In this document: positions 1 to 33,818 of the stretch, piece by piece | How the letters are laid out: every line of letters starts with the position of its first letter | How positions within the stretch are numbered: the stretch's first letter is position 1 | IMG/VR virus record: IMGVR_UViG_3300030104_001706 | Span: 1-33,818 of that record | DNA: 33,818 bases | Source of the DNA: a virus | Strand: one strand, 5' to 3' | Notes under the pieces: model-generated | What the model was told of the DNA's origin: nothing | Seen by the model: only the letters and a program-made list of their open reading frames with translations | The model's database searches: none | Translations under genes and position numbers: made by a program

Positions 1-99
1 AGTTCTACAATGTCATTCGTGCATGGCTCATCAGATGTAGTTTTAGATAATACATATTTTGCATATTTATTTATATATACACAAATACACCCAGCAAGT
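1..99. repeat. Left copy of 99-bp terminal direct repeat
   Basis: Bases 1-99 are identical to 33720-33818, read by direct comparison. The repeat falls inside one open reading frame that continues in frame across the join. This is therefore the overlap of a closed circle (assembly of a circular or circularly permuted genome) rather than a functional repeat. A short true terminal redundancy cannot be excluded. Confidence 0.95.
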
Positions 100-516
100 T
101 CAGGAGTAGGATTTCAGTTTAACATGAGTACAGATAGTGGCTCAAATTATAATGTATCAAAAACATCTTCATTTTTTGAATCACTACATAATGAAGGTGG
201 CTCTGCACAAGGTATAAATTATGAAAATGGAATAGATTTAGCAAATGGTACAGGGTTTCAATATATAGTAAGAAATTTTGGTAATGATAATGACCAATGT
301 GCTAGTGGTTTTTTATATTTATTTTCTCCATACTCTACTACTTATGTAAAACAATTTATATCGCAATCAAGTGGAACTCATGAATCAGATTATAATTTAC
401 ATGGGTTTTGTCATGGGTATGGAAATACTAGTTCTGCTGTTACAGGAGTTAGATTCCAGATGAATAGTGGAGCAATTGATTCAGGCAAAATAAAACTTTA
501 TGGTATAAAAGAATGA
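1..516 (+). CDS. Tail fibre paralog 2 (C-terminal part; begins at 33615)
   Basis: This is the 3' part of a 206-residue protein whose first codons are at 33615-33719. Position 1 is codon-aligned (codon 36), so the apparent start at base 10 is only an internal Met. The protein is a paralog of its neighbours at 33008 and 513. All share a TASSSST block, a Tyr/Phe-rich stretch around 'IHP', a 'GSNYN..KTS.FF' motif, 'NDQ..SG.L.LF', and a final 'GVRF.M.SG.I.SG.IKLYG' strand series. The all-beta, Ser/Thr/Asn-rich composition and position after the tail tip genes point to a virion fibre or receptor-binding protein. The function is inferred from context. It overlaps the next gene by 4 bp (ATGA). Confidence 0.8.
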   Translation, partial: SSTMSFVHGSSDVVLDNTYFAYLFIYTQIHPASSGVGFQFNMSTDSGSNYNVSKTSSFFESLHNEGGSAQGINYENGIDLANGTGFQYIVRNFGNDNDQCASGFLYLFSPYSTTYVKQFISQSSGTHESDYNLHGFCHGYGNTSSAVTGVRFQMNSGAIDSGKIKLYGIKE

Positions 517-1118
517 GTATTATTAAATTAAATAATAGAGGTGTAAAAGATATTACAACATTTGGAAGTGTTTCTAGTTTAGGTACTTTATCTTTAATTC
601 AAAAACAAACTGCATCATCATCATCTACTATTAATTTTACATCTGGGATTGATAATTCATTTAAAGAATATATTTTTTTCTTTAACAATATTCATGCGTC
701 AGCAAATGCTTATATAAGAGTTAATTTTAGAGATGGTAGTTCAGCTTATGATTCAACTAAAACAACTACTATGTTTTATTCTGGACAAAAAGAAGATGCT
801 AGTGAATATCAAACTCCACTTGGAGGTGGAGGTAATTCTCTTGGAAATTCAACAGCAGTTCAAAGAATAATTTCAGGTGAGTTTGACACTAGCAATGATT
901 GTACTTTATGTGGATATTTACATCTTTATGATCCCAGCAACACAACTCATATAAAACATTTTATTGCAAATACACAATACATGACAAATTCTCCAGCATC
1001 AGAAACTTCATACATAGCTGGGTATTGTAATACTACTAATGCAATCGATGGTGCACAGTTTGATATGAGTTCAGGAACAATTGAATATGGAGATATATTG
1101 CTATTTGGAGTAAATTAA
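513..1118 (+). CDS. Tail fibre paralog 3
   Basis: A 201-residue protein, the last of three tandem paralogs (33008, 33615/1, 513). It keeps the family core: 'TASSSSTINFTSGID' near residues 33-47, 'NIHAS', 'VNFRDGSSAYDSTKT', 'CGYLHLYDPSNTTHIKHFI' and the terminal 'SSGTIEYGDILLFGV'. Its N-terminal 30 residues differ from the other two, as expected if that part attaches to different places or partners. It starts inside the stop of the preceding gene (ATGA), so translation is probably coupled. A beta-rich receptor-binding role is inferred, not proven. Confidence 0.78.
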   Translation: MSIIKLNNRGVKDITTFGSVSSLGTLSLIQKQTASSSSTINFTSGIDNSFKEYIFFFNNIHASANAYIRVNFRDGSSAYDSTKTTTMFYSGQKEDASEYQTPLGGGGNSLGNSTAVQRIISGEFDTSNDCTLCGYLHLYDPSNTTHIKHFIANTQYMTNSPASETSYIAGYCNTTNAIDGAQFDMSSGTIEYGDILLFGVN

Positions 1119-1134
1119 AATATAAGGAGTAATT

Positions 1135-1428
1135 ATGACAAGACATCATTTAATTAACGGAGTTCAAGTTTCATTCACAGCAGAGGAAGAAGCACAAAGA
1201 GATGCTGAAGAACAAGCATGGAACGATGGCGCTTTTGATAGGGCTATGGTTGATTTAAGAAAAAGAAGAAATAGACTATTAGCAGAATGTGATTGGGTTA
1301 TGGTTTCTGATTCTCCAATAGCAGATAAAACAGATTGGGAAACTTACAGAACTAATTTAAGAGACATTACAGAGGGTCTTTCAACAGTAGAAGAAGTAAA
1401 AGCAGTAGATTTTCCAACCAAACCATAA
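1135..1428 (+). CDS. Tail fibre assembly chaperone-like protein (Phage_tail_APC type)
   Basis: A 97-residue protein. The C-terminal half fits the phage tail assembly chaperone pattern: 'RKRRNRLLAECDWVMVSDSP', then 'W..YR.NLRDI', then '..VDFPTKP' (residues about 43-97). In that family (PF16778-like) the motif is RN.LLA.TDW ... YR..LR..P ... WP.KP. The N-terminal half is acidic and helical. A perfect AAGGAG lies 6-7 bases upstream. It follows directly after the fibre cluster, where fibre chaperones usually sit, so it probably helps fold or trimerise those fibres. Confidence 0.7.
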   Translation: MTRHHLINGVQVSFTAEEEAQRDAEEQAWNDGAFDRAMVDLRKRRNRLLAECDWVMVSDSPIADKTDWETYRTNLRDITEGLSTVEEVKAVDFPTKP

Positions 1429-1437
1429 GAGGTTTTA

Positions 1438-1920
1438 ATGCAACTTTCAAAACATTTTACATTAGAAGAATTTGAGAAATCGCAAACTGCTACTAGAAAA
1501 GGTATAACTAATAAAGCTGGTAGTGGAGAAATAAAAAATCTAGGCGATCTTTGTTATGAAGTATTAGAGCCTGTAAGAGCAAAGTTTGATAAACCTGTAA
1601 CTATCACATCAGGATATAGAAGCCCAGAATTATCAGAAGCTATTGGTAGTAAAGCAACATCACAACATTGTTCAGGAGAAGCAGCAGACTTTGAAATAGC
1701 TGGAGTATCTAATTTGCAAGTAGCTTTATGGATTAAAAACAACTGTAATTTTGATCAACTTATATTAGAGTTTTGGAAAGAGGGAGAACCTAATAGTGGT
1801 TGGATTCATTGTTCTTATAAAGAAGGTTCTAATAGAAAACAAGTATTGACGTATAATGGAAAAGAATTTACAAATGAATTACCAGATGCCAAATGGTTAG
1901 ATGGTAAATTTGCAAATTAA
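1438..1920 (+). CDS. Endolysin: M15-family zinc peptidase
   Basis: A 160-residue protein of the peptidase M15 (D-Ala-D-Ala carboxypeptidase/L-Ala-D-Glu endopeptidase) type. Visible motifs are 'LSKHFTLEEFEKS' at the N-terminus, 'ITSGYRSPELSEAIG' (residues 56-70), the zinc ligands H77 and D84 in 'SQHCSGEAADFE', and the third ligand H124 in 'GWIHCSY'. Length equals the single-domain phage enzymes and there is no signal peptide, so it would need a holin to reach the peptidoglycan. Candidate holins are the membrane proteins at 2484 and 3719. An AGAGG Shine-Dalgarno precedes the start. Confidence 0.9.
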   Translation: MQLSKHFTLEEFEKSQTATRKGITNKAGSGEIKNLGDLCYEVLEPVRAKFDKPVTITSGYRSPELSEAIGSKATSQHCSGEAADFEIAGVSNLQVALWIKNNCNFDQLILEFWKEGEPNSGWIHCSYKEGSNRKQVLTYNGKEFTNELPDAKWLDGKFAN

Positions 1921-1932
1921 AAGGAGAATACA

Positions 1933-2025
1933 ATGTTAACAGCAAAACAAAAAAAACTACCACCAGCTTTACAAAAAGCTATTTTAAAAAGTAAAAAGAA
2001 AAAGAAAAAGAAAGCGAGGAAATAA
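1933..2025 (+). CDS. Tiny lysine-rich protein (30 aa)
   Basis: The ORF gives MLTAKQKKLPPALQKAILKS followed by a run of lysines and 'ARK'. A strong AAGGAGA lies 7 bases before the ATG, and the next gene starts inside its stop codon (ATAATG), so it looks like a real translated cistron. It is the first of four consecutive small, strongly basic genes with overlapping ends. No family is recognised with certainty. The charge suggests nucleic acid or membrane-phospholipid binding, but that is a guess. Confidence 0.65.
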   Translation: MLTAKQKKLPPALQKAILKSKKKKKKKARK

Positions 2026-2108
2026 TGCCATACGGTTCAGGAAGTTATGGGTCAAAAAGAGGCAGACCTATGAAGAAAAAAAAGAAAAAGAAAAAAAAGA
2101 GAAAATAA
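2025..2108 (+). CDS. Tiny Gly/Lys-rich protein (27 aa)
   Basis: The ORF starts MPYGSGSYGSKRGRPMKK and ends in a long Lys/Arg tail. It overlaps the previous stop and the next start by one base each (TAATG junctions), which indicates coupled translation. From memory, small 'MPYGSG.YG...GRP.KKKK' peptides recur in marine phage genomes; I cannot check that here. The function is unknown. Confidence 0.65.
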   Translation: MPYGSGSYGSKRGRPMKKKKKKKKKRK

Positions 2109-2290
2109 TGGTTAAAGTAGCATCAATTAAAGGTATTATTAAAGGATTAAAACCTAGTCAGCAAAAGACTATGCGTAAACATGCTAGACATCATAGTTTA
2201 AAGCATATGCGTTCAATGGCACTTGCTATGAAAAAAGGTGCTACTTTTCAAACTGCTCATACAAGAGCAATGAAAAGTGTTGGTAAATAA
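2108..2290 (+). CDS. Small basic protein (60 aa)
   Basis: A 60-residue basic, helical protein rich in Lys, His, Met and Ala. Recognisable features are 'LKPSQQKTMRKHARHHSLKHM', a Met/Ala helix, and 'GATFQTAHTRAMKSVGK' at the end. It overlaps both neighbours by one base. The repeated His/Lys pattern could bind nucleic acid. I do not recognise a named family, although similar 'KHH..KHM..M...M..G..F..AH..A...VGK' proteins seem common in marine phages. Confidence 0.7.
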   Translation: MVKVASIKGIIKGLKPSQQKTMRKHARHHSLKHMRSMALAMKKGATFQTAHTRAMKSVGK

Positions 2291-2484
2291 TGGCTAGAAA
2301 AAAACCTATATATGCATCTGCTAGACCAAAAAGATTAGGAAAACCTAAATCATTTAATAAAAAATCCAAAGCATATAAATCTGCTAAAAGAAATGCTGAT
2401 AAAAGATTCGGTAAAAAAGTAAGTCTATATAAAAATATTTATATTTCACAAAAAATAAAAAAATACAAAGCAAAAAAAAGATAA
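2290..2484 (+). CDS. Small basic protein (64 aa)
   Basis: A 64-residue, very Lys-rich protein with no hydrophobic segment. It starts MARKKPIYASARPKRLGKPK. It is the last of the four consecutive basic genes and shares one base with each neighbour. No domain is recognised. Together the four products carry an extreme positive charge and sit in the late lysis region. Confidence 0.65.
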   Translation: MARKKPIYASARPKRLGKPKSFNKKSKAYKSAKRNADKRFGKKVSLYKNIYISQKIKKYKAKKR

Positions 2485-2714
2485 TGTCTAAAAAACCTAG
2501 AACAACAGGAGAACACATTATCGCCTTATATGGTCATATAACAGGATTAAAAAAATCTATAACAAAAATCGAAACAAACGATTTAAAACATATGCACCAA
2601 GATATAGATAAACTAGATTCTAAATTTGATAAATTAACTGCATGGATTGTTTATGGTGTAGGTGCTGTTGCAATCGTGTTCTTAACCCAAATACTTTACA
2701 TTTTCGCAAAATAA
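2484..2714 (+). CDS. Single-span membrane protein, possible holin or pinholin
   Basis: A 76-residue protein. Residues 10-50 form an amphipathic helix or short coiled coil ('HMHQDIDKLDSKFDKL'), and residues about 53-73 are one clear membrane segment (WIVYGVGAVAIVFLTQILYI). The start overlaps the previous stop by one base. The size, single membrane span and location 0.6 kb after the endolysin fit a holin-type lysis protein. A membrane-anchored accessory protein is equally compatible. No known holin family was recognised. Confidence 0.6.
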   Translation: MSKKPRTTGEHIIALYGHITGLKKSITKIETNDLKHMHQDIDKLDSKFDKLTAWIVYGVGAVAIVFLTQILYIFAK

Positions 2715-2716
2715 AT

Positions 2717-2735
2717 ATACAAGTGGAACTTGTAT
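2717..2735 (+). promoter_or_regulatory. Start-masking hairpin before the phosphoesterase gene
   Basis: ATACAAGT (2717-2724) and ACTTGTAT (2728-2735) form a perfect 8-bp stem with a GGA loop. The 3' arm contains the A and T of the ATG at 2734, and the only Shine-Dalgarno-like bases (GGA) are the loop. Translation from this ATG should depend on opening the stem, for example by ribosomes finishing the gene that ends at 2714. Confidence 0.6.
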
Positions 2736-3435
2736 GGCTAATAAAAGAATTTTAGTAATAAGTGATATGCATTTGCCATATCAACATAAAGATTCAATAA
2801 TATTTTTAAAAGAAATTAAAAAAGAATATAAACCAGATATGGTTGTAAATATTGGCGATCTTTTGGATTTTCACGCAATAAGTATGCATGAACATAATCC
2901 AGATTTATATTCTGCTGGACACGAATTAGATAAAGCAAAAGAATATATAAAACAAATTGAAGATATATATCCTGAAGTAACAGAAGTAGATTCAAACCAT
3001 AGTAGTTTAGTATATAGACGAGCATTGAAATATGGAATGTCAAAACAATTTCTTAAACCATATGGGGAATTTCTTGGAACTAGAAAATGGAAATGGATAG
3101 ATGATTTAACCTTAACAATGTCAAATGGACAAAGATGTTTTTTTACGCACGGTAGAAGTGCCGACGTTTTAAAGGTTTCGCAAACTATGGGTATGTCAGC
3201 TGTTCAAGGACACTACCATACAAAATTTTTAATTAGTTATTGGGCTAACCCTGACAACTTGTTTTTTGCAATGAATGTGGGGTGCATGATAAATCAAAAA
3301 AGTATGGCGTTTAATTATGCAAAGAATTTTAAAACTAGGTTTATTCTAGGTTGTGCTATTATTTTAGATGGAATACCAAAATTATTACCTTTAGTCTTGA
3401 ATAATAATGGGGATTGGATTAAAAAGCTTGTATGA
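2734..3435 (+). CDS. Calcineurin-like metallophosphoesterase
   Basis: A 233-residue two-metal phosphoesterase. Metal ligand motifs are visible in order: D11-M-H13, G41-D42-L-L-D, N88-H89 in 'DSNHSS' (the usual GNHE/D is degenerate around the NH), H139 in 'FFTHG', and G159-H160-Y-H162. The substrate is not predictable; phage members are often nucleic acid phosphatases or phosphodiesterases. Its start codon sits in a hairpin (2717-2735). The next gene overlaps its end by 4 bp. Confidence 0.88.
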   Translation: MANKRILVISDMHLPYQHKDSIIFLKEIKKEYKPDMVVNIGDLLDFHAISMHEHNPDLYSAGHELDKAKEYIKQIEDIYPEVTEVDSNHSSLVYRRALKYGMSKQFLKPYGEFLGTRKWKWIDDLTLTMSNGQRCFFTHGRSADVLKVSQTMGMSAVQGHYHTKFLISYWANPDNLFFAMNVGCMINQKSMAFNYAKNFKTRFILGCAIILDGIPKLLPLVLNNNGDWIKKLV

Positions 3436-3716
3436 GTTCAAATAAGCTAAAAAATACCCTTTTAAAGAGCCATAGAGCAACGCAGAGCAACGATTCAGCA
3501 TTTTCTGACCAAGTGGGTGGAGATTGGTATAAAAAGCTTAAAATCCAACCTTTAGATTATGCTATGGATAATAACCTTAATGCTTGTCAAACAAAGGTAG
3601 TTAAATATATATCAAGGTATAATTTAAAACATAAAAGTATTAAAGAACAAATTAAGGATTTAAATAAAGCAAAGCATGTTATTGATATGCTTATAGAAAA
3701 AATACAGGAAAAATAA
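3432..3716 (+). CDS. DUF3310 protein
   Basis: A 94-residue protein with the DUF3310 pattern in residues about 25-92: 'DQVGGDWYKKLKIQPLDYA', then 'ACQTKVVKYISRYNLK', then 'DLNKAKHVIDMLIE'. The domain is common in phages, often near nucleotide metabolism genes, and has no firmly established biochemical role. It is coupled to the phosphoesterase by an ATGA overlap. Confidence 0.85.
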   Translation: MSSNKLKNTLLKSHRATQSNDSAFSDQVGGDWYKKLKIQPLDYAMDNNLNACQTKVVKYISRYNLKHKSIKEQIKDLNKAKHVIDMLIEKIQEK

Positions 3717-3718
3717 TT

Positions 3719-4096
3719 ATGTGGTTGAATTTATTAAGTTTAGGTGTAAAGACAGGAGCCAAGATTTACCAAAATAAACAGCGTACAAAACAATTAATGT
3801 CAGATGCTCAAATGCACCACGCAGAGCAAATGGCGAAAGGCGAAATTGAATATAAAGCGAAAGTTATTGAAAGCAATGATAATGGTTGGAAAGATGAATT
3901 TGTCTTGGTTCTTGTATCTTTGCCTATTTTGTTATTGGGTTGGTCTGTTTTCTCTGACGACCCTACGATTCGTGATAGAATAGATTTATTTTTTGAATAT
4001 TTCAAAAATTTGCCATATTGGTATCAAGCAATTTTTATTGGTGTTGTATCTGCAATTTATGGATTAAAGGGCGCTGATATAATGCGTAAGAAGTAG
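3719..4096 (+). CDS. Membrane protein resembling the GTA/3TM holin family
   Basis: A 125-residue protein. The N-terminal 50 residues are helical and basic, followed by 'NGWKDEFVLVLVSLPILLLGWSVF' with a membrane span at about 61-78, a short loop, and a second span at about 102-117. The 'WKDE...L...P' entry into the first span recalls the holin of gene transfer agents (GTA_holin_3TM, PF11351). It is a good holin candidate, although it lies 1.8 kb from the endolysin. Confidence 0.6.
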   Translation: MWLNLLSLGVKTGAKIYQNKQRTKQLMSDAQMHHAEQMAKGEIEYKAKVIESNDNGWKDEFVLVLVSLPILLLGWSVFSDDPTIRDRIDLFFEYFKNLPYWYQAIFIGVVSAIYGLKGADIMRKK

Positions 4097-4113
4097 TTTT
4101 TAAATTAAATTAA

Positions 4114-4131
4114 TGCTATATCTATTTTATG
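4114..4131 (+). promoter_or_regulatory. Possible extended -10 promoter giving a leaderless mRNA
   Basis: TG-C-TATATC (4114-4122) resembles an extended -10 element. A start point 7 bases downstream would fall on the A of the ATG at 4129, and there is no Shine-Dalgarno in front of that ATG. There is no good -35. The call rests on spacing alone. Confidence 0.35.
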
Positions 4132-4362
4132 ATAGATGCAGTAATTACAGAATTAGAACTTCAATTAGAATCTAATTATAGTCCATATGGACATTTTGTT
4201 TGTTTTAGATTTATTGACATTTATCCTATGTTTCCAAAAATAAATAATACAATAAACGAAATTACTAAATTTAATGATATTAGGGTTGTGGAAATAAATC
4301 ATTCATATGAACAAATAACCGAGAATACGGATTTAAAGGGATTTGAATTTACTAAGCATTAA
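4129..4362 (+). CDS. Hypothetical protein, last gene of the rightward unit
   Basis: A 77-residue acidic protein starting MIDAVITELELQLESNY. No domain is recognised. It is the last plus-strand gene before the convergent hairpin terminator at 4366-4383. The start has no ribosome binding site, but a TGCTATATC element sits just upstream, so it may be made from its own leaderless transcript. The coding call rests on length, codon pattern and position. Confidence 0.6.
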   Translation: MIDAVITELELQLESNYSPYGHFVCFRFIDIYPMFPKINNTINEITKFNDIRVVEINHSYEQITENTDLKGFEFTKH

Positions 4363-4365
4363 ATA

Positions 4366-4383
4366 AGGGGGATTTCTCCCCCT
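4366..4383. terminator. Convergent bidirectional terminator hairpin
   Basis: AGGGGGA (4366-4372) pairs with TCCCCCT (4377-4383) around a TTTC loop. It lies exactly between the stop of the last plus-strand gene (4362) and the stop of the last minus-strand gene (4392). GC stems this strong are rare in this AT-rich genome. Neither side has a long U-tract, so termination efficiency is uncertain. Confidence 0.8.
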
Positions 4384-4391
4384 CATAACTA

Positions 4392-4775
4392 TTAATTTCT
4401 TGTTAGCTTTTCTGTTGCTAATTCGTTAATAGATTTTTGTTTTAAGTTTTCACAATAACTATGAGCATTTTTAGATTGCACTTTACATAAAAGATAATAT
4501 GCTTTTCTTTTGGATAATTCCAATTTCAGCTTTTTATATCTTTCATCATTATTAGCTTTAACTTTAGCTTGTGCAACAGATATAGACTCATTAGATACCT
4601 TTTCACTTATAACAAAATCAAACATTTCCTCTTTTTGGTCTTTTGCCTCATCATAATCTATTTCAGCATTAATCAATTTTTTATCATAATGATCTAAATA
4701 AACTATTATCTTATGAGGGTCAAAATGAGGTGGTCTCATTTCAATATAAGTAGGTAATGAATCTTTATCGTCCAT
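4392..4775 (-). CDS. Hypothetical helical protein downstream of the exonuclease
   Basis: A 127-residue protein. The N-terminal third contains 'PPHFDPHKIIVYLDHYDKKL'. The remainder is predominantly charged helix (Glu, Lys, Ala, Ser), probably coiled coil. It is the last gene of the minus-strand unit and starts by a one-base overlap with the stop of the gene upstream. Co-transcription with the exonuclease suggests an accessory role in DNA metabolism. The family is not recognised. Confidence 0.7.
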   Translation of the reverse strand: MDDKDSLPTYIEMRPPHFDPHKIIVYLDHYDKKLINAEIDYDEAKDQKEEMFDFVISEKVSNESISVAQAKVKANNDERYKKLKLELSKRKAYYLLCKVQSKNAHSYCENLKQKSINELATEKLTRN

Positions 4776-5140
4776 TACTTATAGTCGTTCTGACCTAATT
4801 GTTGCTCATACTCTTGTGGGTCAAAATCAGTTGCTGGTCTTTGTGACCATTCCTGTTCGGATTGTGGCAACTGGTCGTCCATTTCATGAGTAGGTGCTTT
4901 AGGTTTATTCCAAGCTGGATTTTGTTTGGTCTTATCGTAATAAGGAAACAATTTCCAACCACTATTTTTATTATCCCAAAAACCTTTCAAAACTAAATTT
5001 TGATTGTTTAGGATAATTTCTAAAATAACTCCATCTTTTTTCGTGGATTTTATTTTAGCTTGTCCGCCTGTATTATCAGATGAATTATTATAATTCTTTT
5101 TCTGATAACCATTATTGTACTGTGCTTTTTGATATTGCAT
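4775..5140 (-). CDS. Hypothetical protein, possible ssDNA-binding accessory
   Basis: A 121-residue protein in three parts: an Asn/Tyr/Gln/Lys-rich N-terminus (residues 1-25), a compact beta-type core ('DGVILEIILNNQNLVLKGFW', then 'SGWKLFPYYD', residues about 36-72), and a Pro/Gln/Asp/Glu-rich flexible tail ending acidic. A small core with aromatic residues followed by an acidic tail is reminiscent of ssDNA-binding proteins, and the neighbour is an exonuclease. This is inference only. An AAAGGAGA site precedes the start. Confidence 0.65.
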   Translation of the reverse strand: MQYQKAQYNNGYQKKNYNNSSDNTGGQAKIKSTKKDGVILEIILNNQNLVLKGFWDNKNSGWKLFPYYDKTKQNPAWNKPKAPTHEMDDQLPQSEQEWSQRPATDFDPQEYEQQLGQNDYK

Positions 5141-5154
5141 CAGATTCTCCTTTG

Positions 5155-5901
5155 TTAATATTCAACACTTTCCATTTGTTCCATTACATATTTTGCTCCA
5201 ATAAAAGCATTGAACAGTTTTTTATTAAGAGGAATTTCCTTTATTTCAATTTCTGCCTCTTTTTTAGATAACTTAACTATAAAAGATTTAGAAACTTTAT
5301 TTCCAGTTTCTTCCTCATATGCAAACTTATAAGCATTTAACTGCAAATAATAGTCAAATGTTATGAAGTTACTTGTCTTAATATCCATTAAAACAAGATT
5401 TCCTTTCTCATCTTTACAGATGAGGTCAAGAGTACCAGCATAGTTATATTTTTTACAATAGATTTTTTTCTCTATTTCAACTACCTCGTACTTTTGTTTA
5501 TTCCACCAACCAAGAAAAGCATTCCAGCAATTAACTACTGCTTTATCCGATTGTTGCGGAATTTCTTTGCCCTTTAGATAGTCCTCAATTAGACCATGAA
5601 CAACTGAACCTACCAAAGCACCCTCATCTCTGAATGAATCAGGTTTCTTTTTAGCAGATGCAAATATTCTTTCTAATACTGCTCTATCTATTGGCTCCCC
5701 CAAGTCTAATTTTTCATTAATTAACCTTTTAACTTCATTTAAAGGTGTATTAACTAACCAATTAGTTAATTGAGGTTTAGGTATACCACGACCACAAATT
5801 CCTGTAACCGATTCTACCTTTTTATCATTAACATAATACATATGCTTATCATCATTGTAGCTTAATATTATGCCATTTTTTAGTGGGTATTTTTTCCACA
5901 T
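5155..5901 (-). CDS. PD-(D/E)XK exonuclease (RecB/Cas4-like fold)
   Basis: A 248-residue nuclease. The fold's motifs are visible: H102 and E106 in 'VHGLIEDY', D159 in 'YAGTLDLIC', D173-I-K175 in 'LVLMDIKTS', and Q187...Y191 in 'YLQLNAYKF'. This motif order matches phage recombination exonucleases of the PDDEXK_1 type, which probably process double-strand ends. It overlaps the upstream gene by 22 bp and is followed by two small genes, one possibly ssDNA-binding. I see no recognisable Bet/RecT annealase in the window, so the partner may be the gene at 4775 or a host protein. Confidence 0.85.
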   Translation of the reverse strand: MWKKYPLKNGIILSYNDDKHMYYVNDKKVESVTGICGRGIPKPQLTNWLVNTPLNEVKRLINEKLDLGEPIDRAVLERIFASAKKKPDSFRDEGALVGSVVHGLIEDYLKGKEIPQQSDKAVVNCWNAFLGWWNKQKYEVVEIEKKIYCKKYNYAGTLDLICKDEKGNLVLMDIKTSNFITFDYYLQLNAYKFAYEEETGNKVSKSFIVKLSKKEAEIEIKEIPLNKKLFNAFIGAKYVMEQMESVEY

Positions 5902-6203
5902 TTTTTACCTTTCCAACTGAATTGTCGCCAAAGTATATTCAAATCATAATTATAATAATTTGATAAAGCAAATACTCTAGCTAAATCAGTTTTTACTCCA
6001 GATTCAAACCTATATAAATCAAAAATTGAATTGAAATATTTAGGATTGTCTTGAACTACTGCTTCAGCAGTTATTTTATTATCAAGTCTAATATTCTTAA
6101 ACTTGATACCAATAATTTGATTTAAAAGTTTAGCATTAGCATTTTTATTAAATGATTCTACCATACCTTTAACCATAAAATTGGTTTTTGTTACTTTATC
6201 CAT
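5880..6203 (-). CDS. Small protein with a possible divergent XRE-type HTH
   Basis: A 107-residue protein. Residues about 31-95 ('IGIKFKNIRLDNKITAEAVV' ... 'YRFESG' ... 'DLARVFALSNYYNYDLNILW') line up by eye with the XRE helix-turn-helix of the gene at 8622 ('IGVKIKTKRL' ... 'QKYEKG' ... 'NLKQVAKHLKVSILYF'). The recognition helix region is poorly conserved, so it is either a divergent regulator or a chance resemblance. An AACTAGAAAGG leader lies 5 bases before the ATG. Its end overlaps the exonuclease start. Confidence 0.6.
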   Translation of the reverse strand: MDKVTKTNFMVKGMVESFNKNANAKLLNQIIGIKFKNIRLDNKITAEAVVQDNPKYFNSIFDLYRFESGVKTDLARVFALSNYYNYDLNILWRQFSWKGKKCGKNTH

Positions 6204-6213
6204 ATATGCCTTT

Positions 6214-6489
6214 CTAGTTTAAAACCGAATGTCCACGATTAATTAAACATTTTCTATATATAGATTCATGTTGCGTATCTGCCGTTGGACTTTCAACCCA
6301 AAAAACAACACCACCCCAAAAAGTACTATTTGTATCTGCCACCATTTTACAATGTTGCAAATCATTAGTAATTTCTTTGGCTTTATCTGAATCGAAAGTA
6401 CCACTGCGTCCAGCCGTGTCAATGACTGGTTTATACGAACAATTAGTCAGGCATAAGCCTAGCACTAATAAGTATATTATTTTTTTCAT
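6214..6489 (-). CDS. Predicted small lipoprotein
   Basis: A 91-residue protein with a classic lipoprotein signal: MKKIIYLLVLGLCLTNC, lipidation at C17. The residue before the Cys is Asn, which is unusual (Gly, Ala or Ser is normal). The mature part has 'DTAGRSGTFD', 'ITNDLQHCKMVAD' and ends 'YRKCLINRGHSVLN', with two Cys that could pair. Similar small lipoproteins occur in alphaproteobacteria and their phages. Possible roles are superinfection exclusion or a spanin-like lysis function. An AACTAGAAAGG leader precedes the start. Confidence 0.8.
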   Translation of the reverse strand: MKKIIYLLVLGLCLTNCSYKPVIDTAGRSGTFDSDKAKEITNDLQHCKMVADTNSTFWGGVVFWVESPTADTQHESIYRKCLINRGHSVLN

Positions 6490-6649
6490 GTTTCCTTTCT
6501 AGTTTGTACTCCTTTTTACTTTTTGCTTTTGAATTTATTACTGCACAATATTCATCAATCAAATAATCGTGAGTAAATTTCTTATTAGATATAGTTCTAT
6601 CCATTGCTTTTATTCTTTTATCTTGCCATGAATCATCAAAATTTACCAT
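6443..6649 (-). CDS. Hypothetical protein overlapping the lipoprotein start
   Basis: A 68-residue basic, hydrophilic protein starting MVNFDDSWQDKRIKAMDRTI. It begins inside the last codons of the 36-residue gene upstream (6643) and its last 47 bases overlap the lipoprotein gene in another frame. The long overlap contains the lipoprotein's ribosome binding site, so reading this gene may open that site. No family is recognised. The coding call is moderate. Confidence 0.5.
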   Translation of the reverse strand: MVNFDDSWQDKRIKAMDRTISNKKFTHDYLIDEYCAVINSKAKSKKEYKLERKHEKNNILISARLMPD

Positions 6650-6753
6650 AACAAACTACCTAAAATAAAACCAACAACAAAACATATCCACTCTCTACGA
6701 TAATGAAGTTCTAAAACTTTCCAATCGTTTTTTGTTTTACCAAAAATAAGCAT
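6643..6753 (-). CDS. 36-residue single-span membrane protein
   Basis: The ORF reads MLIFGKTKNDWKVLELHYRR, then a hydrophobic segment 'EWICFVVGFILGSLLW' running to the end. An AAAGGAA site lies 6-7 bases before the ATG. An in-frame alternative start at 6768 would add five residues. Its stop codon overlaps the start of the next gene (6649), which is typical of the compact operons here. It is likely a C-terminally anchored membrane peptide of unknown function. Confidence 0.6.
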   Translation of the reverse strand: MLIFGKTKNDWKVLELHYRREWICFVVGFILGSLLW

Positions 6754-6816
6754 AAAGTTCCTTTCCATTAGTTTTGAGTAGCTGACTCATCAGTATTTAG
6801 GAACAACCCCAAATAG

Positions 6817-6839
6817 ACAAGGGGAATTAATCCCCTTGT
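6817..6839 (-). terminator. Hairpin terminator after the DUF932 gene
   Basis: ACAAGGGGA (6817-6825) pairs with TCCCCTTGT (6831-6839), a 9-bp stem with an ATTAA loop. It starts a few bases past the stop of the minus-strand gene ending at 6845. There is no clear U-tract on the minus-strand side, so it may only attenuate transcription into the small genes downstream. Confidence 0.65.
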
Positions 6840-6844
6840 TTCGT

Positions 6845-7891
6845 CTAAACTCTAATTGCCATTGGATTATTAGCAAAAATAATTAAGCCACCAAGTTCTT
6901 GTAAGAATCTGGCTCTGTCATCTGTTTTATCCTCATCATTAGCTAAATTAGTTATTGCATTAGCTAACTCATATTTTGAAGTGGTAAATGTATCTCCAAC
7001 ATATTTACCTAATCTTTCAAAAATTTGAGCCCTTTCCGAATCAGATACGCCTTGTCTTTTTGCTAATTGAACAATTTGATGTGAATTAATAGATTGCTTG
7101 GTAGCATCTTTTAATTTCTGTAAATTTTCCTGAAACAATTCAGAATTACTTACCAACTCAATTTGTTTTTTCATATTGTCAATAATAGTAACCCATTGGT
7201 CGTCTTTTTCTGCATCAATTACTATTTTACCAACATGTCTAGCATAAAAACGATTTAAGTATCTAGGTGCTACCATACCATTAGTACAAACTAATCTGTA
7301 AATAAATGGTTGGATAATTAAACTACCACCACCAACTTCTGAATTGGTAATAGTAATACCACCTTGAACTATATCGTCTTTTTCAACCTCGCCTTCAAGT
7401 TTAGGTGTAACTGCTGTAATATTCAAATAATCCCCATCATAATGAGCATATTTTAAATCAGCATTCATATCCATTAACTTGTTTAAGCTATGGTTAACAA
7501 CTACGTCATTATCTATTCTTTTATATCTATCTGACATAATTGCTCTTGCCGTATCATTGGTGCCATCTTCTCTTGTTCTTATCATTAACTTTCTATTTTT
7601 GTTTTTATTAATCCAAAAATTTAAGTTATGAGCAACAAGTTCTTGGCTAACAGGCAAACATTTACTTATGTAACTTCTGCCTATATCCAATCTCCCACAT
7701 AACTGACCTAATGAATGGTCGGTTAATTGATGCCCTTTGTTAGAAAATGCCCATATATTTGGAAACATTTCATTAACATTAGCATGTGGTTTAATTTTAG
7801 TAGAATGTAAATCAACAATATAATCCTTTTTATATTGAACATCATTGTTAATTTTTTCTACCATTTTTTTTATATCATGACCTTTTTTCAT
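6845..7891 (-). CDS. DUF932 family protein
   Basis: A 348-residue protein. I place the start at 7891 (MKKGHDIKKMVEK), because a consensus AGGAGG lies 6-7 bases before it; a longer frame reaches 7930 but lacks a site. The central region ('ARAIMSDRYKRIDNDVVV', 'GGITITNSEVGGGSLIIQPFIYRLVCTNGMV', read in pieces) fits DUF932, a family found in phages and plasmids and often placed among recombination genes. The biochemical role is not established. It heads the leftward unit next to the control region and ends at a hairpin (6817-6839). Confidence 0.8.
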   Translation of the reverse strand: MKKGHDIKKMVEKINNDVQYKKDYIVDLHSTKIKPHANVNEMFPNIWAFSNKGHQLTDHSLGQLCGRLDIGRSYISKCLPVSQELVAHNLNFWINKNKNRKLMIRTREDGTNDTARAIMSDRYKRIDNDVVVNHSLNKLMDMNADLKYAHYDGDYLNITAVTPKLEGEVEKDDIVQGGITITNSEVGGGSLIIQPFIYRLVCTNGMVAPRYLNRFYARHVGKIVIDAEKDDQWVTIIDNMKKQIELVSNSELFQENLQKLKDATKQSINSHQIVQLAKRQGVSDSERAQIFERLGKYVGDTFTTSKYELANAITNLANDEDKTDDRARFLQELGGLIIFANNPMAIRV

Positions 7892-7954
7892 GATTTTCCT
7901 CCTAGTTAAAATTAATGGGACTGCCATCATCAGTATCTATTCATCACAATAGAT

Positions 7955-7979
7955 AAACCAAAATATAAATTTTTGGTTT
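7955..7979. promoter_or_regulatory. Operator-like perfect 9-bp inverted repeat
   Basis: AAACCAAAA (7955-7963) and TTTTGGTTT (7971-7979) are perfect reverse complements around TATAAAT. The repeat sits 64-88 bases upstream of the DUF932 start, which is where an operator overlapping a leftward promoter would be. The same half-site returns at 8069, 8239 and 8271. The natural candidate for binding it is the XRE protein at 8622. Confidence 0.6.
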
Positions 7980-8208
7980 CGGCTTATATAAAACTAGGAA
8001 AGGAAAATTTAACGGCTAAAGAAACTAATCTAAAGCGCTTGCCGTTTACCATTGTTGAATTGACGGTTTTGGTTAAGGGATTAATCCTATATGGATTATC
8101 TAATACCTACCCAAACTACTAAAAATTATGGATTTGGACTCCAATAATCTTTTTACGGTATATAAAATACCAACTAAAACCGATTTTAAAATTTTAGCGA
8201 AAAGTGAC

Positions 8209-8289
8209 AAATTTACAAAACTCATTGGGTAAACTCCATTGGTTTTTTTCTGCAAGGAATTAAATTCCAAAACCAAAATTTGTAAATTT
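8209..8289. ncRNA. 81-base fold of nested inverted repeats (RNA or DNA structure)
   Basis: Three helices nest. AAATTTACAAA (8209-8219) pairs with 8279-8289 (11 bp), TTGGTTTT (8239-8246) pairs with 8269-8276 (8 bp), and GGAAT (8256-8260) pairs with 8264-8268 (5 bp). The 3' arms are almost contiguous and unpaired bases sit mainly on the 5' side. This could be a small RNA or a structured origin/operator. I found no matching known RNA family by eye. Confidence 0.45.
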
Positions 8290-8308
8290 ATGTTTTCGTA
8301 AGACATAG

Positions 8309-8345
8309 GTATTTATACGAAATACTATAAATAACTAAATAGTTA
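8309..8345. promoter_or_regulatory. Hairpin plus palindromic operator-like site
   Basis: GTATTT (8309-8314) pairs with AAATAC (8320-8325) around ATACG. Just beyond it, TAACTA-AA-TAGTTA (8332-8345) is a 14-base dyad with a two-base centre, typical in size for a dimeric repressor site. The binding protein is unknown. Confidence 0.45.
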
Positions 8346-8360
8346 AAAATCCTTTAAAAA

Positions 8361-8413
8361 TAAGGCTTTTCAATGAAAACCTTATAAAACAATAAAAAAC
8401 CATTGTTTTTATA
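8361..8413. repeat. Two adjacent strong stem-loops
   Basis: The first is TAAGG-C-TTTTC (8361-8371), loop AAT, pairing with GAAAACCTTA (8375-8384): 10 bp with one bulge. The second is TATAAAACAAT (8383-8393) pairing with ATTGTTTTTATA (8402-8413): 11 bp with one bulged T. They share two bases, so only one of them can form completely at a time. Confidence 0.5.
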
Positions 8414-8451
8414 AATATCAAATCAGATGGTAAATTAATTCGCATATACTT

Positions 8452-8544
8452 TTAGTTTAGTCGATTTAAATTGCAGTTAATGGCTAAATCGGATAATAAA
8501 AAAATTGAGGGGTGTTTCTCAAATTCTTTTAGCGAATCATACAT
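8452..8544 (-). CDS. Possible 30-residue leader peptide
   Basis: The ORF reads MYDSLKEFEKHPSIFLLSDL, then 'AINCNLNRLN'. The only strong support is its leader: AACTAGAAAGG lies 5 bases before the ATG, the same motif as in front of the minus-strand genes at 6489 and 6203. If real, it is the first gene of the leftward unit, 0.55 kb ahead of DUF932. The ORF also covers the foldable 8462-8492 segment. Confidence 0.4.
   Translation of the reverse strand: MYDSLKEFEKHPSIFLLSDLAINCNLNRLN
8462..8492 (+). promoter_or_regulatory. Stem-loop that can swap partners with the XRE leader hairpin
   Basis: CGATTTA (8462-8468) pairs with TAAATCG (8485-8491). The 3' arm, as AAATCGG (8486-8492), is also fully complementary to CCGATTT (8583-8589), which is the loop of the hairpin at 8567-8602. 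The two pairings exclude each other. The arrangement resembles a switch or attenuator but could be chance in AT-rich DNA. Confidence 0.35.
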
Positions 8545-8566
8545 CTCTCCCTTTCTAGTTAAAAAA

Positions 8567-8602
8567 TGTGTGGGGAGTTTAACCGATTTCTCCCCATGCA
8601 CA
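8567..8602 (+). promoter_or_regulatory. GC-rich leader hairpin upstream of the XRE gene
   Basis: TGTG-TGGGGAG (8567-8577) pairs with CTCCCCA-(TG)-CACA (8590-8602): an 11-bp stem with a two-base bulge and a 12-base loop. It ends 19 bases before the ATG at 8622. It may act as an attenuator or mRNA-stabilising element for the rightward early transcript. Confidence 0.6.
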
Positions 8603-8621
8603 ATCAATCATAGGAGCAATA

Positions 8622-8936
8622 ATGCAAGAAGATAAAAAAATCTTCAATAATTCTATTGGAGTAAAAATAAAAACAAAAAGATTGGAAATGAAAAAAACTC
8701 AATCTTGGTTGGCAAATAAACTAGGAGTTACCTTTCAACAAATACAAAAATATGAAAAAGGTGCCAATGCAATTACTTGTTATAATTTAAAACAAGTAGC
8801 AAAACATTTAAAAGTATCTATTTTATATTTTTATATTGATGGTTATGAAACTGACCAAGCATTTGAAAATGGTAAATTAAAACCATTAATTTTAACTAAA
8901 GAAATGGAAGTACAAAATGATAAAAGTTCAAGTTGA
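8622..8936 (+). CDS. XRE/Cro-type HTH transcriptional regulator
   Basis: A 104-residue protein with an HTH_XRE domain at residues about 11-70: 'IGVKIKTKRLEMKKTQSWLA', then 'NKLGVTFQQIQKYEKGANAI', then 'NLKQVAKHLKVSILYFY'. It is the first gene of the rightward unit, preceded by AGGAG 6 bases before the ATG and by a leader hairpin. Its position next to a region full of dyads suggests it represses one or both divergent units. With no integrase present it is more likely a Cro-like timing switch than a lysogeny repressor (inference). Confidence 0.88.
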   Translation: MQEDKKIFNNSIGVKIKTKRLEMKKTQSWLANKLGVTFQQIQKYEKGANAITCYNLKQVAKHLKVSILYFYIDGYETDQAFENGKLKPLILTKEMEVQNDKSSS

Positions 8937-9183
8937 TAAAATTTGGCTCGGTAAAGTAAGTATAAGAGATTATATTTATAAAAAATGTTTAAAAAAAAAA
9001 GAATCATTAGGTATTACACACGGAACAGAATATATGTTTATACCGTATGATAAATTAAAACAGGCAAAACAAATTACCAATGAAAGTTTTATATCAAAAT
9101 TTAATGGTAAAAAATACAAACTTATAGACTTTGATTGGAAACCGTTTAAACCTGAAAATCCTAATCAGGAGAAATTATTATGA
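8917..9183 (+). CDS. Hypothetical early protein
   Basis: An 88-residue basic protein starting MIKVQVDKIWLGKVSIRDYI, with aromatic-rich ends ('LIDFDWKPFKPENP'). It overlaps the end of the XRE gene by 20 bp and the next start by 4 bp. No family is recognised. It is probably an early accessory protein because of its place directly after the regulator. Confidence 0.65.
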   Translation: MIKVQVDKIWLGKVSIRDYIYKKCLKKKESLGITHGTEYMFIPYDKLKQAKQITNESFISKFNGKKYKLIDFDWKPFKPENPNQEKLL

Positions 9184-9470
9184 GTAATGAAAATTTTTTA
9201 GATATACCTAAAACTGACGAAACACAGCAACCTACTCCAGAAGAATATTATTTTTCTAAATCTAAAAATCAATGGATAATGGTTTCTGATATGTCGGATA
9301 TGCATGTAAGAAGAGCATTTAAACGACTTTTAAGAATGATTAGATTAAATCAATTAATTGATATTTCAGATGCTAATAAAGATACTTTCAGAAAAGCAGA
9401 AGTTTTAAATGAAGTTAATAATATAATTAGTCATTGTGAAACCATTAAACAAAAAATCGAGGATAATTAG
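9180..9470 (+). CDS. Hypothetical early protein
   Basis: A 96-residue protein. The first 30 residues are acidic and Pro/Gln-rich; the rest is helical ('HVRRAFKRLLRMIRLNQLID', then 'EVLNEVNNIISHCETIKQKI'). Its start overlaps the previous stop by 4 bp and AGGAGA lies 7-8 bases upstream. No domain is recognised. Confidence 0.65.
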   Translation: MSNENFLDIPKTDETQQPTPEEYYFSKSKNQWIMVSDMSDMHVRRAFKRLLRMIRLNQLIDISDANKDTFRKAEVLNEVNNIISHCETIKQKIEDN

Positions 9471-9505
9471 TTATTTAGAATTTAAATTGAATAAAGAATT
9501 AGCTT

Positions 9506-9649
9506 ATGAAAACACATATGGAAAAGAAGAAAAAATCCAAAAAGAATATGAAAAATATCTTGAAGAAAAAGCCAAAGAAAATTCTTAATGGATATTATAT
9601 TCATAATGGAAAAATAACTTATTTATATGAAAAAGTCCGACAGGATTAG
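9506..9649 (+). CDS. Small Lys/Asn-rich protein (47 aa)
   Basis: The ORF starts MKTHMEKKKKSKKNMKNILK and ends 'NGYYIHNGKITYLYEKVRQD'. It ends 23 bases inside the next gene. The same stretch holds a second open frame, 9436-9588, with a GTG start at 9436 and good codon usage in '...ELAYENTYGKEEKIQKEYEK'. One of the two frames, or both, may be real. I favour this one for its ATG start and ordinary C-terminal half. Confidence 0.4.
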   Translation: MKTHMEKKKKSKKNMKNILKKKPKKILNGYYIHNGKITYLYEKVRQD

Positions 9650-9920
9650 ATTTAATAAATTAAAAGAATTAGGTTGTGTTGCTTGTGGTTCAAATAATGT
9701 AGTAATACACCATATTAGAAAACATACAGGATTATCTTTAAGACCTGACCATCAAGATACAATTCCTTTATGTCCAAGACATCATAATATGGGTAATGAA
9801 TCAATACATCTTAATAAAAAGTTGTTTGAAAAAAAATTCGGTACTGAAAAACAGCTTTTAATAAAAACAAACATAAAACTAAATCAATTAGAAAGGAGTT
9901 ATTTATTTTATGAAAAATAA
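9627..9920 (+). CDS. Ref-family (RecA-dependent) HNH nuclease
   Basis: A 97-residue HNH protein. Zinc and catalytic residues are visible: C17-x2-C20 ('CVACG'), H28-H29 ('VVIHHI'), H42, then C49 and H52-H53 in 'TIPLCPRHHNMG', followed by 'SIHLNKKLFEKKFG'. This pattern matches the phage P1 Ref family, which makes RecA-dependent DNA breaks; other small HNH nucleases are the alternative. It sits next to replication genes and has no clear ribosome binding site, so it is probably coupled to the upstream ORF. Confidence 0.8.
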   Translation: MKKSDRIRFNKLKELGCVACGSNNVVIHHIRKHTGLSLRPDHQDTIPLCPRHHNMGNESIHLNKKLFEKKFGTEKQLLIKTNIKLNQLERSYLFYEK

Positions 9921-10191
9921 ACAAATGGTAAAAATAGAGGATATACAAAATATGGAATCTATTGTTGAGGATAGCATAAAAAAAATTATACCAAAAAAAA
10001 CAGTTAATTTTATGATTAATTCTGAATCATTATATTTTAACGAAAATGATCAACAAATATCTGAAAAACAATTTAATGATATTATGTATGATATTGCTAA
10101 TAAGCAAAAATGGTATGGAGTTCCAAAGGTATGGAAACCAACACAGGCAGAACCTTGGCAATTTTTTGTAGCACAATTTATAGCGAGGTAA
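9910..10191 (+). CDS. Hypothetical protein upstream of the replication initiator
   Basis: A 93-residue protein starting MKNKQMVKIEDIQNMESIVE and ending with an aromatic-rich segment ('KWYGVPKVWKPTQAEPWQFF'). It overlaps the Ref-like gene by 11 bp and ends 1 bp before the DUF1376 gene. A replication or recombination accessory role is suggested by context only. Confidence 0.65.
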   Translation: MKNKQMVKIEDIQNMESIVEDSIKKIIPKKTVNFMINSESLYFNENDQQISEKQFNDIMYDIANKQKWYGVPKVWKPTQAEPWQFFVAQFIAR

Positions 10192-10192
10192 T

Positions 10193-10975
10193 ATGGAAAC
10201 TAATAAATTTCATGCTTTGCAATTATTTACAGATACATTTACAGCAGAAACGGTACATTTAAGCAATGAACAAGTAGGTATATATATTAGATTATTATGT
10301 TTTGCTTGGACTAAAAATACAAAACCATTTTCAACAAAATCTGCTTACAGAATATGTCAATGTATAGATGGAAGTTGCTATGCTAAAGTTGAAGAAATAT
10401 TGGAAGAATTTTTTATACCAAATGAAGAACATAATCATTGGACTCATAAAAGATTAACAGCTGAACATGAATATTTAACAGCTAAATATCAAAGAAAATC
10501 ATATGCTGGTAAAAAAGGTGCTGATGCTAAATGGTCTGCCAATGGCAAAACAATGACACCTATACCTATACCTAAACCTATACCTAATAATAAATATAGC
10601 TCAATTTTTGATGAACTTTGGAAAGGTTTAATTATTAAACGAGGTTCCAAATGGAAAGCATACCAAACATTTACAAAAGTTTGTGATGATATGCCAAAAA
10701 AAGAAACAATTATTGATATATATAATAAACAAATGCAAGGTATTGAGGACAAATTTGTGCCACATTTTAGCACATGGTTAAGTCAAAAAAGGTGGGAAAT
10801 GGAAGAAATTGACCAAATAAAACAGGAATCGCCTGTTAATTTACGTCAAAAAATGGAAAAATTAGGGTTTGATTTTAGGCATAGTGAGGACAGATTTGAT
10901 TACTTCAAAAAAGATGGAAAAGAGTATAAAATAGATAGGTATGATAAAGACCATATAATACACAATGTTGAATGA
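10193..10975 (+). CDS. DUF1376 replication initiation protein
   Basis: A 260-residue protein. Residues about 7-115 fit DUF1376, a winged-helix-like domain of phage replication proteins ('HLSNEQVGIYIRLLCFAWTK', then 'AKVEEILEEFF', then 'SYAGKKGADAKWS'). A Pro/Ile linker at residues 122-131 (TPIPIPKPIP) leads to a C-terminal helical half with 'FDELW' and 'HFSTWLSQKRW', typical of initiators that recruit a helicase loader or helicase. No phage polymerase, helicase or primase is recognisable in the window, so it probably hands the origin to the host replisome. The linker DNA is a hexamer repeat that may itself be the origin. Confidence 0.8.
   Translation: METNKFHALQLFTDTFTAETVHLSNEQVGIYIRLLCFAWTKNTKPFSTKSAYRICQCIDGSCYAKVEEILEEFFIPNEEHNHWTHKRLTAEHEYLTAKYQRKSYAGKKGADAKWSANGKTMTPIPIPKPIPNNKYSSIFDELWKGLIIKRGSKWKAYQTFTKVCDDMPKKETIIDIYNKQMQGIEDKFVPHFSTWLSQKRWEMEEIDQIKQESPVNLRQKMEKLGFDFRHSEDRFDYFKKDGKEYKIDRYDKDHIIHNVE
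10559..10588 (+). repeat. Five tandem CCTAWW hexamers inside the initiator gene (candidate iterons)
   Basis: The units read CCTATA, CCTATA, CCTAAA, CCTATA, CCTAAT with no gaps, and encode the Pro/Ile linker. Lambdoid origins lie as iterons inside the initiator gene, so this could be the origin. A purely protein-level reason (a PI/PK linker) explains it too. Confidence 0.5.
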
Positions 10976-11106
10976 AAGCAATATTAAGAATATTTAAGTA
11001 TGCAAGGAGAAGAATAATTGCTTTAGCATTGGAAAATCGTAGGTTGAAAGCACAATTACAAATATATCAAGCAGTAATTGAATCAGAGGTTGAAACAAAA
11101 CAATGA
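10972..11106 (+). CDS. Small basic helical protein (44 aa)
   Basis: The ORF starts MKAILRIFKYARRRIIALAL and continues 'ENRRLKAQLQIYQAVIESEV', one long amphipathic, possibly coiled-coil helix. It is joined to the genes on both sides by ATGA overlaps (TGA of one, ATG of the next), which strongly suggests coupled translation. The function is unknown. A DNA- or membrane-surface-binding helix is compatible. Confidence 0.6.
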   Translation: MKAILRIFKYARRRIIALALENRRLKAQLQIYQAVIESEVETKQ

Positions 11107-11387
11107 AAAGAAAAAAAGCACAATATAAATTTGCCATTATTAAGAAAAAGAAATATTATTTCTATAAAATTACATGGTTAGATATTTTAGGCGATGCAGG
11201 ACATTGTACTAGCTTTGATTTTTTAGGAATGAAACCTAGTGTAATGGTAACACATGCTTATTTGTTTCAAAAAGATAAAAAATGTATAAGAACATTTGGA
11301 ACATATGAAGAAAATGATGAATTATTTAGTGATAGAAATGTTTTTCCAAAAGGTGTAATAGTTAAAATGGAAAAAATACCTGTATGA
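11103..11387 (+). CDS. Conserved hypothetical phage protein
   Basis: A 94-residue protein. After a basic start it has 'FYKITWLDILGDAGHCTSFD', then 'THAYLFQKDKKCIRTFGTYE' and 'ELFSDRNVFPKGVI'. From memory this 'W.DI.GD.GH' plus 'SDRNVFP.G' pattern recurs in small proteins of marine phages, without a known role. It is coupled by 4-bp overlaps to both neighbours. Confidence 0.7.
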   Translation: MKRKKAQYKFAIIKKKKYYFYKITWLDILGDAGHCTSFDFLGMKPSVMVTHAYLFQKDKKCIRTFGTYEENDELFSDRNVFPKGVIVKMEKIPV

Positions 11388-11920
11388 AGATTGAAGAAAT
11401 AGATATTAATTTAATTAAACCATATAAAAACAATCCAAGAGAAATATCTGCTGATGCAGTAAAAAAAGTGCGTAATAGTATTTCAGAATTTGGTAATAAT
11501 CAACCAATAGTTATAGACCAAGATAATTATATTGTTGTGGGTCATACAAGATGGAAAGCATTAAAAGAATTACATAAAAAAACAGCATTTGTTATTAAAA
11601 AGGATTTTGAAAAGAATCAAGCAATAGCATATAGAATAATGGATAATCGGTCAGGACAAGAAACTAAATGGAATGAAGATTTATTAATATCTGAATTAAA
11701 TATACTGAAAGATGAAAGTTTTGATTTAGATTTAACAGGATTTGATAAATTAGAATTAGATAAATATTTATCTGATAAACAAGTATTGGAAGATAGTTCA
11801 GAAATAACTATACCAAATAAATGTGAAGTTATAATTGAATGTGAATCTGAAGAAAAACAACAAGAATTATATAATGAATTATCTGAAAGAGGATTAACTT
11901 GTCGAGTGTTAAATTTCTAA
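11384..11920 (+). CDS. ParB-like nuclease/DNA-binding domain protein
   Basis: A 178-residue protein. The ParB N-terminal domain covers residues about 4-90: 'IKPYKNNPRE' (11-20), 'IVIDQDNYIVVGHTRWKALK' (42-61) with the G-H-T-R-W catalytic/CTP-binding-type motif, then 'AIAYRIMDNR'. Phage ParB-like domains usually partner with DNA methylases or other base modification enzymes. Here no methylase follows; the next gene, overlapping by 22 bp, is an ABC-ATPase/GNAT fusion. The pair is probably one modification module (inference). Confidence 0.85.
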   Translation: MKIEEIDINLIKPYKNNPREISADAVKKVRNSISEFGNNQPIVIDQDNYIVVGHTRWKALKELHKKTAFVIKKDFEKNQAIAYRIMDNRSGQETKWNEDLLISELNILKDESFDLDLTGFDKLELDKYLSDKQVLEDSSEITIPNKCEVIIECESEEKQQELYNELSERGLTCRVLNF

Positions 11921-12972
11921 AAGAAACAGAATATAAGCCAACATTTAGAACAGAACAAATATGTGGCATATATGATTTAGTACCTGAAAAAAAACTTAAA
12001 AAGGAATTTGATTTTAATATTGATTTAAATTTTGATTGGCAAGTTGGTTTAATTGTAGGAACATCTGGTAGTGGTAAAACAAGCCTAGCTAAACAATTAT
12101 TTAAAGATAATTATATTAGGTCTTTTAAATGGGATAATAATTCAGCATTTATAAATGAATTTCCAAAAAATATATCCATAAAAGAAATTTCAAAATGTTT
12201 AGCAAGTGTTGGTTTTGCTAGTCCACCTTTGTGGTTATTACCTTATTCAGCATTATCAACAGGACAACAATTTAGAGTGGATATAGTAAGGGCATTATTA
12301 CAAAATAAAGATATGGTATGCTTTGATGAATTTACTTCTGTTGTGGATAGAGATGTAGCTAAAATTGGTAGTCATTGTGTTCAAAAATTTATTAGGAAAA
12401 CAAAAAAACAATTTGTAGCCGTTTCATGTCATTATGATATTGTTGATTGGTTGCAACCTGATTGGATATTTGATGTAAATACAAATAAATTAACTAGGGG
12501 GTCAGCCAAGCGACCAGAAATTGACTTCAAAATATATCCAACAAGCGTTAACTCATGGGGAATGTTTAGAAACTATCATTATTTGAATACTAATATACAC
12601 CGTGCATCAAAATGTTTTATTGGATATATATGGAATAAACCTGTTGCATTTGGGGCAGTTTTACAATTTCCACATCCACATATAAAAAAAGCTAAAAGAG
12701 AACATAGAATAGTTACTTTGCCAGATTATCAAGGCATAGGATTAGGTAATAGGATAAGTGAATTTTGTGGTAAATATTTTACTAAATTGGGTTATAAATA
12801 TTATTCAGTAACATCACAACCATCAATGATATATTCAAGAAATAGGAGTAAAAATTGGGTAATAAAAAGAAAATTATCTCATATTAAAGGCGACAATTCT
12901 AATTTAACAAAACATTTTAAAAAATCAGCAAGTAACCGAAGATTGACAGCTACCTTTTTATATATTAATTAA
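11899..12972 (+). CDS. ABC-type ATPase fused to a Mom-like GNAT domain
   Basis: A 357-residue two-domain protein. The N-terminal ATPase has Walker A G54-TSGSGKT61, an ABC signature 'LSTGQ' (119-123), Walker B 'VCFDE' (140-144) and an H-loop His178. The C-terminal GNAT-like domain (about 205-357) begins with 'WGMFRNYHYLN', reminiscent of the HHYSG of phage Mu Mom, and has an acyl-CoA loop region at R270...'YQGIGLG' (277-283). Mom makes a carbamoylmethyl-type adenine modification that blocks restriction. I infer a DNA modification enzyme; an ordinary acetyltransferase is the alternative. The start is TTG, supported by GAGG 6 bases upstream. Confidence 0.72.
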   Translation: MSSVKFLKETEYKPTFRTEQICGIYDLVPEKKLKKEFDFNIDLNFDWQVGLIVGTSGSGKTSLAKQLFKDNYIRSFKWDNNSAFINEFPKNISIKEISKCLASVGFASPPLWLLPYSALSTGQQFRVDIVRALLQNKDMVCFDEFTSVVDRDVAKIGSHCVQKFIRKTKKQFVAVSCHYDIVDWLQPDWIFDVNTNKLTRGSAKRPEIDFKIYPTSVNSWGMFRNYHYLNTNIHRASKCFIGYIWNKPVAFGAVLQFPHPHIKKAKREHRIVTLPDYQGIGLGNRISEFCGKYFTKLGYKYYSVTSQPSMIYSRNRSKNWVIKRKLSHIKGDNSNLTKHFKKSASNRRLTATFLYIN

Positions 12973-12987
12973 CACAAAAAGGACATA

Positions 12988-13329
12988 ATGGCACGACCAC
13001 TTAAAAAAGTAGATAGCGAAGCAATAAAGAAATTAGCACAATTACATTGCACTTATGAAGAAATTGCAGAATTTTGTGAGGTTTCAACAAAGACATTACA
13101 AAGGAATTATGTCCACCTAATAAAAAAGGGGCGTGAGATGGGCAGAATTAGTTTAAGACGTGCTCAATTTGAGAAAGCATTAGGTGGTAATGTAGCTATG
13201 CAAATATGGTTAGGAAAGCAACATTTAGACCAAAAAGATAAAATTGAACAAACTAATTTTAATGAACCATTACCATTAATAATTGATGCAAAAGCAGAAG
13301 AAATAAAAGATGGCAAAAAGAAAAGGTAA
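12988..13329 (+). CDS. terS: Terminase small subunit
   Basis: A 113-residue protein. An N-terminal helix-turn-helix ('CTYEEIAEFCEVSTKTLQRN', residues about 20-39) is followed by 'GRISLRRAQFEKALGGNVAM' and 'QIWLGKQHLDQKD', the typical small-terminase core that recognises the packaging site and forms a ring. Large terminase is 2 kb downstream, separated by short genes. The last 20 bases overlap the next gene. Confidence 0.88.
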   Translation: MARPLKKVDSEAIKKLAQLHCTYEEIAEFCEVSTKTLQRNYVHLIKKGREMGRISLRRAQFEKALGGNVAMQIWLGKQHLDQKDKIEQTNFNEPLPLIIDAKAEEIKDGKKKR

Positions 13330-13456
13330 TCTTTATGGTAGGGTTGAGCATGAGCCTGTATTTCATAAAACAAATATTGGTCGTAATCCTAGCAAAGCAA
13401 AAATGAATAAACATAAAAGGCGTTCATTTAAGAAATATAGAGGTCAAGGTAAATGA
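13310..13456 (+). CDS. Small basic conserved protein (48 aa)
   Basis: The ORF starts MAKRKGNLYGRVEHEPVFHK and continues 'TNIGRNPSKAKMNKHKRRSF' to 'KKYRGQGK'. It overlaps terS by 20 bp and the next gene by 4 bp (ATGA). From memory, short proteins with 'PVFHKT.IG' and 'NKHKRRS.KKYRGQG' are frequent next to terminase genes in marine phages. It is probably nucleic acid-binding. The function is unknown. Confidence 0.7.
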   Translation: MAKRKGNLYGRVEHEPVFHKTNIGRNPSKAKMNKHKRRSFKKYRGQGK

Positions 13457-13659
13457 ATAAAAGGTCTATGTTTTATTCAAATGGAGAATTTATACCTTAT
13501 CAAATGCCACAGGATTATAGACAATCAACAGGCAGAGGTTCATGTGGAAATTGCGGTATGTTTTCACAAAGAAATATGTTTTGCGGTATTTATAGGACAA
13601 GAGGTGTTAGAGATACCTATGTATGCAATAAATGGAGACAAAGACATTTTAAAAGATAA
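13453..13659 (+). CDS. Four-cysteine zinc-binding-like protein
   Basis: A 68-residue protein. Cys31, Cys34, Cys44 and Cys58 ('SCGNCGMF', 'MFCGIY', 'YVCNKW') form a plausible zinc or iron-sulfur site, and the protein is Arg-rich. The start overlaps the previous stop by 4 bp, so this frame is preferred to a competing open frame at 13481-13681. The role is unknown. Small Cys4 proteins near terminase genes may bind DNA. Confidence 0.6.
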   Translation: MNKRSMFYSNGEFIPYQMPQDYRQSTGRGSCGNCGMFSQRNMFCGIYRTRGVRDTYVCNKWRQRHFKR

Positions 13660-13868
13660 TGGATTTAATTTTGTTAAATGATGGTTTGTATAGTTTAGTT
13701 TCTGTTACTAAACAAATGATGGAAGGTATTGAAATTATGTCAGATATAAATTGTTTTGATTTATGTGATATTTTAAGATTACATTTAACAATTTATTATG
13801 AAGCCCCTTATAATGTGCATGTAATGAAAGATGGTAGTGGCGATTTTTATGGGTGTATTTGTAAATAA
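13659..13868 (+). CDS. Hypothetical protein (69 aa)
   Basis: A 69-residue, mildly hydrophobic protein starting MDLILLNDGLYSLVSVTKQM, with 'CFDLCDILRLHL' and 'CICK' at the end. It starts in the stop of the previous gene (TAATG). No family is recognised. Confidence 0.55.
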   Translation: MDLILLNDGLYSLVSVTKQMMEGIEIMSDINCFDLCDILRLHLTIYYEAPYNVHVMKDGSGDFYGCICK

Positions 13869-13887
13869 TATATGGTAATTACAATGC

Positions 13888-14166
13888 ATGGCAAAATACA
13901 GAGGCAGAACAGTTAAATTAAATAAACCTTTTAGAACATTAGGACAAAGAAAGAAATTTGCTGTTTATGTTAAAAATAGAGCAACAGGCAACATTAAAAA
14001 AGTTCGTTTTGGTGACCCAAATATGTCAATAAAAAAAAATAATCCAGCAAGGCAAAGATCATTTTTAGCTAGGCATGGTGCTATATTGAAAAAGGTATCA
14101 GGGCAAAAAAGTTTGAAACCTGTTTATTGGGCGATTAAATCTTGGAGAAAGGGGTTTAAAATATAA
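13888..14166 (+). CDS. Conserved basic phage protein ('KFAVYV...GDPNM' type)
   Basis: A 92-residue basic protein with 'KKFAVYVKNRATGNIKKVRF', 'GDPNMSIKKNNPARQRSFLA', 'RHGAI' and 'YWAIKSW'. From memory, a widespread phage family shares the 'FGDPNM.IK...AR..SF.ARH' core and normally has Cys after 'RH' and in 'YWSC'. Here those positions are not Cys, suggesting loss of a metal site. The role in that family is unknown, possibly head assembly. It overlaps the next gene by 1 bp. Confidence 0.7.
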   Translation: MAKYRGRTVKLNKPFRTLGQRKKFAVYVKNRATGNIKKVRFGDPNMSIKKNNPARQRSFLARHGAILKKVSGQKSLKPVYWAIKSWRKGFKI

Positions 14167-14579
14167 TGGCATTAAAAATATCAGAAGAAGCAAAAGTATC
14201 TATGCCAATGAAAACAGTTGCTAGTTTAATTGTAATAGTTGCATTAGGAACAATGGGTTATTTTCAAATGGTTGAAAGATTAAATATTACAGATACAAGA
14301 TTACAATTAATGGAAAAAGATTTAGAAGAAAATACAGAATTTAGAATTAAATGGCCAAGAGGACAATTAGGTTCATTACCAGCAGATTCAGAACAATTTA
14401 TGATGATAGAGGATTTATATAAAACCACAGATAAATTAAATAAGCATATTGAGGAAATGGCATTAAATAAAGTTAATATAGAATTTTTAAGAAAGCAAAT
14501 GGATAAGGTTTTAGAAGATATAGAAAAGTTAAAAGATGCTAATAGAGAAATTAAATATACAAATGGTAATTCACAATGA
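14166..14579 (+). CDS. Membrane-anchored coiled-coil protein
   Basis: A 137-residue protein with one membrane span at residues about 16-34 ('KTVASLIVIVALGTMGYF'), then a helix, 'FRIKWPRGQLGSLPADSEQF', and a long coiled coil (about 84-130). The 'WPRG..G.LPAD' element recurs, from memory, in similar marine phage proteins. The topology suggests a short cytoplasmic end and a long exposed stalk. The function is unknown. It is joined to the next gene by a 4-bp overlap. Confidence 0.65.
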   Translation: MALKISEEAKVSMPMKTVASLIVIVALGTMGYFQMVERLNITDTRLQLMEKDLEENTEFRIKWPRGQLGSLPADSEQFMMIEDLYKTTDKLNKHIEEMALNKVNIEFLRKQMDKVLEDIEKLKDANREIKYTNGNSQ

Positions 14580-14785
14580 TTGAATCAGTTATAGCATTAT
14601 TAATGTTTGTTAATGGAGAAATTAAAGAGCATAGAATACAAGATAATATGGCTATGTGTTTAAGAGGTAAGCGTGAAGCTGAAAGAATTTATAGTGAAAC
14701 AGTAACTTATAAATGCTATCGTGGTAAAGCTGAAACAGAAATTTATATGGGGGAAAAGTCTATTAAAGCTTTAATATTAAAATGA
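14576..14785 (+). CDS. Hypothetical small protein, possibly secreted
   Basis: A 69-residue protein. The hydrophobic start 'MIESVIALLMFVNGEI' could be a weak signal or anchor. 'MAMCLRGKREAERIYSE' and 'TYKCYRGKAETEIY' place two Cys that could pair. Its ATG and stop overlap both neighbours by 4 bp. No named family. Confidence 0.6.
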   Translation: MIESVIALLMFVNGEIKEHRIQDNMAMCLRGKREAERIYSETVTYKCYRGKAETEIYMGEKSIKALILK

Positions 14786-15006
14786 ACAAAGTTGATGTAA
14801 TTAGAGTATTGGCAGAAGATAAAACATTTGAAAATGAGATTAAGCATAAAGGTGATAATGATTTAGATGTTAAGATTAAAATTTTAGAAAAAGAGGTTGA
14901 TACATTAAAGGCTATAATTAATTTAAAAGAAATAGAATTATCCTCAAAAGATGATAAAATAAAAAAATTAAAAAAGGAAGCAAAGGATATGCTATTATAT
15001 CCGTAA
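14782..15006 (+). CDS. Small coiled-coil protein
   Basis: A 74-residue, almost entirely charged helical protein with heptad-like Ile/Leu spacing ('VKIKILEKEVDTLKAIINLK', then 'EIELSSKDDKIKKLKKEAKD'). It overlaps the previous gene by 4 bp. The function is unknown. It probably oligomerises. Confidence 0.6.
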   Translation: MNKVDVIRVLAEDKTFENEIKHKGDNDLDVKIKILEKEVDTLKAIINLKEIELSSKDDKIKKLKKEAKDMLLYP

Positions 15007-15021
15007 TTATGAGTATTAAAA

Positions 15022-15126
15022 ATGATAGACTGGATAGTAGAAAAGATAGGCAAAGTTGCAAGGTCAATTTTTCATTGGTCTTGGAGAGTCCAAGTGCATC
15101 GAAAATATTACAAAAAAAGGAAATAG
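15022..15126 (+). CDS. 34-residue amphipathic peptide
   Basis: The ORF starts MIDWIVEKIGKVARSIFHWS and ends 'WRVQVHRKYYKKRK', directly abutting the ATG of the next gene. A Trp-rich amphipathic helix with a basic tail suggests membrane-surface binding. A competing frame starting at 15010 gives a less protein-like sequence. There is no strong ribosome binding site. Confidence 0.45.
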   Translation: MIDWIVEKIGKVARSIFHWSWRVQVHRKYYKKRK

Positions 15127-15348
15127 ATGAAATGGATTTTACTATACCAAGTATGCTCATTAGTTAATAATTTTTGTTATCCACCATTAACAGATAGAGA
15201 ATTATTAAGTTATTCAGAATGTGTAGCCAAAGGTGCAGAAAAAACTATTACATTAGTACAAAAAGCACCTAAAGAATTTGACGAACAAAAATATATAGTT
15301 AAATATTGGTGCTTAAGTGAAAATAACATTAACAAAACCCCAACATAA
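15127..15348 (+). CDS. Small cysteine-containing protein before the large terminase
   Basis: A 73-residue protein. A short hydrophobic start (MKWILLYQVCSLVNNFCYPP) is followed by 'YSECVAKGAEKT' and 'YIVKYWCLSE', giving four Cys. From memory, marine phages often carry short proteins with this arrangement. Export through the hydrophobic start is possible. Its last 32 bases overlap the large terminase gene. Confidence 0.6.
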   Translation: MKWILLYQVCSLVNNFCYPPLTDRELLSYSECVAKGAEKTITLVQKAPKEFDEQKYIVKYWCLSENNINKTPT

Positions 15349-16552
15349 AGTTTCAAAGAGTAATAAAAGATTTAGGGTATTAGTATCAGGCAGAAGATTT
15401 GGTAAAACCTATTTATGTATTACTGAAATGATGAAATATGCAACCCAAGTTCGAAAAAATATATGGTATGTTGCACCAACATTTAAAATGGCTAGAGAAA
15501 TTGTATGGTCTAAATTAAAACAAATGTTAGCAAGTTTTAATTGGATTGAATCTATTAATGAAACTAATTTATCAATTAGGATTAAAAGAACAGGAAGTAT
15601 TATATCCTTAAAAGGTTGTGAAAATTATGATGCTCTGCGTGGAGTAGGTATTGATTTTTTAATATTAGATGAGTTTGCTGATATTGATGAAAAGGCTTGG
15701 ACAGAAGTATTAAGGGCATCTATTGCTGACACAATGGGAGATGTTTTAATGTGTGGTTCTCCAAAAGGCTTTGGTAATTGGTCATACCGTATGTATGAAA
15801 AAGGAAAAAGGGATAATGAATGGGATAGTTTTCAATTTACTACATTACAAGGTGGAATGGTATCATCAAATGAAATAGAACAAGCAAAACAAGATATTGA
15901 TATAAGAACATTTAGACAAGAATTTGAGGGTAGTTTTGAAAATTATGCTGGTGCTGTTTATTATAATTTTCATGCTGTTGATAATGTTAAATCAAAAAAT
16001 ATAGATTGGTCTAAACCTTTACATATAGGATTGGATTTTAACGTTGACCCAATGAGTGCTTGTGTGGCTCAATTAGAAAAAGATACAATTCATTTTGTTG
16101 ATGAAATAGTTATTTATTCAAGTAATACAGATGAAATGGTTGAGGAAATACGAAACAGATATGGAACAAAACAAAAAATATTTGTTTATCCTGACCCAGC
16201 TTGTAGGCAAAGAAAAACCTCAGCTGGTGGTAAAACTGATTTAACAATATTACAAAATGCAGGTTTCAATGTGAAATGTAAATTAAAACATAGTCCAATA
16301 AGAGATAGAATCAATGCAGTAAATTCAAGATTAAAGTCGGCAGATGGAAAGCGTTATATTTTTATCTCGCCATCTTGCAAAATTATGATAAAAGGTTTAC
16401 AAAGACAAATATACAAGGAAAATACAAATATTCCTGATAAAGAAGAAGGCTACGACCATATGAATGACAGCATTGGATATTTAATTGAAATTGTAAAACC
16501 ACTGATAGCACAAAATATACCATATAAACCAATAAGATGGACACATAGATAA
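15317..16552 (+). CDS. terL: Terminase large subunit
   Basis: A 411-residue packaging motor. The ATPase has Walker A 'SGRRFGKT' (24-31) and Walker B 'LILDE' (115-119), with the coupling motif 'CGSPKG' (146-151). The RNase H-like nuclease domain has D240 in 'LHIGLDFNVDP', D293 in 'VYPDP' and D384 in 'DHMNDSIGYL'. Length is typical. The start is GTG at 15317, overlapping the previous gene by 32 bp. It acts with the small subunit at 12988 and the portal that follows 1 bp later. Confidence 0.95.
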   Translation: MKITLTKPQHKVSKSNKRFRVLVSGRRFGKTYLCITEMMKYATQVRKNIWYVAPTFKMAREIVWSKLKQMLASFNWIESINETNLSIRIKRTGSIISLKGCENYDALRGVGIDFLILDEFADIDEKAWTEVLRASIADTMGDVLMCGSPKGFGNWSYRMYEKGKRDNEWDSFQFTTLQGGMVSSNEIEQAKQDIDIRTFRQEFEGSFENYAGAVYYNFHAVDNVKSKNIDWSKPLHIGLDFNVDPMSACVAQLEKDTIHFVDEIVIYSSNTDEMVEEIRNRYGTKQKIFVYPDPACRQRKTSAGGKTDLTILQNAGFNVKCKLKHSPIRDRINAVNSRLKSADGKRYIFISPSCKIMIKGLQRQIYKENTNIPDKEEGYDHMNDSIGYLIEIVKPLIAQNIPYKPIRWTHR

Positions 16553-16553
16553 A

Positions 16554-17966
16554 ATGTACGCAAGAGATGAAGCATTAGATACGCATAAAGATTATAAAGA
16601 ATCTGTTAGCTTATGGGAATATTATATTCGTTCATATAATGGTGGTTACGATTATATGGTTGGTCAATATTTAAATAGATATAATTTAGAATTGGATAAT
16701 GAATTTAATCAAAGATTGGCTAATACACCTTGCGATAATCATTGTAAAAATATAATACAAATATATTCATCTTTTTTATTCAGAGTAAAACCATCAAGAA
16801 ATTTTGGTTTAATGGCAGAAGAACCTAGTTTAGAATCATTCTTAAAAGATGCTGACCTTGATGGAAATAGCTTTAATGCAGTAATAAAACAAGCACAAAA
16901 TTATGCATCTATTTATGGACATAGTTTTTTAATTTTAGATAAACCAAAGGTAACAACAAATACACAAGCAGAAGAAATTGAACAAGATATAAGACCATAT
17001 ATTTCAATTATTACTCCAGAAAATGTTTTGGATTGGAATTTTAAAAGAGAAGTAAATGGTAAATATACTTTGGATTATTTAAAAATTAGAGAAGAGGTTG
17101 ATAAGAATGGTGGAACATATATGCGTGTTTGGTATTTAGACAGAGTAGATACCTTATATATGAAAGATGATAGAACTGAACCAACCGTAATAGATACTGC
17201 CGATAATCTGATTGGCAAAATACCAGCAGTTATTTTATACAATGCAAAGTCACATAAACGAGGCATTGGTCAGTCAGACCTTCAAGATATAGCTGATTTG
17301 CAAAAAAGTATTTATAATGAATTTTCAGAAATAGAACAATTAATTAGATTAACTAACCACCCATCATTAGTAAAAACTCCAAGTGTAAATGCAAGTGCTG
17401 GTGCTGGTGCAGTTATAGAAATGCCTGATGAAATGGAACCAAATTTAAAACCATATTTATTACAACCATCTGGACAAAATTTAGCACAATTAATGGATTC
17501 AATTAATCATAAAGTTGAAGCAATAAATAGATTGGCACATACAGGAGCCATAAGAACAACAAGAAATCAAATTAATTCAGGAATAGCATTACAAACTGAA
17601 TTTGAATTATTAAATGCAAGATTATCAGAAAAAGCAGATAATTTACAAATAGCAGAAGAACAATTATTTAAATTATATAGTTTATTTCAAAATACAGAAT
17701 TTGATGGAGAAATTAATTATCCTGATACATTTAACATTAGAGATTATGCATCTGATTTAGCTTTTTATCAACAAGCAAAAGCTATTAATATTGAATCTCC
17801 AACATTGCAAAAAGAAATTGATAAAGAAATTGCTAGGTCAGTTGTTGATGATGATGAAAAATTAAATGTTATATTTGATGAAATTGAGCAACAAAAAGAA
17901 TTAGGTCAATTTACACAAGACGAAGTACAACAACCTGATGAGGAAGTGGAAGAAGAAGAAATTTAA
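16554..17966 (+). CDS. Portal protein
   Basis: A 470-residue protein between the large terminase and the minor head protein. The N-terminal part has 'WEYYIRSYNGGYDYM' and 'CDNHCKNIIQIYSSFLFR'. The middle has 'IGQSDLQDIADLQKSIYNEF' and the helical crown/barrel segments. The C-terminus is acidic ('DEEVEEEEI'). Size and position match SPP1/HK97-type portals, the dodecameric ring through which DNA enters. The family call rests on position plus general pattern. Confidence 0.88.
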   Translation: MYARDEALDTHKDYKESVSLWEYYIRSYNGGYDYMVGQYLNRYNLELDNEFNQRLANTPCDNHCKNIIQIYSSFLFRVKPSRNFGLMAEEPSLESFLKDADLDGNSFNAVIKQAQNYASIYGHSFLILDKPKVTTNTQAEEIEQDIRPYISIITPENVLDWNFKREVNGKYTLDYLKIREEVDKNGGTYMRVWYLDRVDTLYMKDDRTEPTVIDTADNLIGKIPAVILYNAKSHKRGIGQSDLQDIADLQKSIYNEFSEIEQLIRLTNHPSLVKTPSVNASAGAGAVIEMPDEMEPNLKPYLLQPSGQNLAQLMDSINHKVEAINRLAHTGAIRTTRNQINSGIALQTEFELLNARLSEKADNLQIAEEQLFKLYSLFQNTEFDGEINYPDTFNIRDYASDLAFYQQAKAINIESPTLQKEIDKEIARSVVDDDEKLNVIFDEIEQQKELGQFTQDEVQQPDEEVEEEEI

Positions 17967-17969
17967 TGA

Positions 17970-19004
17970 ATGCCGAATATAGTAGAAGATACAGCAATAT
18001 ACAGAATAAGAGCAATTGAAATTGCAGAATCAGAATATTACGAAACCTTAATAAGAACATTAAATAAAATTGAACGAGATATTGTAGCATTAGCTGGAAA
18101 AGAACTTCCGTTAGATGATGATTTTAAATTATATAATCTTAAATCAGCAATTGCAGTACAACCACTAATAAGACAAACATTAGAAAAAGAATATTTAAGA
18201 TGGTCAGATTCAGTTGTTAGACAAGGTTTCAATAAACAAGCAAAAAGAATAGAAAAAGCATTTAAAAAAATAGGTAATATTCCTATTGCTTTTCAACAAT
18301 TAACACAATCAGATTTAACCTTAATACAAAATTTAAAAAGACAAACATTTACACAATTTAAAGATGTATCAAATACAATGACAAGGCGATTATCTGAAAA
18401 AATATATCAATATACATTGGTTGGTGCTGACCCTGTTGATTTAGAAAAAGAATTAAGACAAACAATTAATGGTATATATGCAAGTGCAGATGATTCAAAA
18501 ATACAAGATTTAATTGATAATATTCAATCAGATGAAATTAAATTAAGAAAAATAGATAAAAGAAAAAATAAGACACAAGCAACACAATTAAGACAAAAAT
18601 TAGACAAAAACATACAAACTTTACAATCAAAATTTGCAAGTGATAGGACAGGGGAAAATATGAAACGTTATGCTGGGCAAATATTAAATGATTCATTAAG
18701 AGAATTTGATGCAACCCTTAATTTAGCTAAATCAGAAGAAGCTGGATTAACATATGCCGTTTATTTAGGAAATGTGATACCAACAACAAGACCTCATTGT
18801 AGGCTTGTCAGAAATGGAAAATATGATAAGAGAAAAGGTGGATTATTTACGAAAGATGAAGTTAGAAAACTATGGCAAAGAAGTTGGAAAGGCAAAAAAG
18901 CTGGAGACCCTTTTATTGTCAGAGGTGGTTATAACTGTCGTCATCAATGGAGTTTCGTCAATCCTGATTGGTATGACGCAAACGGAAACATAAAAATAGA
19001 ATAG
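17970..19004 (+). CDS. Minor head protein (phage Mu F-like)
   Basis: A 344-residue protein. A long helical N-terminal part leads to the conserved C-terminal domain of Mu gpF-type head morphogenesis proteins: 'TRPHCRLVRNGKYDKR' near residue 275, then 'KAGDPFIVRGGYNCRHQWSF' (about 310-329), whose Cys and His residues probably bind zinc. It starts 3 bp after the portal stop, the usual order, and likely helps head assembly or DNA ejection. Confidence 0.85.
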   Translation: MPNIVEDTAIYRIRAIEIAESEYYETLIRTLNKIERDIVALAGKELPLDDDFKLYNLKSAIAVQPLIRQTLEKEYLRWSDSVVRQGFNKQAKRIEKAFKKIGNIPIAFQQLTQSDLTLIQNLKRQTFTQFKDVSNTMTRRLSEKIYQYTLVGADPVDLEKELRQTINGIYASADDSKIQDLIDNIQSDEIKLRKIDKRKNKTQATQLRQKLDKNIQTLQSKFASDRTGENMKRYAGQILNDSLREFDATLNLAKSEEAGLTYAVYLGNVIPTTRPHCRLVRNGKYDKRKGGLFTKDEVRKLWQRSWKGKKAGDPFIVRGGYNCRHQWSFVNPDWYDANGNIKIE

Positions 19005-19012
19005 GAGTTAAA

Positions 19013-19720
19013 ATGTCCGAAGAAACAAAGGTTGTTGAACCTCAAAACCAACAAACAGAAACAAACGAAAATACAGAAGTAAAAGTTGAAAAAGCAAAGG
19101 AAATGACTTTTACACAAGAACAATTAGATAATATTATAAAATCTAGATTGGAGTCAGAAAAAGCTAAACATCAAAGACAATTAGATGATGTCAAAAAGCA
19201 AGAAGAAGATGTTGCTAAACAAAAACAAATCCAAGATGCAAAAACAAAAGCTGACCTTGAAAAGCTAATGCAAGAAAGAATAGCTGAAAAGGAACAAGAA
19301 ATTAATAAATATAAAAGTGAAATTAAAAAGGAAAGGGTTGATAATACTATATTATCTGTTGCATCAAGAAATAAAGCTATAAGCCCAAGCCAAGTAGTTT
19401 CATTGTTAAAAAACCAAGTAAGATTAACAGATGATAATAAGGTAGAAGTACTTGATAATAATGGAAATATTAGGTATAACCAAAAAGGAGAACTATTAAC
19501 GGTTGAAGAACAAGTTAAGGAGTTTATAGATGCTAACCCACATTTCCGTCAAGGGTCTTTGTCTGGTACAGGAAGCCAGAGCAGTGTCGAGGGAAAAGCT
19601 GTAAAACCTTTTAACATCAGTGATTTAGATATGAGTAAGGCAGAGGATAGACAGAAGTATTCTGAATATAGAAAACTTCGTGATTCAAAACCTACTCAAA
19701 TTAATTTAACAAATAAATAA
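19013..19720 (+). CDS. Capsid scaffolding protein
   Basis: A 235-residue protein. An acidic, disordered N-terminus (Glu/Gln/Asn/Thr) is followed by a long coiled coil ('FTQEQLDNIIKSRLESEKAK' onward to about residue 110) and a C-terminal part with 'LTVEEQVKEFIDANPHFRQG'. Composition, length and location just ahead of the capsid gene are those of scaffold (DUF4355-like) proteins. No protease motif is seen, so head maturation may be protease-independent or host-assisted. Confidence 0.85.
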   Translation: MSEETKVVEPQNQQTETNENTEVKVEKAKEMTFTQEQLDNIIKSRLESEKAKHQRQLDDVKKQEEDVAKQKQIQDAKTKADLEKLMQERIAEKEQEINKYKSEIKKERVDNTILSVASRNKAISPSQVVSLLKNQVRLTDDNKVEVLDNNGNIRYNQKGELLTVEEQVKEFIDANPHFRQGSLSGTGSQSSVEGKAVKPFNISDLDMSKAEDRQKYSEYRKLRDSKPTQINLTNK

Positions 19721-19738
19721 ATATAGAGGACAAATAAA

Positions 19739-20584
19739 ATGGCAAACGAAAGCACAAGTTCAACGCTCTCCGAATTATACACGGAAATCGTTGCAGAAGC
19801 ATTATTTGTAGCAAGTGAACAATCAATTATGAGACCACTTGTAAAAAATTATGCTATAACAGGTGGTGGAAAGTCAGTTGAAGTTCCAATTTACTCTGCA
19901 GTTTCGGCGGCGGCAGTATCAGAAGCAACTGATTTATCTAACACAGCAATCAATCCATCTTCAGTTACTATAACAGCATCAGAAGTTGGAATTATGACAA
20001 CATTAACGGATTTAGCAAGAAATTCTGCTCCAAGAAATGTTGCGGCTGACATCGGAAAACTTTTTGGTGAAGCGATTGCAAAAAAACAAGACCAAGACTT
20101 AACAGCATTATTTGATGGTTTTAGTACAGCAGTAGGTTCAGGCTCAACAGCTTTAACTGCCGCATTAGTATTTCAATCAATTGCAAATGTTAGAAATGCT
20201 GGAGTATCAATGGACGGAGTATCAACAGTTATACACCCAATGGTAGCTTATGACCTTAAAGCAAATTTAACTAATACTTTTGCAAATGCTAGTTCTAATG
20301 ATATAGCAAATGAGGCATTAAGAAATGGATTTGTTGGCAGATTAGGTGGAGTTCCAATCTATGAAACAACAAACATTGCTAACGATGGAACTACTGGAGA
20401 TTACAAACAAGGTGTATTCCACAGAGATGCTTTAGCAATGGCTATGATGCAAGATTTGAAAATTGAAACTCAAAGAGATGCATCTTTAAGAGCAGATGAA
20501 ATTGTAGCAACAGCAGTATATGGTGTCGGAGAATTAAACGATACTTATGGTGTTGAATTACATTCTGATTCATCAATTCAATAA
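19739..20584 (+). CDS. Major capsid protein (HK97 fold)
   Basis: A 281-residue protein. It shows the compact HK97-fold pattern: an N-terminal arm with 'LYTEIVAEALFVA', an E-loop region 'GGGKSVEVPIYSAVSAAAVS', the spine helix 'AADIGKLFGEAIAKKQDQDL', and P/A-domain strands ('VSTVIHPMVAYDLK', 'GRLGGVPIYETTNI'). The gene has more G+C-rich codons at its start than its neighbours, fitting high expression, and is followed at once by a strong hairpin (20598-20623). Confidence 0.93.
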   Translation: MANESTSSTLSELYTEIVAEALFVASEQSIMRPLVKNYAITGGGKSVEVPIYSAVSAAAVSEATDLSNTAINPSSVTITASEVGIMTTLTDLARNSAPRNVAADIGKLFGEAIAKKQDQDLTALFDGFSTAVGSGSTALTAALVFQSIANVRNAGVSMDGVSTVIHPMVAYDLKANLTNTFANASSNDIANEALRNGFVGRLGGVPIYETTNIANDGTTGDYKQGVFHRDALAMAMMQDLKIETQRDASLRADEIVATAVYGVGELNDTYGVELHSDSSIQ

Positions 20585-20597
20585 TAATTGGATACTT

Positions 20598-20623
20598 TGT
20601 GAGGGTGGGAAACTGCCCTCACA
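20598..20623 (+). terminator. Hairpin after the capsid gene (terminator or processing site)
   Basis: TGTGAGGG (20598-20605) pairs with CCCTCACA (20616-20623), 8 bp with a TGGGAAACTG loop, followed by TTTAAT. It lies 14 bases past the capsid stop. Its likely job is partial termination or 3'-end stabilisation so that capsid mRNA exceeds the downstream neck and tail genes. Confidence 0.75.
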
Positions 20624-20641
20624 TTTAATAATGGAGAATTT

Positions 20642-20857
20642 ATGAACATTAAATTAACAAATGGAAAAAAAATAATTACAAGACCAAAAGAACAATATGA
20701 AGCTAATTTACAACATTTTAAAATGAGAGGTTATGCTCCTGTTAATGATGTAAAAAAAGAAATTAAAAAAGCGACAAAGGATAACATTTCTGATAAAATA
20801 GTTGAATTAAAACCAAAGAAGAAAAAAAATGTTAAAAAAACTAAAAAAAAGAATTAA
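20642..20857 (+). CDS. Small basic head-module protein
   Basis: A 71-residue protein. 'IKLTNGKKIITRPKEQYEAN' and 'FKMRGYAPV' form a short folded start, followed by a Lys-rich tail. The same 'K-NG ... L ... GY' layout appears in the 54-residue protein at 22469. GGAGAATTT precedes the ATG. The role is unknown; location suggests a head or neck accessory. Confidence 0.65.
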   Translation: MNIKLTNGKKIITRPKEQYEANLQHFKMRGYAPVNDVKKEIKKATKDNISDKIVELKPKKKKNVKKTKKKN

Positions 20858-20890
20858 AAGACTTATTAATTGGATAATGGGTATTAGATA

Positions 20891-21376
20891 ATGGCTAATT
20901 ATACAGGTGCTGATGTTATAACAACTTCTGATATTACTAAATATCAACCTGATGCTTTTAGCTTTGGTATTGCTACAAGTGATACTGAAACAACAAACTT
21001 TTTAGCACAAACTACTAATGATATTTTAAGGCAATTAAGAATTGAATGGTGGCCTGTATATAAAACAAATGTATTTACAGATATAACAGTTTTAAATACT
21101 GCTGAAATGGTTAATACAAAAGTTAATTTAGACCAATTTGAAAGAGCAGGAGTATATTTATTTTTAGGTAGATTCTTTTGTCCAGCATTATCAAAATTTA
21201 GACCTGAAGCAGATAAAGATAGATTTGAAAGAATGGCAGAATATTATATGTCAGAATATAATAAAGAATGGAAATCTATTTTAGAAGATGGTGTTGAATA
21301 TGATACTGATGCAAGTGGAACTATTGTTTCAAACGAAAGAGAACCTTTGCATGGATTTAGAAGATTAAATAGATAA
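20891..21376 (+). CDS. Head-tail connector/adaptor protein
   Basis: A 161-residue, mainly helical protein: 'YTGADVITTSDITKYQPDAF', 'LRQLRIEWWPVYKT', 'ERAGVYLFLGRFFCPALSKF', then 'RFERMAEYYMSEYNKEWKSI'. Its position (first gene after the capsid in the neck block) and helical content fit the gp6/gp15-type adaptor that seals onto the portal. The gene overlaps the next by 1 bp. Confidence 0.72.
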   Translation: MANYTGADVITTSDITKYQPDAFSFGIATSDTETTNFLAQTTNDILRQLRIEWWPVYKTNVFTDITVLNTAEMVNTKVNLDQFERAGVYLFLGRFFCPALSKFRPEADKDRFERMAEYYMSEYNKEWKSILEDGVEYDTDASGTIVSNEREPLHGFRRLNR

Positions 21377-21840
21377 TGGCTTTAAGCATAAAAATTGATT
21401 CCAATGTAAAAATTGTTCAAGCTAAATATATAAAATTTATAAATAAATTTCCTCGTATTATTAAAATGGGGTTAGACCAAGCTGGAGAAAATTTAAAAAC
21501 TATTGTTGTTGATAGGACTCATAAAAGAGGTTTAGATATGAATAATAGAAAATTTGTTGGTTATTCTCCATATTATCAAGAATTAAAAGGTAAAAGCAAA
21601 GTTGATTTACAAGATACAAATAGAATGTTGCAATCAATAAGTTCAAGAGTTGTTTCAAGAAATAAAGCAGAAGTTTATTTTAGAAGTCAAAGAGAAGCAA
21701 CAAAGGCATTTAGGCACCAAACAGGACAAGGTAAATTGCCTGTAAGAAAGTTTTTTGGCTTTAATAAAAAGGTTGAAAAAGTTATTAAAAAAAATTATGA
21801 AAGATTTTTAAATCAACAAATTAAAAGTATGAAAATATGA
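21376..21840 (+). CDS. Neck/tail completion protein (phage virion morphogenesis type)
   Basis: A 154-residue basic protein with 'NNRKFVGYSPYYQELKGKSK', 'LQDTNRMLQSISSRV', 'AEVYFRSQREATKAFRHQTG' and 'LPVRKFFGF'. This pattern (K-F-x-x-Y...M..S...Y...H..G...PxRxFFG) matches the Mu gpG/P2 gpS-like virion morphogenesis family. It acts at the head-tail junction or as a tail completion protein. Confidence 0.8.
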   Translation: MALSIKIDSNVKIVQAKYIKFINKFPRIIKMGLDQAGENLKTIVVDRTHKRGLDMNNRKFVGYSPYYQELKGKSKVDLQDTNRMLQSISSRVVSRNKAEVYFRSQREATKAFRHQTGQGKLPVRKFFGFNKKVEKVIKKNYERFLNQQIKSMKI

Positions 21841-22274
21841 GTATTAGAGAAGATATTGCAAATCATATAGTTTCAACAATATCTGGAATATCAAGTCCAG
21901 CTATAAAAAAGGTTACTAGACAACCATTTGAATTAGATGAATTATCACAACAACAATATCCAGCAGTATTAGTTCAAACAATAGAAGAAACAAAAGAAGA
22001 TTCAGAATTAGGAAGTGGTGCTAAAACAAGAATAAATATATTAGAATTTGGTATAACTGCTTATGTTAAAACAAATGAAAGTAATATTGATACAGAAAGA
22101 AATAATGTTGCAAGTGCTATTGAAACAGAATTAGAATCTGATATTACTCGTAATAATAAAGCACTAGATACAGAAGTTATTTCTATTGAAACTGATGCTG
22201 GTACATTATTTCCTTATGGTGCAGTTTTATTAACTATAAGAGTAATGTATGAACATCAATCAGCAACCCCATAG
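21837..22274 (+). CDS. Tail terminator-like protein
   Basis: A 145-residue protein: 'REDIANHIVSTISGI' at the start, 'QYPAVLVQTIEETKED', 'TRINILEFGITAYVKTN' and a final strand 'GAVLLTIRVMYEHQ'. The alpha-beta pattern with a central bulk of beta strands and the position between the neck protein and the tail tube fit the gpU-like tail terminator hexamer. It starts by a 4-bp overlap with the previous gene. Confidence 0.72.
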   Translation: MSIREDIANHIVSTISGISSPAIKKVTRQPFELDELSQQQYPAVLVQTIEETKEDSELGSGAKTRINILEFGITAYVKTNESNIDTERNNVASAIETELESDITRNNKALDTEVISIETDAGTLFPYGAVLLTIRVMYEHQSATP

Positions 22275-22283
22275 GAGAATTAA

Positions 22284-22457
22284 ATGGATAAAAATTTAGA
22301 TAAAATTGAAAAAAAATTAGATAAATTAGAAGAACTTGTTCAAGACATTAGAGAATTATTAGAAAAACATAGAGAATATGATGATGATAATGTTGTAGAT
22401 GATGAAGATGAACAATGGGAAGATGATGAAGATATTGACGAAGAGGAAGAAAGATAG
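22284..22457 (+). CDS. Small acidic coiled-coil protein (57 aa)
   Basis: The ORF starts MDKNLDKIEKKLDKLEELVQ, a perfect short coiled coil, and ends in an Asp/Glu-rich tail (residues 32-56). AGGAG lies 7 bases before the ATG. The acidic tail is the opposite of the many basic small proteins in this genome. It sits between the tail terminator and tail tube and may be a tail assembly accessory. Confidence 0.65.
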   Translation: MDKNLDKIEKKLDKLEELVQDIRELLEKHREYDDDNVVDDEDEQWEDDEDIDEEEER

Positions 22458-22468
22458 TAAAAAGCATT

Positions 22469-22633
22469 ATGGCAAAAGATATTAAATTATACAAAGATGG
22501 TCATGAAGTAATTATCAATGAAACACAACTTGATAATTTTTTAGAACTTGGCTATAAGCAAGAACAAAATAAACCACAACCGAAAAAGGAAAAGGATAAC
22601 AAATGGCAACACACCACGGAAAAGAAGGCGTAG
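22469..22633 (+). CDS. Small protein overlapping the tail tube start (54 aa)
   Basis: The ORF starts MAKDIKLYKDGHEVIINETQ, then 'LDNFLELGYKQEQNK', and a Lys/Pro/Glu tail. Its last 31 bases overlap the tail tube gene in another frame, so its coding end contains that gene's ribosome binding site (AAAAGGA). The 'K-DG ... L ... GY' layout matches the small gene at 20642. The function is unknown. Confidence 0.6.
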   Translation: MAKDIKLYKDGHEVIINETQLDNFLELGYKQEQNKPQPKKEKDNKWQHTTEKKA

Positions 22634-22989
22634 TAAAAGCTGGTGGAACTGCAATTGGAGAATTGACAGGATTCACACTTGAAACTACTGCAGATGTTGT
22701 AGAAGATACAGAATTATCAGATGCAACAAAATCATTTGTAGCTGGAAGAACTTCGTTTAGTGGCTCATTAGATATGAGTTATGATGAAACAGATTCTCCA
22801 CAACAAACTTTAACAGTTGGTAGCACAATTGCTTTTATCTTATTACCAGAGGGTGCAACTTCTGGAGATGAAAGTTTTACAGGCTCAGGAATTGTTACAG
22901 GAATGTCAGTTACTAATGGTATGGACGCAATAGTTACTAGGTCAGTTACATTTCAAGGCACTGGAGCATTAACAAGAGGTACTGTCTAA
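22603..22989 (+). CDS. Major tail tube protein
   Basis: A 128-residue beta-rich protein: 'HHGKEGVVKAGGTAIGELTG', 'FTLETTADVVEDTELSD', 'GRTSFSGSLDMSYDETD' and 'MDAIVTRSVTFQGTGAL'. This pattern is typical of the small tail tube proteins of siphoviruses and gene transfer agents, which stack as hexamers around the tape measure. Very similar layouts precede the tail chaperone gene, as here. Confidence 0.88.
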   Translation: MATHHGKEGVVKAGGTAIGELTGFTLETTADVVEDTELSDATKSFVAGRTSFSGSLDMSYDETDSPQQTLTVGSTIAFILLPEGATSGDESFTGSGIVTGMSVTNGMDAIVTRSVTFQGTGALTRGTV

Positions 22990-22998
22990 TAAGACTTT

Positions 22999-23340
22999 AT
23001 GAAGTTAATAGAATCTGCTAAATCTCATTTTGAGTCTTTAGGTGTTCAGCACATAGAGGTTGATGAATGGAAAGATGAAGCTGGTAATCCAAGTATAATA
23101 TATTGGAATCCTATAACCTTATCAGAAAAAAATAAGTTATTTAAAAAATCAGATAACTTAAATGATGTTAGTATTTTAGCTGATATAGTGGTTATGAAAG
23201 CCATTGATAAAGATGGTAATAAATTATTTACATTAGAAGATAAATTAGCATTAATGCATAAAGTTGATTCTGACGTATTATCCAAGATAGCAACTGCTAT
23301 GGTACAAGCTATCAATCCTGACCAAGTAAAAAAAAACTAA
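22999..23340 (+). CDS. Tail assembly chaperone, short product
   Basis: A 113-residue protein between the tail tube and the tape measure, the usual place of the tail assembly chaperone (lambda gpG equivalent). It is helical in its second half ('LNDVSILADIVVMKAIDK', 'EDKLALMHKVDSDVLSKIAT'). It ends '...GTA AAA AAA AAC TAA', where a -1 slip produces the longer form described separately. Confidence 0.85.
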   Translation: MKLIESAKSHFESLGVQHIEVDEWKDEAGNPSIIYWNPITLSEKNKLFKKSDNLNDVSILADIVVMKAIDKDGNKLFTLEDKLALMHKVDSDVLSKIATAMVQAINPDQVKKN

Positions 23341-23507
23341 AATCTGAGCCTCAATTAAAGAATTGTTTTATTCTTGCTGATAGGTTAAAAATATCATTAA
23401 AACAAGTTTTACAAATGGAAGAATGGGAGTATAACCATTGGATAGGTTATCTTTTATTAGAACAAGAAGAACATGAACAAGCTATGAATAAATCAAGGCA
23501 TAGATAA
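22999..23507 (+). CDS. Tail assembly chaperone, long -1 frameshift product
   Basis: A -1 slip at 23331-23337 joins the 113-residue short product to 56 further residues in the -1 frame (first new codon CTA at 23337), ending at TAA 23505-23507. The extension reads 'LKSEPQLKNCFILADRLKIS', then 'LKQVLQMEEWEYNHWIGYLL'. It has no start codon or ribosome binding site of its own and good codon usage. The total is 169 residues. This is the lambda gpGT arrangement. The tape measure ATG overlaps its stop (TAATG). Confidence 0.85.
23331..23337 (+). promoter_or_regulatory. A AAA AAC slippery heptamer for -1 frameshifting
   Basis: The heptamer is in the correct phase (X XXY YYZ) and lies directly before the zero-frame stop TAA (23338-23340). 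The run is preceded by GTA AA, giving nine consecutive A. No strong downstream stem was obvious by eye, so the stop codon itself or an AT-rich pseudoknot may assist. Confidence 0.82.
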
Positions 23508-25441
23508 TGGCACAAAATTTAGTATTAAATATATTAGCAAAAGATAAAACTAAACAAGCGTTTAATGGTATTCGTTCAGGTTTAGCTAATTTAAGGTCAT
23601 CAATATTTTCTGTTCAATCTGCATTAATAGGTATAGGTGCTGGTTTAGTTGTTCGTTCATTTATTAATGTTGGAAGTCAAGTTGAAGATTTAGGTATTAG
23701 ATTTAATTTTTTATTTGGAAATGTAAAAGAGGGAACAAAAGCATTTGATAATTTAGTTAATTTCGCCGCTAAAGTACCTTTCTCATTAGAAGATATAGCT
23801 GGTGCATCAGGAAATTTGGCAGTTGTAGCAAAAGATGCAGATGATTTAACAAGAATATTAAAAATAACAGGTAATGTTGCCGCCGTTACAGGATTAGACT
23901 TTCAATTAACAGCCACACAAATACAAAGGTCATTTGCTGGTGGTATTGCTTCAGCAGAAGTATTTAGAGAAAGAGGTGTAAGAGCATTATTAGGATTCAA
24001 AGCTGGTGCAACAGTATCCGTTGAAGAAACAATAAAAGCATTTGAAGATACATTTGGTGAGAATGGTAGATTTTCTAAAGCAACAGAAGTTTTAGCAACA
24101 ACATTTACAGGAACAATGTCAATGTTAGGCGATAAATTATTTAAATTCAGAAGAGATACAAACCAAGCTGGATTTTTTGATTTTATTAAACAAGCATTGG
24201 TAGATGTAAATAAACTAATAGAAAACAATGATGAATTATTAAAAAAATTAGCACGTCAAACATCTGATTTTATGATTAATGTAACTAAAAATGTTTTAAT
24301 TGGTGGAGCCGTTTTATTAGATACATTAAGACCTATATTTCAAATGGTAGGAAAAGCAATAGGTGGAATTATTCAATCAGTAAAAGCATTACCATCAGGA
24401 ATTAGAGAATTTGGTATTGTTGGTTTTTTAATGTTAGGTGGTAAAGGTAAATTACTTGTTATTACTATAATGGCAACAATAGATATAATTAGATCGGCAT
24501 TAGGTAGCTTGTTAGAAACTTACGCTAATATTTTAGACAAAATAAATTCTGGTATGCGTAAATTAAAATTAATTAGCCAAGAAACTTTTGAAGCTAATAT
24601 TATGACATTTGATCAAATGTTTGCAACTGCACAAAAGCTAAAAACACCATTAGAAGTTATTAATCAACAATCTGGAGAAACAAAAGAAAATTTTGGACAA
24701 GCAGAAGCTACTATTAGAAAGTTTTTAAAAAGTTTAGAAGAAAACGCTGAAATTTCAAAAAAACAATTTAATGAAATGATGAATGCACTTGATAGTGCAG
24801 ATAAATCAGCAAAAGAATTTGGTTTAAGTTTTGCAAAAATTAAAGATGGTGTTTTACAATCATTTAAAAAAGACTTTGAAAGTTTAAACAATACAATTAC
24901 AAAAATGGCTACAAGTGGAATTAAAGCATTTTCAAGAGGATTAGCAGAAGCATTAGTTCTTGGTAAAGATTTAAATATGACATTCAAAGAAATAGCACAA
25001 AAATTATTAGTAGATATTGTAGCTTTTACAATACAAATAGTAATTCAAGAAACAATTAGAAACGCATTAAAAAAAGAACAAGTAGATGATGAGGCAAAAA
25101 TAACAAATGAATTAAGATCACAAACAACAGAATTAAAAAGACAATTAGCATTAAGAGCAGTTACATCTTTCTTTGGTGGTGGCTTTGCTCAAGGTGGTGC
25201 AGTATCAAAAGGCAAACCAATATTAGTTGGAGAAAAAGGCCCCGAATTGTTCGTACCAAATCAAACAGGACAAATAACTCAAAATGCAAGAGGTACAAGT
25301 GGTAAATCTGCAGTTGTTAATTTTAATATTAACACAATAGATTCAAGAGGTTTTGATGAAGCATTACAGGAAAACAGAGGAACAATAACTGCAATAATAA
25401 ATAATGCTTTAACTGAAAAAGGTAGAGGAGAATTAATTTAA
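23507..25441 (+). CDS. Tape measure protein
   Basis: A 644-residue protein. 'LNILAKDKTKQAFNGIRSGL' at the start and 'VGSQVEDLGIRFNFLFGNVK' are typical of tape measures. Hydrophobic helices near residues 255-285 and 300-330 would be the membrane-inserting part, and long amphipathic helices follow. The C-terminal 'FGGGFAQGGAVSKGKPILVG' and 'EKGPELFVPN' motif is the common end of lambda-like tape measures. At about 1.5 angstrom per residue the tail would be 95-100 nm (inference). The start overlaps the frameshifted chaperone stop. Confidence 0.92.
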   Translation: MAQNLVLNILAKDKTKQAFNGIRSGLANLRSSIFSVQSALIGIGAGLVVRSFINVGSQVEDLGIRFNFLFGNVKEGTKAFDNLVNFAAKVPFSLEDIAGASGNLAVVAKDADDLTRILKITGNVAAVTGLDFQLTATQIQRSFAGGIASAEVFRERGVRALLGFKAGATVSVEETIKAFEDTFGENGRFSKATEVLATTFTGTMSMLGDKLFKFRRDTNQAGFFDFIKQALVDVNKLIENNDELLKKLARQTSDFMINVTKNVLIGGAVLLDTLRPIFQMVGKAIGGIIQSVKALPSGIREFGIVGFLMLGGKGKLLVITIMATIDIIRSALGSLLETYANILDKINSGMRKLKLISQETFEANIMTFDQMFATAQKLKTPLEVINQQSGETKENFGQAEATIRKFLKSLEENAEISKKQFNEMMNALDSADKSAKEFGLSFAKIKDGVLQSFKKDFESLNNTITKMATSGIKAFSRGLAEALVLGKDLNMTFKEIAQKLLVDIVAFTIQIVIQETIRNALKKEQVDDEAKITNELRSQTTELKRQLALRAVTSFFGGGFAQGGAVSKGKPILVGEKGPELFVPNQTGQITQNARGTSGKSAVVNFNINTIDSRGFDEALQENRGTITAIINNALTEKGRGELI

Positions 25442-26061
25442 TGGCTGGTGCATTTCCAATAGCAACTGCAAAATTTGAAACTATGGGTATAAAATCCATA
25501 CAAAATACTATTGTATCAAAATCAATAAATGGAAAAAAATTATCAAGAACAGTTGATAATCAAAGATTCGGTTTTACTGCAAGGGTTATTATTGGTAAAA
25601 GGTCAGATATATATGGAAGTTTAATGGCATTCATAGTTAAACAAAGGTCAGGAAAAGAAAATTTTACTATTATACCACCAGATGTTAGTTCAACAAAAGG
25701 AAACGAATCAGGAACAGTTTTGATTAATGGTGCACATTCAGCTGGAGATACCACAATAGCTATGGACGGCTTTGGTGGTGATGGGTCAGGCAGATTTAAA
25801 GCAGGAGACTTAATTAAATTTGCCTCCCATACAAAAGTTTATATGATTGTTGAAGATGTAACTTCATCATCAAACGCCTCAACTGTAACCATTGAACCAC
25901 CTTTAATAGCAGATTTAACAAATAATAGTGTAGTTACATATAATAATGTTTCTTTTACTGTACATTTAACAAATGATATTCAAGAATTTGGTGCAGTAGG
26001 AACAAATAATGATGGAGATGTATTATATCAATTTGAATTTGATGTTGAAGAATCTCTATAA
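25441..26061 (+). CDS. Distal tail protein-like (GTA gp12-position)
   Basis: A 206-residue beta-rich protein. The ends ('FETMGIKSIQNTIVSKSING', 'YQFEFDVEESL') look like the distal tail fold. The middle contains an inserted domain ('SGTVLINGAHSAGDTTIAMD', 'KAGDLIKFASHTKVYMIVED'). It directly follows the tape measure, overlapping it by 1 bp. That is the site of the distal tail protein (DUF2460 in gene transfer agents) in related tails. The family is assigned by place and pattern. Confidence 0.68.
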   Translation: MAGAFPIATAKFETMGIKSIQNTIVSKSINGKKLSRTVDNQRFGFTARVIIGKRSDIYGSLMAFIVKQRSGKENFTIIPPDVSSTKGNESGTVLINGAHSAGDTTIAMDGFGGDGSGRFKAGDLIKFASHTKVYMIVEDVTSSSNASTVTIEPPLIADLTNNSVVTYNNVSFTVHLTNDIQEFGAVGTNNDGDVLYQFEFDVEESL

Positions 26062-26291
26062 TGGCTAAATATTTAATAAGGCATTTGGTTACTGCTGATT
26101 TTGTTGCAGAAAAAGTAGTTGATGAAAGCGAAATAGATATTGTCAAAAATGATTTAAAAGCTGATTGTATTCCTAATGGAACTTTTAGCTTTCTTATGTT
26201 AAAAGGAACTGAAAAAACAATAAGAACAACATACGAATTATATGACGAGAAGCTTAACGACGGCAGTAAAAACCCAACTAGCAACAAATGA
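26061..26291 (+). CDS. Hypothetical tail-module protein
   Basis: A 76-residue protein: 'MAKYLIRHLVTADFVAEKVV', then 'LKADCIPNGTFSFLMLK', and a charged end. It shares 1 bp with the upstream stop and its last 50 bases overlap the next gene. No family is recognised. It is probably a minor tail or assembly protein. Confidence 0.6.
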   Translation: MAKYLIRHLVTADFVAEKVVDESEIDIVKNDLKADCIPNGTFSFLMLKGTEKTIRTTYELYDEKLNDGSKNPTSNK

Positions 26292-26808
26292 AATACGACC
26301 ATTTCATTTATTAACAATAGGATTTAGTACTCCTGTTAATCTTACTGATAATAGTTTTAATATAACATCTTCAATATCAGGTTCTAGTACAACATATACT
26401 GCTTCGCCATTTTTAGTTTCAACACCATCATTTACAGAAGAAACCGATATTACTAAAACAAGTTTGACAATAGATTTATCAGGTGCAGATTTAACATTTA
26501 TATCAACTGCATTAAATGAAAATATTGTTAATGATAGTGTAGTTATTTATAGAGGTTTATTAGATTCAAATAATTCAGTAATTGCTGACCCTTTGTTATT
26601 ATATCAAGGAACAATAGATACATATGCTATAAGTGAGGCAGATACAGAATCAGCATTATCTTTAACTGTTGTTTCACATTGGGCAGACTTTGAAAAAAAA
26701 TCAGGAAGATTAACAAATAATAATTCACAACAAAGATTTTTTTCAACAGATGTTGGAATGGATTTTTCAAGTCAAACTGTATTAGATATTAAATGGGGTT
26801 CTAAATGA
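26242..26808 (+). CDS. DUF2163-like tail hub protein (GTA gp13-type)
   Basis: A 188-residue protein. Its start 'TRSLTTAVKTQLATNEIRPF' and 'TDITKTSLTIDLSGAD', 'VIYRGLLDSN', 'LLLYQGTIDTYAISEADTES', then 'WADFEKKSGRLTNNNSQQRF' fit the DUF2163 hub proteins next to the tail tip in gene transfer agents and marine siphoviruses. The 50-bp overlap with the upstream gene is unusually long, but the N-terminus aligns with the family, so this start is kept. Confidence 0.75.
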   Translation: MTRSLTTAVKTQLATNEIRPFHLLTIGFSTPVNLTDNSFNITSSISGSSTTYTASPFLVSTPSFTEETDITKTSLTIDLSGADLTFISTALNENIVNDSVVIYRGLLDSNNSVIADPLLLYQGTIDTYAISEADTESALSLTVVSHWADFEKKSGRLTNNNSQQRFFSTDVGMDFSSQTVLDIKWGSK

Positions 26809-27218
26809 CAACATTTGATGAAATTATTAAGTTATATTATAAATTTGATAAATATAAAAAATTTACATATCCAGAATTGTATTACCATATTTTACCATCT
26901 ATAAATAATAACCAATATAAAATTTTTAAAGATGAAACAGACATATATGGTTTTGTTAATTGGGCGTTTCTTGATGAAACAATAGAAGATAATTATAAAA
27001 AAAACGCAACCATTTATAAAAACGAATGGAAAAGTGGTAATAAATTATGGTTACATGATATTGTTATATCTAAAAATGCAAAAGAAATTATGGCATGGGT
27101 TTATAATCATTTTAAAAATTATTTAAAAGTAAATGAAGCAATACATTGGTTAAGATTAGATAATAATGATAATGTTTATAGAATATCTAAAAAATATAAA
27201 AGGGAGTTTCATAATTAA
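26805..27218 (+). CDS. HlyC/RTX toxin-activating acyltransferase-like protein
   Basis: A 137-residue protein. By eye it aligns along most of its length with HlyC-type lysine acyltransferases: 'ILPSINNNQYKIF' (29-41) against VLPAI.ANQYALL, 'GFVNWAFLDETIE' (49-61) against the family's W-A-x-L-S/D, and 'EWKSGNKLWLHD' (74-85) against DW.SGDRKWF.D. The catalytic Asp is kept (D85), but the catalytic His falls on Y17 and the Asn position on H28. Known members transfer fatty acyl groups from ACP to toxin lysines. Here no toxin is present; it sits between DUF2163 and the tail tip, so a tail protein may be the substrate (inference). Confidence 0.72.
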   Translation: MTTFDEIIKLYYKFDKYKKFTYPELYYHILPSINNNQYKIFKDETDIYGFVNWAFLDETIEDNYKKNATIYKNEWKSGNKLWLHDIVISKNAKEIMAWVYNHFKNYLKVNEAIHWLRLDNNDNVYRISKKYKREFHN

Positions 27219-29389
27219 TGGGTGGTGTAGTAAAAAAAGCAACAAAAGTATTTAGAGCAGTAAGGGTTTTTAAATTTTTATCAAATATAAATCCATGGGT
27301 TGCTCTTGGTGTATTTGCTGTTGGTTGGTTATTTATGCGTTCAAGAAAACCTGATGCTCCTGATTATGGAACTAATGATTTTGATGCTACTGAAAAAGGA
27401 ATATTAATAAATAAGCAATCTAATAATTCAAGTATTCCTGTTGTATATGGAGAAAGATTAATTGGTGGAACAAGAGTCTTTATAGAAACTTCAGGAACAG
27501 ATAATACTTATTTATATGTTGCTTTAGTTTTATGCGAGGGCGAAATAAATTCAATTGAAGAAATAAGGGTAGATGAAAAAGTAGTAACTTTTGATGGTGC
27601 ATTATCTGATAATGTTCAAAGAAATGTAGCAAGTTCAGATTCAAATTTTTATAAAGCTGACCCAAATGTTGAAGGCTCATCTGCTGAAAGTACAATTTTA
27701 ATAGAGCCACATTTTGGTACTGATGGACAAAGTGCATCTAGTTTATTATCAACATTATCATCTTGGGGTAGTAATCATAAATTATCTGGAATTGCATATT
27801 TGGCTTTAAGATTTAAATGGAATCAAGATGTATTTGGTGGAATACCACAAGTACAAGCAAAAATTAAAGGAAAAAAAATAGTAACTTTAGCATCTAATTT
27901 ATCAGAACAAACTGCATCTTTTTCAACAAATCCAGCTTTTTGTTTATTAGATTATTTAAGAAACGAAAGATATGGTAAAGGTTTAGCTACATCAAGTTTA
28001 GATTTACAAAGTTTTTATGATGCTTCTCAAATTTGTGAAACACAAGTTACTCCATATGGAAGTGCAAGTGATATTAATATATTTGATTGTAATGCAGTTA
28101 TTGATACATCAAAAAAAGTAATTGATAATGTAAGAGAAATTGTAAAAGGTATGCGAGGTTATTTACCATTTGTTCAAGGTAAATATAGATTAAATATTGA
28201 AGCAACAGGAACAGCTTCTGTATCATTAAGTGAAGATGATATTATTGGTGGATATGCTTTAGCAAGTCCAAGTAAAAATTCTAAATATAACCGTGTATTA
28301 GTATCATTTGTAAATCCAGAAAGAAATTATCAAGTTGATGAAATACAGTACCCAGCTATTGATGATAGTGGTTATGCTACTGCCGATAAACATGCAACAA
28401 TGAAATCAGTAGATGGTGGTTTTTTACTTGAAGGAAGATTTGATTTTAGAACAATCACAAGTCCATATCAAGCCGAAGAAATGGCAGAGATAATTTTGCG
28501 AAGGTCTAGGGAAGCACTTGGATTAAATTTAAATGTAGGTTTCAAAGCATATGAACTTCATGTTGGCGATTTAGTTAATATTTCTATTTCAAGTTTAGGT
28601 TTTTCAAATAAAACATTTCGTGTACTTTCAATGACATTTAATGAAGATTATACAATAGGTTTATCTTGTGTTGAATATCAAGCATCACATTATACATGGG
28701 CGTCAAAAGCACAAGTTTCAAGTACTCCAGCAACTAATTTACCAAATCCATTTTCAATACAGGCACCAGCTGGTTTAACATTAACAGATGAAATGATTGA
28801 ATATGCAGATGGTGTTGTCCTTACAAGATTAAATATATTAATTACAGCAAGTTCAGATAAATTTGTTCAATATTATCAAGTTGAAGCAAAACAAAGCACA
28901 GAATCTAATTTTAAAATTATATCAAATGGTACACAATTAAGACATGAACTTTTAAATGTTGTTGATGATGCAACTTATGATGTTAGAGTAAAAGCAATAA
29001 ATTCTTTTGGCGTTTCTTCTAGTTATACATCTTCATCAAGAAAGATTATTGGCGCAACAGAAATACCATCAGATGTAGATGATTTATCTGTGTCAATGGT
29101 GGGTTCAAATCAAATGGAATTGTCATGGACTCCTGTAGAAGATTTAGATATTTCTTGGTATGAAATTAGGTTTCAAAATGTTACAAGTGGTGCTACTTGG
29201 AATGAAAGCACACCAATAGCAAAAGTTGTTAGAAGAAAATCAAATGCAGTAACATTAAACGCACAAGTTGGTAGCTATTGTATAAAAGCAGTAGATAAAT
29301 TAGGAAATAGTTCTGCAAACGCATCTATTGTATCAACTAATATTTCTGGATTGCAAAATTTTACAAATGTTTTAACTTTGAGTGAATAA
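27218..29389 (+). CDS. Tail tip / host specificity protein (gpJ or GTA gp15-like)
   Basis: A 723-residue protein. A basic, hydrophobic N-terminus ('NPWVALGVFAVGWLFM', about 25-40) is followed by 'SIPVVYGERLIGGTRVFIET', a classic element of gpJ-type tail tip proteins, then baseplate-like domains ('LLDYLRNERYGKGL', 'RNYQVDEIQYPAIDD'). From about residue 520 there are two FnIII-like repeats ('YDVRVKAINSFGVSS', 'LSWTPVEDLDISWYEIRF'). It should form the central hub of the tail tip and contact the receptor or carry fibres. Confidence 0.88.
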   Translation: MGGVVKKATKVFRAVRVFKFLSNINPWVALGVFAVGWLFMRSRKPDAPDYGTNDFDATEKGILINKQSNNSSIPVVYGERLIGGTRVFIETSGTDNTYLYVALVLCEGEINSIEEIRVDEKVVTFDGALSDNVQRNVASSDSNFYKADPNVEGSSAESTILIEPHFGTDGQSASSLLSTLSSWGSNHKLSGIAYLALRFKWNQDVFGGIPQVQAKIKGKKIVTLASNLSEQTASFSTNPAFCLLDYLRNERYGKGLATSSLDLQSFYDASQICETQVTPYGSASDINIFDCNAVIDTSKKVIDNVREIVKGMRGYLPFVQGKYRLNIEATGTASVSLSEDDIIGGYALASPSKNSKYNRVLVSFVNPERNYQVDEIQYPAIDDSGYATADKHATMKSVDGGFLLEGRFDFRTITSPYQAEEMAEIILRRSREALGLNLNVGFKAYELHVGDLVNISISSLGFSNKTFRVLSMTFNEDYTIGLSCVEYQASHYTWASKAQVSSTPATNLPNPFSIQAPAGLTLTDEMIEYADGVVLTRLNILITASSDKFVQYYQVEAKQSTESNFKIISNGTQLRHELLNVVDDATYDVRVKAINSFGVSSSYTSSSRKIIGATEIPSDVDDLSVSMVGSNQMELSWTPVEDLDISWYEIRFQNVTSGATWNESTPIAKVVRRKSNAVTLNAQVGSYCIKAVDKLGNSSANASIVSTNISGLQNFTNVLTLSE

Positions 29390-30192
29390 TGGCAAATTTT
29401 AATGGAACAAGAGATAGTAATGTAGCAATATCAGAAGATAATGCTGGTAGAAAAGTATTAATATTAGATACAATTACACAAGTAGATAGTTTAGTTGGTA
29501 ATATGGAATCAGCAGAAGGTGTTTTTGATTTAGGTGGTACAGATTCTACATCTAATCCTACAAATTTTGGTGGAAATATTCAATCATCAGGATTTTATAT
29601 TTTTGATAATACACTTTCATTAGATGCAATTTACGATACAAATTTAGGTGCAGTTATTGGAATGAGTTCAGAAGATGAATATGATTTATTTGATTCTGGT
29701 CGTGGTGCAACACTTTTTGAGGACGCCAAAGCCCCATTTGATGGAAGTCCTGAAATACAATGTGGTGCAGAAGTTCAAGTAGGCTCTGATAATACAAGTT
29801 TAAATAATATTACTTCTTTTCAAAAAATTGCACAACAAAGCACAATTAAAGGTAGATTTTTTAAATTTAGATGTAAAATAACAAGTGATGATAATAAAGT
29901 TAGGTCAAAAGTTCATACATTACAAGCAACAGTAAATATGGAAAAAAGAACAGAAGCTGGTCAAGATGTTGTTGCTAGTGCATCAGGAACAACCATAACT
30001 TTTGTTAATTCCTTTTATGCCACTCCATCAATAGGAATATCTGCACAAGGATTAGCAACAGGAGATTATTATCAAATTACAAGCAAATCAAAAACTGCCT
30101 TTACAATTAGGTTTTATAATAGTAGTAATACAGGAATATCAAAAACATTTGATTATCAAATAGTAGGATTTGGGTTGAAATCATCTAGTTAA
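29389..30192 (+). CDS. Tail fibre protein with H-type lectin-like C-terminus
   Basis: A 267-residue protein. The N-terminal part is Asp/Ser/Asn-rich with 'GVFDLGGTDSTSNP'. The C-terminal ~70 residues ('GTTITFVNSFYATPSIGISA', 'DYYQITSKSKTAFTIRFYNS', 'FDYQIVGFG') resemble H-type lectin-like fibre domains (F....F...P.I.I ... T...F.I...N). It follows the tail tip by a 1-bp overlap. A surface-glycan-binding role is inferred. Confidence 0.68.
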   Translation: MANFNGTRDSNVAISEDNAGRKVLILDTITQVDSLVGNMESAEGVFDLGGTDSTSNPTNFGGNIQSSGFYIFDNTLSLDAIYDTNLGAVIGMSSEDEYDLFDSGRGATLFEDAKAPFDGSPEIQCGAEVQVGSDNTSLNNITSFQKIAQQSTIKGRFFKFRCKITSDDNKVRSKVHTLQATVNMEKRTEAGQDVVASASGTTITFVNSFYATPSIGISAQGLATGDYYQITSKSKTAFTIRFYNSSNTGISKTFDYQIVGFGLKSSS

Positions 30193-30208
30193 AGGAGTAT
30201 AAGAAGTT

Positions 30209-30523
30209 ATGGCACAAGTTTCTGATGTAGTTTTGGCGAATCAAGGTTTTGCGAGTTTTCGTACAGAACTTAATAATATTTTAGCGGCAATTAATACTTC
30301 TCATGTTGGAAGTTCTGCCCCAGGTTCAGTTACTGCTGGAACAATATGGGTAGATAACGCAACAACAAATGTGCTGAAAGTTAAAATTAATGATGGTTCT
30401 GATAATGTAGAATTATTTCAGATTAATACATCAACAAACGCAGTGACTAGCACAATGTCAGTAACAGGAACAATTTCTGAAACTGACCCAAATGCTTTAC
30501 CACTAGCAATAGCATTAGGATAA
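30209..30523 (+). CDS. Small fibre/structural protein
   Basis: A 104-residue protein starting MAQVSDVVLANQGFASFRTE. 'HVGSSAPGSVTAGTIWVDNA' followed by 'LKVKINDGSDNVELFQIN' is the common 'PS.p..G.lW.d.....lk.r.g..W..' module of phage fibre proteins. An AAAGGAG site lies upstream. It is probably a minor fibre segment or an attachment adaptor for the neighbouring fibres. Confidence 0.65.
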   Translation: MAQVSDVVLANQGFASFRTELNNILAAINTSHVGSSAPGSVTAGTIWVDNATTNVLKVKINDGSDNVELFQINTSTNAVTSTMSVTGTISETDPNALPLAIALG

Positions 30524-30526
30524 TAT

Positions 30527-30877
30527 ATGGCGAATACTTTTAAAGTTAAAACAAACGGTGCAATGCCAGCAAGTGCTGGAACACCTTTAACACTTTACAC
30601 AGTTCCATCATCTACAACAACAGTAGTTATTGGATTAACACTTTGTAATATTCACACAGGAACTGTGACAGCAGATGTTCAATTAGTATCAGACACATCA
30701 GATACAGAAACAAACGAAACAGTTTTATTAATTAAAGATGTCAGTATTCCAGCTGGGTCATCTTTAGAACTTTTAACGGGTGGTAAAGTTGTTCTTCAAA
30801 CAACTGATATATTAAAAATAGATTGTTCAGTTTCAGCTAAAATAGACGCAACATTATCAATCCTTGAAATAACATAG
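30527..30877 (+). CDS. Beta-sandwich-like minor structural protein
   Basis: A 116-residue, all-beta protein: 'TPLTLYTVPSSTTTVVIGLT', 'VTADVQLVSDTSDTETNETV', 'IPAGSSLELLTGGKVVLQTT' and 'DIDATLSILEI'-like end strands. This 'T.YTVP......I..l...N......V.v.v....' layout is common in small phage head or tail decoration proteins. A surface decoration role is inferred. Confidence 0.62.
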   Translation: MANTFKVKTNGAMPASAGTPLTLYTVPSSTTTVVIGLTLCNIHTGTVTADVQLVSDTSDTETNETVLLIKDVSIPAGSSLELLTGGKVVLQTTDILKIDCSVSAKIDATLSILEIT

Positions 30878-30886
30878 GAGTAATTA

Positions 30887-31525
30887 ATGGCTTACATTGG
30901 ACAAGCACCAGCAAACAAGCCTGTTGAGGGAAGCGATATTAGTGCAACAGTAATCACAGGACAAACTGCTTTAGCAACTGCACCAGCAGATACAGATGAA
31001 TTTTTAATTAGTGATGCTGGAGTTTTAAAAAGATTAGATGCTAGTTTAATTGGTGGTGGTGGTAAAATAAATCAAGTCGTTTCAACACACAATACAACAT
31101 TATCTCAAATGTCATCTTCTTCTTTTGCTGATGTTTCTGGAATGTCTGTCACTATAACTCCAAGTGCATCAGATAGTAAAATTTTTATTACTTTATCTTT
31201 GTATGCTGGACAAAATGGTAATTCTGTTGCTTTTTTTAAATTGCTTAGAGGTTCAACTGTTATTGGTTCAGGTGCAGATTCTGGAAGTAGAGTAGGTTGT
31301 AATTTTTCTTTTGGTGTTGATGGTGGAGATGGTCATAGTCATGTGCATTCAAATAGTTATAATTATTTAGATACTCCTAATACAACATCTGCAACTACTT
31401 ATAAAATACAAGGTGCAAGTTATAATAATGCAACTTTAACATTTAATAAAACACCAAATGATTCTGACCACACAACAAGTGCAAGATGTACGTCTGTAAT
31501 GACCGCAATAGAGGTATTAGCATAA
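30887..31525 (+). CDS. Tail fibre protein, module A
   Basis: A 212-residue protein. The start 'MAYIGQAPANKPVEGSDISA' is shared in type with the fibre at 31772 (MAYIG..P). The C-terminal domain ('SVTITPSASDSKIFITLSLY', 'FFKLLRGSTVIGSG', ending 'CTSVMTAIEVLA') is a shorter relative of the C-terminal domain of 31772. The next gene (XkdW-like) overlaps its stop. It is probably a receptor-binding or glycan-binding fibre. Confidence 0.72.
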   Translation: MAYIGQAPANKPVEGSDISATVITGQTALATAPADTDEFLISDAGVLKRLDASLIGGGGKINQVVSTHNTTLSQMSSSSFADVSGMSVTITPSASDSKIFITLSLYAGQNGNSVAFFKLLRGSTVIGSGADSGSRVGCNFSFGVDGGDGHSHVHSNSYNYLDTPNTTSATTYKIQGASYNNATLTFNKTPNDSDHTTSARCTSVMTAIEVLA

Positions 31526-31770
31526 TGGATTACGCAAAAGCAATAAAATCAATAAATGAAAATGCAGAATTTAAAATTGTAGAAAATGATTTAGATAATA
31601 TTGAATGGTTAAATGGAACAACACCTATTTCTAAAGCTGATATAGAATCTAAAATGGCAGAATTACCTACTGCTGAAGAAGAAGCTACTGCAAAAGCAAA
31701 TAATAAATTATCTGCACAAAATAAATTAAAAGCATTAGGTTTAACTGATGAAGAAATAGAGGCATTATAA
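31525..31770 (+). CDS. XkdW-like small protein, copy 1
   Basis: An 81-residue protein. I place the start at 31525 (MDYAKAIKSINENAEFKIVE), where ATG overlaps the fibre stop as TAATG; a longer frame from 31486 would run into the fibre gene. 'AIKSINENAEF' plus 'IEWLNGTTPISKADIESKM' fits the XkdW type ('NA.F...D...I.W....TP.s..ei'). The C-terminal part ends 'KALGLTDEEIEAL', a short helical tail. It is paralogous to 32764. Confidence 0.72.
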   Translation: MDYAKAIKSINENAEFKIVENDLDNIEWLNGTTPISKADIESKMAELPTAEEEATAKANNKLSAQNKLKALGLTDEEIEAL

Positions 31771-31771
31771 T

Positions 31772-32764
31772 ATGGCATACATAGGTAAAACACCAATCAC
31801 AGGAAACTTTGTAAAACTAGATGCAATTAGTGTAGTTAATGGTCAAGCTGGTTATACTATGAATAATGGTGGCTCTGCTTTTACAGATTATGAAAATGTA
31901 AATCAATTTTTAGTTTCACTTAATGGTATTCTTCAAGCACCAACAGATTCATTTACAGTTTCAGGAAGCACACTTACATTTGCATCTAATCTTTCAACAG
32001 GCGATGTTATTGACTTTGTAATTGTTCTTGGAAATACTTTAGACATAGGTACACCATCTGATGCTACTGTTACACAAGCTAAAACAAATTTTGTATCAAC
32101 ATCATCTGCGGCTGGATTACAAATAAAAGGCGATGGCACAACTGATGGAACTCTACAACTAAATTGCTCTCAAAATTCACATGGAATTAAACTTGCCTCT
32201 CCAGCACACTCAGCTGGTCAATCGTACACTTTAAAATTTCCAACAGGAAACGTAACAGCAGATAAAATTTTAAAAGTAGCATCTGTATCTGGTTCAGGAA
32301 CAACAGGAATAGGTCAATTATCTTTTGCAGATGAACCAACAGGGGGTAAAGTTCATCAATTTATTGTAGGTGGTAATGGAACAACTGCTTATCAAGGTAA
32401 TGGTTTTGGCACTTATTCGTCATCTTATCAAGACACAATAAATGTCACAATTACACCAAGTGCAACAAATTCAAGAATTGAAGTTTATGGAAATTTTCAT
32501 ATATCAACTGGTGGTAATGGTGGAGAGTATCAAATTTACAGAGTAATAAGTGGTGGAAGTTCATCTGAAGTAAGTGTTTTTACTTTACCAGCTTCAACAA
32601 GTGCAGATTCTATTATTAACGCAAAAGATACATCACATAACACAACAAGTGCAATAACTTATAAACTTAGAATTAAAAATAATGGGGTTGGACATTATAC
32701 ATATTTAGAAAGTGCTGGAAGCACATCTAAATTAGCATTAATAGCAGTGGAGATATTAGCATAA
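31772..32764 (+). CDS. Tail fibre protein, module B
   Basis: A 330-residue protein. 'MAYIGKTPITGNFVKLDAIS' starts it, then 'QFLVSLNGILQAPTDSFTVS', 'TLTFASNLSTGDVIDFVIVL' (a common fibre trunk module), a Gly/Ser/Thr-rich middle, and a C-terminal domain ('TINVTITPSATNSRIEVYGN' ... 'LALIAVEILA') related to that of 30887. This is the longest fibre of the cluster. Its stop overlaps the XkdW-like copy 2. Confidence 0.75.
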   Translation: MAYIGKTPITGNFVKLDAISVVNGQAGYTMNNGGSAFTDYENVNQFLVSLNGILQAPTDSFTVSGSTLTFASNLSTGDVIDFVIVLGNTLDIGTPSDATVTQAKTNFVSTSSAAGLQIKGDGTTDGTLQLNCSQNSHGIKLASPAHSAGQSYTLKFPTGNVTADKILKVASVSGSGTTGIGQLSFADEPTGGKVHQFIVGGNGTTAYQGNGFGTYSSSYQDTINVTITPSATNSRIEVYGNFHISTGGNGGEYQIYRVISGGSSSEVSVFTLPASTSADSIINAKDTSHNTTSAITYKLRIKNNGVGHYTYLESAGSTSKLALIAVEILA

Positions 32765-33006
32765 TGGAAAATTTAATAGGAAAAGCAATAATAAGTATAA
32801 ATCCAAGTGCAGAGTTTACTTTTGAACTTGGTAATATAGATAGTATCGTTTGGAACAATGACACGACACCTATATCAAAAGAAGATATACAAGCTAAAAT
32901 GTCAGAAATAGAACAACAAGAAACAGATAAAAAAGCATCAGGCAAACAAAAACTTAAAGATTTAGGTCTTGATGACGATGAAATAAAACAATTGATGGGA
33001 GTCTAA
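32764..33006 (+). CDS. XkdW-like small protein, copy 2
   Basis: An 80-residue protein. 'IGKAIISINPSAEFTFELGN' and 'IVWNNDTTPISKEDIQAKMS' align with copy 1 at 31525, as does the tail 'KLKDLGLDDDEIKQLMGV' against 'KLKALGLTDEEIEAL'. Each copy directly follows a fibre gene, so fibre plus XkdW-like appears as a duplicated two-gene module. It may be a fibre attachment or assembly partner. Confidence 0.72.
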   Translation: MENLIGKAIISINPSAEFTFELGNIDSIVWNNDTTPISKEDIQAKMSEIEQQETDKKASGKQKLKDLGLDDDEIKQLMGV

Positions 33007-33007
33007 T

Positions 33008-33628
33008 ATGGCTCTTAACTTTGCTAACAATAATTCTTTATCAGCAATAACATCTTTACCTGATACTATAAGTGGTGGTGGATTAACATTATTACAAACT
33101 CAAACTGCATCTAGTTCAGCGACAATAAGTTTTACTTCTGGAATAGATTCAACTTATAATTCTTATTTGTTTAAATTTATCAACATACATCCGTCAAGCA
33201 CAGATGTTAATGGAGAATCATTTTGGGTTAATTTTAGCATAGATGGTGGAAGTAATTATAATGCAAATAAAACATCAACATTTTTTTATATATTAAATCA
33301 AGAATCTGATTCTCTTTATGGACCAACTTATTACAATGGTGGAGATTTAGGAAATAGTAGTTCAGATCAAATAATGACATCTGAATTAGGTGGAGACAAT
33401 GATCAATCTGTAAGTGGTTATTTACATTTATTTGATCCTAGCAATACTGTTGGAGTTAAACATTTTATTTGTCAAGTAAATGAAGCAAGAGCAAGTGATG
33501 GGTCAGAAGCAAACTATTTATCAGGATATATAAATTCTACTTCAGCAGTTAATGGAGTCAGATTTGGTATGACAAGAAGTGGAGAAACTATACAAAGTGG
33601 AGTAATAAAATTATATGGCGTTAGTTAA
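33008..33628 (+). CDS. Tail fibre paralog 1
   Basis: A 206-residue protein, first of three tandem paralogs. Conserved blocks are 'TASSSATISFTSGIDSTYNS', 'KFINIHPSS', 'VNFSIDGGSNYNANKTSTFF', 'SGYLHLFDPSNTVGVKHFIC', 'NSTSAVNGVRFGM' and the final 'SGVIKLYGVS'. It is all-beta in pattern and rich in Ser, Asn and Thr, as in marine phage receptor-binding proteins. The next paralog starts inside its last codons (overlap 33615-33628). Confidence 0.8.
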   Translation: MALNFANNNSLSAITSLPDTISGGGLTLLQTQTASSSATISFTSGIDSTYNSYLFKFINIHPSSTDVNGESFWVNFSIDGGSNYNANKTSTFFYILNQESDSLYGPTYYNGGDLGNSSSDQIMTSELGGDNDQSVSGYLHLFDPSNTVGVKHFICQVNEARASDGSEANYLSGYINSTSAVNGVRFGMTRSGETIQSGVIKLYGVS

Positions 33629-33818
33629 ATACAATAATAACAGTATAAATACAATTACTACTCCTGGTCAATTATCAACAGGAAAATTAGTACCTATTAA
33701 AACTTTAACTGCAAGTTCTAGTTCTACAATGTCATTCGTGCATGGCTCATCAGATGTAGTTTTAGATAATACATATTTTGCATATTTATTTATATATACA
33801 CAAATACACCCAGCAAGT
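33615..33818 (+). CDS. Tail fibre paralog 2 (N-terminal part; continues at base 1)
   Basis: ATG at 33615 overlaps the previous gene by 14 bp. The frame reads MALVKYNNNSINTITTPGQL and then 'STGKLVPIKTLTASSSST', entering the terminal repeat at codon 36 and continuing without interruption at base 1 to the stop at 516. The N-terminus (MAL...NNNS...T) matches paralog 1 closely. Joining the ends gives 206 residues, the same length as paralog 1, which supports circular closure. Confidence 0.85.
   Translation, partial: MALVKYNNNSINTITTPGQLSTGKLVPIKTLTASSSSTMSFVHGSSDVVLDNTYFAYLFIYTQIHPAS
33720..33818. repeat. Right copy of 99-bp terminal direct repeat
   Basis: Identical to bases 1-99. Removing one copy yields a 33,719-bp circle with an intact fibre gene across the join. 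Confidence 0.95.

Follow-up and report, generated by a model that had tools for sequence, protein, structure and literature searches.

The gene pair of interest, a parB-family gene overlapping a gene that fuses an ABC-type ATPase to a GNAT domain (hereafter ABC-GNAT), lies in a viral DNA sequence of 33,818 nucleotides (the window, meaning the whole stretch of DNA that was analysed). The pair is likely to be a phage DNA-base modification module, in which the fusion would be a DNA-base acyltransferase that depends on ATP and is partnered by ParB through an effector-specific docking tail. The strongest support for a role in DNA modification is that, in related phages, the place of ABC-GNAT behind parB is taken by Mom, by a TET/JBP oxygenase or by a TAGT glycosyltransferase. 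These swaps support the candidate DNA-modification module proposed in a first-pass annotation of the window; the chemistry is predicted. From the domains, motifs, gene pairing, cassette exchange and tail specificity observed, we infer a target base, an acyl group, a role for ATP and a docking function.

Table 1. Features of the ParB/ABC-GNAT cassette and its flanks (window coordinates).
Feature	Position	Strand	Basis or remark
Primosomal/replication-initiation-like gene	10193..10975	+	conserved upstream flank of the slot
ParB-family gene P0001, 178 aa	11384..11920	+	Pfam ParB_N E=5e-10, phrog_620 E=2e-46
ParB_N domain, aa 2-88	11387..11647	+	profile match; no HTH domain matched
GHTRW motif of ParB, aa 53-57	11540-11554	+	inside ParB_N domain
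ParB C-terminal putative docking tail, aa 145-178	11816..11917	+	tail HMM; specific to ABC-GNAT partner
Shine-Dalgarno-like AGGA, 5 nt before TTG start	11890..11893	+	sequence reading
ABC-ATPase/GNAT fusion gene P0002, 357 aa, TTG start	11899..12972	+	phrog_11143 E=4.3e-98
ABC-type ATPase domain, aa 1-200	11899..12498	+	conserved motifs, AlphaFold2 model, structural alignment
Walker A	12058-12081	+	ABC domain
Signature	12253-12267	+	ABC domain
Walker B	12313-12330	+	ABC domain
H-loop His178	12430-12432	+	ABC domain
GNAT domain, aa 205-357	12511..12969	+	motifs, profiles, model, structural matches
GNAT invariant His227-Tyr228	12577-12582	+	alignment of 74 homologues
Acyl-CoA loop PDYQGIGLG of GNAT domain	12721-12747	+	alignment of 74 homologues
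Terminase small-subunit-like gene	12988..13329	+	conserved slot flank; 84-89% identical in most relatives
Terminase large subunit (TerL)	15317..16552	+	69-79% identical to four Pelagibacter phages

Overlapping genes encode a ParB-family protein and an ABC-GNAT fusion

The virus record (33.8 kb) encodes a TerL protein 69-79% identical to those of four Pelagibacter phages and, judged by such sequence relationships, comes from a marine virus of SAR11-like bacteria in the pelagiphage lineage. The cassette has replication genes on one side and the gene for the small terminase subunit on the other, and its two open reading frames overlap by 22 nt. Both frames, and the ParB (GHTRW) and ABC-ATPase/GNAT domains that the first-pass annotation had assigned to them, were confirmed. 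Its statement that a methylase is lacking was borne out for PF01555 by a profile search of the record. PADLOC, applied to the module, reported nothing beyond weak ABC matches and the ParB component of a type II methyltransferase.

The phrog_11143 profile spans residues 14-356 of P0002 and thus both domains. The ABC part is matched by Pfam ABC_tran (E=7e-9), and the ATPase is complete, as had been proposed: Walker A, the LSTGQ signature, the DE of Walker B and the H-loop are invariant or nearly so across 74 diverse homologues (G54, S56, G57, G59 and K60; L119, S120 and G122; D143 and E144; D150 and R151; H178). GNAT profiles fall below threshold on P0002 alone (Acetyltransf_7, E=5e-4), and Acetyltransf_1 matches 67 of the 74 family members. 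The Q-G-x-G-x-G acyl-CoA loop is likewise (nearly) invariant, as are W220, F223, H227, Y228, R270, P275, D276, Q278 and G279, with G281 and G283 nearly so; together with the modelled fold, these features bear out the GNAT-like domain, whose loop fits the superfamily pattern Q/R-x-x-G-x-G/A. No ABC transporter transmembrane domain is present (in the model, residues 1-357 are entirely nucleotide-binding domain plus GNAT), and no permease family occurs among the commonest neighbours of ABC-GNAT loci.

AlphaFold2 models of the whole protein (pLDDT 92.8, pTM 0.87) and of the GNAT domain alone (pLDDT 89.4, pTM 0.82) were compared with solved structures. The ABC domain aligns with ABC nucleotide-binding domains (VIA-align; Z 14.6-16.1 over 172-187 residues, rmsd 2.7-3.4), and the GNAT domain with 1y9k, RimI, Ard1/Naa10, Naa50 and others (Z 12.2-13.9 over 126-139 residues, rmsd 2.7-4.2); among the matches listed, the solved GNAT structures closest in fold are acetyltransferases of proteins or small molecules. 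The first-pass annotation had regarded a C-terminal domain like that of an ordinary acetyltransferase as grounds against its proposal. At the level of the fold this likeness was found; fold likeness does not give the substrate, however, and the ordinary GNAT fold predicted here does not decide it.

Pairing with parB extends well beyond the window. Loci were collected with pattern scans, which are biased towards close relatives, and each of the two sets consists of the closest 80 relatives per collection. All usable viral loci (77 of 77) have parB directly before ABC-GNAT, and in 59 of them the overlap is likewise exactly 22 nt; in bacterial genome contigs, the pair occurs in 60 of 74 loci. Among more diverse named phages, 12 of 22 carry an adjacent parB. 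The pairing is not due to chance. A recognisable ParB is absent from some members, namely those of T4-like phages, Enterococcus phage 9184, Thomasclavelia and Nonlabens, and ParB is therefore not required everywhere.

The cassette occupies an exchange slot behind ParB

A search with the ParB N-terminus retrieved 37 loci of the window's pelagiphage lineage. The effector is ABC-GNAT in six of these (all near-copies of the window), true Mom in 24 (e.g., L389: PF25680, 1e-48; phrog_1384, 1.5e-51), a TET/JBP oxygenase in six and a TAGT glycosyltransferase in one. TET/JBP genes fill the slot in phage HTVC112P and in L408-L413 (PF12851, E=1e-29), and the TAGT gene lies behind a doubled ParB (L414; PF20691, E=9e-49). 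Across these slot variants the flanks are conserved: identity is 48-66% for the primosomal gene, 72-89% for TerL and 84-89% for the small terminase subunit (75% in a single truncated match). The orthologous ParB proteins are 66-77% identical to that of the window over aa 1-122, and identity falls to 12-32% in the tail.

The nearest isolated phage is HTVC112P, whose orthologous ParB is 52% identical overall. The stop codon of its parB overlaps the TET/JBP gene, which is followed by an FkbM methyltransferase gene and then by the same small terminase gene. The TET/JBP oxygenase itself (gp18; L377, 2142-3050; PF12851, 1e-29) is annotated as a DnaJ/SNF2 repair protein. A longer modification cassette is found in L412 (1921-5066), where genes for TET/JBP, a glutamine amidotransferase and a GNAT form one operon behind the orthologous parB.

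A second, independent natural swap distinguishes two sister phages of Nonlabens. P12024S carries ABC-GNAT at 16313-17452; in the same slot, P12024L carries a TET/JBP gene (16409-17248) and a methyltransferase gene, and the flanks of the slot are 98.4% and 97.1% identical between the two. Natural replacement by established DNA-modifying families constitutes independent evidence for the predicted role of ABC-GNAT, and swaps that occur even in nearly identical phages provide ready test pairs, such as P12024S and P12024L. From such exchange it follows that the effectors benefit the phage equivalently, not that they act on one and the same substrate.

ParB combines a conserved N-terminal domain with an effector-specific tail

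ParB proteins are common beside other base-modifying enzymes (PMC12783734). P0001 matches the N-terminal part of phrog_498 (phage ParB-methyltransferase fusions; 7e-37), which supports the DNA-modification reading. It resembles the ParB/Srx partners of phage methyltransferases (phrog_498, phrog_620) in its N-terminal ParB_N domain and GHxR motif, and differs from them in being a stand-alone gene product whose tail is dedicated to ABC-GNAT. The alignment to Noc/ParB covers only aa 3-98, the remainder being linker and tail. The NTP-binding-type ParB_N domain of partition proteins is thus present by profile match; their central HTH DNA-binding domain is absent from P0001 according to both domain matching and the Noc/ParB alignment. 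The earlier suggestion that ParB may choose sites is unsupported, because P0001 has no HTH domain; in addition, loci of the formyltransferase type (see below) mostly retain the tail alone.

Different effector genes go with different ParB tails. A profile of the last 48 ParB residues, built from named phages alone, matches 125 of 160 ABC-GNAT loci and none of 19 other loci (11 Mom, seven TET/JBP and one TAGT). ParB proteins paired with Mom, in Microbacterium phage Antuna and in pelagiphages, have in common a different ending of the CPxC type. In Antuna (L224, 1969-3228), parB overlaps the mom homologue, and a tRNA-Gly gene lies directly behind the latter. Pseudomonas phage Komp_PAO1_1, Porphyromonas phage008a and gut phages lack the ParB domain and encode, ahead of ABC-GNAT, a mini-protein equivalent to the tail (42 aa in Komp_PAO1_1, 50 aa in phage008a). 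The simplest reading of the tail swap is that the tail docks its effector, and an exchangeable tail for docking can be put forward as a concrete hypothesis.

Formyltransferase-associated and split-frame subtypes

A formyltransferase family (Formyl_trans_N, 3e-17; phrog_9240), absent from the window, is encoded directly behind ABC-GNAT in other phages. ABC-GNAT lies upstream on the same strand in 78 of the 80 closest viral loci of this formyltransferase, the other two of which start near a contig edge. Among the 78, the tail alone is present in 55, a whole ParB in 13 and neither in 10. Examples include L016 (1805-2452), L031 (1823-2473), L026 (4074-4691), L024 (4125-4598) and L297-L376; the gene is annotated as a tRNA-methyltransferase in Gordonia phages and as a phosphoribosylglycinamide formyltransferase elsewhere. 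This subtype hints at base chemistry in two steps, of a kind not yet described.

The window encodes its fusion in one frame, whereas ABC and GNAT are encoded in different frames in phages of Firmicutes and in rumen-type contigs (L010, L011, L012, L020, L023, L027, L231-L248, L253, L255, L270 and L292). In the 34 split loci, the frame changes where the two domains meet, nearly always by -1, and the GNAT frame mostly contains no ATG, GTG or TTG start before its conserved part. Several split loci carry A AAA AAG, A AAT TTT or homopolymer runs. We consider these loci candidates for programmed -1 frameshifting, which would yield both ABC alone and ABC-GNAT. Because metagenome contigs may contain frame errors in A-tracts, this proposal is based chiefly on phages that were isolated or come from host genomes (P335, Javan141, MismyG, Oenococcus, 9184 and TR-TP2). 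The 'DNA modification methylase' annotated in streptococcal and Oenococcus phages proved to be ParB only; at 172-218 aa, it has no room for a methylase domain.

Proposed mechanism and alternative explanations

As a DNA-base acyltransferase, the GNAT domain would move an acyl group from acyl-CoA onto a base of the phage DNA, at the exocyclic amine of A, C or G. The transfer would probably take place late, close to packaging, and may shield the DNA from host nucleases. Two observations support acyl transfer: (i) the canonical acyl-CoA loop is kept, and (ii) an amine-acylating enzyme, the formyltransferase, accompanies ABC-GNAT in nearly all of its own loci. The ABC domain would dimerise on ATP as other ABC domains do, and may clamp or distort DNA so as to expose the base. 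The N-terminal NTP-binding-type domain of ParB would be the part common to many phage modification enzymes, with the C-terminal tail docking a particular effector, such that ParB both docks and licenses the enzyme. A tentative extension, which we hold to be possible and somewhat short of even odds, is that ParB is a common docking platform whose exchangeable tail recruits ABC-GNAT, Mom, TET/JBP or TAGT, and that ABC-GNAT generates an N-acylated base that, in phages with the formyltransferase, is built further (e.g., by formylation of an amine left by the first transfer).

The fusion had initially been called 'Mom-like', and a true Mom would carry out N6-methylcarbamoylation of adenine. ABC-GNAT resembles phage Mu Mom (PF25680, 8bv8) in that both are GNAT-related phage proteins, Mom being a DNA-modifying enzyme; moreover, Mom is ParB-paired in Antuna and pelagiphages, fills the same slot in sister phages, and shares in register a His-Tyr pair that is invariant in both families. 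However, P0002 does not match PF25680 or phrog_1384 at E<=1, and hhalign comparison of the GNAT part with two Mom alignments was not significant (P=0.085-0.11). The aligned Moms lack the canonical Q-G-x-G-x-G loop, Mom has no ABC domain, and its ParB tail is of the CPxC type. Aeromonas phage PX29 (T4-like) encodes both ABC-GNAT (L022) and a Mom homologue (L226) in different places. Mom 8bv8 is not among the best 50 matches listed in a GNAT-only structure search, a listing that excludes nothing. By profile tests, ABC-GNAT thus falls outside the Mom family, and we judge Mom chemistry very unlikely. TmcA, the tRNA-Met cytidine acetyltransferase, combines an ATPase with a GNAT, and TmcA/NAT10 (tRNA N4-acetylcytidine synthase, 2zpa) may be regarded, by analogy only, as the closest functional counterpart, since it acylates a nucleobase amine; it differs in its RNA target, its helicase-type rather than ABC ATPase and its weak structural score (Foldseek rank 35, E=3.5e-7, TM just 0.28). 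An RNA-directed system that acylates aminoacyl-tRNA or, as TmcA does, tRNA bases, and whose formyltransferase modifies the same tRNA, would also fit the best NCBIfam match of the ABC part, which is ABC-F. Yet the ABC matches lack specificity, the enzymes that replace the fusion in the slot act on DNA, and tRNA genes, considered as a source of an aminoacyl donor, are not associated with or enriched near the module in ~110 loci; such a system is quite unlikely.

The likeness of the GNAT model to RimI, Ard1/Naa10 and Naa50 would also suit a protein acetyltransferase serving host takeover (as phiKMV Rac acetylates RNA polymerase), in which the ABC domain would be an energy or assembly module, and PMC7824862 describes this role as often predicted for the GNATs of jumbo phages. 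It accounts neither for one-slot exchange with Mom, TET/JBP and TAGT nor for the ParB pairing in all usable viral loci, and we regard it as unlikely. In at least 85 loci the TerL gene follows the module at a distance of a few genes, as might be expected of a packaging or partition accessory in which ParB and ABC, next to the terminase, would recognise pac sites or condense DNA; in other phages, however, the cassette is far from the terminase, and it is replaced by modification enzymes, making this explanation most improbable.

Relation to earlier predictions

The prediction of DNA modification by GNAT/ABC-ATPase proteins reportedly originates with Iyer et al. 2013 (NAR 41:7635). Neither the ABC-GNAT family nor the idea of DNA acylation is new, given that PMC7824862 reports the prediction that a GNAT joined to an ABC ATPase introduces an as yet uncharacterised acyl modification into a DNA base; the phage it names is Tenacibaculum phage pT24, whose protein is a homologue of P0002 (36% identical). 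This Iyer-Aravind family (phrog_11143) has the same domain pair and the same predicted role, and the published prediction counts in favour of the reading given here; the published account consulted does not include docking by the ParB tail, cassette exchange, the formyltransferase or frameshifted versions. In the literature searched (the 2013 source paper excepted), we found no description of the exchange slot, tail switch, formyltransferase partner or frameshifted versions; nor did the search return an experiment on any member of the ABC-GNAT family, whose role in DNA modification has been predicted since 2013.

Further observations concern individual genes. ASCH-domain-like amidohydrolase genes neighbour ABC-GNAT in 30 of 249 loci (e.g., L010, 4117-4485; L011, 4129-4506; L027, 4133-4513; L112, L123, L128 and L129), as compared with 0 of 80 and 0 of 32 loci in the two other sets used for comparison. 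As the ASCH enzyme YqfB hydrolyses N4-acylcytosines (PMC6972931), these neighbours are suggestive of N4-acylcytosine, a hint drawn from comparison with those two sets only. In the tail/late region of the window, the gene at 26805-27218 matches HlyC, the family of RTX toxin-activating lysine acyltransferases (PF02794, 2e-19). Finally, the ABC-GNAT gene of Tenacibaculum phage pT24, the literature's named example, contains an in-frame stop codon (L021, 3717).
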